Program-made: the position numbers and the translations under genes | The notes under the pieces: model-generated | Databases searched by the model: none | Seen by the model: the letters and a program-made list of their open reading frames with translations, nothing else | Told to the model about the DNA's origin: nothing | Shown: positions 1-45,678 of the stretch, in pieces | How the letters are laid out: every line of letters starts with the position of its first letter | Position numbering within the stretch: the first letter of the stretch is position 1 | Assembly (NCBI GenBank): GCA_020346185.1 | Contig: CP070775.1 | Coordinates: 1,053,092-1,098,769, forward strand | Reading direction: 5' to 3' | Length of the DNA: 45,678 nucleotides | From: Betaproteobacteria bacterium | Lineage (GTDB): Bacteria; Pseudomonadota; Gammaproteobacteria; Burkholderiales; Eutrophovitaceae

Positions 1-256
1 GGCGATCGAGGCCTTTGGGTCTTCCGGAACTCAGCTCGATCGACCAGCCACCATAGAGGTCGGAGTTCTGTGTGACATACATTCTGGTCCCGCTGCTGTA
101 GAAGTGGGCTAGTCGGAAATAGGCAGTGTCCCAATCGCTGCCCCGTCTGCCGATCCACCAGCCGTAAACGTCCGGCTCGGCCCTCAAATACATCAGGGCA
201 CAGGTCAGGCCAACACCGCGAGGCGTGTAGGCAAGGTGTGACTGAATCGGAACCAT
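1..256 (-). CDS. Partial hypothetical protein, C-terminus beyond window edge
   Basis: An open minus-strand frame runs from an ATG at 256-254 off the left edge, giving 85 codons without a stop. The protein is rich in Trp, Tyr and Gly and shows two similar segments about 37 residues apart, DVYGWWIG and DLYGGWSI, which suggests a repeat protein. I do not recognise a family. No clear ribosome-binding site precedes the ATG and the frame stays open further upstream, so the true start may be earlier. It is the only sign of a gene in the first 380 bases and its coding status is uncertain. Confidence 0.35.
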   Translation of the reverse strand, partial: MVPIQSHLAYTPRGVGLTCALMYLRAEPDVYGWWIGRRGSDWDTAYFRLAHFYSSGTRMYVTQNSDLYGGWSIELSSGRPKGLDR

Positions 257-382
257 CTCGGCGCGACTAGGCCAGGGGCAAGGCTCAATACTCCGAAACC
301 TAAATCACGTTTGGGTTGCCGCCGCCGCGCGGGACTGGCTTACTTGCATTCCGCACTGCATCGTGACTGATCTTGTTCATCA

Positions 383-748
383 TCAATCTTCTGTCTTTTG
401 GCGTTCCGCTGCGCCAGGCAGTGAATGGCGTTTCACATTGCCGCGTTTTTTCTCGGCATGTTTGACAACTTGCCGCCGGGCCGCTTCAAAAGCGTCGCGC
501 AGCGCGATGTAGGGGTCTTCGTTCACATCGCGGTTGACGACGATTTCATCGCCCGGGACGTAGAGGTCGATGCGCACGTTGAACCCGTTGCCCTGATTTT
601 TGTGGTGATGCGGCTGCTCGATCGTGACGTTGCAGCGCGTCAGATTGGGATGCAGTTGCTCCAGGCTTTCCACTTTCTCGCGAATGTGGTTCTCGAGTGC
701 CGTAGAAGACGCCATTCCATGAAAAGAGATATTCAGAGGTATCGGCAT
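383..748 (-). CDS. HPF/RaiA-type ribosome hibernation factor (sigma-54 modulation family)
   Basis: The 121-residue protein matches short ribosome-hibernation factors in length and pattern. It has an N-terminal beta strand (PLNISFHGM), a helix with a conserved Leu-Glu-His run, a basic/His-rich stretch (EQPHHHKNQGNGF), a strand ending in IDLYVPG, and the helix YIALRDAFEAARRQV. Short HPF/RaiA proteins bind the 30S decoding region and dimerise or inactivate 70S ribosomes when growth stops. The C-terminal tail (about residues 98-121) is basic and probably disordered. The gene is 11 nt downstream of the CBS-domain gene on the same strand, so the two are probably co-transcribed. Family assignment is confident; whether it promotes 100S dimers or only silences 70S cannot be seen. 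Confidence 0.85.
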   Translation of the reverse strand: MPIPLNISFHGMASSTALENHIREKVESLEQLHPNLTRCNVTIEQPHHHKNQGNGFNVRIDLYVPGDEIVVNRDVNEDPYIALRDAFEAARRQVVKHAEKKRGNVKRHSLPGAAERQKTED

Positions 749-759
749 GCCCGCTCCGA

Positions 760-1224
760 TTAATCGCTAGCTCGAGTCTTGCGCACTTTGCGCTCGCGCT
801 TTTCCTCCCGGGCAATCATTCCGGCCAAACCGACTATTTCTTCTGCCAGCAGCGCCAAGATGTCGTCAGCCGCCACCAGTCCGACGAGTGTGCCCGCTGC
901 GTCGGTAACCGGTAGCCGCCTGATGCCGCGAACCCGCATCAGCTCAACTGTCTCGGCAATGCCAGCATCTTCCTGAACTGACAGCAGCTCCGCGCTCATT
1001 ACATCGCCCACCAGGATCGCCTCTGCGTCCAATCGCGGCGCTACAACTGCAACGGTAATATCCCGGTCCGTCAGCAAACCGACCGGAACGCGACTGCCGT
1101 CCCGTTCCTCGACGACCACCAGGCAGCCTACATGTTTCTCACGCATCAGCCTTGCGGCCGCCGCTACGCTATCATCCCGCCCGGCAAACACGACCTCCCG
1201 GCTGCATATTTCTCCGATGGCCAC
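760..1224 (-). CDS. CBS-pair domain protein
   Basis: The protein consists of two tandem CBS motifs and little else. The first spans roughly residues 12-62, with GCLVVVEE and VGLLTDRDIT; the second spans about 78-130, with RRLPVTDAAGTLVGLVAADD. CBS pairs usually bind adenosyl compounds such as AMP, ATP or SAM, or nucleotide second messengers, and often act as energy sensors. I chose the GTG at 1224 because an AGGAGAG ribosome-binding site lies about 7 nt upstream; an upstream ATG at 1302 would add 26 residues with no domain match. The C-terminus is highly charged (EEKRERKVRKTR). It precedes the hibernation factor in an apparent two-gene operon, which fits a stress or energy-status role, but its ligand is unknown. 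Confidence 0.85.
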   Translation of the reverse strand: MAIGEICSREVVFAGRDDSVAAAARLMREKHVGCLVVVEERDGSRVPVGLLTDRDITVAVVAPRLDAEAILVGDVMSAELLSVQEDAGIAETVELMRVRGIRRLPVTDAAGTLVGLVAADDILALLAEEIVGLAGMIAREEKRERKVRKTRASD

Positions 1225-1386
1225 AACCAACTCTCCTTTGTCCTTGATTTGCAGACAACCATTGTTTCCCGTTGGCAAGCGTAAGCAGTTGATCTGCATC
1301 AACTGGGAATCTTCTGGCTGACAGAGTATCGTTATTACTCGCTTGGCGCGGCCGGTATATAAGGCCGATAGTAGTTATGGTTACCT

Positions 1387-1824
1387 ATGGTACAGAATTC
1401 GACAGACCCTGTTGGCTGGGAGCACTTTGATCACGACGCCGACGTGGGTGTGCGTGGCATTGGCGTGACTCAGGCCCAGGCTTTCGAGCAAGCAGCTTTG
1501 GCTCTCACTTCCATCGTGACGCAAATAGAGTCCGTCGAGCCGCGTCAGCGAATCGACATCAGCGCTGAAAACGGTGACCCCGAATTGTTGTTTGTCGACT
1601 GGCTTGACGCGCTGATTTTCGAAATGGCAACTCGCAGGATGTTGTTTAGCAGATACAAAGTAGATATTGAGGGCGAGCGCTTGAGCGCCCGCGCGTGGGG
1701 CGAGCCGGTCGATGTCAATCGACACCAACCCGCCGTGGAAATCAAGGGCGCGACACTGACTGAACTTAAGGTAGAAGAACAGGACGAGGGGCAATGGCTT
1801 GCTCAGTGCGTCGTGGATGTATGA
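1387..1824 (+). CDS. Archease (RtcB RNA ligase activator)
   Basis: The 145-residue protein has the archease fold signature: an N-terminal WEHFDHDADVGVRG stretch with the acidic metal-binding residues, ELLFVDWLDALIFE in the middle, and a C-terminal strand with the conserved Asp of VVDV. Archease helps RtcB form the RtcB-GMP intermediate and broadens its nucleotide use. The gene sits directly before rtcB: its stop codon ends 1 nt before the preferred rtcB ATG, so translation is probably coupled. A divergent promoter shared with the CBS gene is likely in the 160 bases upstream, but no consensus site is convincing. Length and context agree, so the call is secure. Confidence 0.9.
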   Translation: MVQNSTDPVGWEHFDHDADVGVRGIGVTQAQAFEQAALALTSIVTQIESVEPRQRIDISAENGDPELLFVDWLDALIFEMATRRMLFSRYKVDIEGERLSARAWGEPVDVNRHQPAVEIKGATLTELKVEEQDEGQWLAQCVVDV

Positions 1825-1825
1825 G

Positions 1826-3253
1826 ATGGATCTGAGCCAGCTGATTCGTCGCGACGTTTACGAATGGGAAATCCCCATGCGCGGCGCCATGCGCGTGCCG
1901 GGCATTATCTACGCGAGCCAAGATTTGATTCGCGCCATGGATGACAAAGTGTTGGAGCAAACCGCCAATGTTGCAATGTTGCCAGGGATTGTTTCCGCTT
2001 CGTACGCTATGCCGGATGCGCATTGGGGTTACGGCTTTCCGATCGGCGGCGTTGCCGCATTCGACGCAGAGGAGGGCGGCGTTGTCTCGGCTGGTGGCGT
2101 CGGTTTCGATATCTCGTGTGGCGTGCGCTGTTTGCATACGGGCGTTGATCTAGATGAACTCAAACAAAAACAGGTGGTATTGGCTGACGGTTTATACCGC
2201 GGGATTCCGGCTGGTGTCGGAAGCACCGGGAAAATTTCGTTGTCGGACCGCGAAATGACTGAGATGTTGACGGGAGGCGCAGCATGGGCCATTGCGCAAG
2301 GTTATGGGCGAGCCGAAGATCTTGCCAGAATCGAGGAAAACGGCAGGATGCAGGGAGCAGATCCGAAAGCCGTTTCGGCCCACGCCCGGCGGCGCCAGCG
2401 TGATGAAATGGGCACGCTTGGCTCAGGAAACCACTATCTGGAAGTGCAAATCGTCAGCGAAATCTTCGATAAGAAGATCGCCAACGTTTTTGCCATTGCC
2501 GAAGGAGATGTGGTTGTCAGTATTCATTGCGGCTCGCGCGGGCTTGGTCATCAAATCGGTACTGAGTACCTGAAAGAAATGGCACAGTCCGCAGCCGGTC
2601 TTGGCATCGCGCTTCCCGATCGGGAATTGGCCTGCGCGCCGATTCATTCACCACTTGCCCAACGTTATCTCGGCGCCATGCGGTCGGCAATCAACTGCGC
2701 ACTGGCGAATCGACAGGTCATCACTCATTTGACGCGGCAAGTTTTTTCCGAAGTATTCGGGCGCGAACTCCAACTACCCTTGCTCTATGACGTGTCGCAC
2801 AACACCTGCAAGGTGGAGGAGCACCTGGTTGGCGGCACGAAGATGAACTTGCACGTACACCGCAAAGGCGCGACACGCGCATTTGGCTTGGACCACCCCG
2901 ACTTGCCGCAAGAGCTCAAAGCGGCCGGACAGCCCGTATTGATCGGCGGCAGCATGGGAACGGCGTCGTACGTACTTGCCGGCACCGGCATGGAGATCGC
3001 CTTTGGCTCGGCCTGCCATGGCGCCGGGCGGGCGATGAGCCGCCACGCAGCGAAGAAGCGTTGGCAGGGTCGAAAGTTGGTCGACCAGCTGGCCGGTCGG
3101 GGCATTCTGATTCGCAGTCCGTCGATGCGCGGTGTCGCCGAAGAAGCGCCCGGTGCCTATAAGGACGTCAGCTCGGTGGTCGACGCAGCGCAAGAGGCCG
3201 GTCTGGCGAGAGTTGTGGCCAAGCTGCTGCCATTGGTCTGCGTCAAGGGCTAA
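1826..3253 (+). CDS. rtcB: RNA-splicing ligase RtcB
   Basis: RtcB joins RNA ends carrying 2',3'-cyclic phosphate or 3'-phosphate to 5'-OH, using GTP and manganese. The family signatures are all present: GVGFDISCGVR with the metal-binding Asp and Cys, HCGSRGLGHQ, DVSHNTCKVEEH, and the guanylylation site near FGSACHGAGRAMSR, whose His accepts GMP. The length of 475 residues fits the family. I prefer the ATG at 1826 (MDLSQL), which aligns with relatives and follows the archease stop; an in-frame ATG at 1817 is the alternative. The pairing with archease, without RtcA or the sigma-54 regulator RtcR nearby, differs from the enterobacterial rtcBA arrangement. Likely role: RNA repair or tRNA ligation after stress cleavage. 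Confidence 0.95.
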   Translation: MDLSQLIRRDVYEWEIPMRGAMRVPGIIYASQDLIRAMDDKVLEQTANVAMLPGIVSASYAMPDAHWGYGFPIGGVAAFDAEEGGVVSAGGVGFDISCGVRCLHTGVDLDELKQKQVVLADGLYRGIPAGVGSTGKISLSDREMTEMLTGGAAWAIAQGYGRAEDLARIEENGRMQGADPKAVSAHARRRQRDEMGTLGSGNHYLEVQIVSEIFDKKIANVFAIAEGDVVVSIHCGSRGLGHQIGTEYLKEMAQSAAGLGIALPDRELACAPIHSPLAQRYLGAMRSAINCALANRQVITHLTRQVFSEVFGRELQLPLLYDVSHNTCKVEEHLVGGTKMNLHVHRKGATRAFGLDHPDLPQELKAAGQPVLIGGSMGTASYVLAGTGMEIAFGSACHGAGRAMSRHAAKKRWQGRKLVDQLAGRGILIRSPSMRGVAEEAPGAYKDVSSVVDAAQEAGLARVVAKLLPLVCVKG

Positions 3254-3912
3254 GCGTAATGACCGCGCCATATGCAGGCTGGTCGGCTCACGCGCCCAGC
3301 AAGGCCGATTATAGTAGAGGCCAGCAGCGAACCAGTATGATCGCACCGGCCACGGCCATTCCAGTCAACCCGGCATAGGCTTTCAGAAGGAAAGTGCCGG
3401 CCCGGCTGGCCGCGACCGGACTGGTCAGGCGGCGACAGGCGCGGCTGCAGATGAACTCAACTCACGCCAGCGCCTGTTGGGGTCTTGCACCGCTTGGTTG
3501 ATTGGCTTTGGCGCGCCAATCGCCCGTCATACTTCGCTCGCCTCATGGTGTGGAAGACCCCGAGCAGCTTTTCCGCCGAACGGTTCATTAGTCACAGATA
3601 CAAGACAAAGCAGTGATGACTACGTGTGCGCCGCCCGCCCACGCGAGCGCAAACTCGTCCTGCGATATCGCCGACAGGTACCTTCCACGCCCACAACAAC
3701 ATGTGTTTTTGTTTTCGCTCGAAGATCAGGCGACGCGTCACGTTACTGCCTGCCCCGCGACGTTGATCTGAGATCGGGACCTGCGCAGACGTCAACCAGC
3801 GTTCAACCCCCCAATACTGTGGCTTGCCGATCGCTGGCGGAATCTAATGCAAAATATGCCGAGTCGAGTGCTTACGTTGCTGAAGGGAGGCGTCGGCCTT
3901 GACAACGTGACG
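3254..3912. other. Intergenic region without a convincing gene
   Basis: About 660 bases separate rtcB from the coiled-coil gene. A 141-codon plus-strand frame at 3477-3902 exists but has no ribosome-binding site, no recognisable domain and an arginine/serine-rich composition typical of chance frames. On the minus strand, around 3330-3400, a short frame with a hydrophobic stretch (GMAVAGAIILV) is open but lacks a good start. I see no RNA gene, repeat or strong terminator. Confidence 0.5.
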
Positions 3913-4227
3913 CTACTTCGATTTGTCCTGCTCGTGCTCGCCACCGCGCAACTCTGACCAGGCCTTATCGAAGCCTTCGGCGAGATGCTTCCATGCTTCC
4001 TCGAAGCCTCTGCTCATATCTGCCCAGGCGGCTTCACTCGACTCCTGGATCTCTTGGAGCTTGTTGATGCCTTCTTCGCGTTGGCGGCGCAGCATGTCCA
4101 ATTGCTCTTGATAGCGTGATTTCATGTTTGCCTGCGCATCGTGCATTTGCTTTTCCCAGGCGTCGATGCGGGAATTCCAATCGTCAAGCTGCTTTTTCAA
4201 CCGTTCGGCTGTTTCATCGCGGTTCAT
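3913..4227 (-). CDS. Small coiled-coil protein, function unknown
   Basis: This 104-residue, strongly charged protein is almost entirely predicted helix with heptad-like spacing (ERLKKQLDDWNSRIDAWEKQ and QEQLDMLRRQREEG), consistent with a coiled coil. It has no signal peptide or membrane segment. The C-terminal third carries repeated aromatic helices (AWADMSRGFEEAWKHLAEGF). I chose the ATG at 4227 because an AGGAGAT ribosome-binding site lies 7 nt upstream; a frame 13 codons longer lacks one. It resembles small cytosolic coiled-coil proteins often annotated as stress-related, but I cannot name a function. It stands alone between two long intergenic regions. Confidence 0.75.
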   Translation of the reverse strand: MNRDETAERLKKQLDDWNSRIDAWEKQMHDAQANMKSRYQEQLDMLRRQREEGINKLQEIQESSEAAWADMSRGFEEAWKHLAEGFDKAWSELRGGEHEQDKSK

Positions 4228-4648
4228 ATTTATCTCCTGTTCTGGCGAGTAAAATGGTCTGTGCAAGAGTCTCTAGAAATCAACTCGACGCGTGGCTTGG
4301 CCATCAACAAGACTGCGTCAGGCACCCGGTTTGAGCGGGAGCTTGTCATTCGATTTAGCGAAATCCGCCCAACCTGCGGCCGCTCACCGGCGAGCGGCTG
4401 TCGCTTTCGCCAGCCCCTATCGCCTCGAAATCCTATAGATGAAGTCACACGTCTTTGTTGATAGGGGTCAAAAACCGCTGCACTCAATCTATAATGTGTC
4501 GCTTTTCTCACATCGTCCGGTCGCTCTAGGTAACCAGCTGGCGCCGGGACCGATCTCGAAAGCTGCGAAATGCGCCTGTTCTCCGCTGCTCTCTCGATTG
4601 TCGTTTTGCGTTGGGGTTCGCAGCCGCGCGACTTTCTTGCATCGCTGA
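4228..4648. other. Intergenic region carrying a putative glgA promoter
   Basis: This 420-base gap separates the divergent coiled-coil and glycogen synthase genes and should contain both promoters. Apart from a perfect TATAAT at 4490-4495, I see nothing defined. Short frames here lack ribosome-binding sites and domains. Confidence 0.5.
4490..4495 (+). promoter_or_regulatory. Putative sigma-70 -10 box upstream of glgA
   Basis: An exact TATAAT hexamer lies about 150 nt before the glgA start. The hexamer 17 nt upstream is a poor -35 match, so an activator may be needed or the match may be chance. Confidence 0.35.
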
Positions 4649-6121
4649 ATGCGTATGGGCATGCGTAGGGATAGTCGGCTCAGGGTCCTCTTTGCGGTGT
4701 CTGAGCTGGCGCCGTACGTCAAGATCGGTGCGCTCGCCGATACGGCCTCGGCGTTGCCGGCGGCACTCGCCGGACTTGGCGTCGATGTTCGCCTGTTGGT
4801 GCCAGGATACCCGCAAGTTATTGACGGGCTGAAAAGTCGCGGCAGAGCCGCAGTGCTACCGAGCCTGCCCGGCATGCCACCGGCGCAGCTGCTGGCGTCC
4901 AAGCACCCGACGGGTGTCCAATTGTTAGTGATCGCTTGTGATATCTATAACCGGCCTGGCGCGCCGTACCAGGATGCCGCCGGCCAGGATTGGCCAGATA
5001 ACGCACCGCGTTTTGGCCTGTTGTCATACGTGGCAGCGTTGTTGTCCACCGGCGCCTCGCCATTCCCGTGGGTTCCCGAGCTGCTCCATTGTAATGACTG
5101 GCAAACAGGGCTTGCCCCGGCATACCTGCGATACGTGGACTCAACGCGGGCCAGGACACTAATAACGGTCCACCATCTTGCCGATCAAGGGCTGTTCGAC
5201 GCTGCTTTTGCCGATCGGGTTGGTTTGCCCGCCAATGCGATGTCTGCCGGTGGCGTCGAGTTCAACGGGCAACTGGGTTTTCTGAAGTCAGGCCTGCAGT
5301 TTGCGGACCGCATCACCACCGTCAGCCCGACATATGCAAGAGAGATACAGACTGCGCCGCTCGGCATGGGATTGGAAGACCTGCTTGCACGTCGCAGCGA
5401 CGTGGTGTCGGGAATTCTCAACGGCATCGATACCGATACTTGGGACCCGGACAATGATCCCTATATCGAGCGCTACTACAATGCCGGAAGGCTCGCGCAC
5501 AAGGAGGACAACCGCCGGGCGCTGCGGGCCCGGTTGGGATTGCCTGACCGGCCGGAGGCACCGTTATTCGCGATGGCCGGGCGGTTGCTTGATCGCAAGG
5601 GTGTCGACGTATTGGCCGAGGTAGCTCCCCGCCTAGTAAACATTCCGGCACAGCTGGTCGTTCTCGGCTCCGGCGACGAGCGCCATGAAGCGCGCTTCTT
5701 GTCCTTGGCGCAAGAATATCCCGATCAGGTTTCGGTTAAGATTGGCTACGACGAAACACTGATGCACCAGATCGAGGCCGGCGCCGATATTGCGCTCATT
5801 CCGTCCCGTTACGAGCCGTGCGGCGTGAACCAGATGTACAGCCAGCGCTACGGCACGCCACCTGTGGTCCATGCGACCGGCGGGCTGACAGACTCGGTGC
5901 TCAATGTGACGCCGAAGACACTGGCGGCGAAAACGGCGACTGGCTTTGCGTTCTCTCCACTGACCGGCACCAACCTGCTGCAGACATGCAAGCGTGCCGC
6001 AGACCTGTTTCGCAATCGCCGCAGCTGGCGCCAGTTGCAGAAAAACGGCATGGCGCAAGATTTCTCATGGCATAGTACGGCAGAGAAGTACTTGGAGTTG
6101 TACCGGAACTTATTGCGCTAG
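4649..6121 (+). CDS. glgA: Glycogen/starch synthase (GT5 family), divergent
   Basis: The protein is a 490-residue GT-B glycosyltransferase of the GlgA type, which extends alpha-1,4-glucan from ADP-glucose (or UDP-glucose). Visible signatures are the N-terminal LFAVSELAPYVKIGALAD, TVHHLADQGLF near residue 175, and the C-terminal SRYEPCGVNQMY with the catalytic-domain Glu, followed by GTPPVVHATGGLTDSV. Several usually invariant positions differ: the KTGGLAD loop reads KIGALAD (Lys25 kept), and the HN of the second motif is HH. Donor or acceptor preference may therefore differ. No glgB, glgC or glgP is nearby. Three in-frame ATGs (4649, 4655, 4661) compete and none has a strong ribosome-binding site. 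It is followed after 111 nt by the larA-like gene. Confidence 0.85.
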   Translation: MRMGMRRDSRLRVLFAVSELAPYVKIGALADTASALPAALAGLGVDVRLLVPGYPQVIDGLKSRGRAAVLPSLPGMPPAQLLASKHPTGVQLLVIACDIYNRPGAPYQDAAGQDWPDNAPRFGLLSYVAALLSTGASPFPWVPELLHCNDWQTGLAPAYLRYVDSTRARTLITVHHLADQGLFDAAFADRVGLPANAMSAGGVEFNGQLGFLKSGLQFADRITTVSPTYAREIQTAPLGMGLEDLLARRSDVVSGILNGIDTDTWDPDNDPYIERYYNAGRLAHKEDNRRALRARLGLPDRPEAPLFAMAGRLLDRKGVDVLAEVAPRLVNIPAQLVVLGSGDERHEARFLSLAQEYPDQVSVKIGYDETLMHQIEAGADIALIPSRYEPCGVNQMYSQRYGTPPVVHATGGLTDSVLNVTPKTLAAKTATGFAFSPLTGTNLLQTCKRAADLFRNRRSWRQLQKNGMAQDFSWHSTAEKYLELYRNLLR

Positions 6122-6232
6122 GCTTGGCTGGCTGGGCTGAATCGGGGCCAATCGGTACAATCCGAATCTTGTATCTGCTCGCTTTGGCCGGTGTTATTCA
6201 CAGGTGAAGCAAGAATATTAGGAGGTGAAGAA

Positions 6233-7558
6233 ATGATCGGCGATCGCATCGACGTCAATATTGCCGGCGGTCTGGACATTCCGTTGCCGCGCATGTTTCA
6301 CGTTCGTCAGAAATTCCAGATGCCCCGCCTTGACAGCGTCAGCACTGCCGTAATCGAAGAGTTCAAGAAGCCGCAAGTCCGTGACAAGGTCAAGCCGGGA
6401 ATGACCATAGCGGTCGGCGTTGGGTCGCGTGGCGTCAACAACATCGCCGAGTGTGCCAAAGCGGTGATTGCTGAATTGAAAGCACTCGGTGCCAAGCCGG
6501 TGATCTTTCCGGCGATGGGCAGCCATGGTGGCGCGACCGCAGAGGGCCAGAAGGAAGTCCTCGATGGCTACGGTGTGACCGAGGAGTTCGTCGGTTGCCC
6601 GGTGAAGTCGAATATGGAGGTAGTGGAGATCGCCAAGGCGGACGACGGAATGCCTGTTTACCTCGACAAGCATGCTGCGGGCGCAGACGCTATCGCGCTG
6701 ATCTGCCGCGTCAAACCGCACACCAATTTCCGAGCGCCGATCGAGTCGGGCATCGTCAAGATGCTGACGATTGGCATGGGCAAAATTATCGGTGCCACAA
6801 CACTGCATACCTATGGCATGGATATGTTCGGTGAGCTGCTGCCCAAGACGGCGCGGATCATCATGGACAAGAAGAACTTCCTATTCGGCGTTGGCATGGT
6901 AGAAAACGCCGCAGATGAAACTGCCATTATCGAAGTCGTTCCGCAGGAGAAAGTGTTCGAGCGAGAGCCGCTATTGCAGGCCAGAGCGAAAGAACTGATG
7001 CCTCGGCTGCAGTTCGACGAGATCGATGTACTGGTGGTAGAGAAGATCGGCAAGAACATTTCCGGCTCCGGAATGGATCCAAACATTACCGGCCGCAACT
7101 GCCGGTTTATCGAATGGGACGTGAAGCCGTTGGTCAAGAAGATCGCCGTGCTTGGCCTGACGCCCGAGACGCACGGTAACGCCACCGGGCTTGGCGCCGC
7201 CGACGTGATCACCATGAAGTTGTACAAGGATATTGATATCGGCAAGACCTACGCCAATATCATCACATCGACCTATCTTGACGGCGGCGCGATCCCGATC
7301 ATCATGAATACTGATCAGGAAGCAATCCAGCTCGCAGTCAAAACTGTTGTGCGGGTCAAGCCAGAGGACACCAAGATTGTCCGCATCGCGACGACGCTTG
7401 ACGTGGTGGACATCCACGTATCGGAGCCGATGTTGCCATTTATCAAGGCAAATCCGTCGATGTTTGAAATTGTTGGCGACTCGGAGCCTTTCAAGTTCGA
7501 CGCCAACGGTAACTTGTATCCGATGCTGGCGCCGCAGCGCGCGCATGCGCCGGCTTAG
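6233..7558 (+). CDS. LarA-superfamily nickel-pincer racemase/epimerase, substrate unknown
   Basis: This 441-residue protein belongs to the lactate racemase (LarA/DUF2088) superfamily, whose members use the nickel-pincer nucleotide to racemise or epimerise 2-hydroxy acids by hydride transfer. Residues matching those of Lactobacillus plantarum LarA are visible: His98 in MGSHGG, His163 in KPHTNF, Lys176 in GIVKML (cofactor attachment) and His192 in TTLHTYG (nickel ligand). The Lys-to-His spacing of 16 equals that of LarA Lys184-His200. The start at 6233 follows an excellent AGGAGGTGA ribosome-binding site. The cofactor-synthesis genes larC, larE and larB follow directly. Sequence outside the active site differs from characterised lactate racemases as I recall them, so D/L-lactate cannot be assumed; another 2-hydroxy acid is as likely. 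A weak -10 (TACAAT, 6156-6161) lies upstream. Confidence 0.85.
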   Translation: MIGDRIDVNIAGGLDIPLPRMFHVRQKFQMPRLDSVSTAVIEEFKKPQVRDKVKPGMTIAVGVGSRGVNNIAECAKAVIAELKALGAKPVIFPAMGSHGGATAEGQKEVLDGYGVTEEFVGCPVKSNMEVVEIAKADDGMPVYLDKHAAGADAIALICRVKPHTNFRAPIESGIVKMLTIGMGKIIGATTLHTYGMDMFGELLPKTARIIMDKKNFLFGVGMVENAADETAIIEVVPQEKVFEREPLLQARAKELMPRLQFDEIDVLVVEKIGKNISGSGMDPNITGRNCRFIEWDVKPLVKKIAVLGLTPETHGNATGLGAADVITMKLYKDIDIGKTYANIITSTYLDGGAIPIIMNTDQEAIQLAVKTVVRVKPEDTKIVRIATTLDVVDIHVSEPMLPFIKANPSMFEIVGDSEPFKFDANGNLYPMLAPQRAHAPA

Positions 7559-7586
7559 AGTAAGCGGCGGTTGAGGTGACGGTCGT

Positions 7587-7616
7587 GCGCGGGGCGGTTA
7601 GCGAAACCACCCGCGC
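7587..7616 (+). other. Intercistronic stem-loop between larA-like gene and larC
   Basis: GCGCGGG at 7587-7593 pairs with CCCGCGC at 7610-7616, and GGTT at 7596-7599 pairs with AACC at 7605-7608. No T-run follows, so it is not a typical intrinsic terminator. It could stabilise the upstream mRNA or attenuate expression of the cofactor genes relative to the enzyme gene. Confidence 0.5.
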
Positions 7617-7636
7617 CAAATTGGCTACTCAATAAC

Positions 7637-8836
7637 ATGCATATTCACCTGGACGCAATCGGCGGCATTGCCGGCGACATGTTCATTGCCGCCGTGCTCG
7701 ATGCATTCCCTGATCTGCGCGATGGCACGCTCGAAGCGATACAAGCGGCGGGTTTGCCCGCCGATGTCCAGCTGTCCGTAAGGGAACACACTGATCATGC
7801 GCTGACGGGTTTGCGTTTCATCGTCGACGAGAAACAACGTCTAAACGCGCCCGGGCACAACCATACCCCGTTCAGCGATATCCGAAGCATGCTCGCGGAA
7901 GCGCCGCTTGAAACCTCGGTCAAGTCCACCGCGACTGGCATCTTCACCCGGGTGGCTGAGGCTGAGGCGAAAGTGCATGGCCGGTCAGTCGATACGGTCA
8001 GTTTTCATGAGCTCGGCGAATGGGATTCAGTTGCCGACATCGTCGGTGCCGCGTTCCTGATTAGTCGGCTCAATGCGCGCTGGACGGTCGGAGCCTTGCC
8101 GCAGGGCAGTGGCAGGGTGAAGACGGCACACGGCTATCTGCCAGTGCCGACGCCTGCAACGGTGTTGTTGTTGGAAGGCTTCGATTTTTGCGATGATGGT
8201 GTTACCGGCGAACGGGTTACTCCGACTGGCGCAGCGATACTCAATTATCTTGAAGCAAACCAGCCGCGCGAGCGTAAGGCGCGCCGTTTGCTTCGCAACG
8301 GCAGCGGCTTCGGAACCAGAAACTTGCCCGGCATGAGCAACGTGCTGCGGCTGCTGGCATTTGAAGCGGCTGAGGCGGTAACCGAAACTGACCGGGTTGC
8401 CGAACTGGCTTTCGAGATTGACGACCAAACGCCAGAGGATCTTGCCATCGGACTGGATAAGCTGCGGGCGTATCCCGCAGTGCTGGATGTGCTGCAGGCG
8501 GCGGTATTTGCCAAGAAGGGGCGCATCGCGGTTCAGGTGCAAGTGTTGGCAGAACCAAGTGATCTTGAGAATGTTCTGAACTTGTGTTTCGCTGAAACGA
8601 CGACGTTGGGAATTCGTCACCAGATCGTCGAGCGTCGCAAGTTACACCGCAGGCATAGTGCAGTCGAAGCCGAGGGCCGCACAGTACGCATCAAGGTTGC
8701 CGAACGTCCCGTTGGTTCTACTGTAAAGGCGGAGGCAGACGATCTGTCAAAAGTCAAAGGTGACCGCGGTGACCGTGAACGGATCCGACGAGTTGTTGAG
8801 CAGGTGTCGCGAGCCCAGGAGGAAGATGAAGCGTGA
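7637..8836 (+). CDS. larC: Nickel-pincer cofactor biosynthesis protein LarC
   Basis: LarC is the CTP-dependent cyclometallase that inserts nickel into the dithiocarboxylated pyridinium mononucleotide, the last step of NPN synthesis. The 399-residue protein has the N-terminal signature DAIGGIAGDM (residues 6-15), a central VSFHELGEWDSVADIVGAA and the TPTGAAIL motif near 195. It is a single continuous frame; in L. plantarum the protein is made from larC1/larC2 by ribosomal frameshifting, which is not needed here. Its TGA overlaps the larE GTG start by 4 nt (GTGA), so larC and larE are translationally coupled. Start ATG at 7637 (MHIHLDAIGG) fits the family. Confidence 0.95.
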   Translation: MHIHLDAIGGIAGDMFIAAVLDAFPDLRDGTLEAIQAAGLPADVQLSVREHTDHALTGLRFIVDEKQRLNAPGHNHTPFSDIRSMLAEAPLETSVKSTATGIFTRVAEAEAKVHGRSVDTVSFHELGEWDSVADIVGAAFLISRLNARWTVGALPQGSGRVKTAHGYLPVPTPATVLLLEGFDFCDDGVTGERVTPTGAAILNYLEANQPRERKARRLLRNGSGFGTRNLPGMSNVLRLLAFEAAEAVTETDRVAELAFEIDDQTPEDLAIGLDKLRAYPAVLDVLQAAVFAKKGRIAVQVQVLAEPSDLENVLNLCFAETTTLGIRHQIVERRKLHRRHSAVEAEGRTVRIKVAERPVGSTVKAEADDLSKVKGDRGDRERIRRVVEQVSRAQEEDEA

Positions 8837-9645
8837 ATGCCCCGGTCGACGCCCTGTCAAGAATTGTTGACCAATTGCCGGAGGTGGCAGTCGCGGTCAG
8901 TGGTGGCGTCGACAGCCTGACGCTCGCCACCGTAATCCACAGCAGACATGTAGTGCGCTCGACTATGTTTCATGCCGTATCGCCGGCAGTGCCAGAAGAA
9001 GCGACGGAGCGCGTCAGGATTCTTGCAAAGAAACACGACTGGTTGTTGCGCATCATCGATGCTGGGGAGTTTGCCGATAGGGAGTATCGTGCCAATCCGG
9101 TGAATCGCTGTTTCTATTGCAAGACCAATCTTTACGGTGCAATCGCGCCGCTCACTAAAGCGCAGATAGTGTCCGGCACGAACCTTGATGATCTGGGCGA
9201 GTATCGACCCGGGCTGCAAGCGGCCAAGCACCACGCCGTGCGCCATCCGTTCGTTGAGGCCGGTATTGACAAGGCTGGCGTACGTCTGTTGGCGCGGCAC
9301 CTTGGTTTGGGCGAGATCTCGGAACTGCCCGCCGCCCCCTGCCTGTCAAGCCGCATCGAGACTGGTATTGCAATCGATCCATCGATACTCAAACTGGTGC
9401 ATCAAACCGAAAAAGTTGTTGCAGCCAGACTGCATCCACAAACAGTCCGCTGCCGGGTGCGGGTGAACGGGATTGTAATCGAGCTCGACAAGGGTACGCT
9501 CGATTTGCTGGACCAGTTACAGCGCGATGAATTGGCACGCCATGTCGCGACGCTGTTCCACGATGCCGGGTTCGATTACCGCGTTTCCTTCGCGCCGTAT
9601 CGCGTTGGCAGTGCATTTGTTCACCCGGTCCACATGAACGTCTGA
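8833..9645 (+). CDS. larE: Nickel-pincer cofactor sulfur transferase LarE
   Basis: LarE is a PP-loop ATP pyrophosphatase that adenylates the dicarboxylated intermediate and converts its carboxylates to thiocarboxylates. The ATP-binding loop is VSGGVDSLTLA (about residues 22-32). Three cysteines stand out: Cys93 and Cys96 in NRCFYCKT, and Cys170 in APCLSSR. The last matches the sacrificial sulfur-donor cysteine of L. plantarum LarE, while the extra pair matches the set that ligates a [4Fe-4S] cluster in the Thermotoga-type LarE. It is therefore inferred to be the cluster-dependent, catalytic form. The GTG start at 8833 overlaps the larC stop. larB begins 31 nt downstream. 270 residues is normal for the family. 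Confidence 0.95.
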   Translation: MNAPVDALSRIVDQLPEVAVAVSGGVDSLTLATVIHSRHVVRSTMFHAVSPAVPEEATERVRILAKKHDWLLRIIDAGEFADREYRANPVNRCFYCKTNLYGAIAPLTKAQIVSGTNLDDLGEYRPGLQAAKHHAVRHPFVEAGIDKAGVRLLARHLGLGEISELPAAPCLSSRIETGIAIDPSILKLVHQTEKVVAARLHPQTVRCRVRVNGIVIELDKGTLDLLDQLQRDELARHVATLFHDAGFDYRVSFAPYRVGSAFVHPVHMNV

Positions 9646-9676
9646 ATTGCCACTGTGATTATTTGAACGCACTGAT

Positions 9677-10342
9677 ATGACTCTGCATAAAGACATCATG
9701 CTTGACTTTGCGCGCGAGGCACGCACGGGCCTTGACGAGGCTGTGTTTTGCGCAGGTAAATCGGTTGCGCATATCATTGAAATTCTGCGCCAAGTTGAAA
9801 GCCGTAACGGTCGGATTCTGCTGACCAGGCTCGATCAGGAACAATTTTCTGCGTTACCGGAGTCGCAGCAAGAGCAAATCGATTATGAAGCGCTTTCACG
9901 CACCGGATATTTCTCGGGCCCGAATCCCACCGTCGAAACAAAACGGGTCGCCGTCGTGGCGGCCGGTACGTCTGACGTGGTAGTGGCACGCGAAGCCGCA
10001 CGCACGCTAGCCTATTATGGTCAATCACCCGCCGAAATTACCGATGTTGGTGTGGCGGGTCTTTGGCGATTGCTCGAACGGTTGGAAGAAATTCGCACCA
10101 TGAAAGTTGTAATCGCAGTCGCTGGCATGGACGCGGCTTTGCCGACGGTGATCGGCGGCTTACTCAGCGCGCCGGTGATTGGTGTGCCGACATCAGTCGG
10201 TTACGGAGCGTCCGAGGGAGGGCAAACGGCGCTCAAGGCGATGCTTGCGAGCTGTTCTCCCGGTTTGACGGTAACCAACATCGACAATGGCTACGGTGCT
10301 GCTTGCGCCGCGCTGCGCATCCTTCGCCTGTCTGTGCAGTGA
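9677..10342 (+). CDS. larB: Nickel-pincer cofactor biosynthesis protein LarB
   Basis: LarB starts NPN synthesis by carboxylating the pyridinium ring of nicotinic acid adenine dinucleotide and releasing AMP. The protein (221 residues) has a variable N-terminal domain and a C-terminal PurE-like (AIR carboxylase) domain: GTSDVVVAREAA near 97-108, VAGMDAALPTVIGG near 148-161, PTSVGYGASEGG near 171-182, and NIDNGYGAACAA ending in the probable catalytic Cys210. It is the last gene of the cluster, so the gene order is larA-like, C, E, B rather than the common B, C, E. No clear ribosome-binding site precedes the ATG. It converges with the DUF1614 gene and no terminator is evident in the 57-base gap. 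Confidence 0.93.
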   Translation: MTLHKDIMLDFAREARTGLDEAVFCAGKSVAHIIEILRQVESRNGRILLTRLDQEQFSALPESQQEQIDYEALSRTGYFSGPNPTVETKRVAVVAAGTSDVVVAREAARTLAYYGQSPAEITDVGVAGLWRLLERLEEIRTMKVVIAVAGMDAALPTVIGGLLSAPVIGVPTSVGYGASEGGQTALKAMLASCSPGLTVTNIDNGYGAACAALRILRLSVQ

Positions 10343-10399
10343 CTTGATAAGGACAGTGATTTGATCAGAACTTGAGTTGCCGCATATTTCCTTTGACGA

Positions 10400-11101
10400 C
10401 TAGGCAAGTAGTACCGCGAGCAAGCCGCTGATAAAGATGCCGTCGAATGATCCCGCCCCGCCAATCGATGCGACCGGCGAACCAAGTTTGCGAACGTCCC
10501 TCAAGCGCAGCAGGTCGGCACCGATGAGCACACCGAGAGTGCCACCAATATAGGCCAGCGGTGCAGCGTTCTCTTGAGCCAACGCGTAGGCAACTCCGGC
10601 CGCAGTCAGGGGTGCAAACAGGATCGGCATGCCGATACCGAGACCGCGCACCGGGCGGCTTACCGCGAAGGCGACAATCGACACTGCCGTCACGCAGGTG
10701 ACGGATTGAATGATCGGCACATCGTTGCTAAGGAACAAGTACACGGAGAAAGCCACCGGCACCACGCAACCACCGACATTCACAAGAATAAGCGTCTTGC
10801 ACGGGAACAGATAGCGACGTCGCTGGGCCCAGGCAAGCATCTCCTTGGACCAGTTCGAGTCGCCGGAGAAGTTTGAGTTAATCGTGAACAGAGGAATGTT
10901 GAATATGCTGCCCGCCAGTGTCACGATCAGCAGAAGATACGCCGCTTGCGCCGACAACCCGAGTTTTTCAAACGCGATTGTCAGTATCTGGTACTGCACC
11001 AGGATTGCCAGCACGACGATTAGGATCACCGGCACAATCAGGTGTTTTGGCGAGCGTGCTACGGTTCGTCTCCTAAAAACGAAAAGTTGGGGGGGCGGCA
11101 T
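10400..11101 (-). CDS. DUF1614-family integral membrane protein
   Basis: A 233-residue, very hydrophobic protein with about six membrane segments, beginning HLIVPVILIVVLAILV and ending with a conserved block: GGTLGVLIGADLLRL, ASIGGAGSFDGIFISG and LLAVLLA. These match DUF1614 proteins, for which I know of no established function. I chose the ATG at 11101, just before the first membrane helix; a longer frame from 11371 adds 90 low-complexity residues that run into an intergenic region. The gene converges on larB, so co-regulation with the NPN cluster is not implied by operon structure. A role in nickel or substrate transport would be pure speculation. Confidence 0.8.
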   Translation of the reverse strand: MPPPQLFVFRRRTVARSPKHLIVPVILIVVLAILVQYQILTIAFEKLGLSAQAAYLLLIVTLAGSIFNIPLFTINSNFSGDSNWSKEMLAWAQRRRYLFPCKTLILVNVGGCVVPVAFSVYLFLSNDVPIIQSVTCVTAVSIVAFAVSRPVRGLGIGMPILFAPLTAAGVAYALAQENAAPLAYIGGTLGVLIGADLLRLRDVRKLGSPVASIGGAGSFDGIFISGLLAVLLA

Positions 11102-11291
11102 GGTTGCGGGCCCCTCACGTTGCTCAATGATCGGAAGTGTTGGTGTATCACTTGAGGCAGTCGGCGATCGTATTGCGGCCCGTTTCGACCCTGTCGTACG
11201 ACTTGCGAAACGGTTCAGCCATCCCGCCCCATTAATTAATGGCGAGGAGCCGATCTCCGGCAACCCCTCAATGCTCGACCTTTGACCTTGC

Positions 11292-11837
11292 CTAGAAAAC
11301 GTTAATCCAGCTGCCGGCATGGAAGTAGGTCGTCTCGGTCGTCTCTCCCACCGGACCATCTTCGATACCATCGTGATCGAATGCAGGCAGCCGCTCTGTG
11401 GCCTGGTCGCGAATAGCCCGTTTTTTCAACACAAACGGCGAAACGGCGTGAATCATTCGGTAGGCGTCCGCAGGAAACTTACGTATCTGCTGCGCGCCTT
11501 GCTTTCTACCGTCGGGGTAGACGATGATGCTCATGTCATCTTCGACGATACACAGTACGGCAACGTCTTGACTTCCTGCGTGCAGAAAGGCGCCGCGTAT
11601 GACATTATGTCGGCCATCCCATTTGCTGAACATCGGTATACGGCAACTGCGCTCACGCAAGTCGGCTACGAGATGGTTGCTTAGCCCTCGGACCTTAACT
11701 GGCGACAGCAGTTTTAAGTCTGGCCAGTCCTTTTGCGCCTGTTCGAGATTGTGCTGTGCGAGTACTTCGCGAACCGATCCAGTCAGCGAAAATAGTGTTG
11801 CCAGCACAATCTTCAGAGCGGTTGTGGCTGGTCTCAT
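11292..11837 (-). CDS. Exported hypothetical protein in the egtB operon
   Basis: The 181-residue protein begins with a probable Sec signal peptide (a basic start, then IVLATLFSLTGS, with a likely cleavage site near VLAQ at 26-29). The mature part is mostly soluble with a beta-rich middle (VAVLCIVEDDMSIIVYPDG) and two cysteines, one in RERSCRIP and one in VLCIV, that could form a disulfide. I do not recognise a domain. Its ATG overlaps the egtB stop by 4 nt (11834-11837), so it is translated together with egtB. A periplasmic role connected with ergothioneine is possible only by context. Confidence 0.75.
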   Translation of the reverse strand: MRPATTALKIVLATLFSLTGSVREVLAQHNLEQAQKDWPDLKLLSPVKVRGLSNHLVADLRERSCRIPMFSKWDGRHNVIRGAFLHAGSQDVAVLCIVEDDMSIIVYPDGRKQGAQQIRKFPADAYRMIHAVSPFVLKKRAIRDQATERLPAFDHDGIEDGPVGETTETTYFHAGSWINVF

Positions 11838-13105
11838 GCGCCCGCCAGTCGCAGCCCCTTGAATTGCCAGCGTTCATGCGGGTAGAAGAAATTGCGGTAG
11901 CTCGAACGTATATGCGAGCGCGAAGTCACGCATGAACCACCGCGCAACACCTGTTGATTGATCATGAACTTGCCGTTGTACTCGCCCAGCGCTCCACGTT
12001 GTGCTCGGTATCCAGGGTACGGGCTGTAGGCACTGGCAGTCCATTGCCAGACGTCACCAAAAAACGATGTTTCGCCAGAGCAAGGTTGCGGATGAAGCCG
12101 ACTGTTGTCAAAGAAATTACCGCCCTGTTGGTGTTCGCTGGCGGCAATTTCCCACTCGGTTTCGGTTGGCAAGCGTTTTCCCGCCCACCTGGCAAAGGCA
12201 TCCGCTTCGTAGTAGCTAACATGGCACACCGGCTCCGCTTGGTTGATCTCGTGCATGCCAGATAAACTGAACTGCCACCATGTTTTGTCTCGTTCTTCCC
12301 AATACAGTGGTGCAGACCAGGAACGCTTGCATACCGTCTGCCAGCCATCGGACAACCACAGCGTTGGTTCGCTGTAGCCACCGTCTTCGAGAAATTCGAG
12401 AAACTCGCCATTGCTGACAGGACGTGAAGCGATGCGAAATGGCTCGACATAGCTACGATGACGCGGTATTTCATTATCGAAAGCGAATCCGCAACCGCCG
12501 TGACCCGTATCGTAGACTCCCGCCGGGTACGCCAGCCACTCGATATCGGCTGCGACGCCCGCTGGAGCGGGGCTGCGTTCGCGATAGGTCGGTCGAAGCG
12601 GATTACACCAGAACAGATGCTTGATATCGGTCAACAACAGTTCCTGGTGCTGTTGTTCGTGATGCAAACCTAGCGTGCAGCGCGCGGCGATGTCTTGTGC
12701 ATGTGAATGAGATGTGTCGCCTAGCAAGGCGGCAAGCTCACTATCGACGTGACGGCGATAGTCCAGGATCGACGCAAAAGACGGGCGGGTCAGAAGCCCC
12801 CGATCCTTGCGTGGATAGAACGAGCCAACCGACTCATAGTAGGAATTGAACAATAAAACAAATTCGTCTTGAAAGGACTTGTATCCTGAAACAAACGGCT
12901 GCAGCACGAATGTCTCAAAGAACCAGGTCGTATGCGCAAGATGCCATTTGGCAGGGCTGGTCTCCGGTGCGCTTTGAACGACGCAGTCTTCGGGTTCAAG
13001 CGGATCGCAAAGCGACACCGTCGTCGCCCGCACCCGCATCAGGTTCTCAAGCAGTGATGCCGGTGTTTCCAGTCCGCGCGTTGTAGCCATCGCAGGTGTC
13101 AACAT
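11834..13105 (-). CDS. egtB: Ergothioneine biosynthesis sulfoxide synthase EgtB
   Basis: EgtB is a non-haem iron enzyme that uses O2 to join a thiol to C2 of hercynine. The 423-residue protein has an N-terminal DinB-like iron-binding domain with His58 in WHLAHTTWFFE and the pair His149/His153 in LHHEQQHQE, then a formylglycine-generating-enzyme-like domain with RLPTETEWEIAA, GDVWQWTASAY and RGGSCVTS. No egtA or egtC is present nearby, suggesting that the thiol donor may be cysteine rather than gamma-glutamylcysteine, as in some other EgtB subgroups; this is inference. The start at 13105 has GAGGT about 6 nt upstream. It is divergent from egtD across 189 nt and coupled to an exported protein. 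Confidence 0.95.
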   Translation of the reverse strand: MLTPAMATTRGLETPASLLENLMRVRATTVSLCDPLEPEDCVVQSAPETSPAKWHLAHTTWFFETFVLQPFVSGYKSFQDEFVLLFNSYYESVGSFYPRKDRGLLTRPSFASILDYRRHVDSELAALLGDTSHSHAQDIAARCTLGLHHEQQHQELLLTDIKHLFWCNPLRPTYRERSPAPAGVAADIEWLAYPAGVYDTGHGGCGFAFDNEIPRHRSYVEPFRIASRPVSNGEFLEFLEDGGYSEPTLWLSDGWQTVCKRSWSAPLYWEERDKTWWQFSLSGMHEINQAEPVCHVSYYEADAFARWAGKRLPTETEWEIAASEHQQGGNFFDNSRLHPQPCSGETSFFGDVWQWTASAYSPYPGYRAQRGALGEYNGKFMINQQVLRGGSCVTSRSHIRSSYRNFFYPHERWQFKGLRLAGA

Positions 13106-13294
13106 GCCTACCTCGCCATACTTGTCGTTGCAATCAGCATCAGTTTAATCCGCGCAGCATGCATGCGCCAAATTTGCGGCCGTACGGGACAACATCCACG
13201 AATTGGAATTATCCATGGTGATTTCTTTTTTGCGGTTTCGGGAAAATTCAAAACCGGTTAGGGTTATGCTTGCTCACAACCGATGGAGTATTTC

Positions 13295-14287
13295 ATGAAA
13301 ACATCGGAGAGAAAGAATCCCGATGTAGCACCAGACAATTTCCGCTTTGTTTCCCTCGGTGAAGGTGGAGATGTTGATTTTGACGAAGTGATTGTTGGCT
13401 TGCAGCAGACGCCGAAGTCGGTCTCGCCGAAGTTCCTCTACGATGCGCGTGGCAGCGAATTGTTCAATGCCATCTGTACCACCGAAGCGTATTATCCGAC
13501 TCGCACCGAGCGTGGGATCTATGAAAGCCAGGCCGCTGCGATTGCCGCTGAGGTTGGCCCGGAGGCGACCATCATCGAGTTCGGCCCGGGCGACATGTCA
13601 AAGATTCGCCTGTTGCTGGAGCAGCTACGGCCGCAACAGTACATCGGAGTGGATGTTTCGGCGGCGCAACTCGAGGACGCCGGACCGGTTCTGGCGGCCG
13701 ACTTTCCCTGGTTGGAGGTATTAGCAATATGCGGTGATTTTGGCCCTTCGCGGGTGCTCGAACAATATCTGCCGAACGACGCCAAACGTGTGGCGTTCTT
13801 TCCCGGCTCCACCATTGGCAACTTCGACCCCGATTTCGCACAGCAGTTTTTGAAGGGGCTGCGCGATATGCTGGGGACGAATGGTGCGGCCATTGTCGGG
13901 GTCGATCTGCAGAAGCCGGCGGCGGTGCTTGAAACCGCCTATAACGATCCTCAGGGCTATACACGTGCATTTAACCTGAATCTGTTGACACGCCTTAATC
14001 GTGAGCTGGGTGCCGATTTTGACGAGCGACGCTTCCGTCACAAAGCATATTACAATGAGCAGCTTGGCCGGGTTGAGATGCATCTGGTGAGTGTCATCGA
14101 GCAACAGGTGCGAATCGGCGGACAAACAGTTCGCTTCCAGCCTGGTGAAACGATTCACACGGAAAACTCCTGGAAGTACACGCGCGATGGATTCGCGCAG
14201 CTAGCACTGAATGCCGACCTCCGTGTTTTGCGTTTTTTTACCGACGAGCACAGCTGGTTCGGAGTGTTCGTCCTTGCCGTCGAATAG
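13295..14287 (+). CDS. egtD: L-histidine N-alpha-methyltransferase EgtD
   Basis: EgtD trimethylates the amino group of histidine with SAM to give hercynine, the substrate of EgtB. Signatures in this 330-residue protein are SPKFLYDARGSELFNAI, EAYYPTRTE (histidine pocket Tyr), IIEFGPGDMSKIRLLL (SAM-binding loop), FFPGSTIGNF with the conserved Asn, and IHTENSWKYT, which carries the Glu and Ser that contact histidine. I chose the ATG at 13295 because GGAG lies 6 nt upstream; an ATG 12 nt earlier is in frame. The gene is divergent from egtB, so one regulatory region probably controls both halves of the pathway. The pathway needs a C-S lyase (EgtE) that is not in the window. Confidence 0.95.
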   Translation: MKTSERKNPDVAPDNFRFVSLGEGGDVDFDEVIVGLQQTPKSVSPKFLYDARGSELFNAICTTEAYYPTRTERGIYESQAAAIAAEVGPEATIIEFGPGDMSKIRLLLEQLRPQQYIGVDVSAAQLEDAGPVLAADFPWLEVLAICGDFGPSRVLEQYLPNDAKRVAFFPGSTIGNFDPDFAQQFLKGLRDMLGTNGAAIVGVDLQKPAAVLETAYNDPQGYTRAFNLNLLTRLNRELGADFDERRFRHKAYYNEQLGRVEMHLVSVIEQQVRIGGQTVRFQPGETIHTENSWKYTRDGFAQLALNADLRVLRFFTDEHSWFGVFVLAVE

Positions 14288-14320
14288 GCCGGTGGGCACT
14301 ACGGAATTACAGGCAGCGAA

Positions 14321-15655
14321 TCAGAGGACGTAGCGCGCTAGGTCCTCACTGGCGGCAAGGCCTTTCAATCGCTCATCCACGTATCCCGCGTCAATCAAGA
14401 TGCGTTCGCCTTGGCGCTTGTGCGCCTCATATGACAAGTCCTCCAACAGTTTTTCCATCACGGTATAGAGGCGTCGCGCACCGATGTTCTCGGTCTTTTC
14501 ATTGACTGACCAGGCGATCTCAGCGAGACGGCGAATGCCGTCATCCGGGAACTCAAGCTGTACGCCTTCCGTGCCGAGCAGTTCTTGATATTGACGTGAC
14601 AGACAGGCATCGGTGGAAGTCAGAATGCGCTGAAAATCCTCCACCGTGAGGTTGCCCAATTCGACCCGGATAGGGAAGCGGCCTTGCAGTTCCGGTATCA
14701 GATCCGAGGGCTTGGACAGGTGAAAAGCGCCGCTGCCGATGAACAGGATGTGATCGGTTCGCACCATGCCGTACTTGGTGGTTACCGTGGTGCCCTCCAC
14801 CAGCGGCAGCAAGTCCCGCTGAACGCCTTGCCTCGAGACTTCGGCAGCGCTTGTTTCCTGACGGCTGGTGATCTTGTCGATCTCGTCGAGAAACACGATG
14901 CCGTTCTGTTCTGCGTTTGACAAGGCGCGCAACTTGATGTCTTCATCATTGATGAGCTTAGCTGCTTCTTCATCAGTGAGTAGTTGAAACGCATCACGGA
15001 TTTTCAGCTTCCGGGTGCGCGTTCGTCCGCCACCCATGTTCTGAAACATGCTCTGGATCTGCGAGGTCAGGTCTTCCATACCCGGCGGTGCAAGAATTTC
15101 CATCTGTGTCGAGACCTGCGCCACCTCGATGTCGATTTCCTTGTCATCGAGCTCGCCTTCGCGAAGTCGCTTGCGAAATTTCTGGCGCGTTGCGGAATCG
15201 GATGATGGCTCGCCGGGGGGCTCGAAACCGACGTCGCGTGCAGGCGGCAGCAGCACATCGAGAATTCTGTCTTCGGCGAGATCCTCGGCGCGGTGGCGAA
15301 CTTTGCGGGTTTCTTTCTCGCGCATCTCCTTGATTGCCATTTCCACCAGGTCGCGGATGATCGCGTCGACGTCCTTGCCGACATAGCCGACTTCGGTGAA
15401 CTTGGTCGCTTCAATCTTGATGAAGGGCGCATCAGCGAGACGAGCGAGGCGGCGCGCGATCTCGGTCTTGCCGACCCCGGTCGGACCAATCATGAGAATG
15501 TTCTTGGGTGTGATTTCCTGACGCAGCGGATCCGGCACCTGACGCCGCCGCCAGCGATTGCGCAGCGCAATGGCGACCGCGCGCTTGGCTGCGTCCTGGC
15601 CGACGATGTGTTTGTCCAGCTCGTGGACAATTTCCTGAGGAGTCATTCCCGCCAT
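14321..15655 (-). CDS. hslU: ATP-dependent protease ATPase subunit HslU
   Basis: HslU is the AAA+ unfoldase that feeds substrates to the HslV peptidase. The 444-residue protein has [17 protein letters not shown] at the N-terminus, Walker [10 protein letters not shown] near residue 57, the pore-loop region [11 protein letters not shown], the variable I-domain (about 110-230), Walker [10 protein letters not shown] near 250, and a C-terminus ending RYVL, the tail that docks into HslV. The ATG at 15655 gives the family-standard length; the upstream 29 codons do not align. It lies 158 nt downstream of hslV on the same strand. All catalytic motifs are intact. Confidence 0.97.
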
Positions 15656-15813
15656 GGGTAGTTCGTTGCTAAAGCTGCTTTCGTCAGATTGGACCAGTTT
15701 AATCGATTGTCGGTCTGGGCGTGGACGCTCGACAAAGCCCAATTCAGGGGTGACTGTAGGGTGCGCTTGTCGAGCGTGCTCAGTCCTGAGCCACGGCCCT
15801 GGTCATCAACGCT

Positions 15814-16356
15814 CTAGAAGTCGAGCACCTCCACCACGTGGTTCTGATTGGTGTAGATGCATATATCTCCGGCGATTGACAATGCCTTTCTGACAATTTG
15901 TTCGGCGCCATATTCGGTGCTATCGAGTAGTGCCCGCGCCGCGGCCTGCGCATAAGGTCCACCGCTGCCAATCGCGATCAGGCCGTCTTCCGGTTCTACC
16001 ACGTCACCATTGCCGGAGAGGATGAGCGAGGTTTCTGCGTCGGAAACCGCCAGCATCGCTTCAAGTCGGCGCAGGATTCGATCGGTGCGCCAATCCTTGG
16101 CGAGCTCTACCGCAGAGCGCAACAGATGGCCATTATGTTTGTCGAGTTTGGCCTCAAACCGTTCGAACAGAGTGAAAGCGTCGGCGGTACCACCGGCGAA
16201 GCCAGCCAGAATGCGCTCGTGGTGCAAGCGTCGCACCTTGCGTGCCGAGCCTTTCAGCACGACATTGCCCAGCGTGACCTGACCATCGCCGCCCAACGCG
16301 ACCTGTTTGCCACGGCGGACCGATAATATGGTTGTTCCATGCATCTCTTGTTTCAT
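15814..16356 (-). CDS. hslV: ATP-dependent protease peptidase subunit HslV
   Basis: HslV forms the double-hexamer proteolytic core of the HslUV complex, with an N-terminal threonine nucleophile exposed by processing. Here [11 protein letters not shown] follows a short propeptide, so Thr8 would be the nucleophile if translation starts at the ATG at 16356; an ATG at 16344 would leave only MHG. Downstream blocks match the family: [45 protein letters not shown]. 180 residues is the normal length. The order hslV-hslU on the minus strand is the usual one, with a 158-nt gap that could hold a second promoter. Confidence 0.97.
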
Positions 16357-16499
16357 GATCTTTACGACTTGTGGTAACTGGTGCGATGGAACAGGTATCG
16401 TGCAAAGCGCAGATTTGGCACTCGTGCGCAACGCCACCGGACAGCGTGATTAGCGGGCTTGTTAGCCGGAGGATAGCGACTGCTCAGGGTGTAGGCAAG

Positions 16500-17261
16500 T
16501 CAGCGCGCCGCGGACACGCTGCCCTTTTCCAGCGAGCTAAAGGCGATTCCCACCAGAGCCATTGCCCAAACGATCACCGCGCCGGTTGGCCAGTCGGTCA
16601 ACAAGGATACCCCCAGTCCGCCGGCAAATCCTAGGGCGCCAACGGTGTACGCCTTGGCAAGTCGTCTCGCGCGTGCCTCCCGGGTTGCCAGTGCCGGGAT
16701 GATCAGGCTGGCAAATACCAGATAGACACCGACCATTTGTACCGAAGCCGTCACTGCGAGTGCGAACAGCACGTAGAAGCCCATTCGCCCGGTGCGCTGT
16801 TCGCCAATGCCAAACCAGACGCCGCCGATGACCGCGGTAAGAACTGCAAGCAGGAGCAGTTGACTATTGCTTACCCAGAGAATTTGGCCGACCAGCAGTT
16901 CTTTTAGGTGTTCTCCGCCATGCGGGTTGCCGGCGAGCAGGATGATTTCGAGTGTGGCAGCAAGCACGAACACGGTACCGATAATTGCCTCCTGGTATTT
17001 TGGCCAGCGCTTTTCTGTCCACGTTAGTAAGAGTGCACCACTAAGCGCCGCCCCGAGTGCCGCAAGCTGGACCGCAATGCCGTGCGGTTCGAATCCGAGC
17101 AGGTCTGCCGTGATGACGCCGGCACCGGCGATCTGGGCGATGGCGATGTCGATGAAGACGATACCGCGCGCCAACACCACCATGCCCAAGGGCGCATGCG
17201 TCGCCACTACCAGCAAGCCGGCGATAAAGGCCGGCAGAAGAATGCTCAAATATTCACTCAC
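16500..17261 (-). CDS. Metal ABC transporter permease (ZnuB/MntB family)
   Basis: A 253-residue membrane protein of the ABC-3 permease family, with about eight helices including LLPAFIAGLLVVATHAPLG at the N-terminus and the conserved cytoplasmic loop GIVFIDIAIAQIAGAGV. Such permeases import zinc or manganese from a periplasmic binding protein. Its start overlaps the stop of the binding-protein gene by 4 nt (17258-17261), so they are coupled. No ATPase gene (ZnuC type) follows: the next gene downstream is hslV. The ATPase must be encoded elsewhere or borrowed. Zinc is favoured by the His-rich porin in the same run, but the metal cannot be fixed from sequence. Confidence 0.9.
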   Translation of the reverse strand: MSEYLSILLPAFIAGLLVVATHAPLGMVVLARGIVFIDIAIAQIAGAGVITADLLGFEPHGIAVQLAALGAALSGALLLTWTEKRWPKYQEAIIGTVFVLAATLEIILLAGNPHGGEHLKELLVGQILWVSNSQLLLLAVLTAVIGGVWFGIGEQRTGRMGFYVLFALAVTASVQMVGVYLVFASLIIPALATREARARRLAKAYTVGALGFAGGLGVSLLTDWPTGAVIVWAMALVGIAFSSLEKGSVSAAR

Positions 17262-18169
17262 GAACGACTAACGGCTGATTTCAGCCGGTCGATCGTGTCA
17301 TCGAACAACCCGAACAGGTCTTTGGCCTGCTTGGTGCCGCCGACCGTGTAGGGCAGTTCCACCACCGGGATTCCGGTTTTCTCGCCCAACCATGCCGGTG
17401 CCTTCGGTTCGTTGTAAGCCATGCGCACGATGACATCCGCGGGTTCAGCCTCCAACTGGGACAAGAGCTTGGCGAGATGTCTCGAGCTCGGCGGAATGCC
17501 AGGTTTTGCCTCGATGGTCGCCGCCAGATCCATTCCGAGCCAGTTCGCGAGATAAATTGCGTCACGATGGTATGTAACCAGGCGCAGACCTTTCAATCCG
17601 GTTGCCTCACGCTCCCAGCGTTCGATCGAAGCTGACCACCGTTCCTGGAATGTCGCATTGCGAGCGACGTAGAAGTCGGCATTCTCGCGATCGATCTCCG
17701 CCAGCCGCTTCGACAGCGCGGTTGCGATGATAGCGAGGTTGCGCGGATCGAGGTGGACATGCGGATTACCGTAGGGATGCACATCGCCCATGGCGCGGTC
17801 GACCCTGTCAGGAACGTCGAGTCGCCGGACATAATCGGATGCCATGAAGTAGCCCGGTTGGCCTGGCTGTACCTCGCGGTTGCCAGCAGCCTGTAATAGA
17901 ACAGGCAACCAACCAATCTCCAGGTCGGAACCCGAGCAAACCACCAGGTCGGCGCGCCGCATGCGGGCAATCAGGCTGGGGCGCGCCTCCACGCGATGCG
18001 GATCCTGTTTTGGCGAAGTCGCCTGGTACACCGCTACCTGATTGCCACCCAGCTCCTCGAGCAAGGCGGCCCATTCGGGCTCGCATGCGAAGGCTCTGGC
18101 TTCGCCATGCGCGACCGCCGGCAGACTACATGCCAGCGCCATGCAAAAAACGACAGTGAACCGTCTCAT
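17258..18169 (-). CDS. Periplasmic metal-binding protein (ZnuA/MntA family)
   Basis: This is a cluster A-I solute-binding protein of 303 residues with a Sec signal peptide (VVFCMALACSLPAVAHG). It captures Zn2+ or Mn2+ for the downstream permease. The metal-binding histidines appear at the expected three places: KQDPHRVEARPS, GNPHVHLDPRN and LVTYHRDAIYLANWLGM. Unlike many ZnuA proteins, it has no long internal His/Asp-rich loop. The cysteines CEPEW and VVCSGSD might form a disulfide. It lies between the porin gene (69 nt upstream) and the permease gene (4-nt overlap), making an uptake operon that lacks an ATPase. Confidence 0.9.
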   Translation of the reverse strand: MRRFTVVFCMALACSLPAVAHGEARAFACEPEWAALLEELGGNQVAVYQATSPKQDPHRVEARPSLIARMRRADLVVCSGSDLEIGWLPVLLQAAGNREVQPGQPGYFMASDYVRRLDVPDRVDRAMGDVHPYGNPHVHLDPRNLAIIATALSKRLAEIDRENADFYVARNATFQERWSASIERWEREATGLKGLRLVTYHRDAIYLANWLGMDLAATIEAKPGIPPSSRHLAKLLSQLEAEPADVIVRMAYNEPKAPAWLGEKTGIPVVELPYTVGGTKQAKDLFGLFDDTIDRLKSAVSRS

Positions 18170-18238
18170 GAGAATGTACCCTTATTGAGCACGTCATTCT
18201 TTTTCTTACGCTCTTCGCCTTCTGCCATGGCCATCTCC

Positions 18239-19642
18239 TCAGAACCGGTGCGCGCCGTGTGCACCGAGGCTGACGACATACTGGAATATCACCTGTTGGT
18301 CGGTCTCGTCAAAACGTGCCTTGTCCTGCGAGTACTGCAAGCGGAAGCGGGCAAATTCGGACGTCGAGAAATCAACCATAATCGATGCGCGTTCCGGCTT
18401 GTGCTCGCGCAACTGCTGCAGATCTTCGCGCGATATGGTGCCGTCACTGATCGGTCCATAGTTCAGGGTGCCCGAATCAAGCCGGTCATAACGGACACCG
18501 ACGCGCCAACGGGGCATGAACTGCCAGACGCCTTGCGCGTACCAGCCATCTTGTTCGCTCGAATACGGGCCGTCCAGCGGCCCGGCTCCTTCGCCCTCGA
18601 AATCGTATTCAAGCTGCCCGTCTTCCTTGCGCCGGTAGTACTCGGCCTGGAATTTGAAGTTACGCATCGACGGATCTCCGTTCGGCGCCCATTTCCAGAC
18701 GAAATCGACACCGTAGGTCTTGCTCTTCAGGTCCGAGAAGAGGTTCTCGACTTCATTTCCTAGCGAGTCTTCGTCATCATATTCACGTTCGTCCGCAGTG
18801 GTGTCCCGGTACGAGGCGCCGATCTGATAACTGTTACTGAAGCCAACGTCGCCTCCCAGGTGAACGAATCCGACCCAGGCGTTGGGACCATTCTCGTTGC
18901 GTTCGGAGCCCGGGAAATTGGCACCGCGGCCAGCTTCTAATCCAAACTCGAGAAACAGCGGGGTGGGCGCAACATAACGGAGCTGGAAACCATCATCACC
19001 ATAATTGATCCCGTTCATTGCTAGTTGCACCAGCGGCGCATCGACGAAGTCCCAAGCGTGCGGATGCTGTTCGTTGATATAGCCCATCCCGGAGAAAAAA
19101 CGTCCCGCCTTGACGAGCAAACCCGGGACGTAGCCGCTGTTTTGTATATAGGCTTCTTCAATATCAATCCCACCGTCGAGGACGCCGGCCTGGACGAAGC
19201 CATACCAGTACGGGTCGACGTTGGCGGAAAATGCCAATTCCGTCTCATCGAGGCTGAAGCCGCGGTCACCCGGGCCGAAGCCACCGCCGTGTCCGCCTTC
19301 CTCTTCGCCGCCATGGCCGTGACCACCGGGAGGGATGAAGCCACCAACGGTATAGGTATTCGGATCCAGCTCGAAGTAGCGGTACTTGGCATTGAGAATC
19401 AGCGAAACTGCGGGATTGAACTTGTTGCTGGTGGGTGCCGGGGCTCCCGACGTGGTGGTTGGTTGGGCCGCTGTCGTTGGTAGCCCGGGCTCTGCCGTGG
19501 TCGGTTGCTGGTCGAGCCGGTCCTCTAGTTCCTGAACACGTTGGCGTAGTTCTTCGATTTCTTCGGTCTGATCCTGCGCCCGGGCAGTGACCGAAAACGA
19601 TAAAGTCAAGGCGATCGCAATCGCCAGGTAAGTCCTGTTCAT
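18239..19642 (-). CDS. Outer-membrane porin-like protein with His-rich loop
   Basis: The 467-residue protein has a signal peptide (LAIAIALTLSFSVTARAQ), a short trimer-type coiled coil (IEELRQRVQELEDRLD), a Pro/Thr-rich linker, and a long beta-barrel region with alternating aromatic strands ending in HRF, a C-terminal Phe typical of outer-membrane barrels. A Gly/His/Glu-rich stretch (PPGGHGHGGEEEGGHGGGF) near residues 105-125 looks like a metal-binding loop. It heads the binding-protein/permease operon, so metal passage across the outer membrane is likely. I chose the ATG at 19642 with GAGGAG 8 nt upstream. I cannot assign it to a named porin family. Confidence 0.82.
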   Translation of the reverse strand: MNRTYLAIAIALTLSFSVTARAQDQTEEIEELRQRVQELEDRLDQQPTTAEPGLPTTAAQPTTTSGAPAPTSNKFNPAVSLILNAKYRYFELDPNTYTVGGFIPPGGHGHGGEEEGGHGGGFGPGDRGFSLDETELAFSANVDPYWYGFVQAGVLDGGIDIEEAYIQNSGYVPGLLVKAGRFFSGMGYINEQHPHAWDFVDAPLVQLAMNGINYGDDGFQLRYVAPTPLFLEFGLEAGRGANFPGSERNENGPNAWVGFVHLGGDVGFSNSYQIGASYRDTTADEREYDDEDSLGNEVENLFSDLKSKTYGVDFVWKWAPNGDPSMRNFKFQAEYYRRKEDGQLEYDFEGEGAGPLDGPYSSEQDGWYAQGVWQFMPRWRVGVRYDRLDSGTLNYGPISDGTISREDLQQLREHKPERASIMVDFSTSEFARFRLQYSQDKARFDETDQQVIFQYVVSLGAHGAHRF

Positions 19643-19725
19643 TGATGTAGCTCCTCGGAAACACGATGAGTGCAGCAATCGGCATGGCGCGCTGATCGCC
19701 GGCTATTGCTCGCTAAGGAATTGTT

Positions 19726-20040
19726 TCAGAGGGTTTGCGGGGGATCCCGGCATGTATAGGGGGTGGATTCCGCCGACGCCAATACAGCAGGCACCGCGGC
19801 GCCGAAGCAGAAATGCGCGCAATGCAGCTCGAAGCGGATGTCCGGGCTTGCCGGCACGTGAACGAGGTTGGCTGCCGACGCGCACTTGCCGCACAGTTTG
19901 AAATGAACCAGCGTCTGCTCCGGATCGCTCGATTTGTCGCCGGCGTGCAACACCAGGTGCGCCATTGCCCCATGCTGGGCGAACACCAACACGGCAGGCA
20001 ATAGGAGAGCAAGAAACTTTCTTCTTAAACGGCAGGCCAT
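19726..20040 (-). CDS. Small exported Cys/His-containing protein, unknown function
   Basis: The 104-residue product starts with a basic segment and a hydrophobic signal region (KFLALLLPAVLVFAQHG). The mature part has a CxxC (LCGKCAS), a HCAHFC cluster and several other His residues, so it could bind a metal or be redox active. It lies 83 nt upstream of the porin gene on the same strand and may belong to the metal-uptake operon. A GTG three bases earlier is an alternative start; neither has a clear ribosome-binding site. A competing frame in the same region (19703-20137) looks less protein-like. Confidence 0.6.
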   Translation of the reverse strand: MACRLRRKFLALLLPAVLVFAQHGAMAHLVLHAGDKSSDPEQTLVHFKLCGKCASAANLVHVPASPDIRFELHCAHFCFGAAVPAVLASAESTPYTCRDPPQTL

Positions 20041-20203
20041 CACGGTCGAACACTAGCAGAATGCGTATGTGGGGCGCAAATTCCGCTGCTTTGAGCTTGG
20101 CGTGTTCTTCGGTGGCTTGCGAGAGGGCCGAGAACAACTCTTGCTACAGTTGTTGTTGGTCCAAACCGGTTGTCAGTCCGCAACCATTTTCGAGGAGCTG
20201 AAT

Positions 20204-20863
20204 ATGAAGATGCAACCTCCGCTGTTACCTCATGTCTGTCAGCGTCGCCGTGATTTGTTGCTGGCAGGTACGGTGGCCGGGGCCTTGTTCACTTTCCCGC
20301 CGCTGGCCATGGCCGGCAAGCTGCTCGGTGTTGCGTCAGAGGTCTACGTAAATGGCAAGCGGTCCTATCGTGGTGCAACCATCCGTCCCGGGGATGTCGT
20401 CAAGACAGGTGGGCTCAGCGAAGCGGTCTTTGTCGTAGGCAAGGACGTATTCATGTTGCGCGAGCACTCCGAGATGCACTTGCTTGCATCGGAGCCGGGA
20501 ACCACCGGCATTGCTGCGGGTGTGCGCGTTGTAACCGGCGGACTGTTGTCGGCTTTCGCTTCCGGCGAGCGAAAGCTGCTTACGGCGACCGCGACGGCGG
20601 CCATACGGGGAACTGCCGCATACGTCGAAGTCAGTCCGGAATCGACCTATTTGTGCACTTGTTATGGAACGCTTGAACTGGCGGACAGTGCGGGCTCGGC
20701 AACGCAGCAGGTCAGTGCAATCCACCATGACGCGTACACCGTGCACGCCGAGGGGAGGGGTGGCAGCGTCTTTGAGTCAGCCCAAAAGCGGAACCATTAC
20801 GACGAAGAACTGCGCCTGCTCGAGACTCTGGCGGGCCGCAAGCCGCCGTTTATGGCCGGTTGA
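20204..20863 (+). CDS. FecR-domain exported protein with Tat-like signal
   Basis: The 219-residue protein carries a FecR-type domain: SEVYVNGKRSYRGATIRPGD, then VKTGGLSEAVFVVGKDVFML, RVVTGGLLSAFASGERK and ATAAIRGTAAYVEVSPES. The N-terminus has RRRDLLLAGTVAGALF, which resembles a twin-arginine signal. A CTC motif (TYLCTCYG) follows the domain. FecR domains are periplasmic sensors or structural beta modules; this protein has no partner ECF sigma factor or TonB receptor nearby, so classic FecI/FecR signalling is not supported. The ATG at 20204 has GAGGAG 8 nt upstream, which makes the 45 preceding codons unlikely. Confidence 0.82.
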   Translation: MKMQPPLLPHVCQRRRDLLLAGTVAGALFTFPPLAMAGKLLGVASEVYVNGKRSYRGATIRPGDVVKTGGLSEAVFVVGKDVFMLREHSEMHLLASEPGTTGIAAGVRVVTGGLLSAFASGERKLLTATATAAIRGTAAYVEVSPESTYLCTCYGTLELADSAGSATQQVSAIHHDAYTVHAEGRGGSVFESAQKRNHYDEELRLLETLAGRKPPFMAG

Positions 20864-20901
20864 CGTAGCCCCGCTCGGCCGCATTTCCCTGCTGGACGCA
20901 G

Positions 20902-21531
20902 TCAGTTTTCGTCCATTGCCTGCTTGTCGGGCAGATGGTCGACATCGCTCCAGCTCACCAGTTCAAATTTCGGGCCATCGGCACGAAAAGTGTTAACCGA
21001 CGCGTTGCGAATGGGGAACCTGCGCGGCGCTGCGAGCAGCATTCCGGTGGCGTGACGGTAAGCGATGTCGAGCACACCGCCATGAGTCACGGCGACGATG
21101 CGCTTGCCTAGATACTCTTCTGTCATAGTCGTCAGGACATTGATTACCCGCTCGGCGAACGCGGAAAGTGATTCGCCCTCGGCCAATACAGCGTTTTCCG
21201 CTCGGCAACGGAATACTTCGAACACGTCAGGGACAAATCGTTGCGCCTCTTCCGGCGTCTTGCCCTGCAGCACTCCAAGGTGCCGTTCGCGTAACCGGGT
21301 CTCGCGCAACACCGGCAGGTTGCGCCACTCGGAGATGGGGGCGATAGTTTGTATCGCGCGGCGCAAATCACTGCTAACCAGAAGGTCAATGTCGACATCA
21401 CGAAAACGCTTACCGATGGCTTTCGCCTGTGACAGGCCGACGGAGTTAAGGGGAATGTCGAGATGACCTTGAATGCGATGTTCGGCATTCCAGTCGGTTT
21501 CGCCGTGACGTATCAAGATCAGTTCAGTCAT
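20902..21531 (-). CDS. Histidine phosphatase family protein (phosphoglycerate-mutase-like)
   Basis: This is a branch-1 histidine phosphatase of 209 residues. The catalytic LIRHGETDWN carries the phospho-accepting His near residue 9; the second His is in AVTHGGVLDIA, the acid/base Glu is in RLRERHLGVLQGK, and SSDLRRAIQTI is also conserved. Such enzymes remove phosphate from small metabolites; GpmB-like or alpha-ribazole phosphatase-like activities are possible and cannot be separated here. The gene is the last of the minus-strand run, 138 nt after xerC, and may have its own promoter. Confidence 0.88.
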   Translation of the reverse strand: MTELILIRHGETDWNAEHRIQGHLDIPLNSVGLSQAKAIGKRFRDVDIDLLVSSDLRRAIQTIAPISEWRNLPVLRETRLRERHLGVLQGKTPEEAQRFVPDVFEVFRCRAENAVLAEGESLSAFAERVINVLTTMTEEYLGKRIVAVTHGGVLDIAYRHATGMLLAAPRRFPIRNASVNTFRADGPKFELVSWSDVDHLPDKQAMDEN

Positions 21532-21669
21532 TATGTTCAGTTCTGGTTAGTCAGCGTCCTGGCATGTGCGGAATCAAATCAATTCCGGTAAGTCTCTACT
21601 CAATTTAACCAACGCAACGGGTTCCGCAGATGCGTTTCGTGCATTGGAGCAGCCCCAGGCACAGCATCG

Positions 21670-22608
21670 CTAGCGAGAGGATTTGGCCGACTTGCGCTTG
21701 GCGCGCGGATGGGCTGCGTCATACACGTTTGCCAGATGTTGCCAGTCCAGATGGGTGTAAACCTGGGTTGTCGAAATGCTTGCGTGTCCAAGCATCTCTT
21801 GAACAGCGCGCAGGTCGCCGCTGGATTGCAAAACGTGCGATGCGAACGAGTGACGCAGCATGTGTGGATGTACATTTTGTGCCAGACCTCGTTTGCGTGA
21901 CCATACAGTCAGCCGCCGTTGCACTGTCCGGGGCCCAATCGCCTTGCCTCGGTGATTGAGAAAAAGGGCGGTCGATTGGCCTTTGGCGATGGTTTCCCGT
22001 TTGGCAAGCCAATCCTGGACGGAGCGCAGCGCAAAACGTCCCACCGGCACGACGCGAGTCTTGCCGCCCTTGCCAACTACCCGCACAGTGGCATCATCGA
22101 AATCGATGTCAGCCGCTTTGAGAGCTGTTAGCTCAGACAAGCGTAGTCCCGATGAATAGAGCAGTTCGAACATGGCGCGGTCGCGCACCGCGAAGGCATC
22201 TTCGGCTGGCAGTTCCACCAGTGTTGTCACTTCCTCCGGCGACAAGACGTCGGGAAGTCTTCTTGCGGTTCTCGGTGCCCGTACCCCGACGCAGGGGTTT
22301 TGCGTGAATCCGTGGTCCCGCATCAGGAAACTGAAGAAGCTGCGCCATGCCGAGAGCGCACGGGCAAGCGAACGCCCGCTGCGGCCTTCCGCGTGCAAGC
22401 GTGCAACGCAACGGCGGATATGATGCATGCGCAAGTCTTCGAGCGGCGTCGCTGTGCATATTTGCAACAGAAGTTCGATGTCGCGCCGATAACTCTTTAT
22501 CGTGTGGGCTGACAGACGGCGTTCTTGTTCAATATGGGCGAGAAAATTCCCCACTAAGCGCTGGCGTTGCTCGTCATCTGCTGGTCGCCCAGCTGGTCTA
22601 TCAGTCAC
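21670..22608 (-). CDS. xerC: Tyrosine recombinase XerC
   Basis: XerC, with XerD, resolves chromosome dimers at dif. The 312-residue protein has an N-terminal SAM-like core-binding domain (FLAHIEQERRLSAHTIKSYRRD) and a catalytic domain with the expected residues: Arg in SGLRLSEL, Lys in GKGGKTRVVP, His-x-x-Arg in HPHMLRHSFASHVL, His in LGHASISTTQ and the nucleophile Tyr in VYTH. The position after dapF-DUF484 is the classical chromosomal one, so this is the housekeeping enzyme and not a mobile-element integrase. Its ATG overlaps the DUF484 stop by 4 nt. The C-terminus is basic (PRAKRKSAKSSR). Confidence 0.95.
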   Translation of the reverse strand: MTDRPAGRPADDEQRQRLVGNFLAHIEQERRLSAHTIKSYRRDIELLLQICTATPLEDLRMHHIRRCVARLHAEGRSGRSLARALSAWRSFFSFLMRDHGFTQNPCVGVRAPRTARRLPDVLSPEEVTTLVELPAEDAFAVRDRAMFELLYSSGLRLSELTALKAADIDFDDATVRVVGKGGKTRVVPVGRFALRSVQDWLAKRETIAKGQSTALFLNHRGKAIGPRTVQRRLTVWSRKRGLAQNVHPHMLRHSFASHVLQSSGDLRAVQEMLGHASISTTQVYTHLDWQHLANVYDAAHPRAKRKSAKSSR

Positions 22609-23264
22609 CCCGTCGGCCAGTCAAGCTGACGCGCAATCGTCGCGGAGGTGATATCGCCGAGCCGCTGCAGGTAAAGCGTGCCCATTTCCGGATAAAAACG
22701 CTCGGCGTCCTCGGATGCGAGAACTATCAACCCTCCGAGCTTTTCGTTGGTCAGCTTGATATATGCGAACGAATGCAACGTCGGTTGCGCTGCCGGGAAC
22801 CACTGCAATGAATCGAACATTGCGTGGCTCGTGCAGTATGGCACTGTCAGGCTCGTCACAAAGGCCTGCATTTCGTCGCTCACGGCAGAAAATTCGTCGC
22901 GGGCAGGCGGATTTTCCAATCCCCATACGCGCAACGCGACATGGGGAACCGAGAAATCTTCGCGCAAATGAAAATAGAGCGTCCCTAGGACATCGTCCAG
23001 GCTCGGCGCTGATATCAATGTCAGCGTAATACGATGCATGCGCTCGCTGATGCCGTCATTCTCCTCGCCGAATGTGATCAATTCCGCTAGTTTCGCTTCG
23101 AGAATTCTGTTCCGTTGGCGCAGCTGCGACAGTTGCCGTTCGGAGATGGGGATTGCGCGACCCTCATGCGGATCAGGGATTTGTATTTGCGCCAATATGT
23201 CGACATGAGCATCAAAAAATTCTGGATGCTCCCGTAAGTATTTCGCCACGTCTGCGTCAGTCAT
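22605..23264 (-). CDS. DUF484 family protein
   Basis: The 219-residue protein matches DUF484: DVAKYLREHPEFFDAH at the start, then ERQLSQLRQRNRILEAKLAE as a helical linker, and a GAF-like C-terminal half with GGLIVLASEDAERFYPEMGT. The family has no established biochemical role; it is nearly always encoded between dapF and xerC, as here. The gene starts 8 nt after dapF ends and overlaps xerC by 4 nt, so all three are translated as a unit. The GAF-like half suggests small-molecule sensing, but no ligand is known to me. Confidence 0.92.
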   Translation of the reverse strand: MTDADVAKYLREHPEFFDAHVDILAQIQIPDPHEGRAIPISERQLSQLRQRNRILEAKLAELITFGEENDGISERMHRITLTLISAPSLDDVLGTLYFHLREDFSVPHVALRVWGLENPPARDEFSAVSDEMQAFVTSLTVPYCTSHAMFDSLQWFPAAQPTLHSFAYIKLTNEKLGGLIVLASEDAERFYPEMGTLYLQRLGDITSATIARQLDWPTG

Positions 23265-23272
23265 CTTTCTCC

Positions 23273-24106
23273 CTAGATATCAATTTCGCCTTCAAACACA
23301 GTTCGTGCCGGACCGGACATCAGAATATTCTTCCCTTCGCCTTGCCATGCAATGTGTAAGTGCCCGCCACGCGTGTGGACGCAGACCGGTGAGTCCAGCA
23401 ATCCCCAGTAGATACCAATCGCAACGGCGGCGCAGGCACCGGTGCCGCACGCGAGGGTTTCTCCGGCACCGCGTTCCCAAACGCGAAGTCGAATCATGTG
23501 CCGATCGACAATCTGCATGTACCCGGCATTGACCCGCTCTGGGAATAGACGGTGCTGCTCAATCAAAGGTCCCTGTGTCATGACGGGGGCTGATTCGACG
23601 TCCGAAACAACCTGCACCGCATGCGGGTTTCCCATCGACACCGCACCGATCTCGGCCTGAGCGCCTTCGATCGTGATTTTGTAGGAATGCTGGCGTTGCA
23701 GCGTCAGCATCGGGATCTCGGCAGGATCGAAATGCGGTTGTCCCATGTCCACCGTGATATTTCCATCCTTTTCAAGGCATGGTTCGATGACACCAGACAC
23801 TGTTTCGACACGGAGCCTGTTCTTATTCGATAACGCCTTGTCGTGGATGTAACGAACGAAACATCGGGCGCCATTGCCGCATTGACCCACTTCGATGCCG
23901 TCGCCATTGAAGATCCGGTAATAAAAATCAGTCCCGGCTGTGCGTGGCGGCTCGATGACGAGCAACTGGTCAAAGCCGATTCCGGTATGCCGGTCTGCCA
24001 TACGCCGGATCTGCGCCGTGTCGAGCGCAAACTGTTGCCGTGTCGCATTGATGACGACGAAGTCGTTGCCAGTGCCTTCCATTTTCGTGAATTGCAGGCG
24101 CGTCAT
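23273..24106 (-). CDS. dapF: Diaminopimelate epimerase
   Basis: DapF converts LL- to meso-diaminopimelate for lysine and peptidoglycan synthesis. The two catalytic cysteines are present in GQCGNGARCF (near residue 77) and LACGTGACAA (near 223). Other family blocks are MEGTGNDFVVINA at the N-terminus, MGNPHAVQVV, and the C-terminal GEGKNILMSGPARTVFEG. 277 residues is standard. Its ATG overlaps the stop of the upstream GNAT gene by 4 nt (24103-24106). Together with mpl elsewhere in the window it feeds meso-DAP-containing peptidoglycan. Confidence 0.97.
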   Translation of the reverse strand: MTRLQFTKMEGTGNDFVVINATRQQFALDTAQIRRMADRHTGIGFDQLLVIEPPRTAGTDFYYRIFNGDGIEVGQCGNGARCFVRYIHDKALSNKNRLRVETVSGVIEPCLEKDGNITVDMGQPHFDPAEIPMLTLQRQHSYKITIEGAQAEIGAVSMGNPHAVQVVSDVESAPVMTQGPLIEQHRLFPERVNAGYMQIVDRHMIRLRVWERGAGETLACGTGACAAVAIGIYWGLLDSPVCVHTRGGHLHIAWQGEGKNILMSGPARTVFEGEIDI

Positions 24107-24636
24107 GGCACGCGGCCGATGAGCTGCTTTGACATGACGAAATCATCCATTACGTAGCCATCGCCAATGTCGACAACTACATTTTCCGTGACAGCGAAGC
24201 CGGCCCGCCGGTAAAACGCAATGGATGCGGTATTGCCCTTGTTAACCTGTAGGTATAGCCGCGAAAAACCTCTTTCGCGCGAACGCGCTTCCACGTGTTG
24301 AAGCAGTGCATAGCCGAATCCGCGCCCCTGTACCCGGGGATGAACATACAGCTTGTCGAGTTTGACCGATGCCGGGCTCGATCCTAGTTCGTACCCAGCA
24401 AAACCGGCCAATTCGGGACCGACTGTAATTTTGTCCCACCAGCCTTTGTTGGCCCTTATTGCTGAAGCAATGGCATCTGGCTGGTAGCGTTGTCTCAGCA
24501 TGTAGTCAATTTGACTTACGGTAATAATCCCAGGGTAGTGCAGATACCAGATCTCTCGAGCCAACTGCACAACTGCGCCCACTTCCTGTTCTGATACCGC
24601 TGATATATGTGCTTTTTTGTCGCCACCAGATATCAT
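24103..24636 (-). CDS. GNAT-family N-acetyltransferase
   Basis: The 177-residue protein has the acetyl-CoA-binding motif A (LDKLYVHPRVQGRGFGYALLQ, with the R/Q-x-x-G-x-G/A core) and a following motif B (NKGNTASIAFYRRAGF). The acceptor is not predictable. I chose the ATG at 24636, which overlaps the CoA-binding-protein stop as ATGA; an ATG 27 nt further upstream lies inside that gene. The gene is coupled on both sides, to the CoA-binding protein and to dapF, but this arrangement does not reveal its substrate. Confidence 0.88.
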   Translation of the reverse strand: MISGGDKKAHISAVSEQEVGAVVQLAREIWYLHYPGIITVSQIDYMLRQRYQPDAIASAIRANKGWWDKITVGPELAGFAGYELGSSPASVKLDKLYVHPRVQGRGFGYALLQHVEARSRERGFSRLYLQVNKGNTASIAFYRRAGFAVTENVVVDIGDGYVMDDFVMSKQLIGRVP

Positions 24637-25067
24637 AGGCTGTCTGCCAACAGAGGCCCGCACGGCCCATTGCGGTCACGCCAGATGCAGCGATCCATGA
24701 TGACTTCGATACCGTTGTCGCGTGCCCGTTCGGCGGCCGGCTCGTTGATGATACCTTCCTGAATCCACAGACGCTTGAAGTTCCTCGCGAGACAGTCGTC
24801 CACGATCGAATCGAGGTAACGTGTCGGTCGGATTACGTGCACGAGGTCAACCGGATCGGGCACTTCTGACAGGGCAGAATAGGCCCTTTCGCCAAGTATC
24901 TCGGTTACCAAAGGGCGCACTGGCACAATTTTGTAACCGAGACCCTGTAAGCCGCGGGCGATGCGATAGCTGGGTCGTTTCGGCAGCGGGGACAATCCAA
25001 CCATTGCAATGATTCTCACATCGCGCAGCAAGTTGCATATTTCGCCTATGTCAGGATTCGAGAACAT
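24633..25067 (-). CDS. CoA-binding (Rossmann-like) protein
   Basis: The 144-residue protein matches the CoA_binding_2 family. The nucleotide-binding stretch is VRIIAMVGLSPLPKRPSYRI, followed by GYKIVPVRP, DLVHVIRPTRYLDSIVDDCL and KRLWIQEGI. These domains bind CoA through a Rossmann fold; their wider function is unsettled. The C-terminal part has two cysteines (DRCIWRDRNGPCGPL). Its TGA overlaps the GNAT start. It follows the acyltransferase genes by 49 nt on the same strand. Confidence 0.88.
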   Translation of the reverse strand: MFSNPDIGEICNLLRDVRIIAMVGLSPLPKRPSYRIARGLQGLGYKIVPVRPLVTEILGERAYSALSEVPDPVDLVHVIRPTRYLDSIVDDCLARNFKRLWIQEGIINEPAAERARDNGIEVIMDRCIWRDRNGPCGPLLADSL

Positions 25068-25116
25068 CGCTCTTCAGTAGCATTGGAACACTACATCGGC
25101 TCGGTAAAGGCTCACT

Positions 25117-25989
25117 TCAATAAATCCTCTTCTCGCCAGGCGGCCGGGTCTTGAATCGTTTGTGCAGCCAATAGTACTGCTCAGGTGCCGCGTTGACACA
25201 CTCCTCGATAAACCGGTTCATGCGCAATGTGTCGGCAGGAAAATCCCTAGACGGGTAATTCTCCCAGGCTGGCAGAAATCGAATCAGATAACCTTCTCCG
25301 GCAGGCTTTTGCTCGATCAGAACCGGAACGACCGCGGCCCCAGTCAGCGCAGCTAGTCTCGGAACCGCGTCGACGGTGGCGGCCGGCACACCAAAGAAGG
25401 GAACGAATATGGCGTCGCGCGGGCCAAAATCCATGTCCGGCAGGAAAAACAAAGGCAGTCTCGCTTTCAACCCACGCACCACTGGTTTGATTCCTTCCTG
25501 GCGCGAGGCAAGCCTGATGGGACGAAACCGGGTGCGACGCGATACCAGGAAGCGGTCGAACACCGCATTTTTCTGATGGCTGTACATCGACTGGGCATTT
25601 TCTTCGATCGACAAGCGAATGGCGAGAATCTCGACACCAACGAAATGTGGGGCGAGAACGATAACCGGTCCGCTGCGGTTGGCCGCATCGAAGTGTTGTT
25701 TTCCCTCAACCGTTGCCAGCTTGCGCACCCGTTCGACGTCCGACCACCAGGCGATCGTCGTTTCTGCCAGAGCTCGCCCAAAAGCGCGAAAGTGTGCGCG
25801 CGCAAGGCGGTCACGCTGCGCCACTGTCAGGTCGGGAAAACACAGTTCGAGATTGATGTGCACTACGTTTCGCCGCTCACGCGCCAAGCCCATCAGTAGC
25901 AGACCGAGCACCTCTCCAGCACGGGCAAGCAGCGGCAGTGGTAGGCAGTGCAACAACCACATGAGTGCCAGCGCGACTCTTGTCAGCAT
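25117..25989 (-). CDS. LpxL/LpxM-type lauroyl acyltransferase (second copy)
   Basis: This 290-residue membrane-associated protein belongs to the lysophospholipid/lipid A acyltransferase family that adds secondary acyl chains to Kdo-lipid A. It has an N-terminal hydrophobic anchor (WLLHCLPLPLLARAGEVLG), the catalytic HxxxxE as APHFVGVEIL, and downstream FLPDMDFGPRDAIFVPFFG and a C-terminal YYWLHKRFKTRP. It is 27 nt downstream of a paralogue, so the pair probably provides two sequential late acylations. Which of the two acts first cannot be assigned from sequence alone. Confidence 0.92.
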   Translation of the reverse strand: MLTRVALALMWLLHCLPLPLLARAGEVLGLLLMGLARERRNVVHINLELCFPDLTVAQRDRLARAHFRAFGRALAETTIAWWSDVERVRKLATVEGKQHFDAANRSGPVIVLAPHFVGVEILAIRLSIEENAQSMYSHQKNAVFDRFLVSRRTRFRPIRLASRQEGIKPVVRGLKARLPLFFLPDMDFGPRDAIFVPFFGVPAATVDAVPRLAALTGAAVVPVLIEQKPAGEGYLIRFLPAWENYPSRDFPADTLRMNRFIEECVNAAPEQYYWLHKRFKTRPPGEKRIY

Positions 25990-26016
25990 CTCATCCCGCT
26001 CGGTGACCCGGCACCG

Positions 26017-26898
26017 TCATCGTGTTTCGCTCGGCCCTGAAGGAACCGGAGGCACTTGCACTCCGGCCGGAACCTTGTAGCGGTTGTATGCCCACAGATA
26101 CTGATCGGGAAAGCGCCGGATAACGTCCTCGAGCGCCCGGTTGACGTGGTGTGCCGCAGTTTCTCCCGGCTCGGGCGTTGGCATCCTCTCAAAGTGTGCT
26201 TTGAACCCCGCGCCGGAAGATAATCGCACGGCGTAAGCCAAGAAAACTGGTGCCTTGCTACGCTGCGCCAGCCGTGACCACAGTGTCATGGTGTAAGCAG
26301 GACGGCCGAAAAACTCTGCCCACTCGCCGTCGCCCAACCCTGGCACTTGATCTGGCAACAGACCGATCGCTTCACCTCTTTGTAAGGCCTTCAGCAACTG
26401 GCGTACTCCGTTGACATTGGTCGTAGCGAGACGGATGTTGCGGCGCATGCGCCCCGCGCGCATCGCCGGTTCAAGTCCCACGACTCTGGGCGGGCGGTAC
26501 AGCACGGTAATCGGATACTTCTCGGCAAAGTACTGTGCCAGGACTTCAAAACATCCGAAATGCGGTGTGAGAATCACGACGCCATTTCCCTCTTCCATGG
26601 CGGCATCCATCAGTTCCCACCCAACAACCTGGCGTACCCAAGAGGCGCTTTCATGCTGGGGCCGGAACCAGACAGCGGGCAGTTCGGCGATAGCCTTGCC
26701 GGCTTGCCGGGTACTATTCTTTAGCAGTTCGTCGAATTCTGGCTGATTGCGACAGATGCCGCTGGCAAGCAGATTTTCCCTCAGGCGTTTGGCGTATGAT
26801 GGCGAAGACATATAAACAAGCCAGCCAAGCATGCTGCCGGCGAAGTGCAACCAGGGCAGCGGCAACTTTGCAAGAATTCGCAGGAAGCTGGTCAGCAT
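26017..26898 (-). CDS. LpxL/LpxM-type lauroyl acyltransferase (first copy)
   Basis: A 293-residue paralogue of the next gene in the same lipid A acyltransferase family. Features are the N-terminal segment [19 protein letters not shown], the catalytic HxxxxE in [32 protein letters not shown] and the C-terminal [12 protein letters not shown] chose the ATG at 26898, which begins just before the membrane anchor; the 41 codons upstream would run over the divergent metK promoter. It heads the long minus-strand run that ends with xerC, and it is divergent from metK across 78 nt. Confidence 0.92.
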
Positions 26899-26910
26899 CG
26901 CACTCCGACT

Positions 26911-26939
26911 TTGGCTTTGAGGCGAGGCTTTGTTATCCT
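26911..26939 (+). promoter_or_regulatory. Putative sigma-70 promoter of metK
   Basis: TTGGCT at 26911-26916 and TATCCT at 26934-26939 are separated by 17 nt, about 37 nt before the metK ATG. Spacing is ideal and hexamers are moderate matches. No SAM riboswitch is visible in the short leader. Confidence 0.4.
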
Positions 26940-26976
26940 GCGCGACTTTCTCGAAACAGTAGTGGTGGACAAGCTG

Positions 26977-28158
26977 ATGAGCGATTACCTGTTTACTTCC
27001 GAATCGGTTTCGGAGGGCCATCCGGACAAGGTGGCCGACCAGATTTCGGACGCCGTACTCGATGCAATATTAACCCATGACCCAGTTGCACGCGTAGCAG
27101 CCGAGACCATGGTGCACACCGGACTCGTAGTGTTGGCGGGGGAGATCACCAGCAATGCAGTCATTGACTTCCAGCAGGTCGCTCGTAACACGATAAAGCG
27201 CATCGGCTATGACAATACCGACTACGGTATTGATTACAGAGGCTGTTCGGTGCTCGTGGCTTATGGCAAACAAAGCCCTGACATCAAACAAGGCGTCGAT
27301 ACTGCACATGACGACCCGCTCAACCAGGGTGCAGGTGACCAGGGACTCATGTTCGGTTACGCCTGCGACGAAACACCAGCGTACATGCCTATGCCGATTC
27401 AACTGTCGCATCGACTGGTGGAACGCCAGTCCGAGTTGCGTCGTGACGGCCGTCTGCCGTGGCTGCGCCCCGATGCCAAGTCCCAAGTGACATTGCGCTA
27501 TGTCGACGGCAAGCCGGCGGCGATCGACACTGTGGTCTTGTCGACGCAGCACGCCCCGGAGATCGAGGTTAAACAGATCCGCGAAGCGGTCGTGGAAGAA
27601 ATTATCAAGCCGGTTTTACCGAACGAGCTTATCAAGGGCGACATCAAGTATTTTGTTAATCCGACCGGGCGATTCGTCGTGGGAGGCCCGCACGGCGATT
27701 GTGGCCTGACTGGCCGGAAGATCATCGTGGATACCTACGGTGGCGCAGCGCATCACGGCGGAGGTGCATTTTCGGGCAAGGATCCATCGAAGGTCGACCG
27801 CTCTGCTGCCTATGCTGCCCGTTATGTCGCAAAGAATGTCGTGGCGGCGGGATTGGCAAGCAAATGTGAAGTCCAGTTGTCCTATGCCATAGGTGTGGCG
27901 CGTCCCACGAGTGTCCACGTGACGACTTTTGGGACAGGCAAGATCGCCGACGATGCAATTGTCAAACTAATCGAGGAACATTTCGACTTACGCCCGAAAG
28001 GCATTGTCCAGATGCTCGACCTGCTGCGGCCCATCTATGAGAAAACCGCAGCCTATGGTCATTTCGGCAGAGACGAACCCGAATTCACCTGGGAAGCGAT
28101 CAATAAGGTCGAGGCGCTCAAGGCCGACGCCGGGATCAAGTCGTCGGCCGCGGCCTGA
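26977..28158 (+). CDS. metK: S-adenosylmethionine synthetase
   Basis: MetK makes SAM from methionine and ATP. The 393-residue protein shows the standard blocks: [18 protein letters not shown] at the N-terminus, [12 protein letters not shown] near 120, and [20 protein letters not shown] near 265-285. In the last block the residue usually Arg is His ([10 protein letters not shown]), which is a small deviation. I chose the ATG at 26977 ([11 protein letters not shown]), matching relatives; upstream in-frame codons overlap the promoter. It begins the SAM cycle set metK-ahcY-metF, although ahcY has its own promoter and riboswitch. Confidence 0.97.
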
Positions 28159-28190
28159 GCGTCGAACTTTTCGAGTTTGGCCGAGTCTTT

Positions 28191-28196
28191 TATAAT
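28191..28196 (+). promoter_or_regulatory. -10 box of the ahcY riboswitch transcript
   Basis: A perfect TATAAT sits about 8-10 nt before the aptamer P1 stem, so transcription would begin right at the riboswitch. The -35 region is a poor match (TTTTCG at 17 nt spacing). Confidence 0.5.
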
Positions 28197-28203
28197 GCCT
28201 TTT

Positions 28204-28272
28204 TTGCTGAGGGGCGCTGCGACCTTATTCTGACTAGAGGGCCAGGCTCAGCAACCGAACAACGGCGCTCAC
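28204..28272 (+). promoter_or_regulatory. S-adenosylhomocysteine (SAH) riboswitch
   Basis: The leader matches the SAH riboswitch consensus: GAGGGGCGCTGCGACC, then GGGCCAGGCTCAGCAACC, then ACGGCGCTCAC. P1 forms between 28204-28211 and 28247-28254 (eight pairs), and the pseudoknot between GGGCGC at 28212-28217 and GCGCTC at 28265-28270 with one G-U pair. It precedes ahcY, the enzyme that consumes SAH, which is the known genetic context. SAH binding is expected to raise ahcY expression. Confidence 0.93.
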
Positions 28273-28303
28273 AAACCTTTATTTGGTTTGGAGCGCCTTT
28301 TTT
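28264..28303 (+). terminator. Intrinsic terminator overlapping the SAH riboswitch
   Basis: GGCGCTC plus CAAACC (28264-28277, one bulged A) pairs with GGTTTG plus GAGCGCC (28285-28297), followed by six T residues at 28298-28303. The 5' arm is also the pseudoknot strand of the aptamer, so aptamer folding and termination exclude each other: an ON switch in which SAH prevents termination. Confidence 0.85.
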
Positions 28304-28344
28304 GTGTCGCGCTTCCGAACAAACCTTCTTACAGGAGAGTGACC

Positions 28345-29766
28345 ATGTCCGCAGTTCTACAAGAAAACGCCAAGTCAAACGACTACCGCGTTGCCGACCT
28401 ATCCCTTTCGGGATGGGGCCGCAAGGAGATCAGTATTGCCGAAACCGAGATGCCCGGTTTGATGGCAATCCGCGAAGAGTACACGGCAACCCAACCCCTG
28501 CGTGGAGCCCGTATCGCCGGATCGTTGCACATGACGATCCAGACGGCGGTGTTGATTGAAACACTACAGGCGCTCGGCGCGGAGGTGCGCTGGGCATCGT
28601 GCAACATTTACTCTACGCAGGATCATGCTGCCGCAGCGATTGCCGCCGGAGGAACTCCGGTATTCGCCCACAAGGGTGAATCACTCGAAGAATACTGGGC
28701 GTTCACGCATCAGATCTTTGATTGGCCGGAGGGCAACTTTGCCAACATGATTCTTGATGATGGTGGCGACGCCACCTTGCTGCTGCATTTGGGTGTGCGT
28801 GCCGAAAGCGATCCCGCGGCGTTGAATCATCCTGCCAGTGAAGAAGAGACCGCATTGTTCGCTTCCATCAAGGACCGGCTCGTCAAGGATCCCAAGTGGT
28901 ATTCGACGCGGCTCGATCATATCAAAGGCGTCACCGAGGAAACCACCACTGGCGTAAAGCGCCTCTACCAGATGGCGCAGGAAGGCCTCCTAAGATTCCC
29001 CGCTATCAATGTTAACGACTCGGTTACCAAATCCAAGTTCGACAATCTTTATGGTTGCCGCGAGTCGTTGGTCGACGGCATCAAGCGTGCCACCGACGTG
29101 ATGGTCGCCGGCAAGATTGCGGTTGTGGCCGGTTACGGCGATGTTGGAAAAGGCTGCGCTCAGGCGCTGCGTGCCCTATCAGCGCAAGTTTGGGTCACCG
29201 AGATCGACCCAATCTGTGCATTACAGGCGATGATGGAAGGTTACCGTGTGGTGACCATGGATTACGCTGCCGACAAGGCCGACATCTTTGTCACTGCCAC
29301 CGGCAACTTTCACGTCATCGGCCACGATCACATGAAGGCCATGAAGAATGAGGCGATCGTGTGCAACATTGGTCATTTCGATAATGAAATCGACGTGGCG
29401 TCGTTGAGCCAGTACCAATGGGAAAACATCAAGCCGCAGGTCGATCACATCGTTTTCCCGGATGGCAAGCGCATCACTCTTCTCGCCGAAGGGCGGCTGG
29501 TCAATCTCGGTTGCGCCACCGGGCACCCGAGTTTCGTGATGAGTTCCTCGTTCGCGAACCAGACAATTGCCCAGATCGAGTTGTTCAATAACCCGGATGC
29601 ATACCCGGTCGGTGTCCATGTTCTCCCGAAGCACCTCGATGAAAAGGTGGCGCGTCTGCACCTCGCCAAACTCGGGGCGCAACTGACCGAACTGAGTGAT
29701 GCGCAAGCGCGCTACATTGGCGTCGAAAAGGAAGGCCCTTACAAGCCCGAGCATTATCGTTACTGA
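28345..29766 (+). CDS. ahcY: Adenosylhomocysteinase (SAH hydrolase)
   Basis: AhcY splits S-adenosylhomocysteine into adenosine and homocysteine, relieving product inhibition of methyltransferases. Visible blocks in this 473-residue protein are [38 protein letters not shown], the NAD-binding [15 protein letters not shown] near 260, [10 protein letters not shown] and the C-terminal end KPEHYRY. The extra loop of the long bacterial/eukaryotic form is present. An AGGAGAG ribosome-binding site lies 7 nt before the ATG at 28345. Expression is controlled by the SAH riboswitch upstream. metF follows after a broken insert gene. Confidence 0.97.
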
Positions 29767-29796
29767 GCAGGGCCGAAGGCCGGTGAGGGGTGAGGC

Positions 29797-30134
29797 TTGA
29801 AACGCAAACATCACCACCTTGTTGCGTGGCAGATAGCGATGGGATTTGTTCGTGACCTTTACGCCCTTTTCCGACCACTGACACTTACGTCCTCGCCGCT
29901 CAGATGCGGCGGGGCGCGGTCTCTGTTCCATCTAACATTGCTGAAGGTGCCGCCGGCACATCGACGCGAGCGCTCGCTCATTATCTGATGATGGTAGACG
30001 GTTCCCTGAGTGACATAGATGCGCAACTTGCTTTCGCCATCACGCTTGGGTACGTTCAAAAGGAAGATGAGATCCAAGAAACTCTCGATTGGCTCCCCGA
30101 ATTGATCGGCGGATCCTTGAACCCCGTTTGTTGA
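29797..30134 (+). pseudogene. Four-helix-bundle protein (23S rRNA IVP/TIGR02436-like), frameshifted
   Basis: Two frames together give one protein of the four-helix-bundle family known from 23S rRNA intervening sequences and as stand-alone genes. The first, from a TTG at 29797, encodes KRKHHHLVAWQIAMGFVRDLYALF. The second encodes PTTDTYVLAAQMRRGAVSVP followed by SNIAEGAAGTS, GSLSDIDAQLAFAITLGYV and a C-terminal helix ending at a TGA at 30132-30134. The break lies at the run CCCTTTTCCG near 29866-29875, where one extra T would restore the frame. It is either a pseudogene, a programmed-frameshift candidate or a sequencing error. It sits between ahcY and metF on the same strand. Confidence 0.7.
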
Positions 30135-30182
30135 AGCAAACGAAAGCGATCGGAATTTCAGAAAATCAACCTCCCAGCGCTC

Positions 30183-31031
30183 ATGCCTCTGCTCTCACTC
30201 TCACTGAGTTTCGAATTCTTTCCGCCACAGACGCCGGCTGGTGTTGAGAAGTTGCGCACAGTGAGACGGCGGCTCGCCAAGCTCTCGCCGGAGTATTTTT
30301 CGGTGACTTTCGGGGCTGGAGGTTCAACTCGTGAGCGCACGCGCAACATCGTCGTCGAGATCAGCGATGAGGGTCTTCCGGTGGCACCGCATGTGTCCTG
30401 TATTGCGTCGACGCGCGCTAATATCAAATCCATGCTCGATGAATACCAAGCGCACGGTCTACGGCGCCTGGTGGCATTGCGCGGCGATTTGCCGTCCGGC
30501 ATGGCCGAGGCGGGAGAGTTTCGATTCGCGTCTGAACTGGTGGAGTTCATTCGTGCCGAGTACGCGGATGCATTTCACATTGAAGTTGGCGCCTACCCCG
30601 AATATCACCCGCAATCCCGGTCCGCTCTGGATGATCTACTTAACTTCAAGCGCAAAGTCGATGCGGGCGCCGATTCGGCTATCACGCAATACTTTTTCAA
30701 CGCCGATGCCTACTTTCACTTCAGAGACCAGTGCACAGCACTCGGCGTTGCCATTCCGATCTTTCCGGGGATTATGCCGATCGGACGCTTTCGTCAGCTG
30801 GCGCGATTTTCCGACGCGTGCGGCGCGGAGATCCCCCGCTGGATCCGGCGAAAACTCGAAAGTTATGCTGATGACGACGCGTCAAGCAAGGCGTTTGGCC
30901 TCGATGTTGTCACGCAGCTATGCGAACGGCTGCTGGCCAATGAAGTACCTGGCTTGCATTTTTACACGATGAACCAGGCCGATGCGGCCTGCACGATCTG
31001 CGAGCGTCTCGGCCTATCCGCGGGCGCTTGA
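30183..31031 (+). CDS. metF: 5,10-methylenetetrahydrofolate reductase
   Basis: MetF reduces methylene-THF to methyl-THF with FAD, supplying the methyl group for methionine. The 282-residue protein has the N-terminal SFEFFPPQTPAGVEKL with the catalytic Glu, FGAGGSTRERT, PHVSCIASTRANI, LVALRGDLP with the conserved Asp, and TQYFFNADAYFHF. The C-terminal GLHFYTMNQ is typical. It completes the methyl-cycle trio with metK and ahcY. The start MPLLSLSLSFEFF fits the family; the weak upstream region gives no strong ribosome-binding site. Confidence 0.95.
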   Translation: MPLLSLSLSFEFFPPQTPAGVEKLRTVRRRLAKLSPEYFSVTFGAGGSTRERTRNIVVEISDEGLPVAPHVSCIASTRANIKSMLDEYQAHGLRRLVALRGDLPSGMAEAGEFRFASELVEFIRAEYADAFHIEVGAYPEYHPQSRSALDDLLNFKRKVDAGADSAITQYFFNADAYFHFRDQCTALGVAIPIFPGIMPIGRFRQLARFSDACGAEIPRWIRRKLESYADDDASSKAFGLDVVTQLCERLLANEVPGLHFYTMNQADAACTICERLGLSAGA

Positions 31032-31065
31032 TCGGCGCCGCAATTAAACTGGCGAGGTAGGTCAG

Positions 31066-32298
31066 TCAGGCGACTGCGCGCATTCCTTTGCCACGCGTTG
31101 GATGAGCGGCATAGGCGTGATAAGCGGCCGCTTCGGCAGCGCCAATCTCGATCTTCGCGCCCATGTCGTCAAACATGCTCTCCAGTGCACACAGGCACAG
31201 CATCACATTCTCCATCTTGCAACTGTAGCCCATGATGCCAAAACGCCAGATTTTTCCGGCCAGTGTGCCGAGTCCGGCACCGATCTCGATGTTGAATTCG
31301 GCAAGCAGCCTGCGGCGTACTTCCGCTTCATCCAGTCCGGGCATAACGTGCACCGCGTTCATTTGTGGTAGCCGGTAGGGCTCCTCGACGAGGAAGTTCA
31401 GCCCAAGCGTTTCCAGCCCGGCTCTTAGCGCCTTGTGGTTGCGCTGGTGGCGTGCCCACGCAGCCTCCAGCCCTTCCTCGCGCAGCATCACCAGTGCCTC
31501 ATGCAGTGAGTACAGCGCGTTGGTCGGCGCGGTATGGTGATAGGTTCTGGTCGTGTCGCCCCAGTAGCCAAGTAGCAGAGTGATATCCATGAACCAGCTC
31601 TGTACAGGGGTCTTGCGACTCTTAACGTACTCGACGACGCGATCGCTGAAGGTGATTGGTGACAATCCTGGCGTGCACGAAAGACACTTTTGACTGCCGG
31701 AGTAAACCGCGTCCACGCCCCACTCGTCGACCAGCACTGGAATGCCAGCAAGCGACGTCACGGTGTCAACGATGGTGTACGCATCGTATCTGTGGGCGAT
31801 TTCTGCGAGTGTCTTTGCATCAGAAGCAACGCCTGTTGACGTCTCCGCGTGCACAAAGGCGAGAATCTTTGCTTCGGGGTTATTGCGGAAAGCCTCTTCC
31901 ACCTTGTTCGGATCGACCGGGCTCCCCATAGCATCTTCCACCACGATCGCGGTCCCGCCACAGCGCTGCACGTTTTCGATCATGCGGGCGCCGAATACAC
32001 CGTTGCGGCACACGATCACCTTGTCACCGGGGCTAACCATGTTGACGAAGCACATTTCCATGCTAACCGATCCGGGACCGGAGACCGGAAAAGTCAGCGC
32101 GTTGCTGGTCTGGAACGCATAGCGCAGCAGTTCCTTTAGTTCGTCCATCATCTTGACGAAGACCGGATCGAGATAACCGATGGTTGGTCGGCCCATGGCA
32201 GAGAACACACGCGGATGGATTTCTGATGGGCCAGGTCCCATGAGGGTGCGCTGCGGCGGGTAGAAGGAACTGATGCTAGTCAAAGTATTGGAATCCAT
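31066..32298 (-). CDS. Class V aminotransferase, serine-glyoxylate/alanine-glyoxylate type
   Basis: A PLP enzyme of 410 residues, fold type I. The N-terminal FYPPQRTLMGPGPSEIHPRV and the PLP lysine Lys204 in YSGSQKCLSCTPGLSP are characteristic of the serine/alanine-glyoxylate aminotransferase subgroup, as are YHHTAPTNALYSLHEAL and GLGTLAGKIWRFGIMG. It moves amino groups between serine or alanine and glyoxylate. A role in glyoxylate detoxification or C1 metabolism fits the neighbouring metF but the gene is convergent with it, so linkage is only suggestive. The extra C-terminal segment past residue 375 is Ala-rich. Substrate preference is not fixed by sequence. Confidence 0.9.
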   Translation of the reverse strand: MDSNTLTSISSFYPPQRTLMGPGPSEIHPRVFSAMGRPTIGYLDPVFVKMMDELKELLRYAFQTSNALTFPVSGPGSVSMEMCFVNMVSPGDKVIVCRNGVFGARMIENVQRCGGTAIVVEDAMGSPVDPNKVEEAFRNNPEAKILAFVHAETSTGVASDAKTLAEIAHRYDAYTIVDTVTSLAGIPVLVDEWGVDAVYSGSQKCLSCTPGLSPITFSDRVVEYVKSRKTPVQSWFMDITLLLGYWGDTTRTYHHTAPTNALYSLHEALVMLREEGLEAAWARHQRNHKALRAGLETLGLNFLVEEPYRLPQMNAVHVMPGLDEAEVRRRLLAEFNIEIGAGLGTLAGKIWRFGIMGYSCKMENVMLCLCALESMFDDMGAKIEIGAAEAAAYHAYAAHPTRGKGMRAVA

Positions 32299-32409
32299 GT
32301 CGCTGTTTTAAAGATGAAAACGGGTTGTGATCGGGTTCGCCGGGGTGGATGAGTCGCGCAGTCTACAGGCTTGAAGTGGTTCGCGAAAGCAAGCTGGAGC
32401 GGTTGTTGG

Positions 32410-32826
32410 CTAGGACGATCTGCGAGTGGTTCTGAAAAGCAAAATGCCCACCATCATGGCAGCAACAAAGGCCCACACTCGCGGATCGCCAAACCCGCTC
32501 GATACCAGCGCAGGCCCCGGGCAGAAACCGGCAATTCCCCATCCGACGCCGAACATCAGTGAACCAATGATGAGGGGTCTTTCGACGGTGGCTTTCTCGG
32601 GTGGCAGAAACCGCTCATCAAACAGCGGCACGTGTCTTCGTAACGCGAGGCGATAGGCGAGTGCGAATACGACCACCGCGCCAACCATTACGAGGGCAAG
32701 ACTCGGATCCCAATCTCCAGAGACGTCGAGGAAACCGATCACCTTCTCCGGATTGGTCATTTGCGACACGATCAAGCCGGCTCCGAACACCAGCCCGCAG
32801 AGAAACGAAATGAAAGCGCGCTTCAT
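32410..32826 (-). CDS. YeeE/YedE-family transporter half, C-terminal type
   Basis: The 138-residue membrane protein has about four helices and the family cysteine motif GIAGFCPGPALVS near residue 100. YeeE/YedE proteins import thiosulfate or related sulfur compounds by passing the substrate between conserved cysteines. Here the transporter is split into two half-size genes; this one starts at the ATG at 32826 and overlaps the stop of the other half as ATGA. The longer frame upstream would overlap the first half in another frame. Together the two would form a full YeeE-like unit. Confidence 0.88.
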   Translation of the reverse strand: MKRAFISFLCGLVFGAGLIVSQMTNPEKVIGFLDVSGDWDPSLALVMVGAVVVFALAYRLALRRHVPLFDERFLPPEKATVERPLIIGSLMFGVGWGIAGFCPGPALVSSGFGDPRVWAFVAAMMVGILLFRTTRRSS

Positions 32827-33248
32827 AGCACCTGCCTCATGACGAAGACCGTTAATATTCCGGCTGCCATGAAGCTGACGGTGGCGGCCATCGAACGCAG
32901 GGAAAGGCGCGAAATGCCGCAAACACCGTGGCCGCTGGTACAACCGCTGCCCAATTGCGTGCCGAAGCCGACCAGAAGACCGGCGAGGATTGCTCTCAGA
33001 TACCCTGACTCCATGTCGAAATGAATCTCGCCAGGAAAAATCACCGCAGTGAGGACGCCCGCCGTCAAAAGTCCAGCGATAAAAGCCAGGCGCCACCCGA
33101 GATCCGGCCCCCTTGCGCCAATCGCGTTTCCGAGGATGCCGGATATGCCGCTAATCCTCCCCAGCAGCCACCACATGGCAGCTGCAGCCAGTCCGATAAT
33201 GGCACCGCCGGTCAGTGCCGCGACGGGCGTGAAGTTGACGATGTTCAT
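32823..33248 (-). CDS. YeeE/YedE-family transporter half, N-terminal type
   Basis: The 141-residue protein has about four membrane helices and the double-cysteine block [17 protein letters not shown] near residues 101-117, the hallmark of YeeE/YedE sulfur transporters. The N-terminal [21 protein letters not shown] and [15 protein letters not shown] match the family. It begins in a 4-nt overlap with the ttcA stop (33245-33248) and ends in a 4-nt overlap with the second half, so ttcA and both transporter halves are translationally coupled. Thiosulfate is the best-supported substrate class for this family; the exact substrate here is unknown. Confidence 0.9.
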
Positions 33249-34141
33249 TTGATTGTCGCCGCTCGATTTATCGGCGCGGAAAGCGCAGACGCTGTTGAAG
33301 AGAATTCCTCGGCATCGATGGCGTTATCGCCGTCAGGACACGCTTCGGTACCGGCAGCCAGTCCTTGAAAATCGAACTGCTGGGGGTCCAGTAGGTGCGA
33401 CGGTGAAATGCGCTGCAGAGCCGAGAACATGGTTTCCAGACGTCCCGGAAAACGCTTGTTCCACTCCCGCATCATCGACTTGATTACCTGGCGTTGCAGA
33501 TTGTCCTGCGACCCACAAAGGTTACACGGAATGATCGGAAAACCTCTCAGTTCGGCGAATTTCTGCAGGTCACTTTCGCGGCAATAGGCAAGCGGCCGTA
33601 TCACTATGTGCCGTCTGTCATCGGACACTAGTTTTGGCGGCATGGCTTTGAGCCGGCCGCCATGGAACAGATTCAGGAAGAATGTCTCCAGGATGTCATC
33701 GCGGTGATGGCCGAGTGCGATCTTGGTAGCACCCAGTTCCCCAGCGATCCGGTATAGCGCACCGCGGCGCATGCGGGAACAAAGGCCACACATCGTCTTG
33801 CCTTCGGGAATGACGCGTTTGACGACACTGTAGGTGTCTTGCTCCAGAATGTTAAAGGCGACGCCACGCGAGGCCAGGTAATCGGGCAGAACGTACTCGG
33901 GAAATCCAGGATGTTTTTGGTCCAGATTGACAGCTACCAGCTCGAAATCGATCGGCGCATGCTCTTGCATTGAGAGCAGGATGTCGAGCAAGGCATAGCT
34001 GTCCTTGCCACCAGAGACGCACACCATGACTTTGTCGCCGTCGGTGATCATTTTGAAGTCAGCGATTGCCTCGCCGACCTGACGGCGCAACCGCTTGGCG
34101 AGCTTGTTACCCTCGTAGAGCTGTTTTTGCGATGTTGGCAT
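33245..34141 (-). CDS. ttcA: tRNA 2-thiocytidine biosynthesis protein TtcA
   Basis: TtcA thiolates cytidine 32 of certain tRNAs using ATP and an [Fe-S] cluster. The 298-residue protein has the PP-loop [16 protein letters not shown] near residue 40, and the cysteine pairs [13 protein letters not shown] and [10 protein letters not shown] that hold the cluster, plus [19 protein letters not shown]. The C-terminal 30 residues are variable. It is the first gene of a coupled set with two YeeE-type sulfur-transporter halves, which suggests that sulfur supply and tRNA thiolation are co-expressed. The start at 34141 lies 4 nt from the folB stop. Confidence 0.96.
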
Positions 34142-34145
34142 TGAG

Positions 34146-34568
34146 CTACTTTACGCGAAAGATCTCGAACCCCACCGATTCACAGTCGGGATAAATATCC
34201 GGCTTCTCGCTCGACACTCGGGCGGCGAGAACTCCACTCTTCTCGAGACACGTATCGAGTATGCGTTCACAGAAAGTTTCCTGCAGATGAAAATGTCCGA
34301 TCTCGGCAATTTCCTGAATCATTTTGCGGACAAAATCGTAATCAACGGTTTCACGAATCGTGTCATGCTGGATTCTTCCATTCGGATCGATATACAAGTC
34401 GACGTTGACGATCACCCGCTGCTTTGCCTGCTTCTCAAAATCATGCACGCCCATCGAGATGAAGACGTTGAAGTTTCTCAAGAAAATACATCTTGAATTT
34501 TCCAGCTTGCCGGCTCCACGCGGTGCAGTTGTCGGACCCGAACCATTTGCCGCCGAGGCGTCCATCAT
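34146..34568 (-). CDS. folB: Dihydroneopterin aldolase (FolB family)
   Basis: The 140-residue protein aligns with FolB, which cleaves dihydroneopterin to 6-hydroxymethyl-dihydropterin in folate synthesis. Blocks include [20 protein letters not shown] with the pocket Glu, [24 protein letters not shown], and [20 protein letters not shown] with the conserved Lys. The first 25 residues are extra and Ser/Gly-rich; a downstream start is possible. Its ATG overlaps the stop of the SDR gene by 4 nt, as expected for a pteridine pathway pair. Confidence 0.9.
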
Positions 34569-35338
34569 TTCACCTCAAACTGCACATCGCGTTTGCGCGG
34601 CCAGAGGTGTTGACCGCCATCAACGACCATGGTGTGTCCAGTCACCGATTTTGCTCCAACCACGTAGCGAACCGCCTGGACTACGTCTTCGGCATCACTG
34701 CTATGGCCAAGTGGTGCCTGGGCGTGAGCCCGCTCGAAGCCCTCCTGCGTCTGGGCGCCGCTGACCAGTGTGATGCCGGGTGCAACGCCGCAGACACGGA
34801 CTCTGGGTGCCAGCGACATGGCTAGCATGCGTGTCGCACCCTCCATTGCTACCCTCGTGAGCGTATAGGATAAGAAATCGGGGTTGAGGTTGAACACCTT
34901 CTGGTCGAGCATGTTTACGACACAACCCACTGTTGGCGATGGCACCTGTGCCGCGAACTCACGTGCCAGAAGCAGGGGCGCACGCAGATTGATCGCGGCA
35001 TGCTTGTCCCATGTCGCCGGATCAAAAGTGACCGGATCATCAAATTCAAACAGCGAGGCATTATTGACCAGACACGTGAGCGGCCCTAGCCGGCCGGCGC
35101 ATTCGGCGATCAGGCCCGATACGGCCGTGCAATCTGCTAGGTCACATTGGAATGCAGTGGCGCGAACGCCGAGCGATTGAATCTCGTCGACAAGTCGTGA
35201 TGCCTCATTTCCCGAGCGGTTGTAGTGCACGGCGACATTCCAGCCATCGGTGGCAAGTCCCTTTGCAATAGCCTTGCCAATTCGCTTGGCGGAACCAGTC
35301 ACCAGCACGGTGCGGTCCTGTTTGTATGGTTCACCCAT
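34565..35338 (-). CDS. SDR oxidoreductase, FolM/pteridine-reductase-like, catalytic Lys replaced by Arg
   Basis: The 257-residue protein is a short-chain dehydrogenase with the pteridine-reductase style cofactor motif VTGSAKRIGKAIAKGL (residues 14-29), NNAS at 92-95 and a C-terminal VDGGQHLWPRK. FolM-type enzymes reduce dihydromonapterin or dihydrofolate. The catalytic set in this subfamily is Asp-Tyr-Lys; Asp145 and Tyr158 are present, but the expected Lys162 is Arg (SYTLTRVAME, codon AGG at 34853-34855). A single base change would restore AAG. The gene is coupled to folB, which supports a pterin substrate. Activity may be reduced if the substitution is real. Confidence 0.88.
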   Translation of the reverse strand: MGEPYKQDRTVLVTGSAKRIGKAIAKGLATDGWNVAVHYNRSGNEASRLVDEIQSLGVRATAFQCDLADCTAVSGLIAECAGRLGPLTCLVNNASLFEFDDPVTFDPATWDKHAAINLRAPLLLAREFAAQVPSPTVGCVVNMLDQKVFNLNPDFLSYTLTRVAMEGATRMLAMSLAPRVRVCGVAPGITLVSGAQTQEGFERAHAQAPLGHSSDAEDVVQAVRYVVGAKSVTGHTMVVDGGQHLWPRKRDVQFEVK

Positions 35339-35417
35339 GAGAAATGCACTGCCGCTTGCAGTGCGTGCAAGGTCTGATCAAGAATCGCAATTCTAGCTTA
35401 CCGATTCGGCAAAAACC

Positions 35418-36593
35418 GTGGCGTCCACATTTACGGGCCTCGATGTCTCGGGCCTTCCCCCCCCTGACGAACAAGCTCGTGGGCACTCGGCCCAGGTGTA
35501 TGACCATATTTGTCGGCGAATCGAGGCAGAAGACGGCTGGATACCATTTGCCGTTTTCATGGATCTGGCGTTGTATGCACCGGCACTGGGCTATTACGTA
35601 GCCGGGTCCCGAAAGTTCGGCGCCGGCGGCGATTTTGTAACCGCGCCAGAGATGACGCCGCTGTTCGGCCAGGCTTTGGCGTATCAGGTGGCACAGATAC
35701 TGGACGCGACCGGTGGAGGGATTATTGAACTCGGCGCCGGAACCGGCGCCCTTGCGGTTTCAATGATGGAGGAACTGGAGCGGCTTGGGTCCCTGCCAGA
35801 GTGCTACAGCTTCTTCGAGCCCAGCCCGGAGCTTAGTCAGCGGCAGTGTCAGCGAGTTCGAGGTTCGCTACCAGCGACGTTTGATCGCTTCAAGTGGATT
35901 GATAGGTTGCCAGACCGGTTCGTTGGGGCCGTGATTGGTAATGAAGTGCTCGATGCACTGCCGGTCCACGTCCTCGCGTGGCGTGACGAGGGCCTGTTCG
36001 AGCGCGGTGTTGCTATTCGCAACGGTACGCTGGTGTGGGAGGAGAGGCCCGCGAGCGAGGCGCTGCGCGCCTTGGCTGAACCGATTTCGGTGACAGCGCC
36101 GTATGTTAGTGAGATCTGTCCGGCCGCGAGGGGTCTGATCGACCGACTGGGTCACTTAATCGAGCGCGGCGCGGCGATTTTGATCGATTACGGTTTTCCG
36201 CGCGCCGAGTTTTACCATCCACAACGCGATCGTGGTACGCTGATGTGTCACTATCGTCACCATGTTCATGACGACCCGTTCTATCTCCTTGGGTTGCAGG
36301 ATGTCACGTCGCATGTGGATTTCACTGCAATCGCCGAGGCGGCGTCGGATACTGGTTGCCAACTCGCTGGATACACGGCTCTGGCGCAGTTCCTCCTCAA
36401 CTGTGGCATCACAGAGCTTCTTGCGCGCACGCCGGCCGAACAGGCGGCTGCCTATCTTCGACGGGCAGCGCCGGTGCAAAAACTGCTTTCACCTGCGGAG
36501 ATGGGAGAACTTTTCAAGGTGATTGCGTTGTCGCGCGGTATCGATACGCCGTTGCTCGGTTTCAGGGTCGGAGATCGCAGCGGCATACTGTGA
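35418..36593 (+). CDS. SAM-dependent methyltransferase, MidA/NDUFAF7 (DUF185) family
   Basis: The 391-residue protein matches the MidA family: FMDLALYAPALGYY, then FGAGGDFVTAPEMTPLFGQ, the SAM-binding IIELGAGTGALAVSMM near residue 102, IGNEVLDALPVH near 175 and ILIDYGFPRAEFYHP. In mitochondria the relative NDUFAF7 dimethylates an arginine of complex I; bacterial substrates are largely unknown. The start is a GTG at 35418; no good ATG is nearby. It is divergent from the pteridine-reductase gene across 79 nt. The following 158 nt to mpl hold nothing recognisable. Confidence 0.9.
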   Translation: MASTFTGLDVSGLPPPDEQARGHSAQVYDHICRRIEAEDGWIPFAVFMDLALYAPALGYYVAGSRKFGAGGDFVTAPEMTPLFGQALAYQVAQILDATGGGIIELGAGTGALAVSMMEELERLGSLPECYSFFEPSPELSQRQCQRVRGSLPATFDRFKWIDRLPDRFVGAVIGNEVLDALPVHVLAWRDEGLFERGVAIRNGTLVWEERPASEALRALAEPISVTAPYVSEICPAARGLIDRLGHLIERGAAILIDYGFPRAEFYHPQRDRGTLMCHYRHHVHDDPFYLLGLQDVTSHVDFTAIAEAASDTGCQLAGYTALAQFLLNCGITELLARTPAEQAAAYLRRAAPVQKLLSPAEMGELFKVIALSRGIDTPLLGFRVGDRSGIL

Positions 36594-36751
36594 GGTTTGC
36601 TGTGTGCGTCGCGTTACTCAGGTCTTCGATGTTGATTCGCGTGTCATCGCGGCTGGCGACAAGTGCGACGGAACAACTGGGCGCAACTCACGGCCGGGTT
36701 TCGATGTCAGGTTTTGTGACGGCCACGTGGTCTCAGGTCAAGGCCTGCTGA

Positions 36752-38101
36752 ATGCATATTCACATTCTCGGTATCTGCGGCACATTCATGGGTGGACTTG
36801 CGGCTATTGCAAAGCAGGCCGGACATGAGGTGACAGGATGCGACGCGAACGTTTATCCGCCGATGAGTATCCAACTGGAAAACCAGGGCATTGGCTTAAC
36901 CGAGGGTTGGGATCCGGGTCAAGTCGATCTGGCACCCGACTTGTTCGTCATCGGCAACGTCGTGACGCGCGGAAATCGCCTAATGGAGGAAATACTCAAT
37001 CGCCGGCTGTCATATGCCTCAGGCCCCCAATGGTTGGCTGAGAATGTCCTGCATGGCAACTGGGTGCTGGGCGTGGCCGGCACGCACGGTAAGACCACGA
37101 CAAGTGCCATGTTGGCGTGGATACTTGAGTATGCCGGGTATAGCCCGGGGTTTCTGATCGGCGGCGTCCCCCTGGATTTTGGTGTATCTGCCCGCATTAC
37201 CAACTCGCGCTTCTTCGTCATCGAAGCCGACGAGTACGACACGGCATTCTTCGACAAGCGCTCCAAGTTCGTCCATTATCGACCAAGCACCGTCATTCTC
37301 AACAATCTTGAATTCGATCACGCTGATATCTTTGCTGATCTGTCGGCGATCGAAACGCAGTTTCATCATTTGGTCAGGACCATCCCCGGCAACGGCTTGA
37401 TCGTCGCCAACGGCGCCGAGGAAAGCCTGAGCCGTGTTCTCGAGCTTGGCTGCTGGACCCCAGTGGAGTGGTTCGACCGCCCGGACGGTTGGTCGATTCG
37501 CGGAGCCGACGACACGAGCGGGTTCGATGTGTTGTTTGCCGGGAAAGTGCAAGGCGGCTTGCAGTGGAAATTGAATGGCAGACACAACAGGATGAACGCA
37601 CTGGCGGCGCTGGCTGCAGCGCGCCATGTTGGCGTGCCGACGGCAACTGGAATCGAGGCGCTCAGTAGTTTCAAGAATGTCAAGCGACGCATGGAAATGC
37701 GTGGCGAGGTTAACGGCATCACAATCTATGATGACTTTGCGCATCACCCGACCGCGATCGAGTCGACACTAGCCGGGTTGCGTGCGACGGTCGGTGATGC
37801 GCGAATCGTCGCGGTATTTGAACCACGCTCGAACACAATGAAAATGGGCAGTATCAAGCAGTCGCTGTGTCCCAGTCTGGCAGCGGCCGATCTGGTCTTC
37901 TGTTATACGAGAGGGCTAGACTGGGATGTGGCCGGTACTCTGCAACCGCTCGGAGCAAAATCGCAGTGCTTCGACAATATCGATGCGCTGGTACGGGCGA
38001 TTATTTCGTCGACACGCGAGGGCGACCATGTCGTGATCATGAGCAACGGCGGATTCGGCAATATTCATGAAACGCTTCTCGCTGAACTGCGAGCATTGTG
38101 A
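36752..38101 (+). CDS. mpl: UDP-MurNAc:L-Ala-gamma-D-Glu-meso-DAP ligase
   Basis: Mpl recycles peptidoglycan by attaching the recovered tripeptide to UDP-MurNAc. The 449-residue Mur-ligase has the N-terminal MHIHILGICGTFMGGLA, the ATP-binding GVAGTHGKTTTSAMLAW near residue 107, EADEYDTAFFDKRSKF and NNLEFDHADIF in the centre, and YDDFAHHPTAIESTL in the C-terminal domain. These distinguish Mpl from MurC. The ATG at 36752 aligns with relatives. It shows that the cell wall uses meso-DAP and is recycled, in line with dapF in the same window. Confidence 0.96.
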   Translation: MHIHILGICGTFMGGLAAIAKQAGHEVTGCDANVYPPMSIQLENQGIGLTEGWDPGQVDLAPDLFVIGNVVTRGNRLMEEILNRRLSYASGPQWLAENVLHGNWVLGVAGTHGKTTTSAMLAWILEYAGYSPGFLIGGVPLDFGVSARITNSRFFVIEADEYDTAFFDKRSKFVHYRPSTVILNNLEFDHADIFADLSAIETQFHHLVRTIPGNGLIVANGAEESLSRVLELGCWTPVEWFDRPDGWSIRGADDTSGFDVLFAGKVQGGLQWKLNGRHNRMNALAALAAARHVGVPTATGIEALSSFKNVKRRMEMRGEVNGITIYDDFAHHPTAIESTLAGLRATVGDARIVAVFEPRSNTMKMGSIKQSLCPSLAAADLVFCYTRGLDWDVAGTLQPLGAKSQCFDNIDALVRAIISSTREGDHVVIMSNGGFGNIHETLLAELRAL

Positions 38102-38174
38102 GGTTGGCAACCGTATTTGGTTCAGGCATCGGTGGCGGGGTTGCCACCATGCTGTGCAGTAAGTTTGCGCTGCG

Positions 38175-38741
38175 ATGATTATTTACGTCCACGGATTCAA
38201 CAGCTCGCCGGCTTCGCACAAGGCCAGCATGTTGCGCAAACGGCTAGCCGCGATCGGCCGGGACAGCGAGTTTGTCTGCCCTGCACTGTCTTACTCTCCG
38301 CAGCGGGCTTTGGCGCGTCTGGCGGAGGAGTTGGCGAAAGCGGAGCCTGAGTCAGTGACGTTGGTCGGCAGTTCGCTCGGCGGCTTTTATTCCACTTGGT
38401 TGACTGAGCACGTCGGCTGCCGCACGGTGCTGGTCAATCCGGCGATTACGCCTCACGAAGGGCTACGCGCTTACTTGGGAAATCAGAGAAATCTCTACAC
38501 GGACGAAGAGTACGAGTTCACGCAAAGTCATCTGGCGCAACTCAAAGACATCTATATCCCGCGGCCTGTGAGAATGGACCGCTATTTCCTGATCCATACC
38601 ACCGGTGACGAGTTGCTTGATTGGCGGGTGGCAGTGAAGCGCTATGGGGGGTGTCGGCAGATGGTGGTCGACGGCAGTGACCATGGCTTCGCTGAGTTCG
38701 GCGACTACATCGACTGCGTTCTTGAGTTCGCTGCGAACTGA
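38175..38741 (+). CDS. YqiA-family alpha/beta-hydrolase (esterase)
   Basis: The 188-residue protein is a small alpha/beta hydrolase of the YqiA/UPF0227 type. It begins MIIYVHGFNSSPASHKA (oxyanion loop), carries the nucleophile Ser in VGSSLGGFYSTWL near residue 66, and ends with the likely Asp/His pair in TTGDELLDWRVA and DGSDHGFAEF. YqiA hydrolyses short acyl esters in vitro; its physiological substrate is unclear. It starts 73 nt after mpl and may be in the same transcript. Confidence 0.9.
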   Translation: MIIYVHGFNSSPASHKASMLRKRLAAIGRDSEFVCPALSYSPQRALARLAEELAKAEPESVTLVGSSLGGFYSTWLTEHVGCRTVLVNPAITPHEGLRAYLGNQRNLYTDEEYEFTQSHLAQLKDIYIPRPVRMDRYFLIHTTGDELLDWRVAVKRYGGCRQMVVDGSDHGFAEFGDYIDCVLEFAAN

Positions 38742-38820
38742 AGTGTAAGCGTGAAGGCCTCTGCGGAGAAGGTCGATCTTGAAAATGCGTTTAGAGCGAA
38801 AACGCTCGACGCGCCACGCG

Positions 38821-38826
38821 TATAAT
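38821..38826 (+). promoter_or_regulatory. Putative -10 box before the RNase II gene
   Basis: A perfect TATAAT lies 48 nt before the ATG. No good -35 is present at 16-18 nt. A small hairpin (GAGCG-AAAA-CGCTC, 38794-38807) sits in the spacer region. Confidence 0.35.
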
Positions 38827-38874
38827 TCGAACTCCGTCATGCTGAGTGGGTCGAGCAGCATTTTCTAAGGCCGC

Positions 38875-40731
38875 ATGAACGTATTCTATGAAGAGTCGGG
38901 CAGCCTGAAGGTTGCCTCCATCATCGAGGACAACAACACCTCGCTGCAGGTTCAGACGCAGCACGGTAAACGTGCCAAAGTGAAAGCGGCCGCAGTTCTG
39001 TTGCGCTTCGAACATCACTGCCTCAACGAATTTATGGAGCGAGCTCGCCTTGTGGCTGACGAGCTCGAGCCCGGTTTTCTGTGGGAGGCTTGCGATGAGT
39101 CCGAGTTTTCCTTCGACGCGCTTGCCGACGCGTATTTTGGCGATAAACCGACAGCGGAGGAGGCGGCCGGTCTGCTGATGCGGTTGCAGGCAACACCAAC
39201 ACACTTCTACAAGAAGGGCAAGGGACGCTACAAGCCAGCACCTCCTGAAGCGCTCAAGGCAACGCTTGCTTCTATCGAGCGCAAACGTGAGCAGGCGCAA
39301 TTGCAGGCCGAATATGTCCAAAGTTTGTTGCGCAATGAATTACCGGATGACTTCAAACCGGTATTGAATCAGTTGCTGTACAAGCCCGATCGTAAAATGC
39401 TTCAGACCAAGGCTGTCGAAGAGGCCTGCTCGCAACTGAAACTCTCGGTGCCGCGCCTTTTCGAACAATGCGGCGCACTTGAATCGACGCTCGAATATCA
39501 CCATGGACGGTTTTTGTTTGAGCATTTTCCGCGGGGAACAGGCTTTGACGACAAGCTGGCTGTGGTGCAGACTGAGGACTATGCTCTGGCGGACGTTGAG
39601 GCGTTCAGCATCGACGATGTAACCACCACTGAGATCGACGATGCGTTCTCGGTGAGCAAACTTGACAATGGACATTGGCAGGTTGGCGTGCATATCTCGG
39701 CTCCGGCTTTGGGCATTGAAGGCCGGTCCGCGCTTGACGCTGAAGCGCGCAAGAGGATGTCCACTGTCTATTTTCCGGGCGGCAAAATCACCATGTTGCC
39801 GGAACCGGTCATTGATCGGTTTACGCTCGCTGAAGGTCGCGAATGTCCAGCGCTTTCCATGTATGTCGAAGTCGATTCGGATTTTCAGGTCGTCGGCACG
39901 CGCTCGGCAATCGAGCGGGTGCGAATTGCATGCAACATGCATCACAATGTGCTCGATGTTGAGTTCGACGAGCAAGCGGTTCATGCCGGACGCACGGATT
40001 TCGCCTTTGGTGAGCAATTACTCTTTCTGTATCGGCTTGCCGGAAAGTTGGAGCGCGCCCGCGGCCAGGACGAGAGGCAAATGCGGCGTACGGATTATAG
40101 TTTTTACGTTGATAACGACCGCGTGCGCATTGAGCCGCGTAAACGCGGAGCACCGATTGACAAGGTGGTTTCAGAAATGATGATCCTGGTCAACTCGAGA
40201 TGGGCGCAGTTGCTCGCTGAGTCTAACCGACCCGCGCTGTTCCGAACCCAGGCGAGCGGCAAAGTCAAGATGTCGACGGTGGCTGCTCCGCACGAAGGTC
40301 TTGGTGTGAATCAGTACATCTGGGCCAGTAGTCCGCTGCGCCGATATGCGGACCTGGTCAACCAGCGTCAACTAATCAGCATCTTGCGTGGCGCACAACC
40401 TGCGTTTGTCGCGAGTGACCAGGAGTTGTTCGAGATCATGCGAGGGTTCGAATTGGCTTACGATGCGTATGCCGAGTTCCAGCGCAGGATGGAGCGCTAC
40501 TGGTGTTTGCGCTGGTTGTTACAGGAGCAGGTGACCGAAATGGCCGCTGAAGTGATCCGCGACAACCTGGTCAGGTTCGAATGCTTGCCTCTGGTATGCC
40601 GTGTCCATTCCTTGCCGTCGCTTGCACCTGGGGATCGTGTCCAGATTTCCGTCTCAGGCGTTGATCTGATGGAAATGATGGTGCGCTGCGAATATAAGAA
40701 AACACTGGAGCCAATTGGTATAACTGCGTGA
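38875..40731 (+). CDS. RNase II/RNB-family exoribonuclease
   Basis: The 618-residue protein has a central RNB catalytic domain with the metal-binding acidic cluster SIDDVTTTEIDDAFSV near residues 244-259, VGVHISAPALGIEG, RKRMSTVYFPGGKITMLP and ASSPLRRYADLVNQRQL near 485. The N-terminal 200 residues are helical rather than two clear cold-shock domains, and the C-terminal S1-like part is short, which is usual for this proteobacterial subgroup that lies before tonB-aroE. The enzyme degrades single-stranded RNA 3' to 5'. The third acidic position of the cluster is Glu instead of Asp compared with E. coli RNase II. Confidence 0.92.
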   Translation: MNVFYEESGSLKVASIIEDNNTSLQVQTQHGKRAKVKAAAVLLRFEHHCLNEFMERARLVADELEPGFLWEACDESEFSFDALADAYFGDKPTAEEAAGLLMRLQATPTHFYKKGKGRYKPAPPEALKATLASIERKREQAQLQAEYVQSLLRNELPDDFKPVLNQLLYKPDRKMLQTKAVEEACSQLKLSVPRLFEQCGALESTLEYHHGRFLFEHFPRGTGFDDKLAVVQTEDYALADVEAFSIDDVTTTEIDDAFSVSKLDNGHWQVGVHISAPALGIEGRSALDAEARKRMSTVYFPGGKITMLPEPVIDRFTLAEGRECPALSMYVEVDSDFQVVGTRSAIERVRIACNMHHNVLDVEFDEQAVHAGRTDFAFGEQLLFLYRLAGKLERARGQDERQMRRTDYSFYVDNDRVRIEPRKRGAPIDKVVSEMMILVNSRWAQLLAESNRPALFRTQASGKVKMSTVAAPHEGLGVNQYIWASSPLRRYADLVNQRQLISILRGAQPAFVASDQELFEIMRGFELAYDAYAEFQRRMERYWCLRWLLQEQVTEMAAEVIRDNLVRFECLPLVCRVHSLPSLAPGDRVQISVSGVDLMEMMVRCEYKKTLEPIGITA

Positions 40732-40736
40732 CGAAA

Positions 40737-40753
40737 CTAGAGTTTGCCTCTAG
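40737..40753 (+). other. Short hairpin between RNase gene and tonB
   Basis: CTAGAG at 40737-40742 pairs with CTCTAG at 40748-40753 around a five-base loop, followed by the T-rich AATTTGTTT. It could be a weak terminator, but a six-pair stem with two A-T pairs is marginal. Confidence 0.3.
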
Positions 40754-40788
40754 AATTTGTTTAACGTGAACAGCTTACATACAGGATC

Positions 40789-41715
40789 TTGCCGGAGCAG
40801 ACACTGAGCGCATTCGCGTTACCGGCGCAGCAACATCTGATACAGATCACTGGTTGGCGACTGACGTCCTCTGATGTCCTGCCGGTGACGCTGGCCTTTT
40901 CCATCGTGTTTCATGCCTTCCTGCTGTTGATCACATTTACGGCACCGGAGGCGCCTGCGCGCAAACCTGTACCGCAACTCGATGTGGTCCTGGTAAATAG
41001 CCAGTCGGCGTCGCGACCGGTCGACGCGACTCTGCTGGCCCAGACGAATCTGGATGCAGGAGGTAATACCGAATCTGACGTGCGGGCCAAGTCGAATCTG
41101 CCGGCGCTAGCCGAGATGCAGCTGAACGACAGCGTCGAGCTTTCGTCCCGCCGTGTCGAGCAACTCGAGGAACGTGCCGCCCGCCTGCTGGCAACGGTTA
41201 GCGGACAAATGGCCATGGATCCAATAACCGAGCCATTGCCGCAGACGACTCCGCGAGACAACACGCAAGAGCAACTCGCGCAGCAGCGGCGTCTGGAGGT
41301 TGCCCGACTTGAGGCGCAGATCGCAAAGGAATGGCAGGCGTATCAGAAACTGCCACGACGCAAGTTCATCGGCGCACGCGCTCAGAGTGTTGTTTACGCC
41401 GAATATGTTGAAAAATGGCGTGAGCGTATCGAAACTGTGGGTACACAAAACTACCCCGAGGAAGCGCGGCGCCGAAAGCTTTTCGGCTCACTGCTGCTGA
41501 CAGTGTCTATCAACGCTGACGGAACGGTCGAGCAGGTCGAAGTCGATCGATCGTCCGGGTACAACATACTGGACCGTGCCGCGCGTCGCATCGTTGAACT
41601 GGCGGGGCCATTCCCGCCTTTTCCGGCAGATATTCGCAACGAATACGACATTCTGTCCATTACCCGCCAGTGGTCTTTCACGAGAAACGATCTTGGCGTC
41701 ACAGTAGCGCAATGA
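40789..41715 (+). CDS. TonB-family energy transducer
   Basis: The 308-residue protein has one N-terminal membrane helix (PVTLAFSIVFHAFLLLITF, about residues 31-49), a long periplasmic linker with helical Gln/Arg-rich stretches, and a C-terminal TonB domain: NYPEEARRRKLFGSLLLTVS, then INADGTVEQVEVDRSSGYNI and LDRAARRIVELAGPFPPFP. It would transmit inner-membrane energy to outer-membrane receptors or serve a related envelope role. No ExbB/ExbD genes are adjacent. The predicted start is a TTG at 40789 with AGGA close upstream; the exact start is uncertain. It is 24 nt upstream of aroE. Confidence 0.88.
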   Translation: MPEQTLSAFALPAQQHLIQITGWRLTSSDVLPVTLAFSIVFHAFLLLITFTAPEAPARKPVPQLDVVLVNSQSASRPVDATLLAQTNLDAGGNTESDVRAKSNLPALAEMQLNDSVELSSRRVEQLEERAARLLATVSGQMAMDPITEPLPQTTPRDNTQEQLAQQRRLEVARLEAQIAKEWQAYQKLPRRKFIGARAQSVVYAEYVEKWRERIETVGTQNYPEEARRRKLFGSLLLTVSINADGTVEQVEVDRSSGYNILDRAARRIVELAGPFPPFPADIRNEYDILSITRQWSFTRNDLGVTVAQ

Positions 41716-41739
41716 ATCAGGTGGGGTGAACTAGGCACA

Positions 41740-42570
41740 ATGACCGATCGTTATGCAGTCATCGGCCATCCGGTCGCACACAGCCAGTCGCCGGGTATTC
41801 ACGCGATGTTTGCTGCCCAGACCGGGGAAGACATCGCCTATGGGAGGCTGCTCGCGCCAGTTGACGGTTTTGCTGAGTGGGTCAAGGCCTTCATTGCTGA
41901 GGGCGGCAGAGGTGTAAACGTCACTTTGCCATTCAAACTCGAGGCATACGAGCTCGCCGATGAGGTGTCCGAGCGAGCCCGCCAAGCACGTGCGGCCAAT
42001 ACCCTCAGTTTCTCCGGCAAGAAAATTTCTGCTGACAACACCGACGGCATAGGATTGGTGCGGGATATCGAAATCAACCTCGAGTTTGAACTGAAAAACA
42101 AGCGCGTGCTGTTGATGGGAGCGGGCGGTGCCGCACGTGGCGTCTTGCTGCCGTTACTTGAAGCCAGGCCGGCCAGGCTCATCATTGCCAACCGGACGGT
42201 GGAAAGAGCGATCCAACTGGCGCGGAGTGTCCGGCGACAACCCGCTGCTGCGCATATGGAAGTCTCGGCATGTGCTTTCGATGACCTGCCAGGCCAGCGC
42301 TTTGAGCTGGTGATCAATGCGACCTCGAGCAGTCTGTCTGATGAGCTGCCACCGCTGCCAGATGATTTGTTCGTTGCGGGAGCACTTGCCTACGACATGA
42401 TGTATGGCAAGGGTCTGACGTCATTTCTTGCTTATGCAGAAGCGAGGAACGTTGAACGGCTGGCCGACGGTCTTGGCATGTTGGTCGAGCAGGCAGCCGA
42501 GTCATTCATGATTTGGCGTGGGGTGCGTCCGGATACTCAACCGGTAATGCTGGCGCTGCGCAAGAGCTAG
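41740..42570 (+). CDS. aroE: Shikimate dehydrogenase
   Basis: AroE reduces 3-dehydroshikimate with NADPH in aromatic amino acid synthesis. The 276-residue protein has the substrate motif VIGHPVAHSQSPGIHAMFA (residues 8-26), the catalytic Lys in NVTLPFKLEAYELAD, Asp in ADNTDGIGLVRD, the nucleotide loop LLMGAGGAARGVLLPLLE near 130, and the C-terminal DGLGMLVEQAAESFMIW. The NRT motif after the fold (IIANRTVERA) indicates NADP preference. It lies between tonB and mtgA on the same strand, a common betaproteobacterial arrangement. Confidence 0.96.
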   Translation: MTDRYAVIGHPVAHSQSPGIHAMFAAQTGEDIAYGRLLAPVDGFAEWVKAFIAEGGRGVNVTLPFKLEAYELADEVSERARQARAANTLSFSGKKISADNTDGIGLVRDIEINLEFELKNKRVLLMGAGGAARGVLLPLLEARPARLIIANRTVERAIQLARSVRRQPAAAHMEVSACAFDDLPGQRFELVINATSSSLSDELPPLPDDLFVAGALAYDMMYGKGLTSFLAYAEARNVERLADGLGMLVEQAAESFMIWRGVRPDTQPVMLALRKS

Positions 42571-42646
42571 CAACTGATCTGGGTTATGTACTTTGCAAGC
42601 CGCGGCAGCGCGCAAAAGCTAGCGATTGCGCCGCGCCATTAGTCAG

Positions 42647-43342
42647 ATGAGGAAACGGTGGCGCTTGATATGGCGATTGACGCTGCTTGTTTTTGCGGCA
42701 TTGGTGGTCTACGAGTCATGGTTCTTCGGTAAGCTGGTGTGGTGGATTTGGGTTAACCCGACCAACACTGCGTTCATGGAGGCGCGCCGTGAAAGCATGC
42801 GCGAGGACAATCCGGAGGCATCAATTAGGCACAAGTGGGTACCCTATGCGGACATTTCGGTGCATCTGAAGCGCGCACTGATTGCAGCCGAAGATGCTAA
42901 ATTCCTCGATCATGATGGTTTCGACTGGCGCGCACTTCAACGCGCAGCGTCGAGGAATCTCAAAAGCGGTAAGGTCGTGGCCGGCGGTTCAACGATCACT
43001 CAGCAGCTTTCCAAGAACCTGTTTCTTTCGAGCAACCGCACGCCGTGGCGAAAACTTCAGGAGGCGGCGATTACAGTGATGATGGAGACTGTTATGTCAA
43101 AGCGGCGCATCCTAGAAATCTATCTAAATGTCATTGAGTGGGGTGACGGTGTATTTGGTGCCGAAGCTGCCGCTCGGTATTACTATCGCACCAGCGCATC
43201 GGGCCTTTCCGTCGACCAGTCGGCTCGACTGGCTGCCATGGTGCCGAATCCGCGCTACTACGATAGGGTGCGAACCACCGAAGCGCTGGAAAAAAAGACT
43301 GCAATCATCCGTTCACGCATGTATTTGTCCCCGGTGCCTTGA
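42647..43342 (+). CDS. mtgA: Monofunctional peptidoglycan glycosyltransferase
   Basis: MtgA polymerises lipid II into glycan strands without a transpeptidase domain. The 231-residue protein has an N-terminal membrane anchor (RLTLLVFAALVVYESWFFG) and the GT51 motifs: IAAEDAKFLDHDGFDW with the catalytic Glu, GGSTITQQLSKNLFL, and RILEIYLNVIEWGDGVFGAEAAA. I prefer the ATG at 42647; a TTG 21 nt earlier is possible. It follows aroE by 76 nt and precedes lgt by 25 nt. Confidence 0.94.
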   Translation: MRKRWRLIWRLTLLVFAALVVYESWFFGKLVWWIWVNPTNTAFMEARRESMREDNPEASIRHKWVPYADISVHLKRALIAAEDAKFLDHDGFDWRALQRAASRNLKSGKVVAGGSTITQQLSKNLFLSSNRTPWRKLQEAAITVMMETVMSKRRILEIYLNVIEWGDGVFGAEAAARYYYRTSASGLSVDQSARLAAMVPNPRYYDRVRTTEALEKKTAIIRSRMYLSPVP

Positions 43343-43367
43343 CATCGGGCTCGTATAATCACTGTCA

Positions 43368-44168
43368 ATGTTGACCCATCCGAATTTCGATCCGATTGCG
43401 TTGCAGTTGGGGCCCATCGCGGTGCGTTGGTACGGTTTGATGTACCTCGCTGCATTCGCTATGGCCTTGATTCTCGGCCGCATACGGATTCGGACGCAGC
43501 CGTGGCTTTCTGTCACGGTGAAGGATCTAGATGACATGCTCTTCTTCGGCGTGTTGGGCGTCGTGCTAGGAGGGCGCCTTGGCTATATTCTGTTTTACAA
43601 ACCGCTTGAGTATCTGCACGACCCGGTGCGCATATTCTTCGTTTGGGAAGGGGGGATGTCTTTCCATGGGGGATTGATCGGTGTCATTCTGGCGATGGTT
43701 TGGTTCGCCCGCGCACGCCGCAAGCAATGGCTGGAGGTGACCGATTTCATCGCACCGCTCTGCCCGCTCGGTCTCGGTGCGGGGCGAATTGGTAATTTCA
43801 TAAACGGCGAGTTGTGGGGCCGGCCAACGGAAGGGCCATGGGCAATGGTGTTCCCCCAAGCGGCAGATGGGATACCGCGTCATCCCTCCCAACTCTACGA
43901 GTTTGCCCTGGAAGGTTTGGTTCTGTTCGCAGTGGTGTGGCTCTTTGCAAGGCGCTGGCGACCGCTCGGCGCGGTTTCGGGGATGTTTCTCCTTGCTTAC
44001 GGCGTCCTGCGGTTCCTCGTTGAATTTACGCGCGAACCCGATGAGTTTCTCGGGCTATTGGGGTTTGGGCTGTCAATGGGACAATGGTTGAGCCTGCCAA
44101 TGATTGTTGCCGGGTTGGGTATGATGGTTTGGGCTAATAAAGGTGCCCGGAGACCACGTACGCGCTAG
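43368..44168 (+). CDS. lgt: Prolipoprotein diacylglyceryl transferase
   Basis: Lgt attaches diacylglycerol to the lipobox Cys of prolipoproteins. The 266-residue protein has about seven membrane helices, the early block [19 protein letters not shown] with the conserved Tyr, [24 protein letters not shown], and the family signature [16 protein letters not shown] near residues 140-155, then [13 protein letters not shown]. All functional residues appear intact. A TATAAT lies only 8 nt before the ATG (43354-43359), which would give an almost leaderless transcript if used; read-through from mtgA is more likely. Confidence 0.96.
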
Positions 44169-45215
44169 TTGCAGCCTCGATCAGAGACACTCCGCTCACA
44201 GGCTATTGTGATAAGTTCATCGACTCTTCACTTCGGTCCGGCGCCTGTAGCGGCGTCTGTCGGCAGTGTGACAATGCCGCTCCGGCACATCATACGCTGA
44301 AACTTCGCTAACGAATAAAGGTGTGGGAACATCGCCCTTAATGCCTCACGGTCGAGCATTGCGACCGGCGCGCCTCCCGATTCACGCGATACGACCCGGT
44401 GAGCTCTGCCCTCAACTCGCCGCGGGCCGCTGAGACCGATATCGGTTCTAGTTACTCTAATCAGATAGCAGTTTGCAGATTGTTACTGCGTGCATCAGGT
44501 CGCATTCGAGCTGGGTGGGGAAATCCTGAATCTGGAGTCGGACTGATAGTGGTGCGCCCTGCGTAACAAGCGATCCATCGCCTTCGCTGGAAATCTTCGA
44601 GTGTTAAGTCCAGGCTACGTGTTCGCTGCGCGATTTGCCAGCCTGGTTACACGTGCCGTGCAGAATCGAATGTGATGAACGTAGGCTGTCCACTCCGCGC
44701 GACCGTCACGATATCCGTCTTTCATGAGAAACATGTTTTGATTCCATTGCAGCACGAGAATAGCGGTGAGAGTGAATGTGCTACTGCCGCTGCCAGATAA
44801 AAACTTCACCGGATCAAGCACGGCTCGGCCGCGAAATTTTGCCGAAAGTGATTGGAACTGCATGAATTTTGCGTGCAAAGCGCGGTGCCTTATCACGCCA
44901 GGGCTGCACGACACGGTGATTTTCGAACAGCGGGTTTTCGCCGTTATGGATCCCGGTACGATGATATTCGGGGTGCGTCTTTCCAGCGGATTTACCCGCG
45001 ACAGGCTTGAGTATAAGATAGCGAACTGCGCGAGTCGTGCCGACCTGCCGCACACGAGCTATTCAGTCACTGAGTACTGACACGATCGTGGCTAGGTTGT
45101 CGGGGCAACGTAATGACGATTCGAAATCCGCACCTCCTAGGCGTGTCATGCTCATTCCGAGTGAGTAATGCAAGGCAGAATTAGGACAGAAACATTTAGT
45201 AAAGTAACGAATATC
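44169..45215. other. Long intergenic region without a confident gene
   Basis: About 1 kb lies between lgt and the tRNA gene. Overlapping frames on both strands at 44615-45080 (146 codons minus, 104 codons plus) have no ribosome-binding site or domain. On the minus strand a short frame ending at 44228 (ATG at 44359, 43 codons) is open further upstream without a good start. Composition is less GC-skewed by codon position than in real genes here. It may be decayed coding sequence. Confidence 0.5.
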
Positions 45216-45291
<76 letters not shown>

Positions 45292-45332
45292 AATAAAGAA
45301 GGGTCGCCATGTGCGGACCTTCTTTATTATTT
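45292..45332 (+). terminator. Intrinsic terminator after tRNA-Ala
   Basis: AATAAAGAAGG at 45292-45302 pairs perfectly with CCTTCTTTATT at 45318-45328, with further pairing inside (TCGC/GCGG), followed by a short T-rich run. It begins directly after the CCA end. Confidence 0.85.
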
Positions 45333-45510
45333 GGCGAGTCTGAAGGGGTGAGAACACCCGTGAGTTTGAAAATGACCGCAGGTCGTTTCAGTGCAGACTC
45401 ATGCGCCGCAGGCGCTTTATGTTGGAGTTACCAGCGAGCACTGCTCGCGGTCCCGAGGCGTAAACGCAGAGGGATGCGGCAATCGTGGAGGCAACACGAG
45501 TCCCGCACAA

Positions 45511-45527
45511 CCTCCTCATCTCCACCA
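45511..45527 (+). repeat. tRNA-Ala 3' tail, repeat copy 2
   Basis: CCTCCTCATCTCCACCA matches the end of the tRNA gene at 16 of 17 positions. No T-loop, anticodon or 5' half precedes it, so it is only a tail fragment. It is followed at once by a second terminator, copying the tail-plus-terminator layout of the tRNA. Confidence 0.75.
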
Positions 45528-45531
45528 AGTT

Positions 45532-45564
45532 AAAAAGGCCACCGCGATGGGTGGCCTTTTTATT
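45532..45564 (+). terminator. Intrinsic terminator after the repeated tRNA tail
   Basis: AAAAAGGCCACC at 45532-45543 pairs perfectly over 12 bases with GGTGGCCTTTTT at 45550-45561, with a six-base loop. It is a strong, possibly bidirectional terminator. Confidence 0.9.
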
Positions 45565-45618
45565 CGTGAGCCGCGGGCTGTGAGCTCTCTGAGTTCCAAA
45601 AACCGCGAGGGGGCGGTC

Positions 45619-45643
45619 GGACAGAATCTCTGTCGGACCGGCC
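45619..45643. other. Imperfect inverted repeat near right edge
   Basis: GGTCGGACAG and CTGTCGGACC surround AATCT and pair at nine of ten positions. No gene is attached to it in the window; it could be a further terminator or the end of an element that continues beyond the edge. Confidence 0.4.
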
Positions 45644-45678
45644 CCTCGCATGGTTGATCGGATCAACCGAACAACTTA

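Follow-up and report, generated by a model that had tools for sequence, protein, structure and literature searches.

A gene that retains the active-site residues of lactate racemase (LarA) in an otherwise divergent sequence raises two questions: does its product work with the nickel-pincer nucleotide (NPN), and on which acid does it act? The initial annotation of the 45,678-nucleotide stretch of DNA analysed here (the window) had answered the first with a working NPN enzyme and left the second open. Altogether our analysis leads us to favor, with moderate confidence, a model in which the window protein is an NPN-dependent C2-epimerase or isomerase of sugar acids that belongs to group 22 of the LarA superfamily.

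A group 22 gene beside larC, larE and larB

The larA-like gene lies at 6233..7558 on the + strand and encodes 441 amino acids. Its open reading frame ends at 7558 and could begin at a GTG at 6191 or an ATG at 6233. We prefer the ATG because a Shine-Dalgarno-like AGGAGGTGA, read directly from the sequence, stands at 6220..6228 on the + strand and because the betaproteobacterial relatives start with the residue encoded at 6233; the longer GTG form is the less likely alternative. Assignment of the gene follows from matches to two models. NCBIfam NF052515, "nickel pincer cofactor-dependent isomerase, group 22", is matched at 523.1 bits (cut-off 400) over profile positions 1-389 of 392, and Pfam Lar_N, the sole Pfam domain listed for the protein, is matched weakly at 25.3 bits (cut-off 23.3). 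The lactate racemase equivalog NF033504 gave no match at E<=0.01. Judged by these profiles, the window protein is a member of a named, uncharacterised LarA group; group 22 itself was already known as an NCBIfam family, to which this protein is an addition. The group number of NF052515 presumably follows the numbering of Desguin et al. 2020.

The NF052515 entry gives no function. Published activities of the superfamily include those on lactate, malate, 2-hydroxyglutarate, phenyllactate, gluconate and others. In the main text of either activity survey (PMC7583248, PMC11770544) we saw none ascribed to group 22: neither contains "group 22", "G22" or "LarAH22", we saw no tested enzyme assigned to the group, and it is absent from the 13 LarAHs of the activity table in PMC7583248. 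Two tested Sporomusa termitida enzymes, LarAH62 and LarAH66, either of which might be the plasmid-borne group 22 protein of that species, are given without accession in the main text of PMC11770544. A literature search over titles and the starts of abstracts found no paper that assigns a function to the group.

Three genes for the cofactor follow on the + strand, each matched above its cut-off: larC (nickel insertion; 7637..8836; TIGR00299, 171 bits, and NF052512, 106.3 bits), with its LarC1 and LarC2 parts in one open reading frame; larE (sulfur transferase; 8833..9645; TIGR00268, 231.7 bits), whose first 4 bases overlap the end of larC; and larB (NPN biosynthesis; 9677..10342; NF033503, 270.2 bits). 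The association extends to other genomes, with LarB and LarC each found in 28 of the 28 group 22 carriers searched (LarC above cut-off in 27). On the other side, 111 bases upstream of the group 22 gene, lies glgA (glycogen synthase; 4649..6121, + strand; NF001899, 560.6 bits, cut-off 459). Of the 25 related loci (L004-L028, some with little upstream DNA), 16 have glgA directly before the group 22 gene, and in eight of the other nine glgA was undetected in the available DNA; L027 starts inside the group 22 gene. We know of no functional link between glgA and the group 22 gene. A promoter scan gave one site, fewer than the shuffle mean of 2.6, and a terminator scan gave 10, more than the 5.8 of shuffles; neither was used.

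Two further features of the window were recorded. At 1387-3253 an archease-like open reading frame, which falls below the cut-off of its NCBIfam "hypothetical protein" model (116 bits, cut-off 126), overlaps an RtcB-family open reading frame, all of whose NCBIfam matches fall below their cut-offs. Divergent egtB and egtD genes (ergothioneine biosynthesis), both above the NCBIfam cut-off, lie at 11834-14287.

Active-site residues and predicted fold

Sequence searches of the PDB, with the protein (phmmer) and with a 47-member profile, returned no LarA entry, and the residue mapping was therefore routed through LarA-type proteins encoded in the genomes. The alignment comprised 47 group 22 proteins: the window protein, those of 22 of the 25 related loci (L016, L026 and L027 omitted) and 24 from genome and plasmid loci, the other members being 36-94% identical to the window protein. 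A scan of viral contigs for additional sequences to deepen it returned no relative. Compared by hhalign with seven LarA-type proteins, the 47 proteins scored 44.95 (E 5.9e-5) at a probability of only 65%; the maximum over 200 column shuffles was 27.1.

This profile-profile alignment pairs R66, H98, H163, K176 and H192 with R72, H106, H173, K183 and H199 of the LarA-type protein from the same genome, which we equated by motif with R75, H108, H174, K184 and H200 of L. plantarum LarA in the numbering used in the text of PMC7583248 and PMC11770544. On the + strand, Arg66 (6428..6430) would thus be the equivalent of Arg75, which contacts the NPN phosphate or the substrate carboxylate; His98 (6524..6526) and His163 (6719..6721) the equivalents of the catalytic His108 and His174; Lys176 (6758..6760) that of the NPN-linked Lys184; and His192 (6806..6808) that of the nickel ligand His200. 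None of the five varies among the 47 group 22 proteins, and H98, H163 and H192 are the only invariant histidines in the alignment. The initial annotation had matched the same three histidines and the lysine to LarA, and the alignment reproduces its pairings. Its spacings are confirmed as well: Lys176 and His192 are 16 residues apart, as in LarA, in all 47 proteins, and His98 and His163 are 65 apart, against 66 in LarA (65 in 42 proteins, 66 in three and 64 in two). A point absent from it is that His163 and Lys176 are separated by 13 residues in 47 of 47 proteins, compared with 10 in LarA. Spacing by itself is modest evidence, since 63 of 5000 shuffled versions of the protein also contain a His/His/Lys/His set with loosely similar spacing; homology is the stronger argument. 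The invariant Lys184 of the window protein was considered as the NPN lysine and rejected, as hhalign places Lys176 on LarA Lys184 and the distance from Lys176 to His192 is that of LarA.

The loops had been described as unlike those of lactate racemase, and the alignment agrees: the stretch after His163 is three residues longer and T-N replaces the F-F of LarA. These small polar residues are T164 in 45 of the 47 proteins and N165 in 29. According to the text of PMC7583248, the residues after the second histidine are F-F in LarA and E-S in the gluconate epimerase GntE2.

Superposition on the LarA structure, which the initial annotation had proposed, was run as a fold match of the N-terminal half. 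An AlphaFold2 model built from 26 sequences (the window protein plus a single protein per locus for the 25 related loci, that of L027 being partial) has a mean pLDDT of 62 and is good in its N-terminal half only; a single-sequence model was discarded at a pLDDT of 35. Means over ten-residue blocks are 64-98 for residues 31-250, except for 46 at 161-170, where residues 163-170, His163 among them, fall below 50; most of residues 261-390 lie at about 25-47, and the blocks of 391-420 at 52-70. A Foldseek search of the PDB with the 26-sequence model found 18 chains at E<=0.001, every one from a LarA-family protein. When the Foldseek matches were re-examined with VIA-align 2, the Z scores were 18.9-21.5 for 12 LarA-family entries (209-229 residues, rmsd 2.5-3.0) and 6.3 for the next entry; the unrelated nucleotide-binding folds that VIA returned at Z of about 6 were set aside. 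Because of these matches, and the gap between 18.9-21.5 and 6.3, we conclude that the NPN-binding N-terminal half, as modelled, is a LarA fold.

These data bear on whether the protein uses the cofactor at all. It could instead be a DUF362-like or degenerate relative that is not an NPN enzyme, and the "DUF362 domain-containing" label carried by haloarchaeal members and the weak Lar_N score of 25.3 bits would fit such a protein. We consider this very improbable: the NPN ligands are invariant, the N-terminal half has the LarA fold, larC, larE and larB adjoin the gene in the window, LarB and LarC accompany it in every carrier genome searched, and a Pfam scan of the window protein gives Lar_N and nothing else. 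Binding of NPN by the window protein is, from its conserved residues, very probable. Of the initial claim of a working NPN enzyme, NPN binding and an active site with two histidines are thus retained as very likely, on the five invariant residues, the N-terminal fold and the downstream larC, larE and larB; the four residues on which it had been based are insufficient alone, Asp72 is not kept and no counterpart of Lys298 was found.

Two further LarA residues, Asp72 and Lys298, deserve attention. Asp72 is listed as catalytic in the text of PMC7583248 and touches the NPN ribose according to that of PMC12611868. In the hhalign alignment it stands opposite a gap, and none of the 47 sequences has an Asp at the nearest columns, 62 and 63, which hold G/T/A and V/C/A/L/G, respectively. 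Since Asp72 is absent, membership in the LarA superfamily rests on the group 22 model; the other NPN features that we looked for were found. As described in PMC11851776, Lys298 of Isosphaera LarA holds the substrate carboxylate together with Gln295, Arg73 and two histidines. A search of the C-terminal half yielded no counterpart of this lysine, which in LarA lies on helix 11 of the C-terminal domain, and 90 of 100 shuffles reached the real hhalign score of that half against the LarA-type proteins. K274 and R288 are invariant there in the 47 sequences, and either might stand in for Lys298.

The absence of Asp72 and of an identified Lys298 contact leads us to consider an NPN-binding enzyme that uses hydride transfer for some other reaction, such as an internal redox isomerisation. 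The gap opposite Asp72, together with a C-terminal domain that lacks profile similarity to LarA, is compatible with such chemistry, and Desguin et al. raise the idea, in the text of PMC7583248, that groups without some of the catalytic residues might run another hydride-mediated reaction. However, the two catalytic histidines are invariant, as are the NPN ligands, which argues that two-sided acid/base chemistry has been retained, and K274 and R288 could replace Lys298. We regard a different reaction as quite unlikely and, by analogy with LarA, inversion at C2 as likely.

Sugar-acid genes in the neighborhood of group 22 genes

The initial annotation was right to leave the exact acid open, but the family already has a name and the gene context points to sugar acids, not lactate. 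In a sample of 300 genomes from the same order, the L-arabinonate dehydratase model NF009559 is matched above cut-off in 24 of the 26 group 22 carriers and in 49 of the 274 other genomes (Fisher 1.5e-14), and by genus in 7 of 7 carrier genera against 27 of 127 others (p 4e-5), an association that is not independent of phylogeny. All 26 carriers were confirmed in both searches, and the 274 non-carriers are assumed to be the same in both. The two carriers without a match above cut-off, G620 and G543, have weaker or partial ones. Among the matches listed, 14 of the 26 carriers have the dehydratase and group 22 genes on one contig and no more than 15 kb apart (the partial match of G543 included), five of these close pairs being 0.26-0.27 kb apart; likewise among the matches listed, the two share a contig at 58 to 1414 kb in four carriers, and eight have no same-contig pair.

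In the genome of the window itself the dehydratase gene, of the IlvD/Edd type and located at L104:9513-11237, is 1.4 Mb from the group 22 gene. In the same-genus genome G528 the arabinonate-dehydratase gene lies 7.3 kb from the group 22 gene, and one was therefore expected shortly before the window; it is absent from the open reading frames of at least 150 amino acids in the available part of the preceding 8.5 kb. An RraA-like gene directly follows the dehydratase in this genome and is one gene away from it in a same-genus genome. The dehydratase of locus L017 exceeds the cut-off of the L-arabinonate dehydratase model, and its closest PDB entries include one named L-arabinonate dehydratase; the Rhizobium L-arabinonate dehydratase is described in PMC11316719 as working best on D-fuconate, D-galactonate and L-arabinonate.

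Sugar-acid genes recur on plasmids. A tblastn search of plasmid records returned 113, mainly from marine alphaproteobacteria and haloarchaea and some from Bacillota, from which 18 loci were picked by hand, including two from Pseudosulfitobacter pseudonitzschiae and two plasmids of one Halocatena strain. Nine of the 18 carry an annotated gene of an acid-sugar dehydratase type (IlvD/Edd, UxaA-type, mandelate-racemase-type or mannonate dehydratase), two a uronate isomerase (one annotated, one found by tblastn on an unannotated record) and one 2-keto-3-deoxy sugar-acid enzymes. The remaining six, all haloarchaeal, have no dehydratase, uronate isomerase or 2-keto-3-deoxy sugar-acid enzymes; DUF4147 (glycerate-kinase-like) genes occur in four of them, glycoside hydrolase family 88 in two and LUD-domain genes in one. 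The gene immediately upstream of the group 22 gene is of the altronate/galactarate-dehydratase type in Sulfitobacter, Loktanella and Pseudosulfitobacter; in Sporomusa the group 22 gene is directly followed by two UxaA-family genes, and two haloarchaeal loci contain a mannonate dehydratase. The Paenibacillus locus reads uxaC, group 22 gene, SDR, larE, larB, larC, with D-mannonate oxidoreductase as the best NCBIfam match of the SDR (267 bits, just below the cut-off of 281); a Niallia locus likewise has uxaC, and an SDR gene next to the group 22 gene. Single mandelate-racemase-type neighbors mean little, because such genes are common (16 in the genome of the window), and a tblastn survey over 50 loci is descriptive and not a test, because its query families were picked after the same loci had been seen and duplicates were included.

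Two haloarchaeal plasmids show arrangements of their own. In that of Haladaptatus halobius (L108:7959-10641) two adjoining "DUF362 domain-containing" genes, the first of which matches the group 22 query, are followed by a mannonate dehydratase gene. In that of Salinigranum marinum (L109, 7953-11064) nikR, encoding a nickel-responsive regulator, is the third gene downstream of the group 22 gene, whose own "DUF362 domain-containing" annotation looks like a mislabel.

Gene neighbors of another kind raise the possibility that the enzyme uses NPN to racemise a small 2-hydroxyacid such as lactate, glycerate or malate, with the sugar-acid genes incidental; glycerate would then be the best candidate. 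DUF4147 genes lie within about 1.3 kb of the group 22 gene in four of the 18 plasmid loci, one of them reaching 247 bits against glycerate 2-kinase models, whose cut-off is 550. In Haloarcula the group 22 gene adjoins LUD-domain genes, whose family includes lactate-utilisation proteins. LarA-type enzymes able to use glycerate are described in the text of PMC11770544. The genome of the window, like L075, L076 and L085, also has a LarA-type protein beside its second group 22 copy, however, and the best PDB match of this protein is the broad-spectrum Isosphaera LarA (lactate racemase model 343.7, below the cut-off of 460), so that the genome may have an enzyme for small acids already. Furthermore, glycerate kinase also serves a lower step of sugar-acid breakdown, the residues that follow His163 are small and polar, and the dehydratase neighbors recur in separate phyla. 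We therefore hold a small-acid racemase to be unlikely and, because of the gene context, consider sugar acids the rather likely class of substrate.

Proposed reaction and relation to known enzymes

In the scenario that we envision, the nickel-pincer nucleotide is synthesised by the LarB, LarE and LarC encoded in this gene run and would be tethered to Lys176, with its nickel bound by His192 and its phosphate by Arg66. As in LarA, His98 and His163 would flank the substrate and exchange roles as acid and base toward the C2 hydroxyl, one removing its proton and the other returning it. The cofactor would meanwhile store the C2 hydride, and the outcome would be inversion of C2. The substrate would most likely be a sugar acid, an aldonate or related 2,3-dihydroxy acid, and the enzyme could supply the C2 epimer that acid-sugar dehydratases can use; its likely partner in its own order is an IlvD/Edd enzyme of the L-arabinonate-dehydratase type. 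Because NPN binding, C2 inversion and the choice of sugar acids are not independent claims, our confidence in the combined statement is only a little below that in the substrate class. Counted against this model are the 1.4 Mb that separate the dehydratase in the genome of the window, glgA as the local upstream neighbor, the six dehydratase-free plasmid loci, the absence of Asp72 and of an identified Lys298 counterpart, a C-terminal half that lacks profile similarity to LarA and is mostly modelled at low pLDDT, and the hhalign probability of 65%.

Comparison with enzymes of known structure places these features in context. The LarA enzymes of L. plantarum (5HUQ, 6C1W) and Isosphaera pallida (broad-spectrum; 9EIA) have the same N-terminal fold (Z 19.4-21.2) and share the equivalents of R75, H108, H174, K184 and H200 with the window protein, for which a common dependence on LarB, LarC and LarE may be supposed. 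In contrast to LarA, the window protein has three more residues between His163 and Lys176, no Asp72, small polar residues after the second histidine, a C-terminal half unrelated by profile and different gene neighbors. With the D-gluconate 2-epimerase GntE (groups 19/20; T. maritima GntE2, 4NAR) it shares the fold of the N-terminal half (Z 18.9) and small polar residues after the second catalytic histidine, although it belongs to a different group and neither phmmer nor profile search matched it to 4NAR. The context of the Paenibacillus relative, with its uronate isomerase and mannonate-oxidoreductase-like gene, resembles the pathway proposed for GntE2, a route from mannonate to gluconate set out for Thermotoga GntE in the texts of PMC7583248 and PMC6978723. 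The single-histidine LarA homologues (9Q3J, 9Q3K), for which the authors propose a carbohydrate gene context in the text of PMC12611868, likewise share the N-terminal fold (Z 20.9), and in both cases the C-terminal domain departs from that of LarA. They have an Asn at the second catalytic position and a Lys in place of Arg75 and keep the Asp, whereas the window protein has His163 and Arg66 at these positions but no such Asp.

What is new here is that gene context narrows the substrate, and that a conserved cofactor half contrasts with a substrate half that is not recognisable. The context yields a short list of testable substrates, namely the C2 epimers of the acids used by the associated dehydratases, and, if the model is correct, the protein would provide a nickel-pincer step, previously unassigned, in sugar-acid catabolism. 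No solved structure is within sequence reach of the protein, and a structure would therefore show the same cofactor half coupled to a new pocket. More tentatively, group 22 could be a separate NPN class that joins the conserved NPN half to a substrate half of other descent or extreme divergence, without Asp72 and probably without Lys298, and that epimerises sugar acids at C2 for unrelated dehydratase families in bacteria and haloarchaea; we regard this broader idea as possible but doubtful.

Group 22 occurs in beta- and alphaproteobacteria, Bacillota and haloarchaea. It was found in 3 of 398 genomes of a phylum sample, the genome of the window included, and in 26 of the 300 genomes of the order sample, 24 of which have two copies. 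The genome of the window is one with two: copy A is the window gene, and copy B (C1:222078-223244), 61% identical to it, matches NF052515 with 520 bits. Among 33 short loci drawn from the phylum and order sample matches, each of the 31 from the same order is closer either to copy A or to copy B. Copy B adjoins the LarA-type gene, and two enolase-superfamily genes lie within 8 kb of it. Copy B and the LarA-type gene occupy G000:C1:222078-226000 (L074:8968-11870), and because the same pair recurs in L075, L076 and L085, group 22 and LarA-type NPN proteins may work together.
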